Source: Candidatus Poribacteria bacterium
Lineage (GTDB): Bacteria > Poribacteria > DTPJ01 > WJIO01
DNA: 32,507 nt
Reading direction: 5' to 3'
NCBI GenBank assembly: GCA_014730235.1
Contig: WJIO01000394.1
Location: forward strand, 1 to 32,507
Shown here: positions 1 through 32,507 of the stretch, in pieces
How positions within the stretch are numbered: position 1 is the first letter of the stretch
Layout: every line of letters begins with the position of its first letter
Notes under the pieces: model-generated
Seen by the model: the letters and a program-made list of their open reading frames with translations, nothing else
The model's database searches: none
Told to the model about the DNA's origin: nothing
Program-made: the position numbers and the translations under genes

Positions 1-155
1 GACAAATGGAGGATGTTTTTTCTTAATTGGACAATGTTTTTTATACTTCCACACTCAAACTGGATGAGCCAAAACTTCTGATACAGACTAAAAACTTTAT
101 TTGTTACTCCGTTCTTCGCAATAACATAGGGATGTAAAATTATGCTTGGTATCAA
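1..155. repeat. Dispersed intergenic repeat, copy cut by window edge
   Basis: No gene is visible here. Positions 93-149 match, in inverted orientation and with few differences, positions 27756-27815; the shared core includes GTTCTTCGCAATAACA, GGGATGTAAAAT and ATGCTTGG. Positions 52-74 (CACACTCAA...GAGCCAAA) resemble the terminal inverted repeat of the 27757-28015 element (27964-27987). I infer a copy of the same mobile-type repeat that extends beyond the left edge. No transposase fragment can be read. Confidence 0.6.
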
Positions 156-185
156 GCTTATTCTCTTCCAAATATCACCAATATT

Positions 186-194
186 TGTTATAAT
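186..194 (+). promoter_or_regulatory. Possible extended -10 promoter for the gdpD-like gene
   Basis: TGTTATAAT matches an extended -10 box (TGnTATAAT). No good -35 is present. If it is used, the transcript would have a leader of about 180 nt that includes the 216-346 inverted-repeat element. The same TGTTATAAT string occurs before the aldolase gene at 13996-14004. Confidence 0.3.
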
Positions 195-215
195 AAGAAC
201 CTGATATGCTAAAAA

Positions 216-346
216 TATTGGTTCTTCCGGGTTCAGTGTAGTAATAATTGAAAATTCTCTCAGTTTGTCATTCCTGCTTTCGCAGGAATGACAGCATAAA
301 AGGTTTTTTATCTTTACCACATTGAATCCGGAAGAACCAAAATATT
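216..346. repeat. Inverted-repeat (MITE/REP-like) element with central hairpin
   Basis: The ends TTGGTTCTTCCGGGTTCA (from 218) and the complementary ATTGAATCCGGAAGAACCAA (321-340) form imperfect terminal inverted repeats. Between them, 266-293 is a perfect 12-bp hairpin, TGTCATTCCTGC with loop TTTC. Related copies lie around 13668-13742, 17873-17899 and 27757-28015. It sits in the probable leader of the next gene. Confidence 0.7.
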
Positions 347-377
347 AAAGAAAACAAAGTCAGAAAGGAAGACATCA

Positions 378-1118
378 ATGTCTCACGTAATATCTATAGC
401 CCATCGTGGGGCGTCTGGCAAAGACCATTCTCCGGAAAACACCCTGGCAGCCTTTCAGGAAGCTATAGACATTGGTGTTGACGGCATAGAATGCGACGTT
501 CACCGCACTGCCGATGCCCATATTATTACTATTCACGATGCAACACTGAACCGCACTACGGATATGAAGGGCGATATAAAAGCCCTTACCTTGGATGATA
601 TAAAAAAAGCCGATGCAGGATCATGGCTTCATACCAGTTTCAGAGGCCAGAGAGTTCCAACTCTAAACGAAATGCTGGAACTAACAAAGGGTAAAGCTGT
701 CAACATAATAGAAATCAAAGCAGAAGGTATAACCCAGGAAGTAATAAAAGTTATTGAAGAGACAGGAGCAGTTGATGAATGTATAATTATATCCTTCCAT
801 CCAAATGCTATAGCAGATGCTTTCAGGATTAACCCATCAATACCCAGAGCGCTTTTAATAGGTGGTTCAATAGCTATAAGAAGAACTGCGCCGATACTCA
901 AACTCATCCAGCAGGCTGTTGAACTTGGCGCAGGTACTCTAAACCTGGCCTACAAAATTATCTCCCCGAAGCTGATTAAAGAAGCTCATAAAAGGGGTAT
1001 AGGCGTATGGGCCTGGACTGTAGATGATGAGGAGGAAATCAAAAGATTAATTGATATAGGTATAGATGGAATAACGTCTAATTATCCCAAAATGCTCAAG
1101 ACCACCGTTGACAGATAA
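378..1118 (+). CDS. Glycerophosphodiester phosphodiesterase family protein
   Basis: The 246-residue product has the length of cytosolic GDPD (UgpQ-type) enzymes, which hydrolyse deacylated phospholipids to glycerol-3-phosphate and an alcohol. Family motifs are clear: AHRG (His9-Arg10), PENT at 19-22, the metal-ligand pair Glu38/Asp40 in GIECDV, and the second catalytic histidine in IHD (His53). The C-terminal GVWAWTVDD and GIDGITSNYP strands are also typical. There is no signal peptide, so a cytoplasmic enzyme is expected. A ribosome site (AGAAAGGAAG) precedes the ATG. The next gene follows after 16 nt, so the two are probably cotranscribed. Substrate preference cannot be read from sequence. 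Confidence 0.93.
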   Translation: MSHVISIAHRGASGKDHSPENTLAAFQEAIDIGVDGIECDVHRTADAHIITIHDATLNRTTDMKGDIKALTLDDIKKADAGSWLHTSFRGQRVPTLNEMLELTKGKAVNIIEIKAEGITQEVIKVIEETGAVDECIIISFHPNAIADAFRINPSIPRALLIGGSIAIRRTAPILKLIQQAVELGAGTLNLAYKIISPKLIKEAHKRGIGVWAWTVDDEEEIKRLIDIGIDGITSNYPKMLKTTVDR

Positions 1119-1134
1119 ATACAGGAGTCATTAA

Positions 1135-1773
1135 TTGCCCGAAAGAAAATACTTGGGGAAAATAATCCTGTTAATATTACTTAGTCTCCTGGTTTGGACT
1201 TTTATAATTTGCTTTCCTAATCCCTACGTCTTTGTAAGAAATATATATAGGTATTTTAGACCACCGATTGATCCATCAATCATAAAAATCATTCAAACAG
1301 AAATACCTGATAACCCCTCAGAAATTCACAGGTTTGTCCTGAAAACCATTAAGTATAAATATGATTGGGAAAATTATGGTGTACCCGATTATGTATCCAC
1401 AGCCCGGCAGGCAGTGGAAAAGAGAAGCGGCGACTGTGAAGATCGGGCAGTTGTTCTGGCAAGCTTACTGGATGCTAAAAATATACAATACGAATTCAAA
1501 GCTTCTCTCACCCATTACTGGGTAGATTATCCCGGCAAAAAAGTTAGCAGGATAGAAAACAGGGATGTCCAGATTTTCAGCAAAAAAGACGGAAAATATC
1601 GTATCAAGCTCCCGGATATGGCCAAATGGAAACACTATATTCAAGCAACTAAAAAAGGAATATGGGATGTTATGCCAAAAATTCGTAAAATACTCATGCT
1701 TTCAGGCTGGCTTTTAATCCCATCTATTTTCATCGTGTTGGAAATAATCAAAAGGCGAAAAACTGTCAATTGA
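1135..1773 (+). CDS. Membrane-anchored transglutaminase-like domain protein
   Basis: The 212-residue protein has an N-terminal membrane segment (about 8-27), an extracytoplasmic or periplasmic core, and a second membrane segment near the C-terminus (about 188-205). The core contains the transglutaminase/cysteine-protease signature GDCEDRAVVLASLL with the candidate nucleophile Cys101 and a candidate catalytic histidine in LTHYWVDY (His127). Bacterial proteins of this fold are often peptidases or peptide-processing factors; the substrate here is unknown. It starts with TTG, supported by AGGAG at 1123-1127, seven bases upstream. It ends with TGA, which shows that TGA is used as a stop in this genome. 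Confidence 0.75.
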   Translation: MPERKYLGKIILLILLSLLVWTFIICFPNPYVFVRNIYRYFRPPIDPSIIKIIQTEIPDNPSEIHRFVLKTIKYKYDWENYGVPDYVSTARQAVEKRSGDCEDRAVVLASLLDAKNIQYEFKASLTHYWVDYPGKKVSRIENRDVQIFSKKDGKYRIKLPDMAKWKHYIQATKKGIWDVMPKIRKILMLSGWLLIPSIFIVLEIIKRRKTVN

Positions 1774-2003
1774 CTTAAACATATAAATTATGGTAAACTA
1801 TTTGAGCATTTCAAATGCGGTAATTGGATTAATTACTAAGTAGTTTTCAATAAATCTTTTCAACTTTCTCCTAACGGGCAAAGCCCGTTATTCTCCCTTT
1901 ATAAGGGAACGAGGGGGATTTTTAACGCGACTGAAAACTGAAAATTCATTATTGAAAATCACTTAAAATAAAACCCAAAAAATATATTAAAGGAAAAGAA
2001 TAT
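1774..2003. other. Intergenic spacer holding an inverted-repeat element
   Basis: No gene is seen in these 230 nt. The spacer holds the 1835-1967 inverted-repeat element with two nested hairpins, followed by the ribosome site AAAGGAAAAG of the next gene. No clear promoter or T-tract terminator was found. Confidence 0.6.
1835..1967. repeat. MITE-like inverted-repeat element with two internal hairpins
   Basis: Outer arms 1835-1853 and 1949-1967 are complementary over 15 of 19 positions, including a perfect 10-nt TTTTCAATAA / TTATTGAAAA. Inside are two hairpins: 1872-1890 (TAACGGGC, loop AAA) and 1894-1908 (TCCCTT, loop TAT). No T-tract follows either, so a simple terminator is unlikely. The sequence differs from the other repeat families in the window. 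Confidence 0.55.
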
Positions 2004-2624
2004 ATGCCATCTGAAAGACTGAGAGTATCTATTAAGAAAAATGAATTCTTCTATATATCCAATATCCTCTCCCTTTCACGAATCGTGCTCCTGCCTTTTA
2101 TTGTATTTGGTTTAACAAAAAAAACTGATTCCTACAAGATATTTACCCTATCATTAATGGCTGTAGCTATGATAACCGATAGTCTCGATGGCATATTGGC
2201 CAGGAGACTAAAAGAAGTATCAGCCCTGGGTAAAATCCTGGATCCTGTAGGGGATAAATTGAGTATAGGTGTTATTGCCATTGCAGTAACAATCCTGAGG
2301 GATTTTCCCTGGTGGGCTATGGGTTTTATAATTCTTCGAGATGTATGTATCATCATAGGCGGGTTGTTTATAGTGAGTCACTGGACAATAATAACATCAT
2401 CCAACATCTGGGGCAAGGCTACTTCTATATTTCAATCCTTATCAATCATTGCCTATGCCTTTGAAGTTCCCTATAAAAGTCACACTTTGACTGTTGCAAT
2501 AGTTTTTACCGGCGTATCTTTTATAAGTTATTCAATGGAATTCATAAATCTTCTGCGGGACAGAAAACTCCAGGTTCCATCAGACCAAGTGCCATCAAAT
2601 AAGGCTGAAGACGTTTCCCTTTAA
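2004..2624 (+). CDS. CDP-alcohol phosphatidyltransferase (PgsA-like)
   Basis: This 206-residue integral membrane enzyme transfers a phosphatidyl group from CDP-diacylglycerol to an alcohol, most probably glycerol-3-phosphate, the first step of phosphatidylglycerol and cardiolipin synthesis. The complete family signature D(x2)DG(x2)AR(x8)G(x3)D(x3)D is present at Asp59, Asp62-Gly63, Ala66-Arg67, Gly76, Asp80 and Asp84. The opening ILSLSRIVLLPFIVF segment is typical of PgsA. Several hydrophobic helices follow, and the charged C-tail is cytosolic. The ATG start has an AAAGGA site upstream. The 3' end overlaps the batE end on the other strand by 30 nt. The alcohol acceptor is inferred from the family and not proved. 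Confidence 0.88.
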   Translation: MPSERLRVSIKKNEFFYISNILSLSRIVLLPFIVFGLTKKTDSYKIFTLSLMAVAMITDSLDGILARRLKEVSALGKILDPVGDKLSIGVIAIAVTILRDFPWWAMGFIILRDVCIIIGGLFIVSHWTIITSSNIWGKATSIFQSLSIIAYAFEVPYKSHTLTVAIVFTGVSFISYSMEFINLLRDRKLQVPSDQVPSNKAEDVSL

Positions 2625-3353
2625 CCATCCCATTTTTCCATCGTACCTTTTAACCTGATTCCATTGACCCTGAGACTTCATTATCTGTATCACCGATCCC
2701 TCTCGCACCTTGAAATGCACTGTTGCATCATCGTTAGGTTCAAAGCGCACATCCGCAGAATCTACCATAATTACTGCTTTATCCTGAAATTCCGTCTCGT
2801 ATATACTGCCTATAAATGAAGGTAATATAATCACCAGTAAAATACAAAAAACACCAGCTACGTAAAAAAACAATTTCTTACGACTTCTAATAAATATACC
2901 TGAAATAACAGCTATTATACCCATAAAGTAAAGAACAGAGACCATATAAGCCATTTCATCAGAGGACAGAAATCCCTTGAGAAAAAGGAAAAATTTGCTG
3001 TACCAGGGCCTTATGTATTGGTTTTCATTTCCCTCCACAAGGGCTTTGGCGAAATTCAGATTTGCCCTCACATCTGCATCCCGGGGACGCAGCCTGAAGG
3101 CTTTTTCATAATAAAGAACAGCTTTGCCTTTTTCACCTATCTTCAGATAGGCATTGCCCAGATTATAATAGAGGTTCGCGCCTTTATATCCCAGATCAAC
3201 AAGGCTTTGGTATTCATTAACCGCCTCATCATATTTCTCCTGCTTGTAGAGGTCATTGGCTCTGAAAAACGTAGCTTCATAATCCTGAGCAATTGAGTTA
3301 AAACAGTTGAATATTGATATAAATAATAATAGAATTGTTATTATCTTCCACAT
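2595..3353 (-). CDS. batE: BatE-like TPR and SH3-domain membrane protein
   Basis: This is the last gene of the bat operon. It has a signal peptide or N-anchor (WKIITILLLFISIFNCFNSIAQ), two to three TPR repeats (roughly 25-105, including GANLYYNLGNAYLKIGEKGKAV), two membrane helices (about 135-185) and a C-terminal bacterial SH3-like domain (about 190-250, VRFEPNDDATVHFKVREGS). Bat proteins are linked to stress tolerance and envelope integrity in Bacteroidetes and spirochaetes; the molecular role is not settled. I place the start at the ATG at 3353. A TTG at 3365 in the same frame is an alternative, and neither has a good ribosome site. Its 3' end overlaps pgsA convergently. Confidence 0.85.
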   Translation of the reverse strand: MWKIITILLLFISIFNCFNSIAQDYEATFFRANDLYKQEKYDEAVNEYQSLVDLGYKGANLYYNLGNAYLKIGEKGKAVLYYEKAFRLRPRDADVRANLNFAKALVEGNENQYIRPWYSKFFLFLKGFLSSDEMAYMVSVLYFMGIIAVISGIFIRSRKKLFFYVAGVFCILLVIILPSFIGSIYETEFQDKAVIMVDSADVRFEPNDDATVHFKVREGSVIQIMKSQGQWNQVKRYDGKMGWLKGNVFSLI

Positions 3354-3394
3354 AAGCAAAGTCAAATTACAGATAACAGATCACTGATTACTGA

Positions 3395-5164
3395 TTATTT
3401 ATTACTTTCCAGATATTCAATAACTTCCTTAGCCGTATTCAGCATCTCCCTCGCTTTTTCCATATCTATATCAGATTGGGCAAAGCGCATAACATCGCAG
3501 GACTGGAAAAAGAAACTGAGTTTATCCAGAATATCCTCAGATATTCCCTGCTGTCTCAGTTCATCCACGATTTCAATAGTTATTCCGGCAAAAGGAAGGT
3601 TAAACCGATCCCCCAGGTATTCCTGCATCGTCCTGAATATTCTTGAGCAAAAATCCTGGTATTTCCCCAATTCCATAAACTTCTGAGCCTGTTCCAAACC
3701 CTTACGGGCCTTTTTGGGTGCATGATATTGACGTGCATAGGCCTTATCCGATGTAAATCGCTCCCGTCGTTTCTGGTAGAATAAAGCAAATCCAAGACCC
3801 AGTAGTGGTATTAATTGAACGAGTATAAATCCTGTGTTATTATATAGATAACCTTCCCTGTGACTGATTGTTCCCGGTTTATCTTTTATATAGACTATAT
3901 CTTTACCCAATACTTCCCTTTTAACGGCTTTTCCCTGGGTGAATTCAATGATCTCAAATGGCTGGTCTTCCTCAGAAGGGGCCACATCAATGGCAATAGG
4001 TCCTTTAATCAGCGTCTTATATATACCCGGACTGGGGTCAAAGTAGCTGAACTTTACCGCGGGTATTTCTGAAACCCTGGCCGTTCTGGGTATCAATACT
4101 TGTTCAAAGATTTTCTCCCCCTTGTTCCCGGATTTCTGGGTATTTACCTGGGGATCATAAACCTTGAAATCCGTCAGATCACCCATAACTGGCATCTTAA
4201 CCGTATCAATATTCCCAACCCCCTTAACCGTCATGGTAAGGGTTATAGGTTCGCCAACCTTCAAACTTACCGGTTTGGCCACCAGATTAAATTCAAACTG
4301 CCCCACCGCACCGTTAAAGCTGTCAGGCTTCCCAGCCTCAGGGAGGGGTTTAACGGTAATGTTATACGCCTCGGATTTAACCGTTAGTGAATATCTAGCC
4401 CTTCGGTCAAAAAAGCTGTCAAAAAACGGGTCTCGACTCTGGGAAGAATTAACCACAAGGTCGCAGTCTATACCCGCCGGCCCCAATGTTAATTCGCCCG
4501 AATTCACCGGTGATATTATAGTGGGGAAATCATATACCATATAAAGTATACCATCAACGCTGGCCCGACGGCGCACAGCATCCTCAAAAGGGATAACAGA
4601 GAATCCCACCGATGGAAAAGTAGGATAGCGTATATTTTCAACTTCCACCCCTCTTCTTATGTAGAGGGATATTTTCAAAGGTATAGATTCATTAACATAA
4701 GCAGTTTTACTTTCTGTATTAATAACAAGCCTTATATACCTTTTCAGTTCCTCCGCTGTAGTGGCCTTATCCTGGGGAGCAGATCCCGCTGTAACCTGGA
4801 CATTAATAGCCCTGGTACGGTAAGTTTTGCCTTCGTGCTGAATAGAAAGGGATGGTATAGTATAAGTTCCTGTCTTTACTGCCACCATACGATATACATG
4901 GGATACAGAAAGCGAAGATTTATTATTAATTATGGATATTTGAGTCCTGGGCCCTACATACTTGGTTTGAAGTCCCTCTATATCAGGCAGATCAGGGACA
5001 GATGCTGACTGAGAACCCAGTATACGAATAGTAAAGGTTATTACATCAGCAACCCTTACAACTTTTCTATCCACGCTGGCAATAACCTGAATATCTTCAG
5101 CCAAAGCCAAATAATTTATCGTTGTTAAAAGCACTAAAAAGCCGATAAATAATTTTATATACAT
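3395..5164 (-). CDS. batD: BatD-like protein (oxygen-tolerance domain)
   Basis: The 589-residue protein has the length and pattern of BatD. An N-terminal signal peptide (LFIGFLVLLTTINYLALA) is followed by repeated beta-sandwich modules (for example VNESIPLKISLYIRRGVEVENIRYPTF and LKVGEPITLTMTVKGVGNIDTV). One transmembrane helix lies at about 440-460, and a helical cytoplasmic tail ends the protein. BatD is thought to be a periplasmic scaffold or adaptor to the VWA proteins BatA and BatB. It begins 6 nt after the batC stop. The ribosome site is weak (AGGA 13 nt upstream), which suggests translational coupling. No catalytic motif is expected or seen. Confidence 0.9.
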   Translation of the reverse strand: MYIKLFIGFLVLLTTINYLALAEDIQVIASVDRKVVRVADVITFTIRILGSQSASVPDLPDIEGLQTKYVGPRTQISIINNKSSLSVSHVYRMVAVKTGTYTIPSLSIQHEGKTYRTRAINVQVTAGSAPQDKATTAEELKRYIRLVINTESKTAYVNESIPLKISLYIRRGVEVENIRYPTFPSVGFSVIPFEDAVRRRASVDGILYMVYDFPTIISPVNSGELTLGPAGIDCDLVVNSSQSRDPFFDSFFDRRARYSLTVKSEAYNITVKPLPEAGKPDSFNGAVGQFEFNLVAKPVSLKVGEPITLTMTVKGVGNIDTVKMPVMGDLTDFKVYDPQVNTQKSGNKGEKIFEQVLIPRTARVSEIPAVKFSYFDPSPGIYKTLIKGPIAIDVAPSEEDQPFEIIEFTQGKAVKREVLGKDIVYIKDKPGTISHREGYLYNNTGFILVQLIPLLGLGFALFYQKRRERFTSDKAYARQYHAPKKARKGLEQAQKFMELGKYQDFCSRIFRTMQEYLGDRFNLPFAGITIEIVDELRQQGISEDILDKLSFFFQSCDVMRFAQSDIDMEKAREMLNTAKEVIEYLESNK

Positions 5165-5170
5165 AATTAA

Positions 5171-6022
5171 TTACCAATCCTTCAAAATCCTACCTGAATT
5201 ACCGCTGCTTTTCTTGTCCATAAGTTCCGAAAGTTCCTCATCCTTAAGGGAATCCAACAGCATCTTGGCTTCCTCAGCAGTCATACCTTCTTTCTGTTCC
5301 GACTGCTGGCCTTCATCCTGTTGCGATTCTTGAGCCTGGACAGCCGGAGTGTTTTCTTCCCCATCCTTATTTCCCTGTGGTTTATCTTCCTCCTGCTGAT
5401 TTGATTCCCCTTGTTGATTCTCCTGCTCCTGTTGTTCTCCTTGATTTTGTTCTTGCTGCTGTTCTTGCACCTGTTGTTTCTGTTTGTCAAGGAGTTCTTT
5501 TATCTTTCTTTCTACAAATTCATGATTATACTTGGCCTTTGTGTTTTCAGGATTTCTATCCAGGGCCTGTTTATAATAGTCCAGTGACTCCCGGTAAAGG
5601 GATATAGCATCCCCTAATTTGGTGTTTTCTTTGAGTTTCCCCTGTTTATACTTGCTGTTGCCCAGGTTATAATAGGCCTTGCTTTCAAGAACAGGATCAG
5701 AAGCCAGGGAAGCAGCTTTGGAAAATGATTTCACAGCTTCGTCATAATTCTCTTTTTTATAATGGGAACTGCCTATATTAAAATGTGCATAGGGGGAATT
5801 GGGAGAATCTATCATAACTTCAGTATACTTAGTCAAAGCCTCATCATATTGACCTTCCTTAAAAAGACGATTCCCGTCTTCAATCTTGTCAGCCAGAGGA
5901 TTTATCCATGCCACAAAAAACATACAGAGAAAAATTATTAATACATCAGCTTTCCCACTTTTCCAAAGGAAGATAATAGGGGGACTTACAGCACGATTAA
6001 AGACCTTAATCAATCTATTCAT
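5171..6022 (-). CDS. batC: BatC-like TPR protein with Gln/Glu-rich tail
   Basis: The 283-residue protein has an N-terminal membrane anchor (about 27-42), three to four TPR units (about 48-170, e.g. ALTKYTEVMIDSPNSPYAHFNIGSSHY) and a low-complexity Gln/Glu/Asn-rich segment at about 183-245. A conserved-looking acidic C-terminal helix follows (MTAEEAKMLLDSLKDEELSEL). This architecture is standard for BatC/BatB-associated TPR proteins, which are presumed to assemble the Bat complex in the envelope. The start overlaps the batB stop (ATGA), a typical coupled junction. The Gln-rich stretch makes an antisense reading frame that I do not regard as a gene. Confidence 0.88.
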   Translation of the reverse strand: MNRLIKVFNRAVSPPIIFLWKSGKADVLIIFLCMFFVAWINPLADKIEDGNRLFKEGQYDEALTKYTEVMIDSPNSPYAHFNIGSSHYKKENYDEAVKSFSKAASLASDPVLESKAYYNLGNSKYKQGKLKENTKLGDAISLYRESLDYYKQALDRNPENTKAKYNHEFVERKIKELLDKQKQQVQEQQQEQNQGEQQEQENQQGESNQQEEDKPQGNKDGEENTPAVQAQESQQDEGQQSEQKEGMTAEEAKMLLDSLKDEELSELMDKKSSGNSGRILKDW

Positions 6023-7023
6023 ACCCGCCGCCTCCTGTCACTAACAAAAATCTCCATGCAGATAAGACCCAGGGCAATAATCACAGGTATCTGGTAGCGC
6101 TCTTCATATCTTTTTTGCAGTTTGCTCTCCAGATCCCGTTTTTCCATATTAGCTATCTTTTCGTTATAAATAAGATCTAAACCATATTCTGCCCCCGAAG
6201 CCCGAACATATCCGCCGCCGGTTTTCAGAGCTATCTTTTGCAAACTGCTTTCGTCCAGGCTGGATTTAACCACCTGGCCCTTATTGTCTTTTAAAAATAT
6301 AACATTTCCCATCTCGTCCATTACAGGGATTAATTCACCGTCTTTAGTACCAACACCAACACAGAATATCTTTATCCCCTGTTCTGATGCCTCTTCCGCT
6401 GCCTTTTCGGGATCGCCTTCATGGTCTTCACCGTCTGTTATAAGTATAAGTGCTTTGTATTTCTTGGCTTTGCCCTCAAAGGCTTTAATGGCTGTCCTGA
6501 TGGCCCCGTTTATGGAAGTTCCACCGCGCGGGATAAGTTCCGTATCTACTGCACTCAAAGCTATGGATAAAGCACCGTAGTCCAGCGTCAGGGGGCACTG
6601 TAAAAAACTCCCACCGGCAAAAGCCACTAAACCGATCCTGTCTCCCTGTAGCAGGTCAAGTAATTCTTCAACAGCCAGTTTGGATCGTTCAAGACGATTT
6701 GGTTTAACATCCTGGGCCAGCATACTCCGAGATGTATCAATGGCCACAATAATATCAATCCCCTGGCGTTTAACTTCATGCCACTTGAAACCCCATTTGG
6801 GTCCCATGAGGGCGAAAATTAAGAAGCAAAGAACCAGCAGTAATAAAATGGCTTTCAGCTTTTTCATCCTCCAATTTACACTGGTAGTAAGCATAGGCAG
6901 TAAATGCGAGTCAGAAAAAGACTCCAGTGCCTTTCGCCGACTTCTGAAAGCCCATACAAAAAAGAGTATTAATACCGGGATAAGCCAGAAAAAATACACA
7001 AATCTCATCTCACGAAATATCAC
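6019..7023 (-). CDS. batB: BatB-like VWA domain membrane protein
   Basis: The 334-residue protein has two N-terminal membrane helices (about 8-25 and 57-73), a von Willebrand A domain (about 90-275) and a C-terminal membrane helix. The metal-ion-dependent adhesion site is complete: DTSRS (Asp96, Ser98, Ser100), the threonine in GGTSING, and TDGED. It probably binds a partner through Mg2+ at the outer face of the cytoplasmic membrane. Translation is coupled to batA: the start codon is GTG at 7023, overlapping the batA stop. An in-frame ATG five codons later is an alternative. The upstream residues PVLILFFVWAFRSRRK match the family. Confidence 0.92.
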   Translation of the reverse strand: MIFREMRFVYFFWLIPVLILFFVWAFRSRRKALESFSDSHLLPMLTTSVNWRMKKLKAILLLLVLCFLIFALMGPKWGFKWHEVKRQGIDIIVAIDTSRSMLAQDVKPNRLERSKLAVEELLDLLQGDRIGLVAFAGGSFLQCPLTLDYGALSIALSAVDTELIPRGGTSINGAIRTAIKAFEGKAKKYKALILITDGEDHEGDPEKAAEEASEQGIKIFCVGVGTKDGELIPVMDEMGNVIFLKDNKGQVVKSSLDESSLQKIALKTGGGYVRASGAEYGLDLIYNEKIANMEKRDLESKLQKRYEERYQIPVIIALGLICMEIFVSDRRRRV

Positions 7024-8015
7024 GGCAGCCTCCGGAATACGGTGTTTGACAGAATAATAAACAATACAAAGCTGATAATTGCCCCAAAGATCAAATGGGG
7101 ATAAAATTCCCGGTAATCAAGGTATTCTGTAGTTTCAATCTCAGTCTTTTCCATCTCATCAATTTCTTCGTATATATTTCTCAGGGATTCTGTATCAGTA
7201 GCCCTGAAATACTTACCGGAAGTTTTGTCTGCGATCATGCGTAGTGAGTCCTCGTCAATTTCAATCTTAACCTGCCTGTAGACTTTGTTGCCAAAGAAAT
7301 CTCTGCTGGGGAAAGGAGCAAGGCCTTTGGTTCCTGCACCTATAGTATAAATTTTAATATTCAGTGCTGAAGCCGCTTCTGCCGCTGTAACAGGATCAAC
7401 GCGTCCTGCGTTGTTACGACCATCTGTAAGCAAGATTATGATTTTACTCTTGGCATCCGAAGCCCTGAGTCGGTTTGTGGATATGGCCACAGCCGATCCA
7501 ATAGCTGTACCGTCCTCGATCATACCGATCTCAGCTCTGTCCAACTGCTGTATAAGCCATCCATAATCCAGGGTCAAAGGGCAGAGGGTATATGGACGCT
7601 TGGCGAAAGTAACAATCCCGATCCTGTCGTTCTGCCTGCCTTTTATAAAATCCCTTACGACTTCTTTAACCGCATAAAGACGGTTATAATGTTTATTGCC
7701 TATCTGGAAATCTTCAGCCAGCATACTGCCGGATATATCCACAGCCAGAACAATGTCAATACCTTCAGTGGTAATTCTGGTTTCAGTCCTGCCCTTCTGA
7801 GGACGGGCCAGGGCAAATACCAGCAATATAACTGTAAAGCATTGCAGAAATATCAGCACATGCCGGGCCCACAATGACCATGTGGACTTTATATCTTTTA
7901 AGTTATTTATTGAGGAAAATCTCACCGTACCCCTCTGATTTCTCAAGTATCTGAAAATCAGAACGGGAACGATCAGCAAGAATAATAAAAACCAGGGATC
8001 TCTAAACTCAATCAT
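7020..8015 (-). CDS. batA: BatA-like VWA domain membrane protein
   Basis: First gene of the bat operon, 331 residues. The N-terminal FRDPWFLLFLLIVPVLI helix, a second helix at about 52-70, the VWA domain (about 87-280) and a C-terminal membrane helix match BatA. The adhesion-site residues are complete: DISGS (Asp93, Ser95, Ser97), GTAIGSA and TDGRNN. Together with BatB it is expected to form the VWA core of an envelope complex. No convincing ribosome site is seen before the ATG. In most genomes moxR (AAA ATPase) and a DUF58 gene lie just upstream. Here neither is present, and a carbohydrate-binding-like gene is found instead. Confidence 0.92.
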   Translation of the reverse strand: MIEFRDPWFLLFLLIVPVLIFRYLRNQRGTVRFSSINNLKDIKSTWSLWARHVLIFLQCFTVILLVFALARPQKGRTETRITTEGIDIVLAVDISGSMLAEDFQIGNKHYNRLYAVKEVVRDFIKGRQNDRIGIVTFAKRPYTLCPLTLDYGWLIQQLDRAEIGMIEDGTAIGSAVAISTNRLRASDAKSKIIILLTDGRNNAGRVDPVTAAEAASALNIKIYTIGAGTKGLAPFPSRDFFGNKVYRQVKIEIDEDSLRMIADKTSGKYFRATDTESLRNIYEEIDEMEKTEIETTEYLDYREFYPHLIFGAIISFVLFIILSNTVFRRLP

Positions 8016-8120
8016 TTATAATAAATATTGATTCCGCTTTTGCTGTTCTAAATATACTTCTGCAATTTTTTAGAAAAAGTAAGTCCTTATATGCTTTTAT
8101 AAGTGCATGTTGACGCGTGC

Positions 8121-8171
8121 CCAATCTTCCATAAAAATGCATAAAATCGCATTAAGTTGTAAGAAGATTGG
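8121..8171 (-). other. Nested inverted repeat before batA
   Basis: CCAATCTTC (8121-8129) is complementary to GAAGATTGG (8163-8171). Inside, AATGC and GCATT can form a smaller stem. It lies between the stop of the carbohydrate-binding-like gene and batA, so it could separate two transcription units, stabilise an mRNA end, or bind a regulator. No T-tract follows on either strand. Confidence 0.4.
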
Positions 8172-8192
8172 ATTTTATAGATTCAGTCCAAC

Positions 8193-8846
8193 CTAAAATT
8201 TTGTTTCAGCCCATGATATTATATGTTTATTTATAACACTTACAGCTTTTTCTACCTCTATTTCCTTATCTTCAAAGAATTTGAAATCATCAATCCAGAA
8301 ATCCACATCTGACTGGGCTATGCACAAACCGACCCGGACTTCTTCAAGCCAATTTTTATATTCCAGAACAAACGAATGCTTGTATTCCTTCCATTCTAGG
8401 CTGTCAAGGATTATGGTTTCGGTATAAAATCCAGGCCATTCTTCATCCGGGGATTGTATGCTTATATCTACCTTCCGGCTTTGCCCTTGATTACTATCAA
8501 TTTTTGCCCAGAAGGATACAGTATAAGTCTTGTCATTTTCTGCTGGCACAAATTCATGTCTTAGTTTGGTATGGCATGGAATACCTGTGGATACCAAGCT
8601 GATAACTTTCAGACTATTACCACCTGTATGAGCTATGGAATCATCTGCTTCAAAGCGATACTCGCTTTCGTCGCATCCTCAGCCACCTTTTTCCAATGCC
8701 CATTCCTTCGCCTCCTGACCGACTTCATCATCTTCAAAATTGCTGTTTAACAGACGATTTTCCCCTAATTCCCATGTATAGCCTGAATTAGTCAGGTATA
8801 ATGGGATAAGGATAAATGTCAATATCAATACAATATACTTTTTCAT
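8193..8846 (-). CDS. Secreted carbohydrate-binding-like protein interrupted by an in-frame TGA
   Basis: The frame opens with ATG at 8846 (ribosome site AGGA seven bases upstream), a signal peptide (MKKYIVLILTFILIPLYL), and runs for 217 codons with one TGA at 8679-8681 (codon 56). Sequence on both sides reads as one CBM4/9-like beta-sandwich: LLNSNFED, then AHTGGNSLKV, TYTVSFWAKID and VDFWIDDFKF. The gene follows the kinase stop by 15 nt and seems to be the last of that operon. The TGA may be a nonsense mutation of Trp (TGG), a sequencing error, or recoded selenocysteine. A 7-bp hairpin just after it suits the last idea. An internal start at 8597 would give only a 134-residue fragment without a signal peptide. 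Binding target unknown. Confidence 0.65.
8652..8668 (-). promoter_or_regulatory. SECIS-like hairpin just downstream of the in-frame TGA
   Basis: On the minus strand, AAAGCGA - GTA - TCGCTTT forms a perfect 7-bp stem with a three-base loop that begins with G. The loop starts 17 nt after the TGA. Three more pairs (TGC with GCA) can form below an internal loop. Bacterial SECIS elements are short stem-loops right after the UGA with a G at the start of the apical loop, so the form fits. There is no bulged U as in the E. coli fdhF element. It may also be chance. Confidence 0.3.
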
Positions 8847-8861
8847 TCTATATTCCTGATC

Positions 8862-10862
8862 TTACACAATCTCAGTTGCTGGTAAGTAAATATTAAACGT
8901 CGTGCCTTTGTTTACCTGGGATTCAACTTCCATATATCCTTTATGGTTTTTTATGATTGAATAACATACGGCCAATCCCAGACCACTTCCGGTTTGTTTT
9001 GTGGTGAAATATGGCTCAAATATCTTATCAATATACTGCTCAGGTATACCTATGCCTTCATCTTGTAGAGATATTTTAATATACCTGTCATTCTCCAGAG
9101 GAAGATCGTGATCACCTTTTAATTCAATATTTTCTGTAAATACTTTAAATATCCCACCATCGGGCATGGCCTGTTTTGCATTTATGGTCAGATTGCTCAT
9201 AACCTGCTGAATTTGTCCCGGATCAGCTTCTATGGACCATATATCATCAGTCAGATAATAAACAGGTGAGACATTAGAACCGCTTAAAGCCAGATTTACC
9301 GATTCTTCAAGTAAATCATTTATGTATATATTTTGCTTAATGGGAAGTCCGCCCTTAGAAAATGTCAACAGTCTTTTGGTTAAAGATTGAGCACTTATGG
9401 ATGCTCTTTCTGCTTTGGTAAGTCTGTCCAGAGCCTTTTCTGTAGATTTATTTGATTCAATATAGTAACTGGCCAGGGATATATTTCCCAGTATCCCGGC
9501 CAAGTAATTATTGAAATCATGGGCGATTCCACCGGCAAGAACACCGATGGATTCCAGCCTTTCGACTTTCTGTATCTCTTTCTCCAATTTCAGCTTTTCT
9601 GTTACATCCCGAAAAACCAGAACAACACCGACTAGACTTCCATCATTGTGGAATATTGGGGCGCCGCTATCGGCAACTATTCTTTCTGTACCATCTTTTG
9701 AAATGAGGATCGTATTTTCAAAAACATTAACGATCTTACCTGTCTCTATAACTTCATATACCGGATTATCACAGACATCCCTCTGATTTTCGCTTTTAAT
9801 ATGAAATATATCATCCAGTTCTTTTCCGACAGCCTCTTCAGTTTTCCATCCGGTTAATTTTTCCGCAATACCATTCATCAAAACCACTTTGCAGTCTAAA
9901 TCTGTTGCAATTACACCATCACCGATGGATCTGAGTGTTACAGCTAACCTTTCCCGCTCATCCAGAATTTCATCTTCCATTTGTTTTCGCTCTATGGCTG
10001 AAGCCAGGACATTGGCAACGGATTGGAGAAAATTAAGGTCATTTCTGGTAAATTCTCGCTTTTGAGTATAGTATAACCCAAGTATGCCGTAAATTTTCGC
10101 GTGGTCTTTAACTACTATATTCACACCGCTCGATATATCATATTCAGCAAAAGGATCGGGTATATCCATATTGTGTAAAATATTATCCCCGAAATTAAAT
10201 GACAAAGGTGTATACAAAAGGAAATCATAACCTTTTCCTTTTGCTTCATCTATATTAATTTCCAGATTATCAGACTCCCAACCCATGCCATATTCAAGTG
10301 AAAATACTGATTTATGCTTTATAAATTTGAAAAAGCCCAAATATTCAGCTTTCATTGTCTGAGAAATAAGCTCAATTATATGACGGGTTAAGGTAGGAAT
10401 ATCAGTTCCTGATAAAGCTAACTGACCTGATTCGGCAATGGCTTCATTCTGTTGTGATCTGATTTTTACCTCTGTTTGAGCGGCTTTTAATCTCAACATG
10501 GCATCCACCCTGGCCAGAAGTTCCTTATTGGAAATTGGCCTGGCAATATAGCCATCTGCACCTATTTCCAAACCATTGGCCTGGGCTTCAGAGGATGTTC
10601 TCAGGCTGGAAAGAAGTATTACATAGGTTTCTGAAAAGCGGGGAGCAGATTTAATTTGTTTACATAGCTCAAAGCCATCTTCATCAGGTAAAATAACGTC
10701 CAAAAGTATGAGGTCTGGTTCATATTCTTCAAGTATTTTCATACATCCCTGACCATTTTTCGCTCCCAAAACCTCATGGCCAGCATTTTTCAATATTCTC
10801 AACATACCGTTAAGCAAATGATTATCATCGTCAACAGCAAGTATTTTAGCTTTGTGGCTCAT
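8862..10862 (-). CDS. Receiver-GAF-PAS-histidine kinase hybrid sensor
   Basis: From the preferred ATG at 10862 (GAGG and AGGA just upstream) the protein has 666 residues. An in-frame start at 10898 would add 12 residues and overlap the upstream gene. Domains in order: receiver (about 6-125, phosphoacceptor Asp55 in LILLDVILPDEDG); GAF-like (about 140-295); PAS (about 305-425, GDGVIATDLDCKVVLMNG); dimerisation/phosphoacceptor domain with His448 in GGIAHDFNN; and HATPase (about 540-665, with NLTINAKQAM and GSGLGLAVCYSI). The AHDFNN type of H-box is common in NtrB-like kinases. It has no membrane segment, so it should be cytosolic and could take phosphate from the preceding hybrid kinase through its N-terminal receiver. 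No DNA-binding output domain is present in the operon. Confidence 0.9.
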   Translation of the reverse strand: MSHKAKILAVDDDNHLLNGMLRILKNAGHEVLGAKNGQGCMKILEEYEPDLILLDVILPDEDGFELCKQIKSAPRFSETYVILLSSLRTSSEAQANGLEIGADGYIARPISNKELLARVDAMLRLKAAQTEVKIRSQQNEAIAESGQLALSGTDIPTLTRHIIELISQTMKAEYLGFFKFIKHKSVFSLEYGMGWESDNLEINIDEAKGKGYDFLLYTPLSFNFGDNILHNMDIPDPFAEYDISSGVNIVVKDHAKIYGILGLYYTQKREFTRNDLNFLQSVANVLASAIERKQMEDEILDERERLAVTLRSIGDGVIATDLDCKVVLMNGIAEKLTGWKTEEAVGKELDDIFHIKSENQRDVCDNPVYEVIETGKIVNVFENTILISKDGTERIVADSGAPIFHNDGSLVGVVLVFRDVTEKLKLEKEIQKVERLESIGVLAGGIAHDFNNYLAGILGNISLASYYIESNKSTEKALDRLTKAERASISAQSLTKRLLTFSKGGLPIKQNIYINDLLEESVNLALSGSNVSPVYYLTDDIWSIEADPGQIQQVMSNLTINAKQAMPDGGIFKVFTENIELKGDHDLPLENDRYIKISLQDEGIGIPEQYIDKIFEPYFTTKQTGSGLGLAVCYSIIKNHKGYMEVESQVNKGTTFNIYLPATEIV

Positions 10863-10872
10863 ATTCCTTGCC

Positions 10873-12522
10873 TCATTCAGAATCACTTTGATTGACAATT
10901 ATTGAAGACCACTTCTCAATAACTTCCTTTAGGTCTTCCTTATTAACTGGTTTACTGACAAAATCCTGCATTCCTGCTTCGAAACATTGATTGTTATCTT
11001 CTGCTGCAATACTGGCGGTCATGGCCAATATCACCGGTTGTTTTTCCTCAGGACAATTACTGCGTATATGTCTTGTAGCTTCCAGACCATTCATTTCTGG
11101 CATGTGAATATCCATGAGTATCAGGTTATATTCTTTTTTTTCTATTAAATCCAGGACTTCTTTTCCGTTACTCGCTGCATCTGCCTGATAACCCAGCTTT
11201 TCCAGAAGTCTTAATCCCAGTTTCTGGTTGATTTTACTATCGTCAGCAAGGAGTATTTTTATGTCTTGTATTTGTTGTTTAATAATATCCTGGTTTTGCG
11301 GTTGTTTTACCGGTTGCTGATAATTTTCAGGTAATGGTAATGTAAAATGAAACGTGGAACCTTTACCAACTTCGCTTTCCACCCATATTCTGCCTTTATG
11401 GCCCTCAACTATTCTTGCAGCAATTACAAGTCCCAAACCTGTGCTTTTTTCTCCTGCTGTACTCTTTACGCTTGTTTTTACAAAGGGTTTAAACAGCTTT
11501 TCAATATCTTCATCAGGTATCCCCTGCCCTTGGTCCTTAACGGATATAATAATTTCTTCTTCTTTTTTATCTATTTTAACTAATACTCTGGTCTCCGGGT
11601 GTGAGTATTTGATGGCGTTGCTTATCAGGTTATTAAGAACCTGTTCAATTTTACCCGGATCAATCTCCATCTCAGGTATTTCCTCAGCACTTTGAAAATC
11701 AAGCTCTATCTGTTTTCTGGAGGCCAGAATTTTATTGAGAGATATGTTTTTAGATATTAGTTCAACGATATTTGTTGGCTTTGTATTAAGCTGTAAATTC
11801 CCGGATTCTATCTTGGTGATATCCAGAAGTTCTTCCACCATTTGCAGCATAAACTGGCTTGAGGACTTAATGGTTGATAAGAATTCCGAATGTTCATCAC
11901 TTAAAACATTAGATGCTTCGTCCAGAACAAAATCGCTATACATCATTATAACGCCAAGGGGATTACGAAGGTCGTGGGCAGCCATACCCAGGAACTGGTT
12001 TTTCAACTCATTAAGCCGTTCAAGTTGTATGTTCTTTTTTGTTAATTCCCGCTGCATATTGACAAGTTCGTTATTCAAGCGGCTAATCTCATCAAATAGA
12101 GGATTTTCATCTTTTGCTTCCGACTGGGAAGTCCTGATCTGGTCTTTCACTGCGACACGAAGGGCATTTACCTGTTCATTGCTAATCTTCATAAGCTCTT
12201 CATATAGGGTAAGAACTTCGGTGCTGTTTCTTGCGCCTACAATCAAAATACTATCATTAACAACAACTCCGGCAAAATGAAGGGCTGTAATCTGTCCCGC
12301 AATATTAACATTTAGTTCCCAGTCAAACACCGCTTCACTTTGTCTTATCTCTTCAAGAAATTTGAGACATTTACCAAGGCTGTCCTGACTGACCATGAAG
12401 GTAATGGATTTACCATATATGGATTCATCGGTTATACCAAATTTATCCATTATAATCTTTTGAACTTCACCATCATGGGTGCAAAGAATAGCAATTCCGG
12501 GGGTTTTCTTATCTTCATTCAT
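10873..12522 (-). CDS. Hybrid histidine kinase (sensor, HisKA, HATPase, receiver)
   Basis: The 549-residue cytosolic protein has an N-terminal PAS-like sensor region (about 5-115), a coiled coil (about 140-178), HisKA with His183 in AAHDLRNPLG, HATPase (N-box NLISNAIKYSH at about 298-308, DQGQGIPDED, STGLGLVIA) and a C-terminal receiver (about 420-540, acceptor Asp471 in LILMDIHMPEMNG, conserved Lys in FVSKPVN). It starts one base after the stop of the cobalamin-binding gene, which indicates tight coupling. I infer that the B12 protein supplies or modulates its input, because the operon order matches sensor then kinase. The stop lies 10 nt upstream of the next gene's preferred start. Confidence 0.93.
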   Translation of the reverse strand: MNEDKKTPGIAILCTHDGEVQKIIMDKFGITDESIYGKSITFMVSQDSLGKCLKFLEEIRQSEAVFDWELNVNIAGQITALHFAGVVVNDSILIVGARNSTEVLTLYEELMKISNEQVNALRVAVKDQIRTSQSEAKDENPLFDEISRLNNELVNMQRELTKKNIQLERLNELKNQFLGMAAHDLRNPLGVIMMYSDFVLDEASNVLSDEHSEFLSTIKSSSQFMLQMVEELLDITKIESGNLQLNTKPTNIVELISKNISLNKILASRKQIELDFQSAEEIPEMEIDPGKIEQVLNNLISNAIKYSHPETRVLVKIDKKEEEIIISVKDQGQGIPDEDIEKLFKPFVKTSVKSTAGEKSTGLGLVIAARIVEGHKGRIWVESEVGKGSTFHFTLPLPENYQQPVKQPQNQDIIKQQIQDIKILLADDSKINQKLGLRLLEKLGYQADAASNGKEVLDLIEKKEYNLILMDIHMPEMNGLEATRHIRSNCPEEKQPVILAMTASIAAEDNNQCFEAGMQDFVSKPVNKEDLKEVIEKWSSIIVNQSDSE

Positions 12523-12523
12523 T

Positions 12524-13591
12524 TTAATTCTGTTCTGATACTAATGCGCTTGCGGTTGCTATGGCTTCCTGAGCATCTCTGGCATATCCGTCTGCGCCGA
12601 CTTGCTTCCATAGATCTGATGCTGCGTTGAAGGGATAACCACCAACCATAATCTTTACATTGCTTCCTATATCCGAAGCCCGAACAGCCTCTATAATATT
12701 ATTTAGCATATTCATATGAAAGGTAATTGTAACCGATAGCCCCAGTATATCTGCTTCCTGATCCCTTGTAGTCTGTAGTATGCTTTGAATAGGGGTATTA
12801 GCTCCCAGGTAATATGTATCCCAACCCTCCATCTCGAAGAAATCGGCTACCATTCGGATGCCAATTTCGTGAAGTTCCTCACCAACGCATGCCCCGACAA
12901 ATTTAAGCCCGTTTTTATCTGTGGAAAATATATAGGGATAAAGCTGAGACATAATAAGCTGAGTCGCCGCTGTGCAGTAGTGTTCCTGGGCAACGGTTAT
13001 CTTATTCGTCTGCCATAGCCTTCCTATTTCATGTTGAGACCTCTGGAAAACATACATATATATGTTTTTAATGCTGGTTCCATTTTCGACAGCTTTAATT
13101 ATCATCTGGCTTGCGTCATTGCGATCACCTTTTAGCAGAGCATCAAGGTATTTTTTTGCCAGATCGGATAAGGGCATTTCATCCTCTATAAAGGATGGGA
13201 TTGATGATGGTAATTTTGATATTTGTTGAATACCTGAATCCAGGTAAGGTAAACTTATGGATTTATATTCATCTGGCAAAAATTTATTGAGGGTATCCCG
13301 GATACACTTAAAAGTCATGGGTAATCCTTCATCAGGGAATTTCAATTCCGTAAAAAGCACTTTTAACCATGCGATATAATCCATCAGGAGTGACTGGTTT
13401 GAATTGGATATTGCCTCGTTGATATAGGAAAGATGATATTTAACGTCCTTTATGCTTCTGCGATATCCCGCTTCACCGTATTTTTCCCATATTTCCGGCT
13501 GCAATTCATACTGATGCTTAACTGATTCTTCCGCTATTTCATCACTTCGTTCTTCTATAAAATCAACACAATCCTTTACGACTTTATTCAT
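12524..13591 (-). CDS. Cobalamin-binding protein with CarH-type Wx9EH motif
   Basis: The start at 13591 is chosen because GGAGG lies seven bases upstream; an earlier in-frame start at 13621 has no such site. The 355-residue protein has an alpha-helical N-terminal domain of unknown type (1-130), a four-helix B12 cap (about 140-225) and a Rossmann-like B12-binding domain (about 228-350). The cap carries Trp193, nine residues, then Glu203-His204, the Wx9EH motif known from adenosylcobalamin photoreceptors of the CarH/LitR type. The binding loop is ELHEIG (a Glu variant of DxHxxG, His241 as candidate cobalt ligand), followed by GLSVT and VGGYPF. There is no MerR DNA-binding domain. Its place at the head of a kinase operon suggests it senses B12 or light for the kinases. 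A B12-dependent enzyme subunit is the alternative. Confidence 0.85.
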   Translation of the reverse strand: MNKVVKDCVDFIEERSDEIAEESVKHQYELQPEIWEKYGEAGYRRSIKDVKYHLSYINEAISNSNQSLLMDYIAWLKVLFTELKFPDEGLPMTFKCIRDTLNKFLPDEYKSISLPYLDSGIQQISKLPSSIPSFIEDEMPLSDLAKKYLDALLKGDRNDASQMIIKAVENGTSIKNIYMYVFQRSQHEIGRLWQTNKITVAQEHYCTAATQLIMSQLYPYIFSTDKNGLKFVGACVGEELHEIGIRMVADFFEMEGWDTYYLGANTPIQSILQTTRDQEADILGLSVTITFHMNMLNNIIEAVRASDIGSNVKIMVGGYPFNAASDLWKQVGADGYARDAQEAIATASALVSEQN

Positions 13592-13651
13592 GAGAGTACC
13601 TCCAAAAATATTATAAAACAATTGTTTATTTATCGCACTCTCCCTATATAT

Positions 13652-13770
13652 AATCGTTAAAAAATGAGGCTCTTCCGAATTGAGTGTGGAAATAATTTAA
13701 AAAATTTCTAAGCATGTCATTACTGCGAAAGCAGGAATGACAACTAAATTATATCCATTTTTTAACGATT
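13652..13770. repeat. Inverted-repeat element enclosing a TCATTCCTGC-type hairpin
   Basis: AATCGTTAAAAAATG (13652-13666) is exactly complementary to CATTTTTTAACGATT (13756-13770). Inside are GGCTCTTCCGAATTGAGTGT (13669-13688), like the terminal repeat of the 216-346 and 27757-28015 elements, and a hairpin at 13715-13742 (TGTCATTACTGC / GCAGGAATGACA, one mismatch, loop GAAA). Confidence 0.65.
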
Positions 13771-13826
13771 ACTTATATATGAATTTTATCAGACTTTCGT
13801 TTAATTATCAATAAGCAAGTTTAACC

Positions 13827-13960
13827 GGAACCTGTCCCAAATTAGTAGGTTAAGATTTTTGGTTATTTTGGCTTAAGTTTGGAAATATTAAAACGGAAAG
13901 GCTCAGCAGGAGCTTCGCTCTCCCGAATTGTGAATAACCTACTAATTTGGAACAGATTCC
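13827..13960. repeat. 134-bp MITE-like element with 26-bp terminal inverted repeats
   Basis: The left arm 13827-13852 and right arm 13935-13960 are complementary over 26 positions with two mismatches; both contain CCAAATTAGTAGGTTA or its complement. The core has no reading frame. It sits just upstream of the aldolase promoter. Confidence 0.7.
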
Positions 13961-13995
13961 TTGGTTACTTCTTTATATACTTGTTTCGGAGTTTG

Positions 13996-14004
13996 TGTTA
14001 TAAT
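13996..14004 (+). promoter_or_regulatory. Extended -10 promoter for the aldolase gene
   Basis: TGTTATAAT is a perfect extended -10 sequence. No strong -35 is present at 16-18 nt upstream, as often found with extended -10 promoters. Transcription would begin near 14011, leaving a leader of about 50 nt with GGAG before the ATG at 14060. Confidence 0.5.
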
Positions 14005-14059
14005 TTGGTAGATTATCGGATAAGAGTATAATTTCAAATTTCTAACTGGAGCTAAAATC

Positions 14060-14824
14060 ATGGAAAATCACATGAAATCAAAGCTTAAGGCAGGAAAAAC
14101 TGTTATAGGTTCGTTTTTAAAGATTACAGATCCAGCGGTTATAGAGATAATGGGAAGGGCTGGTTTTGATTTCGGAATAATTGATATGGAACACGGCCCT
14201 ATTGGCTATGAAACTGCTCAAAATCTTATCCGGGCGGCTGAAGTTGCGGGTATATGTCCTATTATCCGGGTTAGTGAAAACGATCCGGTATGTATTTTGC
14301 GCGCCCTTGATATAGGTGCTCAGGGAGTGGAAGTTCCCCAGATACGCAGCGCGAAGGATGCAAAGAAAACCGCTGAATCAGCCAGGTATTTCCCGGAGGG
14401 TAAAAGAGGGGTTTGTAGATACGTCAGAGCAGCCAGGTATTCTTCAATGGAACGTCAGGAATATTTCAGGAAGGCCAACGAAAGTGTTTTAACTATAGTA
14501 CATCTTGAAGGTATTGAAGCCATTGAAAACCTGGACAGCATAATGTCAGTTGATGGTGTAGATATCCTGTTTATCGGGCCTTATGATTTATCTCAATCGG
14601 TAGGAGTTCCCGGTCAGGTTTCCCATCCCTCAGTTATCGAGCAAATGGAAAAAGTAATAACCAGGGCCAAAGACGCAGATAAAATTGTTGGTACATTTGC
14701 TGATGATATATCAGCGGCTAAACGATGGCTGGATGTCGGGGTTATGTATGTGGCAATTTCTGTTGATGTGGGTATACTTTATGACGCTTGCAGGAATATG
14801 GTAACTGGTCTAGGATTGGAATAA
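14060..14824 (+). CDS. HpcH/HpaI aldolase family protein
   Basis: The 254-residue protein matches the class II (metal-dependent) pyruvate aldolases such as 2-dehydro-3-deoxyglucarate and 4-hydroxy-2-oxoheptanedioate aldolases. Motifs: FGIIDMEHGPI with the conserved Glu-His, ILRALDIGAQGVEVPQI, the metal-ligand glutamate in VHLEGIEAI, and DILFIGPYDLSQSVG. These enzymes reversibly split 2-keto-3-deoxy acids to pyruvate and an aldehyde in the cytosol. The ATG start has GGAG upstream. It stands alone on this strand, and its stop overlaps the DUF72 gene end by 15 nt on the opposite strand. The exact substrate cannot be assigned. Confidence 0.9.
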   Translation: MENHMKSKLKAGKTVIGSFLKITDPAVIEIMGRAGFDFGIIDMEHGPIGYETAQNLIRAAEVAGICPIIRVSENDPVCILRALDIGAQGVEVPQIRSAKDAKKTAESARYFPEGKRGVCRYVRAARYSSMERQEYFRKANESVLTIVHLEGIEAIENLDSIMSVDGVDILFIGPYDLSQSVGVPGQVSHPSVIEQMEKVITRAKDADKIVGTFADDISAAKRWLDVGVMYVAISVDVGILYDACRNMVTGLGLE

Positions 14825-15592
14825 ATCAGGTTGCAAAATGTCCTGCATATCTTTTGCATTTTTAGCGGCATGACCGGCATGACAGTTATTAAACATTAAA
14901 TATGTATCCCGGGTTGATACAGCCAGTTCCTTGATTTTAGGAACCCACTGTTGGATTTCTTCTTCTGAATAAAGGTAATTATATCTTTCAGATGAATCAC
15001 CTTCCCACCATTTTTCAGCATTTCTGCCATGAAACCTTACATAACCAATGCTGGATGTAACAGCTAATTCTGGTGGGATCAGACCGGGCAAATCCGGTTC
15101 ATCTACAGCACAGTAAGACATATCCAGACTTTTTAGAAAATCAAAGATAGGTTCTGAAATCCACGAATTATGTCTGAATTCCACTATTAAAGGATAATTT
15201 GTCAACCGATCTTTACAATTACTTAAATACCTTCTGTTATTTTCGGTATTTTTAAAAGACCAGGGAAATTGCAGGAGTAGCCCACCAAATTTCTTTGCTT
15301 CTATCAGGGGATTTATGGCTTTTTCAAACTCATCAAAGACTGATTTATTATCCTCTCTTTCATGAGTCATATTTTTGTTGGCTTTTACCGTAAAAAGGAA
15401 ATCTTTGGGAGTTTTTCCCGCCATTCGGGCAAAGGATTCAGGTTTAGGGATGCCATAATAGGTAGAGTTAATTTCTACTACTTTGAAAAACTGTGCATAA
15501 TATTCCAACATCTGATTGTTAGAGATATCATCAGGATAAAAATTTCCCTTCCAATCTCTAAAGCTGTATCCTGATGTACCTATATGGATCAT
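14810..15592 (-). CDS. DUF72 family protein (YecE-like)
   Basis: The 260-residue protein has the DUF72 hallmarks: IGTSGYSFRDWKG at the N-terminus, VEINSTYYG, FLFTVKANKNMTH, GGLLLQFPWSF, EFRHNSW, YVRFHGRN and a late MFNNCHAGHAAKNA. The fold is a TIM-barrel-like domain whose biochemical role is not established. I place the start at the ATG at 15592; the reading frame continues upstream through both tRNA genes, but that part is only translated tRNA sequence. No ribosome site is present in the 17 nt between the tRNA 3' end and the ATG, which is unusual. It is probably cotranscribed with the tRNAs. Confidence 0.9.
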   Translation of the reverse strand: MIHIGTSGYSFRDWKGNFYPDDISNNQMLEYYAQFFKVVEINSTYYGIPKPESFARMAGKTPKDFLFTVKANKNMTHEREDNKSVFDEFEKAINPLIEAKKFGGLLLQFPWSFKNTENNRRYLSNCKDRLTNYPLIVEFRHNSWISEPIFDFLKSLDMSYCAVDEPDLPGLIPPELAVTSSIGYVRFHGRNAEKWWEGDSSERYNYLYSEEEIQQWVPKIKELAVSTRDTYLMFNNCHAGHAAKNAKDMQDILQPDLFQS

Positions 15593-15609
15593 GATTTTGA
15601 CTTGAAAAA

Positions 15610-15684
15610 TGGTGGGGCGTACTGGATTTGAACCAGTGACATCCACCGTGTGAGGATGGCGCTCTACCGCTGAGCTAACGCCCC
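15610..15684 (-). tRNA. tRNA-Val (anticodon CAC)
   Basis: The cloverleaf can be folded by eye: acceptor GGGGCGT / ACGCCCC, D stem GCTC / GAGC, anticodon stem CCATC / GGTGG around loop CTCACAC (anticodon CAC), T stem ACTGG / CCAGT around TTCAAAT, discriminator A and an encoded CCA end (15610-15612). Confidence 0.93.
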
Positions 15685-15711
15685 CTGGAACGGAATGTTT
15701 TAAAAATAAAT

Positions 15712-15787
15712 TGGTGGGCCTAGTAGGATTTGAACCTACGACCTGCCGGTTATGAGCCGGAGGCTCTACCAACTGAGCTATAGGCCC
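15712..15787 (-). tRNA. tRNA with anticodon CAT (elongator Met or Ile2)
   Basis: Acceptor GGGCCTA / TAGGCCC, D stem GCTC / GAGC, anticodon loop CTCATAA (anticodon CAT), T stem GTAGG / CCTAC with TTCAAAT, and an encoded CCA. A paired G1-C72 end rules out the initiator. C4-G69 and C5-G68 pairs and the GGCTCATAACC loop context resemble tRNA-Ile2, whose C34 is changed to lysidine, so Ile2 is at least as likely as Met. Confidence 0.9.
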
Positions 15788-15818
15788 ACCACTAACCATT
15801 AATTATATTACGAAATTA

Positions 15819-17792
15819 TTACTTAGTCAACGCTTTTTTTGAATTTAAAATACTGGTTTCGACAGTATTTAGAGTATCTGTAAGGATATTATCCAGATAT
15901 TTATATACTCTATCTACAATTTCCCTGGCTTCAGGATTTTTGACATCCCAGTGCGAAACACTTACTCCCCGACGCATAACTCCTACTTCTGTTCCCGATG
16001 GTCTGAACCATAACCAGCCTATATGTTCTCTCCTGTTATTTTTGGTTTTTACATAAAACTCAATCTTATAACCACCGGAATTAGTGATACGATTTCCTTT
16101 TCCCCGAAGTTCATTAATACCCTCATAATAAACGTATTCAGCTTCAGATTCCCCGCCATATTCTTTACTTAGTTTTTGTGAAACCCGGGGCCAGATTTTC
16201 GAATCAAAAAATGAGTCGAACGCGGATTTAAATTTATCCGGCGGAATGCTGACTTTGCCTTTCCTTATACCTTCATCTGTGAAAAAATCAGTTGTGCGGG
16301 AAGGTGGTATTGAATTGATTATATTGACAAATAATTTACCGATTTTCTCCGGGCTGTGCCAGTTATCATAATTATCTTCATTACCTAAATGTTTCAACAG
16401 CTTTTTGGTTAAATCAGGTTTTGTTATAAAATCAATTAATGTCCTTACGGAATGTATAGGCTCACGAACCAGCAAATCCAGGCTAAGGACACTGCCATTA
16501 CTACCTTCACCCATTAATGGCATATAATATCCCTGTTCATGAAGTTCTTTACCGGCTGTTGCTACATTGGCTTCACCCACTTCTACCCGTCTGATCCTAA
16601 AACCCAGGTACCGGGCAAACTGGTCCATAAGGCTTGTAGTGGGACCGTTTATGGCAATGGCTATATCTTTTTCATTATCGAGGGAATTTAATATACTGCT
16701 AAGAATATCCAGAGCAAAGATCATCTGGACACCGGGAATAATCGCTCCACCTTTTCCATCGGAAAGAACAATATTTTTTCGGTCTCCATCGGTATCATAC
16801 ACAAAGAAAGCGATAACATTTTTGCCCTCTTTTTGAGCTTTAATCAGATCATCCCTGGCCTGTTGACATGCTTCCGGTATTGGTGCTAATTCATGCACCA
16901 TATCAAGCCTGGGACACGAATTTATTTCCAACACGTTGAAACCCCAGCTTTCCAGGTATTCCTTATCTTTCCTTGCGCCGCCGTTGGGATCAATTCCTAT
17001 CCATAAGTTCATATCCTGTATCCGGGATTTTAATTTTTCCTTTATTTCTGATGTTTTATCTTGATTTTCTATGCCTGTGATAATTGAATCCAGCAGTTTT
17101 GAATAAACCTGCCGGGATTCATCCCTGAATTTTTTGATTCCCTCGAATACCTCTTTAATCTTGCTTATATCCGCTTTATTGACGGCTTCTATCATGGATT
17201 TAGCATTGTCTATACACTTTAGCTTTGCCTGATATTCCTTGATAAACGGTAAAGCCAGGTCTCCAGGAAGTATGCGTCCATCAATTCCAAGCTTTATACC
17301 GTTATATCCCATAGGATTATGGCTGGATGATATATATATGAATCCATCGGCGTATTCTTTTGAATATACAGCGACTTCTGTAACAGGTGTTATAAATGTA
17401 TATTTGATATTAAGACCATGATAAGCCAGAACTCTTGCCACAATATCCGCTATGGTCGGACCCGTAGGACGACTGTCAATAGCAAGAACCAGGGTTAAGT
17501 TATTTTTGTCTTTCAATTTTTTTAAAAGCTTTACAAAGCTGTCAGTTATAGTCGCGACATGGATTTTAGCCGCATCAGTAATTACCGAGCCGTCGCCATC
17601 CACAAAATCGGTTTTTTCGTCTCCGTATGTATTATCAAAAATCTGCCTTATCCCTGATGCCGAAGCTATACCATATTCCAAACGTTTTTCCACATTCTTT
17701 TGAAGTTCCAACAATTCAGCCTGTTTATATTCACTTTTAAAGGGAATTTCAGCAGGATTACCTATATATAATTCAGTTTCAAAGTCTTTCAT
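15819..17792 (-). CDS. Phosphoglucomutase/phosphomannomutase family protein
   Basis: The 657-residue protein has the four-domain alpha-D-phosphohexomutase layout. It carries the active-site serine in SSSHNP (Ser157), the metal-binding loop DTDGDR (about 330-335), the sugar-specificity loop GEGSNGS (about 425) and the phosphate-binding loop RPSGTE (about 597). It interconverts hexose-1- and hexose-6-phosphates in the cytosol. It is longer than the usual 450-580 residues, with extra helical segments in the second quarter. The GEGSNG loop is close to the GEMSGH/GEESGG type but differs enough that glucose versus mannose cannot be decided. The ATG start has GGGAG upstream. The tRNA pair follows after 31 nt. 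Confidence 0.9.
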   Translation of the reverse strand: MKDFETELYIGNPAEIPFKSEYKQAELLELQKNVEKRLEYGIASASGIRQIFDNTYGDEKTDFVDGDGSVITDAAKIHVATITDSFVKLLKKLKDKNNLTLVLAIDSRPTGPTIADIVARVLAYHGLNIKYTFITPVTEVAVYSKEYADGFIYISSSHNPMGYNGIKLGIDGRILPGDLALPFIKEYQAKLKCIDNAKSMIEAVNKADISKIKEVFEGIKKFRDESRQVYSKLLDSIITGIENQDKTSEIKEKLKSRIQDMNLWIGIDPNGGARKDKEYLESWGFNVLEINSCPRLDMVHELAPIPEACQQARDDLIKAQKEGKNVIAFFVYDTDGDRKNIVLSDGKGGAIIPGVQMIFALDILSSILNSLDNEKDIAIAINGPTTSLMDQFARYLGFRIRRVEVGEANVATAGKELHEQGYYMPLMGEGSNGSVLSLDLLVREPIHSVRTLIDFITKPDLTKKLLKHLGNEDNYDNWHSPEKIGKLFVNIINSIPPSRTTDFFTDEGIRKGKVSIPPDKFKSAFDSFFDSKIWPRVSQKLSKEYGGESEAEYVYYEGINELRGKGNRITNSGGYKIEFYVKTKNNRREHIGWLWFRPSGTEVGVMRRGVSVSHWDVKNPEAREIVDRVYKYLDNILTDTLNTVETSILNSKKALTK

Positions 17793-17872
17793 TAATTATA
17801 TTCTCCCATAAACTGAGAAAAAATTATGTTGATTTAGCAAGTTGTAATTATAAGAAATGAATATAATTTATT

Positions 17873-17899
17873 TTCATTCCTGCCTTCGCAGGAATGACA
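17873..17899. repeat. REP-like hairpin, TCATTCCTGC family
   Basis: TTCATTCCTGC - CTTC - GCAGGAATGACA forms a hairpin of the same family as 266-293, 13715-13742, 27862-27888 and 27912-27936. It lies in the 171-nt gap between the lipoprotein gene and the phosphohexomutase gene. The terminal TTGGTTCTTCCGG repeats are not evident here, so it seems a partial copy. Confidence 0.65.
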
Positions 17900-17963
17900 T
17901 GCTTTGAAAATTTAAAACTATCCCAACACAAATAAAAAATTAAAAATGTCTTGAATCTATTAT

Positions 17964-18590
17964 CTACATTCCACTAACAGTATCTATAATTATTGAATTA
18001 AATTCATCTTCTGAAAGATGTTTCCTCAACGCAAACTCAATACGCTGCTTTCCTATATAATCTGAAAATATCAGCAGACATGTCTTTCGTGGATCATCCC
18101 ATTGTTTATCAAAATCCGAATAGCTAATATTGGCTTTACTGGCCTGTTTTAGATTAAGCACGTCTATCAGAGTAATTCGGCTGTTATTGTCATCATAGCC
18201 AATAATCGCCCTGATATGTTTTCTCCCGGTAGGTGTTCTTATTATAACCACAGGAACCCAATCTTTTGCCAGAAGTATCTTAACTGCATTAATGTTACAA
18301 CCGGATAATGCCAAGGGTTTAAAATTTGTTGAACCTGTTATAGCTTTTAATTCTGAAAGGGTAAAGCGATTGGCATTTCGTACAGCCTGTATATCCCTGA
18401 ATACAGCTTCAATTGGTCTTAAGGCTCTGTGGGTGCGTTCTAAAGGTCCATATACTTCAGTAAGTTCATGACTTTCTTTCTCAACTGGTGCTGATTCAAC
18501 GCCGTAAGTCTTTTCCTGGTATGTTTGATGAGCACATGCTGAAAGCATAATAAATACAAAGAGCCATAATATTATTGTCAGATATTTCAT
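17964..18590 (-). CDS. Lipoprotein with C39-peptidase-like domain
   Basis: I start at the ATG at 18590 because of the GGTGG ribosome site and because it gives a proper lipoprotein signal, KYLTIILWLFVFIMLSAC, with lipobox LSAC (208 residues). An upstream in-frame start at 18632 would bury this signal. The mature region resembles C39-like papain-fold domains: a helix-rich part, then WVPVVIIRTPTGRKHIRAIIGYDD, with the candidate catalytic His, and ITLIDVLN, with the Asp. No cysteine is found where the nucleophile is expected, before the helix near residue 60, so it may be inactive. It follows the SDR gene with its upstream ATG region abutting that stop. Function is uncertain. Confidence 0.6.
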   Translation of the reverse strand: MKYLTIILWLFVFIMLSACAHQTYQEKTYGVESAPVEKESHELTEVYGPLERTHRALRPIEAVFRDIQAVRNANRFTLSELKAITGSTNFKPLALSGCNINAVKILLAKDWVPVVIIRTPTGRKHIRAIIGYDDNNSRITLIDVLNLKQASKANISYSDFDKQWDDPRKTCLLIFSDYIGKQRIEFALRKHLSEDEFNSIIIDTVSGM

Positions 18591-18632
18591 ATAAACCACC
18601 CCCAATTGTATATATTTAACGCTCAAAATCAA

Positions 18633-19451
18633 TTAATCAATAGAATTTCGGACAATTCTATCAAACATCCTATCACCAAGCAACCATCGGAAGAAAATGA
18701 ATGTTTTAGCCATTTTACCTACTGCATACCTTGTTTTTGGTTTCCCCGCTTTAACGGCTTTTAATACTGTTTCCGCCACCTCTGAAGCCGGTGAACCGTC
18801 TTTATATGAATCCAGAGTAGCGGCTTTTATTTTTTCGGCCAATTCCGAATAGGCTGTATTACCCGAACGCTCCATCATTGGATCAACCATGACATCAGCA
18901 AATTCCGTTTCAATAATTCCCGGTTCGATAATTATAACATCAATTCCAAAAGGTGAAACCTCAAATCTCAGACAGTCTGACCAGGCTTCCAGGGCGTGTT
19001 TTGTGGCATGATACCAGGCTCCCAGGGGAGTATAGATTTTACCTCCCATAGAGGATATATTGGCAATTTTACCTCTTTTTTGCTCTCGCATATAGGGTAA
19101 AACAGCCTTTGTTATCCCGGCCAGACCAAAGAGGTTTACTTCAAATTGATATCTGGCATCGTCAATTGTCGTATCCTCAACAGCCCCATATGTGGCAAAG
19201 CCGGCGTTATTGATCAATATATCCACACCCTCATTTTGCTCCTGGATAGTATTAACTACATTGGCGACATCTTCTTCTTTTGTTATATCCATCCTGATGA
19301 TATTTGCGCCTTTTTCCTCCAAATCACGCATTTTCTCAACCCTACGAGCGGAGCCGTAAACAATATATCCATCAGCCAGAAGATGCTTTGCTATCTCTTT
19401 TCCCATGCCGGAAGACGCACCAGTAACCAGGGCAACGGCTTTTTTATTCAT
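18633..19451 (-). CDS. Short-chain dehydrogenase/reductase (SDR)
   Basis: This 272-residue classical SDR has the cofactor motif TGASSGMG (residues 10-17), NNAG (81-84), the catalytic Ser in NISSMGG, and the YxxxK pair Tyr147/Lys151 in YHATKHALE. After the first strand the residues SARR suggest a preference for NADP(H). The C-terminal part (GKMAKTFIFFRWLLGDRMFDRIV) is like SDRs acting on hydrophobic substrates such as retinol or steroid-like alcohols, but the substrate is unknown. A ribosome site (AAGGAC) precedes the ATG. It lies 11 nt after the M24-fold gene. Confidence 0.9.
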   Translation of the reverse strand: MNKKAVALVTGASSGMGKEIAKHLLADGYIVYGSARRVEKMRDLEEKGANIIRMDITKEEDVANVVNTIQEQNEGVDILINNAGFATYGAVEDTTIDDARYQFEVNLFGLAGITKAVLPYMREQKRGKIANISSMGGKIYTPLGAWYHATKHALEAWSDCLRFEVSPFGIDVIIIEPGIIETEFADVMVDPMMERSGNTAYSELAEKIKAATLDSYKDGSPASEVAETVLKAVKAGKPKTRYAVGKMAKTFIFFRWLLGDRMFDRIVRNSID

Positions 19452-19462
19452 TTTTCATGTCC

Positions 19463-20563
19463 TTATTTGTCCAGTATTAGTATATCCGGTCTTTTCCATG
19501 TTTCGTCTTTATATGAAACAGAGATCATGGGCCAATCTGGAGTGGATGTAATAATTTCAGGTTTATCGTCAGTGGTGATAATAGTATCCTCAGATTTTGT
19601 GCCTTTAATGGATGGATTCCATGCTACAGCCTGGGATTTTACCAGCTTTGATGTCAATCCGGGAATAGCTCTGTAATCTCTGGCCCCATATCCCGCTGGC
19701 CCTCCCTGGTGATGAAAAGTCCATTCATCGGGATAACCATTATCTGCGTATACCTTCTGCGATGCTGCAAGTATTTCACCTGTAATCGCTCCCGGGCGGC
19801 TTTCAGCGATAAAGGCTGTATCGACTTCCACCGCAGCCTGATGTTTCTTTTTCAATTCATCGGACAAAGGGCCAAAGTGGAATAACCTGGTTACAGATGC
19901 TATCAGACCGTATTTGCGACCGCAGACAACGATCATACCATATTCATTAACCTTTTTATCCGTAGGCAGAGGATGACGATAAAGGCTGACCCTTTCGTCC
20001 ACAGCAATAAGCAGAACTATAGGATTAATGCTTCGGCTGTAAAGCTCCGATGACATGATTCCGGCGATCTCAAATTCCGACATCCCCGGTTTTATCATCT
20101 TACAGACTTTACCGATAGCTTCGCCGCAGTGTTTACCTAATTCTTTGTATCTTACCACTTCCTCAGGAGTGAGAGTATAGCGCAATTCAGCGATTTTGCC
20201 GGATATGTTTTCCATTCCATCTATAGCTGAATCGCATCCGACTTTTTTATCTCTGCATAGATCCTGAATTATCTTATCTTTTTTGTCATCGTCATACCAG
20301 GGATGTATCTTTACTTTTACACCGCTGATATTAAGTTCCTCATCCTGAATTCTCTGGGCTTCAATATTATCTGTGATAAGGAAAACATCGCTATCGGTAA
20401 CAAAAAACCATGCGGCGCTTCCCTCTGAAGCTACAGAAACATGCCCTCTTCCGCCGTCAGAAAGCCATGAATAGTTGGGTTGAATAGTAAGTAAAACTGC
20501 ATCCAGATTTTCTGATTCCAATAAACTACGAATTTTATTTAGCTTTACATCTGCTGATCCCAT
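19463..20563 (-). CDS. M24-fold (creatinase/aminopeptidase-like) protein, probably not a metallopeptidase
   Basis: The 366-residue protein has a creatinase N-domain (about 1-125, LDAVLLTIQPNYSWLSDGG) and a pita-bread C-domain (about 130-340) with HHQGGPAGYG and a late GTKSEDT. Catalytic M24 peptidases use two Asp, one His and two Glu as metal ligands. Here the Asp region reads VVCGRKYGLIASVTRL without Asp, and the EPG motif is replaced by WNPS. His and the last Glu remain. I therefore infer a peptidase-like protein with a changed or lost metal site. The start is supported by GGAGAG, and it begins 5 nt after the SbcC-like gene's stop. Confidence 0.78.
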   Translation of the reverse strand: MGSADVKLNKIRSLLESENLDAVLLTIQPNYSWLSDGGRGHVSVASEGSAAWFFVTDSDVFLITDNIEAQRIQDEELNISGVKVKIHPWYDDDKKDKIIQDLCRDKKVGCDSAIDGMENISGKIAELRYTLTPEEVVRYKELGKHCGEAIGKVCKMIKPGMSEFEIAGIMSSELYSRSINPIVLLIAVDERVSLYRHPLPTDKKVNEYGMIVVCGRKYGLIASVTRLFHFGPLSDELKKKHQAAVEVDTAFIAESRPGAITGEILAASQKVYADNGYPDEWTFHHQGGPAGYGARDYRAIPGLTSKLVKSQAVAWNPSIKGTKSEDTIITTDDKPEIITSTPDWPMISVSYKDETWKRPDILILDK

Positions 20564-20568
20564 ATCTT

Positions 20569-23298
20569 TTATCTCTCCTGTTTGTTATTTTTTAATACCT
20601 GCATATCAAAGCTCTTCGCGCCAATATCAGAATAATATTCAGGATGACATGTGAGTATAATAATTTGTAAGTTACGGGCGTAATTGTCCAGTATCCTGAG
20701 CATAGAATCCTGCCGCTCTGAATCCGTATGAGCCAGAGGATCGTCCAGAACTACCATTTGCCGCTGTTCCTCTTTTTCTGCCAGTATCTGACCCAGAGTT
20801 AATCTTATCAGTATATTCAACTGCTCTTTCGTTCCGTATGAAAGGGCATCTGGATTTGCGTTTTCCTCGCGATTTCTGATATTGATATATTCAGGTGCGA
20901 AATTATCATTAAAGGTTACATTATCGTAACTTTCACCAGCTATTCGTTGAAAAATCTGCGTTACCCTTTGACTAATAGGCTCAACAAGATTTGCCATAGC
21001 TTCTTGACGACATTCTGAAAGGGTATCCTTCAGCAGCTTTACTGAATTTGCCTGAACTTTAGCTGAATGTTGTTTTTGTCTCAATAATTCCAGTTCTTCC
21101 TCGGCCTCAGCTAATCTGGAATACAGGCCGTCACCCTCCTGACCTTTAAGCTGTCCCTTATTCGTATCCAGTTTTTCTTTAATAGACTTCAGGTTTTCAT
21201 TCAGTTCCTGAACCTGATTATCCAGCCTTTTGACATAATTCTCCAGTTGGTTCATGTTCTCCACCGGGGGAAGATCATCTAACCTTTGCTTTGCCTTATC
21301 CATTTCATCCAGAGCCGTTTTCAGCTTATCCTGCCTTTCAGCATCGGTCAGTCTGTCTGAAGTTAGTTTTGATTGTCGCTCTTTCTGACTTTCGATTCTG
21401 GTCTGGATTCTGGTAAGTTCCTGTTGAGTGTTGCTAATATTGCTTTCAATCTTACGCTGTTGGGTGTTTAACAATGCCAGATTTTTTTGAATTTTCCTGA
21501 TCTGGTTTGTTATTTCTGTTTGATTCAGCTCCAGTTTCTTTAGCTTGTTTTTAGCTTCTTCATTTGATAAATCTTCGTCAGCTAGTTCAGGATATTCTTC
21601 TCTAATAACACCCAGTTCGGATTCAGTTTTTTTCAATTGCTTTGTCAAAGCATTTAATCCCTTTGGAATCAGAGCTTTTATCTGTATATTCAGTTGATTA
21701 ATTTCATTTTCAAGATCTTCTGCGTCTTTATTCCTCTGGATTAATTCCTTTATATCCATCACACCGAATTTGTCCAGAGCTGATTGATAATTTTTTTCGT
21801 GATTATCCAGCACCTTTTTAAGATTTACAGCTTCATCGGAACCACTGGTAATTGAAAGTCTGCCCAATCCGGATATATTCATATCAAAGGACTGTACTGC
21901 CCGCCATTCCAGGACTTTCTGGTCGGACTGAGACATTTCAAAGGGTTCTTTCTGGCCGTCTTTTAACACAAATCCCTGTATATTGAAACTGGGCTTGAAT
22001 TCAATATGAAGGGCGGAAGCTTCCAGACGAGTTTGGACTTCTGTGACTTTGCCATAGAGCTTTTGCAATAATTCCAATTCCTTGTTGGAAGGGGCTTTAA
22101 TGCTGTCCAGTTCATTTTTTAGCTTCTTTTGCTGGTTTATAAGCTCTTCTATCTGATTTACCCGTTCTTCCAGTTCCTGTTTTTCCCTTTTAAACCTTAC
22201 CAATTCTATTCGGGATCGGGCGGTTTTTATCTCTGATTCTATAATATCCCTTTGCTTTTCTGTTTCATCCAGCTTATTATTGATGTTTTTTGTTTCCTCT
22301 TCTATTTTCTGAAATTCAATACTGTAATCTTTAATCTTTTTTTCGATATTCATCCTTTGTTTATCTAATTCTATCAGGGATTCCTTTACATCTTTTAATT
22401 CCCTTATAGTATCGTTAATATTCTTCCAGTCCGATTCCCTGATTTTATATTCCTGCTCCTGTTTTTCCCTTTTACTGGCCTGTTCTTTAGCTTTGGATAA
22501 TATATCCTGTGACTTTTTTAATTCAGTCTTAGCTTGGTTAAGCTCTTTCTGTGACAGGGCAAATGTCTTTTCAAGGTTTACAATTTCATTGTTAAGTTCA
22601 TCAAGACTATCCCATCGTTCTTTGAGTTCAAGATAGCGTTCCTGAGCCTTTTCGACCTGGTTATCCAACTCTTTTGGTTCACTTCCTGATTTAAATTCTC
22701 CCCGCACGCGGGTAAAGAATTTTTCATAACGACCCTGTATTTCATTTTCAACGCAGTGAAAGACATCTGTAAGGATTACCTCGCCTAGAACTGACTGCAA
22801 TTTTCCCCTTGAGTTTTCGTTTATACCGCCATCAGGCATCCATATCTGCCCCTGTGGAAGCCATAGAACCTGAGCCAGACCCCAGTTCTCCGACTTGGTT
22901 AACCCCCTGCTTGAGCGGCTGCTTTCCAGTATTTCCAGCAATCTCTCCTCGGCGTTATCGCCATCGGCTATCAATCCCCATTTTTCATCCATATATCGCC
23001 GCAATTCACATCGGGAGGTATAAACAAACCTTTTATCTACTTGGTATCGGTTTCCATTATTATAAAAATCTATAGTAACCTCAGGCCCTAAATCCGTTCC
23101 CCAGGGAATTCTCTGTCTTATATCTTCACCTTTGAGTTTATGCCGATCAAAAAATCCCCGGATCATCGCATCCATCAGTGTGCTTTTCCCCGACTCATTG
23201 GGGCCATGTATTACATTGATACTGGAATCAAAATTCTCTAAGCGCACACCATCAACCAGAACAGCCCAATTTTTGACCGCGATAGAATTCAGAATCAT
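20569..23298 (-). CDS. SbcC/Rad50-like coiled-coil AAA ATPase
   Basis: I choose the ATG at 23298 (GGAGG seven bases upstream), giving 909 residues and an ATGA overlap with the nuclease gene; an earlier start at 23343 lacks such a site. Walker A is GPNESGKST (32-40), the signature LSYGTKEQLN and Walker B MVVLDDP lie near the C-terminus, and long coiled coils fill the middle. This is the layout of SbcC/Rad50, the ATPase partner of the SbcD/Mre11 nuclease in DNA end and hairpin processing. At the coiled-coil apex (about 428-483) there is a short beta-rich insert (LHIEFKPSFNIQGFVLKDG) and no CxxC zinc hook. YhaN-like proteins are the closest alternative. Confidence 0.88.
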   Translation of the reverse strand: MILNSIAVKNWAVLVDGVRLENFDSSINVIHGPNESGKSTLMDAMIRGFFDRHKLKGEDIRQRIPWGTDLGPEVTIDFYNNGNRYQVDKRFVYTSRCELRRYMDEKWGLIADGDNAEERLLEILESSRSSRGLTKSENWGLAQVLWLPQGQIWMPDGGINENSRGKLQSVLGEVILTDVFHCVENEIQGRYEKFFTRVRGEFKSGSEPKELDNQVEKAQERYLELKERWDSLDELNNEIVNLEKTFALSQKELNQAKTELKKSQDILSKAKEQASKREKQEQEYKIRESDWKNINDTIRELKDVKESLIELDKQRMNIEKKIKDYSIEFQKIEEETKNINNKLDETEKQRDIIESEIKTARSRIELVRFKREKQELEERVNQIEELINQQKKLKNELDSIKAPSNKELELLQKLYGKVTEVQTRLEASALHIEFKPSFNIQGFVLKDGQKEPFEMSQSDQKVLEWRAVQSFDMNISGLGRLSITSGSDEAVNLKKVLDNHEKNYQSALDKFGVMDIKELIQRNKDAEDLENEINQLNIQIKALIPKGLNALTKQLKKTESELGVIREEYPELADEDLSNEEAKNKLKKLELNQTEITNQIRKIQKNLALLNTQQRKIESNISNTQQELTRIQTRIESQKERQSKLTSDRLTDAERQDKLKTALDEMDKAKQRLDDLPPVENMNQLENYVKRLDNQVQELNENLKSIKEKLDTNKGQLKGQEGDGLYSRLAEAEEELELLRQKQHSAKVQANSVKLLKDTLSECRQEAMANLVEPISQRVTQIFQRIAGESYDNVTFNDNFAPEYINIRNREENANPDALSYGTKEQLNILIRLTLGQILAEKEEQRQMVVLDDPLAHTDSERQDSMLRILDNYARNLQIIILTCHPEYYSDIGAKSFDMQVLKNNKQER

Positions 23299-24434
23299 CC
23301 CCGGGCCTCCTTTATCATACGATACAGGCAAGATAAAGCCCATTTGGCCACTTCCGGGGTCACATCTTTAGGAAGATTTGTATCATCTTCAGAATTTGCC
23401 ATAACATAGAGACGATCCATCGTTTCTCTCAGCGGGCCGGTTCTGGCAACCTGCCTGAGTTCTTCTTCAGTGGGATGAGGGATAAGTTTTTCAATATTGA
23501 AGCGGTGATAGAGAAAACGGCTTTGAAGTAATGGTGTAAATTCTTCATTTATAAAGTCAAAGCCGCCTATATCCAGAGTTCCCTCAAGAACTACATCCAG
23601 CAGAACCGAATCAGGTGCATCAAGTTTATCCAGTTCCTGCATCATATTCTGGATATCCTTTTTGCTGTTTACTTCCCTTCGCCACTGGGTCCAGCGCAGT
23701 ATACCTGTTGGTATCTCCCGAAGCAAGGGTTCTGTACCTGGTTCTTCGATCTCCACATACAGTATCTGTCCGCTTTGAGGTTCACTGAATTTGGTTTGCT
23801 CGTGAGTGCCTGAATAGGCTGTCCGCTCTGCACCATCCCTGGTTTTGTGTCTTAATAGCGAATGCCAGTGTCCCAGAGCCAGGTAATCCAGCTTGTGCTG
23901 TAAGGCCGAATCAGGAGGAATGGGGAAAGCATCGTCTTCAATATGTTCGCCCAGCATTAAGGTTCCATGAGCTACGCCAATCCGAATCCTGTTTGGTTCT
24001 TCCACCGGTATCCATGCGGTGGGATCTTCGCGGGAGGATTTTTCCGTAAGGGGACAGGGATATAAAATAACCTCTCCAATTTCTATTGGTTCCTGTGTTG
24101 TAATAATATGAACGTTAGAGCCAACCCGTTCCCATATTGGACGACGGTAAATGCTGTTAGGCGTAAGGGGATCATGATTTCCGGGAATTATGTAAACAGG
24201 ACAACTGGCTTTGGATAGCAGATCAATAACGCTCTGGACAAGCACATTATCCATTGCGTTATCCTCAAACACATCACCGGCTATGAGTATAAACTCCGCC
24301 CGTTCTGAACGGGCGGAGTTTATAACATTTTCTGCGGCTCTTATCCGGACTTCCCGAACCCTATCGGCATTTTCACTTACATGCCTTGCCTTCATTCCCA
24401 TCTGCCAATCAGATGTATGGACAAATTTTACCAA
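23295..24434 (-). CDS. SbcD/Mre11-like (YhaO-type) DNA exonuclease
   Basis: This 379-residue calcineurin-like phosphoesterase has HTSDWQMG (residues 6-13), AGDVFEDN (Asp54), GNHDP (86-90), a GVAHGTL motif and LGHWH. Gln11 takes the place of the His found in many Mre11 proteins (DxH), a variant I recall from other bacterial members. With the overlapping SbcC-like ATPase it should form an ATP-dependent nuclease on DNA ends and hairpins. The start is TTG at 24434; the frame upstream is closed by a TGA, so no ATG is available, and GGGG lies 10 nt before it. It begins 7 nt after the M42 gene. A perfect 37-bp palindrome lies inside it, at codons 37-49. Confidence 0.9.
   Translation of the reverse strand: MVKFVHTSDWQMGMKARHVSENADRVREVRIRAAENVINSARSERAEFILIAGDVFEDNAMDNVLVQSVIDLLSKASCPVYIIPGNHDPLTPNSIYRRPIWERVGSNVHIITTQEPIEIGEVILYPCPLTEKSSREDPTAWIPVEEPNRIRIGVAHGTLMLGEHIEDDAFPIPPDSALQHKLDYLALGHWHSLLRHKTRDGAERTAYSGTHEQTKFSEPQSGQILYVEIEEPGTEPLLREIPTGILRWTQWRREVNSKKDIQNMMQELDKLDAPDSVLLDVVLEGTLDIGGFDFINEEFTPLLQSRFLYHRFNIEKLIPHPTEEELRQVARTGPLRETMDRLYVMANSEDDTNLPKDVTPEVAKWALSCLYRMIKEARG
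24288..24324. repeat. Perfect 37-bp palindrome inside the sbcD-like gene
   Basis: TATAAACTCCGCCCGTTC (24288-24305), a single central T, and its exact complement (24307-24324). It codes for NSARSERAEF in SbcD, and the opposite strand reads the same peptide. The GC-rich centre would make a strong mRNA or single-strand hairpin. Confidence 0.95.
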
Positions 24435-24440
24435 CGTACA

Positions 24441-25469
24441 TCATCCCCTTTCAGAGCCTTCTAATTCCGGCATACGCTGCAAGGTTTTTTCCATTAGTTT
24501 AACGGTGTTCTGGAAATCCTTTAGATTAAGCATTCCCACTGGCGAATGTATATACCTGATTGGCACAGCCACTGTAACCGATGGCACGCCGCTCCTTGCC
24601 CGATGAATAGCCCCGGAATCTGTTCCACCTGTAACAGTGCGCTTAAATTGATAAGGGATGCCCTCTTTTTCAGCCGTATTCACCAGCAATTTCACCAGGC
24701 GTTTGTCACTGATAACTGATCTATCCATAACGGTTATGGCCGGGCCTCCACCCATATTGGTTGATGGGCTTACATCCCGCTTTGTAGGCATGTCACCAGC
24801 AGTTGTGCCTTCTAGGGCAAATGCAAAGTCGGGATTAAGCGCATAAGCCGCTACCCCGGCCCCGCGCAGTCCCAGTTCCTCCTGAACGGTGAAAACACCA
24901 TGAAGCGTGAAGGGATAGCTGCCTTTAAGCAGTTCTATCAATACAGCACATCCCGCCCGATCGTCAAAGGCCTTTCCGGTTGCTATGTCACCACTTTGTG
25001 AAAATTTAGTAGCAAAGATAGCCGTATATCCTTCTTTTGCCGTCTTTTTTGCATCGTCTTTGGAACTAGCGCCCACATCAATTCCCATGTCGTCGGATTT
25101 AACTACTTTTCCCCTGTCACCGGAGCTTTTAAGGTGTATGGGTTTCAAACCGATCACACCGGGTGATTTCTTTTCTCCCACCATTACCCTCTTGGACAGC
25201 AGAACCCTGTCATCAATGCCACCGATCTTTTTAAATTTCAGAAAACCCTTTGAGTCAATAGAATCTATGAAGAAACCCACCTCATCCATATGCGCTGCCA
25301 CCATAACCTTAAGGTTATTTTCTGTGCCCTTTTTAGTAGCAAAGAGATTGCCTATGGTATCGGTATATACTTTATCCACATGGGGTTTTAGTTCATCTCT
25401 GATAATATTTCTTATTTCGGTTTCGTAGCCCGAAATACCGGCTGCATTGGATAGTTTCTCTAAAAGCAT
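24441..25469 (-). CDS. M42 family metallopeptidase (downstream copy)
   Basis: The 342-residue protein is an M42 aminopeptidase of the FrvX/TET type, usually large self-compartmentalised cytosolic oligomers that trim peptides. Ligand motifs of a two-metal site are intact: VAAHMDEVGF (His60), GKAFDDRAG, the catalytic pair in TVQEELGLRG, FALEGTTAGD, and the last ligand in RYIHSPVG. The start has a perfect GGAGG seven bases upstream. It overlaps the other M42 gene by 10 nt. The two proteins share the fold but differ clearly in sequence, so they look like an old duplication, perhaps forming a mixed complex or splitting substrates. Confidence 0.93.
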   Translation of the reverse strand: MLLEKLSNAAGISGYETEIRNIIRDELKPHVDKVYTDTIGNLFATKKGTENNLKVMVAAHMDEVGFFIDSIDSKGFLKFKKIGGIDDRVLLSKRVMVGEKKSPGVIGLKPIHLKSSGDRGKVVKSDDMGIDVGASSKDDAKKTAKEGYTAIFATKFSQSGDIATGKAFDDRAGCAVLIELLKGSYPFTLHGVFTVQEELGLRGAGVAAYALNPDFAFALEGTTAGDMPTKRDVSPSTNMGGGPAITVMDRSVISDKRLVKLLVNTAEKEGIPYQFKRTVTGGTDSGAIHRARSGVPSVTVAVPIRYIHSPVGMLNLKDFQNTVKLMEKTLQRMPELEGSERG

Positions 25470-26518
25470 TTCAAATCCTCCAGAAAAGCGGAGTCCAGTT
25501 CAGAAATAAATACGCTCAGAAGTTCCGCCAGATTCTTTATATCCACCAGCTTAAGTAGTTCCACTGTAGAGTGCATATTCCGCAGGGGTATTGATAATAA
25601 TCCCGAAGGTATACCCACTTGGCTGACCTGAAGGGAATAAGCGTCTGTTCCGCCGGGATATGGAGCATATTCTGATTGGTTAGGTATGCTGTATTCGCTG
25701 GCCAGATCGCATAATTTCTTACTGATTTTGGGATGAAAGTTAGGGCCTATGCCAATGGCCGGACCCTTACCCAGTTCATATGATCTTTGCTCTGGTATTC
25801 CAGGTCCGTCACCAAAGGTAACATCTATAGCAATGGCCAAATCCGGCTCGATCCTGAAAGCCGTACTCATAGCCCCCAGTCCTGAAACTTCCTCCTGTGC
25901 TGTGGCCACAGCGTAAACATCCCACTGATGCCGTCGTATCTGCAATCTTCTCAGCGTTTCCACTAGGGAGGCTACACCAGCCCTATCATCCATGGCCTGC
26001 ATGGCCAGACATCCATTGGACAGTTCGATAAATTCGCTCTCGATTTTCGCCAGTGTTCCCACTTCGACCATCTTTTCCAATTCTTCTTTAGACCTGCCGG
26101 TGTCAATATACATGTCCGAAATGCTGATGACTTTATTACTTTCACCGGATTCCTGGAGGTGCGGCGGCTTCGCGCCTATAACCCCATCAATAATCTCTTT
26201 ACCCATTATATGCACCCGTTGACCCGGTAATATGGATTCGTCTATACCACCGATCTTTGTCATGTGCATAAATCCGCCATCTTCTATTTTTGTGATCATC
26301 AACCCGATTTGATCCAGATGAGCGGCTAAAAGTATTTTATAACGTCTGCCATCGGTCTGTTCACCACGTTTTAAAGCTACAACACTTCCAAGACCGTCAG
26401 CTTTTATTTCATCGGAATAGGTACTAAGATGTTTTACCGTCACATCCTCAGCCTTTTCCTCGAAACCTGAGATACCCCAGGCTTCTGTCAGTTCCTGCAA
26501 TACATCTTTAAGTTCCAA
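25460..26518 (-). CDS. M42 family metallopeptidase (upstream copy)
   Basis: This second M42 peptidase has 352 residues and keeps all ligand motifs: LAAHLDQIGL, AMDDRAGV, TAQEEVSGLGA, AIDVTFGDGPG and NMHSTVELL. It starts with TTG at 26518, with AAAGGAGG nine bases upstream, a site that lies inside the end of the CapA-like gene (11-nt overlap). The identity of the first ATG therefore does not matter: no in-frame ATG is available near it. Cytosolic peptide trimming is the expected role; its physiological partner in this operon is unknown. Confidence 0.93.
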   Translation of the reverse strand: MELKDVLQELTEAWGISGFEEKAEDVTVKHLSTYSDEIKADGLGSVVALKRGEQTDGRRYKILLAAHLDQIGLMITKIEDGGFMHMTKIGGIDESILPGQRVHIMGKEIIDGVIGAKPPHLQESGESNKVISISDMYIDTGRSKEELEKMVEVGTLAKIESEFIELSNGCLAMQAMDDRAGVASLVETLRRLQIRRHQWDVYAVATAQEEVSGLGAMSTAFRIEPDLAIAIDVTFGDGPGIPEQRSYELGKGPAIGIGPNFHPKISKKLCDLASEYSIPNQSEYAPYPGGTDAYSLQVSQVGIPSGLLSIPLRNMHSTVELLKLVDIKNLAELLSVFISELDSAFLEDLKCF

Positions 26519-27644
26519 CTAGCACTGCCTCCTTTCTGAGGATTCTAGCCTTGTTATTGTCCAGTAATAAATCTGTGCCAAGATAACCGGAAAGCTTTAT
26601 TAATTCATGGAGTATTGATTCTGCCTCTGCACCAAAAGCTATCGCAGGACGATATTCAGCAGGATCAATAATTACAGGTATAAATTCAGCTTCTTTTACT
26701 CCCTCTTTATGCAGTTTACATCTAAGCATAAGACCCCGACGCACCCGATTACCCCGCTGGTCAAATACAAAATTTCCCATGCTGTAACAAATGATACTGT
26801 TTTTATATAATTCCACGCCCTGAATAACGTGGGGATGATGGCCGATGACCAGATCTGCCCCTGATTCCACTGTCATATGAGCCAGATGTCTTGTCATATA
26901 GTCAGGATGATCAGAATACTCCCAACCCCAATGGAATGATACTATAACAATATCGGAGTTTTCTTTTGCCTTTTGCAGGTCAATAAGTATATCATGACTT
27001 CGGGATATTGCTACTCCCGGTTGATTTTCCTGGGCTTCTACAACCTTATGAAATTTATATGTATAAGCTAAAAACGCGACATTAACACCGTTGATATTAA
27101 AATTAGCGGAACGTCTTGCATTAATGGAATTTGAACCTGCGCCAGCATATCGGATACCGTTATGTGAAAGTATATCCAGGGTTTCCAGCAATGCGACGCT
27201 TCCATAATCCATAGCGTGATTATTTGCCAGGGAAACCACGTCAATTCCAGCGGATTTAAGGCTTTTTATAACTTCTGTCTCTGCTCGAAAAGTTACTTCC
27301 TTTTCCTTATCAGCAGTGCCTGATGAAGATATAGGGCATTCCAGGTTACCGAAAGTTAGATCAGCAGATTTCATAATTTCAGCCACATTTTTAAAGGGAA
27401 ATTCGTATCCTGATGCTAATATTCTTTTCCCCACACCACGAGAGAGCATTATATCACCGGCTGCAACAAAGATTATATCTGATGTCTTTTCTTCTTTGTT
27501 GCCTTCCGCTTTTACCTGCACAATCGGCACTGGGGCTTGATAAACTACTGGTTCATGCTCAACAGAATTTCTGTTGAAGATTATAATTACACCTGAGCTA
27601 ATAAAAAATAATGTAAAAAGTAATATATTCGTTAAGTGTTTCAT
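26508..27644 (-). CDS. CapA family (poly-gamma-glutamate synthesis-like) protein
   Basis: The 378-residue protein starts with a membrane anchor (ILLFTLFFISSGVIIIF) and then has a calcineurin-like PGA_cap domain: AAGDIMLSRGVG, FGNLECPIS, SLANNHAMDYG, VSFHWGWEY, GHHPHVIQG and YSMGNFVFD. These are the metal-ligand and substrate positions of the CapA/PgsA capsule family. True capsule synthesis needs CapB and CapC, which are not here, so a cell-surface phosphoesterase or amidase-like role is as likely. It is the first gene of the long minus-strand chain. No good ribosome site is visible before the ATG. Confidence 0.92.
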   Translation of the reverse strand: MKHLTNILLFTLFFISSGVIIIFNRNSVEHEPVVYQAPVPIVQVKAEGNKEEKTSDIIFVAAGDIMLSRGVGKRILASGYEFPFKNVAEIMKSADLTFGNLECPISSSGTADKEKEVTFRAETEVIKSLKSAGIDVVSLANNHAMDYGSVALLETLDILSHNGIRYAGAGSNSINARRSANFNINGVNVAFLAYTYKFHKVVEAQENQPGVAISRSHDILIDLQKAKENSDIVIVSFHWGWEYSDHPDYMTRHLAHMTVESGADLVIGHHPHVIQGVELYKNSIICYSMGNFVFDQRGNRVRRGLMLRCKLHKEGVKEAEFIPVIIDPAEYRPAIAFGAEAESILHELIKLSGYLGTDLLLDNNKARILRKEAVLVGT

Positions 27645-27756
27645 AGTATTTTTGTCATTTGAATAATCCTATTTTTTATTCAGCAAATTGAGTTTATATC
27701 TGTGACCAAGAGTCTATCATAAAGATGATGGCATGTCAACTGAGTACCTGAAGTTC

Positions 27757-28015
27757 CAAGCATAAATTTTACATCCCTGTGTTATTGCGAAGAACTGGGG
27801 TAATAAATAAAGTTTGGTTCCTTCGGGTTCAATGTGTTAAAGATAAGAGACTTCTATATGCTGTCATTCCTGCGGAAGCAGGAATCCAGTCTTCTAAAAT
27901 AGTGTTTTTCTGTATTCCTGCTTCCGCAGGAATGACAGGCTGAGAAAATTTTCAAATTATTACCATACTCAAGCCGGAAGAGCCAAAGTTTTCATGGACA
28001 TAAATTTTATGCTTG
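27757..28015. repeat. 259-bp MITE-like element with nested inverted repeats
   Basis: Outer ends CAAGCATAAATTTTA (27757-27771) and TAAATTTTATGCTTG (28001-28015) are complementary with one mismatch. Inner ends TTGGTTCCTTCGGGTTCA and TCAAGCCGGAAGAGCCAA (27964-27987 region) form a second inverted pair. Two oppositely placed TCATTCCTGC-type hairpins (27862-27888 and 27912-27936) lie in the middle and together make one long inverted repeat (27861-27938). There is no transposase. The left arm is shared with 93-149. Confidence 0.72.
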
Positions 28016-28032
28016 AATTTAATTGTTATCCC

Positions 28033-28062
28033 TTGACAAAAACATTGTAATTATGCCAAAAT
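28033..28062 (+). promoter_or_regulatory. Candidate sigma70-type promoter for the activase gene
   Basis: A perfect TTGACA (28033-28038) is followed by an 18-nt spacer and CAAAAT (28057-28062, four of six -10 matches). Transcription would start near 28069, leaving a leader of about 200 nt. Confidence 0.35.
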
Positions 28063-28268
28063 AATACTGATGTATAGCTGGATATTGATAATTGGATAAC
28101 TCTTTTCCTTTTTCTGACTACTTTTGTCACGCCTCATAACCATTGCAATTCTTACCAATCTTAAGGACAATGGATTTAACTAAAAATTAATCGATTTATA
28201 AACTTAAATTGAGGCAAAAGCGAGAATTTTTAAGGCCAGATTATGAAATTATGAGGGAAAACAAATAA

Positions 28269-31200
28269 ATGATAGATATTGGTATAGACATCGGCTCAGT
28301 GAGTGTTAAAGTTGCTGCCGTTAGTGATAAAGAAGATAAAGAATTATTGAAGAAATTTGCCGCTGAAAGTGAGTCTTTTTTCACTATTGAAAGCGAGAAT
28401 AATTCCTCTTTGCTTGATGGTATGTCTGTTGTGGTATCAAACTATAAACGTATAAGAGGTATGCCTGTTCAATCAACCTATGAACTTCTGGATGAACTTT
28501 ATAAATATATACCGGAGGATACAATCCGAAGTATAAGGGTTACCGGGGCAGGTGGCAGATTAATCAGTCAGATATTGAGTATACCTTTTGAAAATGATTT
28601 CCGGACTGTAGCTCAAGGAGCAGGAATACTGTATCCTGAAGTTAAAAATGTTTTTGAGATGGGTGGGGAAAATTCCAAATATATAAGCATAGAAGTGGAT
28701 GAAGATGACAGAATCGTTGGCATCCAGGATTATGAAAAGAATGGCGAATGTGCAGCAGGTACAGGCTCTTTTATGGATCAGCAGGCGACAAGGCTTATGT
28801 GTGAAATAGAAGAAGTGGGCGATATTGTTATGAATGCAGGTAAAGCCGCCAATATCGCCGGTAGATGTTCTGTTTTCGCCAAGTCGGATATGATCCACGC
28901 CCAACAAGAAGGCGTGCAGACTCCCGAAATTCTCAAAGGTCTTTGCGATGCTGTGGTAAGGAACTTCAAGGGAACTATATTTAAAAATAGAAAACTCCAG
29001 CCCAAAGTAGCTTTTATTGGTGGTGTAGCAGCTAACAAAGGGGTTGTCCAGGCCATGCAGTCGCTTTTTGAATTAAGCGACGAAGAATTTTTCGTTCCGG
29101 GATATTACGCCTGGGTAAGCGCTATAGGTGCTGCCCTTCTAAGTAAGGACACCAAAGAAAATTCAAAACCTGAAAGCATCAATGTTATGGCCGATTATTC
29201 GGAATCAAAAGAGCAGGATTTTCCATCTCTTTCACCCCTGGATACCAGCAAGATAACACTTCTGCGGGACAGGATAAAGCCATATTCCTTTGATGATAAG
29301 GATTTACCCGTAGATGCATATATAGGAATAGACGTGGGATCAGTCAGCACCAATCTTGTAGCTGTAGACGACAACGGCGATGTTATCATGGAAATATACG
29401 TGGCTACAGAGGGTAATCCCATCGGTGTTGTAACCAGAAACCTCAGAAAGATGGGAGAGGAAATCGGTGATAAAGTCACCGTTAAAGGCGTTGGAACAAC
29501 TGGTTCGGGTAGAGAGCTAGCCGGGGTTCTTGTAGGTGCTGATACCATAAACGACGAAATAACAGCTCATAAAACCGGAGCTACTCACATTGCCGACAAA
29601 CTCACCGGCAAGCGACCTGATACTATATTTGAAATCGGTGGGCAGGATTCCAAATACATAAGCATACAGGATGATGTGGTGGTGGACTTTACCATGAACG
29701 AAGCCTGCGCCGCCGGTACGGGATCATTTCTGGAAGAACAGGCTGAAAAGCTTGGCCTGAATATCAAGGGTGAATTTGCTGAGTTAGCCCTTAGCTCTAA
29801 AAATCCTATCAGGTTGGGTGAAAGATGCACCGTCTTTATGGAAAAAGACCTGAATCCCTATTTACAGAAAGGCGCAAAGGTAGAAGACCTGGTGGCAGGA
29901 CTGGCTTATTCCATTGCCACAAACTACCTTAACAGAGTCGTAAGGGGAAGATACGTCGGTAAATCCATATTCTTCCAGGGTGGAACTGCATATAACGACT
30001 CAGTAGTAGCAGCTTTTTCCACTATACTGGAACAGGAGATAATAGTTCCGCCGCATAATGGTGTTATGGGTGCTATTGGTGCAGCCCTGCTGGTGCGGGA
30101 AAAAAAGCTGGCTTCAGATGATAAAGAAACTACTTTTAACGGTTACGATCTGGACAAAGTTGATTATAATATAAGGTCTTTTACATGCCCCGGATGCTCC
30201 AACCACTGCGATATACAGGAAGTAAGGGTTGGTGATGAAAGAACCTACTGGGGGGACAAATGCTCTGACCGATACCGAAAACGCTCAAAAACAGATAAAG
30301 AACCGGTTATCCCTGACTTTGTAACTATCAGGGAAGAGCTTTTACTTCAGGGATATGATGAGGACAAAGCTGATTCAGGTAAAACAAAAATTGGTATTCC
30401 CAGGGCCATGTATACATATGACCTGTTCCCTTTCTGGAATACTTTCCTCTCAGAACTGGGTTTTGATGTGGTGCTTTCTGACAAAAGCAGCAAGAAAGTC
30501 ATCAACTACGGCATAGACAGTGTGGTAGCTGAACCATGTTTCCCTATCAAGCTTATCCACGGGCATGTTATGGACTTGCTCGATAAAAATGTTGATTACA
30601 TCTTTATCCCTAACATGCTGAATATGGAAACAGAGTTTATGGATGTAAACTCCCACGTTTGCCCATGGGGTCAGACCATGACATTTGTAATCGGTCATAC
30701 ACCCATGATGGAAGGCCGTAAGGATATGCTCCTTCAGCCTACTATTGAATTCAGGAAAGGTAGGGATGAAGTAGCTAATTCCCTGCAGGATTTGGGAAAG
30801 AAATTTGATATTAACAAAAGGCAAATAAATCAAGCCCTGGATAGTGCCTATGAAAGCCAGAAGGAATTTCAGGATAACCTATTAGAGATGGGTCAGGAAG
30901 CTATCAGAAAGCTGGATGAAGATAATGAACTGGGTATAGTTATCGTGGGTCGCAGTTATAACATATACGATCCGGGGGTAAATCTTGGCATACCCAGGAA
31001 ACTTCGTAGTTACTACGGTGTAAATGTTATACCCATGGATTTCCTGCCTATCAAGGGCGTTGATATAAAAGATATAAACAAGAATATGTACTGGAATTAT
31101 GGTAAAAAGATACTCCAGTCAGCCAAAATAGTTGATCAACACCCTAACTTACATATTATATACATAACCAACTTCAAGTGTGGTCCTGATTCTTATATTA

Positions 31201-31361
31201 AACACTTTATTCGGGAAGCGTCAGGGGGTAAGCCCTTCCTTTCACTTCAGTTTGATGGTCACAGCAACGATGCCGGTTTTATGACCCGGTGTGAGGCATA
31301 CTTGGACAGCAAAGGATTTTTAAGATGGTGGAAACGACAGGAAGCAGCAGCGTTAGTGTAG
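28269..31361 (+). CDS. Double acyl-CoA dehydratase activase with DUF2229 domain
   Basis: The 1030-residue protein has two BadF/BadG/BcrA/BcrD-type ATPase (ASKHA) domains: 1-295 (GIDIGSVSVK, MGGENSKYIS, Cys161 and Cys200) and 350-610 (GIDVGSVSTN, IGGQDSKYIS, Cys480 and Cys520). A cysteine cluster follows (CPGCSNHC at 640-647, Cys665), then a DUF2229 region (about 705-1030). In single-domain activases such as HgdC, two Cys per subunit bridge one [4Fe-4S] cluster across a dimer. Here both domains keep the pair, so the cluster could sit within one chain. The usual role is ATP-driven electron transfer at very low potential to a partner iron-sulfur protein. GAGG lies 12 nt before the ATG. The partner gene overlaps the 3' end. 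Confidence 0.88.
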   Translation: MIDIGIDIGSVSVKVAAVSDKEDKELLKKFAAESESFFTIESENNSSLLDGMSVVVSNYKRIRGMPVQSTYELLDELYKYIPEDTIRSIRVTGAGGRLISQILSIPFENDFRTVAQGAGILYPEVKNVFEMGGENSKYISIEVDEDDRIVGIQDYEKNGECAAGTGSFMDQQATRLMCEIEEVGDIVMNAGKAANIAGRCSVFAKSDMIHAQQEGVQTPEILKGLCDAVVRNFKGTIFKNRKLQPKVAFIGGVAANKGVVQAMQSLFELSDEEFFVPGYYAWVSAIGAALLSKDTKENSKPESINVMADYSESKEQDFPSLSPLDTSKITLLRDRIKPYSFDDKDLPVDAYIGIDVGSVSTNLVAVDDNGDVIMEIYVATEGNPIGVVTRNLRKMGEEIGDKVTVKGVGTTGSGRELAGVLVGADTINDEITAHKTGATHIADKLTGKRPDTIFEIGGQDSKYISIQDDVVVDFTMNEACAAGTGSFLEEQAEKLGLNIKGEFAELALSSKNPIRLGERCTVFMEKDLNPYLQKGAKVEDLVAGLAYSIATNYLNRVVRGRYVGKSIFFQGGTAYNDSVVAAFSTILEQEIIVPPHNGVMGAIGAALLVREKKLASDDKETTFNGYDLDKVDYNIRSFTCPGCSNHCDIQEVRVGDERTYWGDKCSDRYRKRSKTDKEPVIPDFVTIREELLLQGYDEDKADSGKTKIGIPRAMYTYDLFPFWNTFLSELGFDVVLSDKSSKKVINYGIDSVVAEPCFPIKLIHGHVMDLLDKNVDYIFIPNMLNMETEFMDVNSHVCPWGQTMTFVIGHTPMMEGRKDMLLQPTIEFRKGRDEVANSLQDLGKKFDINKRQINQALDSAYESQKEFQDNLLEMGQEAIRKLDEDNELGIVIVGRSYNIYDPGVNLGIPRKLRSYYGVNVIPMDFLPIKGVDIKDINKNMYWNYGKKILQSAKIVDQHPNLHIIYITNFKCGPDSYIKHFIREASGGKPFLSLQFDGHSNDAGFMTRCEAYLDSKGFLRWWKRQEAAALV

Positions 31362-32507
31362 AAGAAAAAACTATCGAAGGAAGAACACTATATGTACCAC
31401 CTATGGCATATGACGGGGCCAAATTGATCTCCGCAGCCATGAGGTCTATAGGTATAGATGCCAGAATCTTCCCCCCAGCAGACGAAAGAACCCTGGAATT
31501 AGGTGCTAAGTATACCTCCGGGGATGAATGTTACCCGGAAAAGGTGACATTGGGTGATTTCATGAAAGTTGTGGAACAACCCGGATTTAAACCTGAAAAA
31601 ACGGCTTTCTTTATGCCGTCAGCCGGAGGCCCCTGCCGATTTGGTCAATATGCAAGCTTGGCTGAAAAAGTTCTGGTAGAGCTTGGTTACGATGATGTGC
31701 TTATTCTATCGCCTACCAGCACCAACAGTTATGATGAATTAGGAGAAAACTCCAGTGAAGTCATCAGAACTGCATGGCGTGCTGTGGTATCTTCGGATAT
31801 AGTGCGAAAACTTCTGTTGAAAACCCGTCCTTATGAAGTTAATCAGGGAGATACAGAAGAAGCCTATGAAACAAGCCTTAATGAGCTAGAAGTAATTTTT
31901 GAGAAAAAAGGTATCTCTGACAGGCAGAGAATGAGCCAGTTGCACGATGCTCATCTGATTATAAGAGACAGATTCAGAAAGATCCCCGCAAAATATGATC
32001 CCGAATTTCCCCTGATCGGGCTTGTAGGTGAAATCTTCTGCCGCCTGAATAATTTTAGCAACGAAAATCTTTCCAAAGTTATGGAAAAACACGGTGCAGA
32101 AACCTGGTTGGCTGGTATTGCCGAATGGATATGGTATACAAACTATGATCAGTTAGAAAGACTCAGGAAAGCCGGTAAACGTTTTTCAACCCAGATGGCC
32201 TGGGCAAAAATTAAAAACCAGTTCCAGAGGGCAGACGAACATCATTTGATGGATATTTACAAAGAAGATTTCAAGGGATATGAAGAGGTGGATGACATAA
32301 AGGAAGTTCTAGAAAACAGCCGACCTTATTTACCCCATTACGGATGTCTGGGTGAAATGGTATTAAGTGTCGGTGGATCTATATACCTCTATGAAAAAGG
32401 CGTTGACGGTATAGCCGACATAAGTCCCTTTACCTGTATGAACGGTATAGCTTCCGAAGCTGTTTTTCCCCATGTGTCCAGAGATCATGAAAATATACCT
32501 ATAAGGA
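31325..32507 (+). CDS. 2-hydroxyacyl-CoA dehydratase-like iron-sulfur partner (partial, runs off window)
   Basis: An open frame from the ATG at 31325 reads to the window end without a stop (394 codons). It overlaps the activase gene by 37 nt in another frame and has AGGA about eight bases upstream. The N-terminal part reads TLYVPPMAYDGAKLISAAMR, then SGDECYPEKVTLGDF, SAGGPCRFGQYA, HYGCLGEMVLSVGGS and DISPFTCMNGIASE, with cysteines in the places used by the D-component and by double-cubane-cluster proteins of this superfamily. It probably receives electrons from the activase. The frame is tightly conserved in pattern and lies in the same operon, so it is a real gene. Its substrate is not known; many such pairs remain unassigned. 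Confidence 0.85.
   Translation, partial: MVETTGSSSVSVEEKTIEGRTLYVPPMAYDGAKLISAAMRSIGIDARIFPPADERTLELGAKYTSGDECYPEKVTLGDFMKVVEQPGFKPEKTAFFMPSAGGPCRFGQYASLAEKVLVELGYDDVLILSPTSTNSYDELGENSSEVIRTAWRAVVSSDIVRKLLLKTRPYEVNQGDTEEAYETSLNELEVIFEKKGISDRQRMSQLHDAHLIIRDRFRKIPAKYDPEFPLIGLVGEIFCRLNNFSNENLSKVMEKHGAETWLAGIAEWIWYTNYDQLERLRKAGKRFSTQMAWAKIKNQFQRADEHHLMDIYKEDFKGYEEVDDIKEVLENSRPYLPHYGCLGEMVLSVGGSIYLYEKGVDGIADISPFTCMNGIASEAVFPHVSRDHENIPIR

Follow-up and report, generated by a model that had tools for sequence, protein, structure and literature searches.

A photocobilin-like sensor encoded beside a hybrid histidine kinase in Candidatus Poribacteria, and its conserved pairing in other phyla

In the stretch of Candidatus Poribacteria DNA analyzed here (the window; all 32,507 nucleotides of contig WJIO01000394.1), a B12-binding protein is encoded directly ahead of two histidine kinases, which raises the question of what this protein senses and to which partner it passes the signal. 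A preliminary description had taken the three genes for an operon that couples a CarH-type B12 module to a kinase relay instead of to a MerR DNA-binding domain. The gene layout agrees with this: all three genes lie head to tail on the minus strand (Table 1), a single base (12523) lies between the gene 1 stop codon and the gene 2 ATG, the gap between genes 2 and 3 is 10 bases, and GGAGG precedes the start of gene 1. Pfam finds Phycobilisome (PF00502), B12-binding_2 and B12-binding domains, in that order, in gene 1 and the order HisKA-HATPase-receiver in gene 2, and its matches for genes 2 and 3 are those previously assigned; H183 of gene 2 is invariant. The reading that we favor, with a probability of roughly two in three, is that gene 1 is a photocobilin-type photoreceptor that switches its adjoining kinase in trans in response to light, the final output lying elsewhere.

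Table 1. Features of the sensor-kinase locus, in window coordinates
Feature	Coordinates	Strand	Basis or location
Gene 1, photoglobin plus B12-binding photoreceptor-like sensor, 355 aa	12524..13591	-	Pfam; model pLDDT 95.3
Gene 1 photoglobin (phycobiliprotein-like globin) domain, residues 1-127	13211..13591	-	PF00502; SasPcob profile match; fold; conservation
D49 codon	13445-13447	-	Within gene 1 photoglobin
W75 codon	13367-13369	-	Within gene 1 photoglobin
Gene 1 four-helix cap (B12-binding_2)	12941..13159	-	PF02607; W193, E203, H204 kept in 88/88
W193 codon	13013-13015	-	Gene 1 cap
E203-H204 codons	12980-12985	-	Gene 1 cap
Gene 1 Rossmann B12-binding domain	12560..12904	-	PF02310; Z 26.6, 26.5 vs photocobilins (residues 139-355)
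Cobalt-ligand His241 codon	12869-12871	-	Gene 1 Rossmann domain
E238 codon	12878-12880	-	Gene 1 Rossmann domain
Gene 2, hybrid histidine kinase, 549 aa, phospho-acceptor His183	10873..12522	-	Pfam HisKA, HATPase_c, Response_reg; model
Gene 2 putative PAS-like N-terminal domain, residues 1-100	12223..12522	-	Conserved beside sensor; secondary structure order
Gene 3, receiver-GAF-PAS-HisKA-HATPase kinase, 667 aa (ATG 10862)	8862..10862	-	Pfam; sequence

Scanned with an alignment of five sequences, the GTDB genomes yielded 245 relatives of gene 1, and we surveyed the best 80 loci, those nearest to the query; gene calls in this survey were mechanical, and many of the genomes are incomplete MAGs. 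These best 80 loci come from Anaerolineae and other Chloroflexota, Desulfobacterota, Bacteroidota, heliobacteria, Paenibacillus, Acidobacteria, Verrucomicrobia, Gamma- and Alphaproteobacteria, Spirochaetales and a Lokiarchaeota MAG.

The N-terminal region of gene 1, which had been described as a unique helical domain, is instead a photoglobin. Its match to PF00502 is above the cut-off (6e-7), and 22 of 30 relatives match the same family independently; a profile built from those 30 finds the globin domain of SasPcob (8j2w, 4.6e-8) along with many phycobiliproteins. The AlphaFold2 model of gene 1 (40 sequences) has the high mean pLDDT given in Table 1, and its residues 1-127 match the allophycocyanin fold with a Z score of 18.8 and an rmsd of 1.8. 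In the profile alignment, with a SasPcob chain offset of 6 derived from the W-EH motif, whose Trp at chain position 55 is W61 in PMC10979010, D49 aligns with D270 of SasPcob, a contact of biliverdin rings A-C, and W75 aligns with W296, a contact of both ring D and the corrin (PMC10979010). Among 88 relatives, D49 is kept in 86 and W75 in all. Given the photoglobin domain and both biliverdin-contact residues, we regard gene 1 as photocobilin-type, with the globin first. The CXQD motif of photoglobins (PMC10151467) reads SIKD in gene 1, so the photoglobin cysteine is missing; photocobilins likewise lack a covalently binding Cys (PMC10979010).

The photoglobin could alternatively be pigment-free here and serve as a structural or protein-contact domain, which is the role of the RsbR globin, leaving a sensor that responds to green or blue light alone through B12; we give this somewhat less than even odds. 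Related globins, that of RsbR among them, do not bind a tetrapyrrole, and this counts against a bilin in gene 1. PF01126 heme oxygenase was not found in the organism's own genome (91.6% complete), where a HutW match lies far below the cut-off and the two ABM genes are weak, so that neither HutW/ChuW nor a strong ABM gene was found there as a bilin source. PF01126 is present, in some cases marginally, in 9 of 75 distinct genomes that carry the cassette and missing in the other 66, and a bilin may for this reason be absent. One characterized photocobilin, AbDPcob, binds biliverdin poorly (PMC10979010). However, AbDPcob lacks the Asp, whereas D49 and W75 are nearly always kept among the relatives of gene 1, and some homologues adjoin a gene for heme oxygenase or for an IsdG-like ABM protein.

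In a Desulfomonile MAG, a heme oxygenase gene divergently adjoins the sensor (L045:6158-6745). A gene for an ABM-fold protein of roughly 100 aa adjoins the sensor in 18 of the 80 loci, 16 of these genes being codirectional with it and ending within about 60 bases, and every match to the ABM profile in the loci adjoins a sensor, including a weak remnant (L043). By sequence, the nearest solved relatives of these neighbors are TT1380 and the IsdG-family heme-degrading enzymes, whose catalytic triad is Asn-Trp-His (PMC5557675). The triad Trp and His are invariant in the ABM neighbors and the Asn is replaced by Ser in all 15 that we aligned, so heme degradation by these proteins is not assured. No such neighbor was found in our window. 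Sensors with and without the ABM neighbor also differ at position 48, which is Arg in 40 of 69 without it and in 0 of 19 with it (the latter have Gln, Glu or Ser), a difference that may reflect ancestry only; Cys46 is weakly associated with the neighbor (p 0.06, relatedness ignored). A fuller scheme, which we regard as doubtful, would have a widespread two-chromophore phosphorelay in which the photocobilin acts in trans through a PAS-like domain outside Pfam and draws its bilin from something other than canonical heme oxygenase: in aerobes the ABM protein, with Ser for Asn, would make or handle the bilin, and in anaerobes the linear tetrapyrrole would have another source.

The assignment of a CarH-type module to the remainder of gene 1 stands. 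Trp193, Glu203-His204 and the ELHEIG loop (E239-G244) are where they had been reported, and W193, E203-H204 and H241, the last of which is kept in 87 of 88 relatives, correspond to SasPcob W61, E71-H72 and H108. In fold, the photocobilins are closest (Table 1), and the superposition on CarH / LitR that had been called for gives matches to 5C8D and 3WHP with Z of about 20. Gene 1 thus shares the W, EH and His of the CarH / LitR adenosylcobalamin module, but where those proteins carry a MerR DNA-binding domain it has a photoglobin; it scores 50 against a cut-off of 400 bits with the CarH model, and we rejected the idea that it is itself a MerR-type CarH. CarH also has a His right after its Trp, whereas gene 1 shares with SasPcob a Gln at that position, and a CarH-like bis-His state is therefore not expected. 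The own genome has a BtuR-type adenosyltransferase (a PduO-type enzyme was not found there), and adenosylcobalamin can therefore be made.

Four motifs mark light-responsive B12 domains: GxxW, EH, GxxxP and GxxH (SignatureFinder, PMC11796333). Gene 1 has the first three (G190-W193, E203-H204 and G263-P267) and lacks GxxH, with E238-E239-L240-H241 (EELH) in its place; since Gly occupies position 238 in 69 of the 88 relatives, E238 is the unusual residue, and this altered motif weighs against a light sensor. The Glu two residues before His241, by comparison, which had been singled out as a notable replacement for the Asp of DxHxxG, is ordinary: the 88 relatives have 73 E and 15 D at that position, and the photocobilin loop motif is stated as E/DxH (PMC10979010). 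The EELH sequence is one of two observations consistent with a sensor that reads the level of adenosylcobalamin or the redox state of cobalamin, in which the binding or loss of adenosylcobalamin, not its photolysis, would change the kinase; the other is that many carriers are, by their record names, anaerobic or deep-habitat MAGs, for which light may be scarce. We nevertheless think this unlikely: light-responsive modules typically have the adenosyl-stacking Trp and the EH pair, both invariant here, phototrophic heliobacteria are among the carriers, and a plain B12 gauge would have little use for a bilin-type domain that retains its contact residues.

Coupling of this photocobilin-type sensor to a kinase, in place of MerR, is strongly supported. 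The gene directly downstream of the sensor matches gene 2 in 73 of the best 80 loci, four of these in the N-terminal part only; where the gene caller resolved the locus, this next gene mostly overlaps the sensor gene or begins tens of bases away. The remaining seven comprise one natural fusion of sensor and kinase and six other loci, two of them near a contig edge. We read the fusion, from sequence and matches, as photocobilin-coil-PAS-HK-REC-REC-HPt (1281 aa; L090, a Verrucomicrobiales genome), and a second, photocobilin-PAS-kinase fusion of 866 aa is encoded on the opposite strand of the same locus. Sensor and kinase distances are correlated across 66 pairs (r 0.41, against a maximum of 0.16 in 500 permutations, with shared ancestry uncontrolled). 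Azospirillum plasmids keep the pair and have a receiver gene immediately upstream of it. As for the three-gene order that the preliminary description proposed to look for, a receiver-containing third gene is found in about 23 of the 80 loci. A role for gene 1 as a corrinoid carrier in methyl transfer rather than as a sensor, which its best sub-threshold NCBIfam matches (methyltransferase corrinoid proteins) might suggest, can be dismissed as far-fetched, given a MtbC/MtgC-type score of 68.9 against a cut-off of 350 bits, invariant adenosyl-pocket residues, and a neighborhood not, as had been allowed for, mainly of corrinoid methyltransferases: the kinases adjoin in those 73 of 80 loci, and the 25 most frequent families of upstream genes include no methyltransferase.

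The part of the kinase that would receive the signal is probably its N-terminal domain, for which sequence searches gave no convincing match in Pfam or among solved structures; in a fold search with the gene 2 model, the kinase core filled the match list. The predicted secondary structure runs through two strands, helices, three strands and then a long helix, from which we infer that the domain is PAS-like. In two Adhaeribacter loci (L071, L088), the kinase core is gone while the N-terminal domain and coil still sit beside the sensor, suggesting that the sensor partners with that domain. Two further loci (L077, L101) have a sensor and no adjoining kinase, and the L101 sensor also lacks D49; these four belong to Adhaeribacter and Pontibacter, where the kinase is being lost. 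In a more distant relative on an Ilyobacter polytropus plasmid (L039), Asn replaces D49 and the sensor gene is overlapped by a GGDEF gene, not a kinase gene, implying that the output partner has been swapped between lineages.

In the mechanism that we propose, gene 1 would use H241 to bind adenosylcobalamin in the base-off/His-on mode, and W193 and E203-H204 would surround the adenosyl group. As in CarH and SasPcob, the Co-C bond would be cleaved by green or blue light, and a change at the E203-H204 helix could then remodel the sensor dimer. The photoglobin pocket, with D49 and W75, would lie against the corrin and probably hold a linear tetrapyrrole, which would add red to the range of light sensed. 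Acting in trans by way of the PAS-like domain and the coiled coil, the sensor would switch the next-encoded kinase in one direction or the other, and H183 would hand its phosphate to the receiver of the same kinase, the gene 3 receiver or both. The final output would be encoded elsewhere in the genome. Output domains vary among the loci (PAS, GGDEF, more kinases), so no single output is implied, and the outputs guessed at earlier, a secreted protein or the Bat operon downstream, find no support.

The secreted candidate is a CBM_4_9-like ORF (8196-8846, minus strand) separated from gene 3 by 15 bases. Its codon 56 (8679-8681) is an in-frame TGA, which may reflect decay, recoding or an assembly error; a paralogue with 49% identity is encoded elsewhere in the genome. 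On the other side of the locus, two long inverted repeats (13645-13777 and 13827-13960) lie between the sensor gene and a divergent HpcH/HpaI gene. Their arms, of 22 bp (91% complementary) and 26 bp (92%), are about 85 bases apart, and they are possibly remnants of small mobile elements. Further along, tRNA-Val and tRNA-Met genes (15610-15787, minus strand) overlap the start of a mechanically called DUF72 ORF (14810-15799), whose true start must accordingly be further in.

With its photoglobin N-terminus, gene 1 belongs to a class that is already published. The photoglobin family, as summarized in PMC10979010 and PMC10151467, couples a phycobiliprotein-like globin to a B12 domain, as gene 1 does, and was proposed as a light-sensing bundle (Schneider et al., 2022); the combination predicted in 2022 was solved in 2024 in SasPcob (8J2W/8J2X) and AbDPcob (8J2Y), which likewise join a photoglobin to a CarH-type B12 module (PMC10979010). 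All of the SasPcob W/EH/His and biliverdin-contact residues discussed above have counterparts in gene 1. The solved photocobilins place the B12 module before the globin, whereas gene 1 has the reverse order, and PMC10979010 mentions groups that carry their B12 domain at one end or the other. They are also either stand-alone or fused to a diguanylate cyclase, whereas the partner of gene 1 is a separate histidine kinase. The BBAG-2 globins, of the photoglobin lineage, are associated with B12 proteins and heme oxygenase, but their globin and B12 domain are encoded separately, in the context of bilin biosynthesis and with no kinase pairing (PMC10151467), unlike the fused, kinase-paired gene 1.

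Three features make the system worth following: how widely the cassette is spread, the unclassified partner domain of the kinase and the heme-degrading-type neighbors. The pairing poses the question of what the bilin pocket contains where canonical heme oxygenase is absent. Control of two-component signaling by B12 plus bilin would become directly testable with a photocobilin-kinase pair conserved across many phyla, heliobacteria and an archaeal MAG being among its carriers, and the pair could serve optogenetics.
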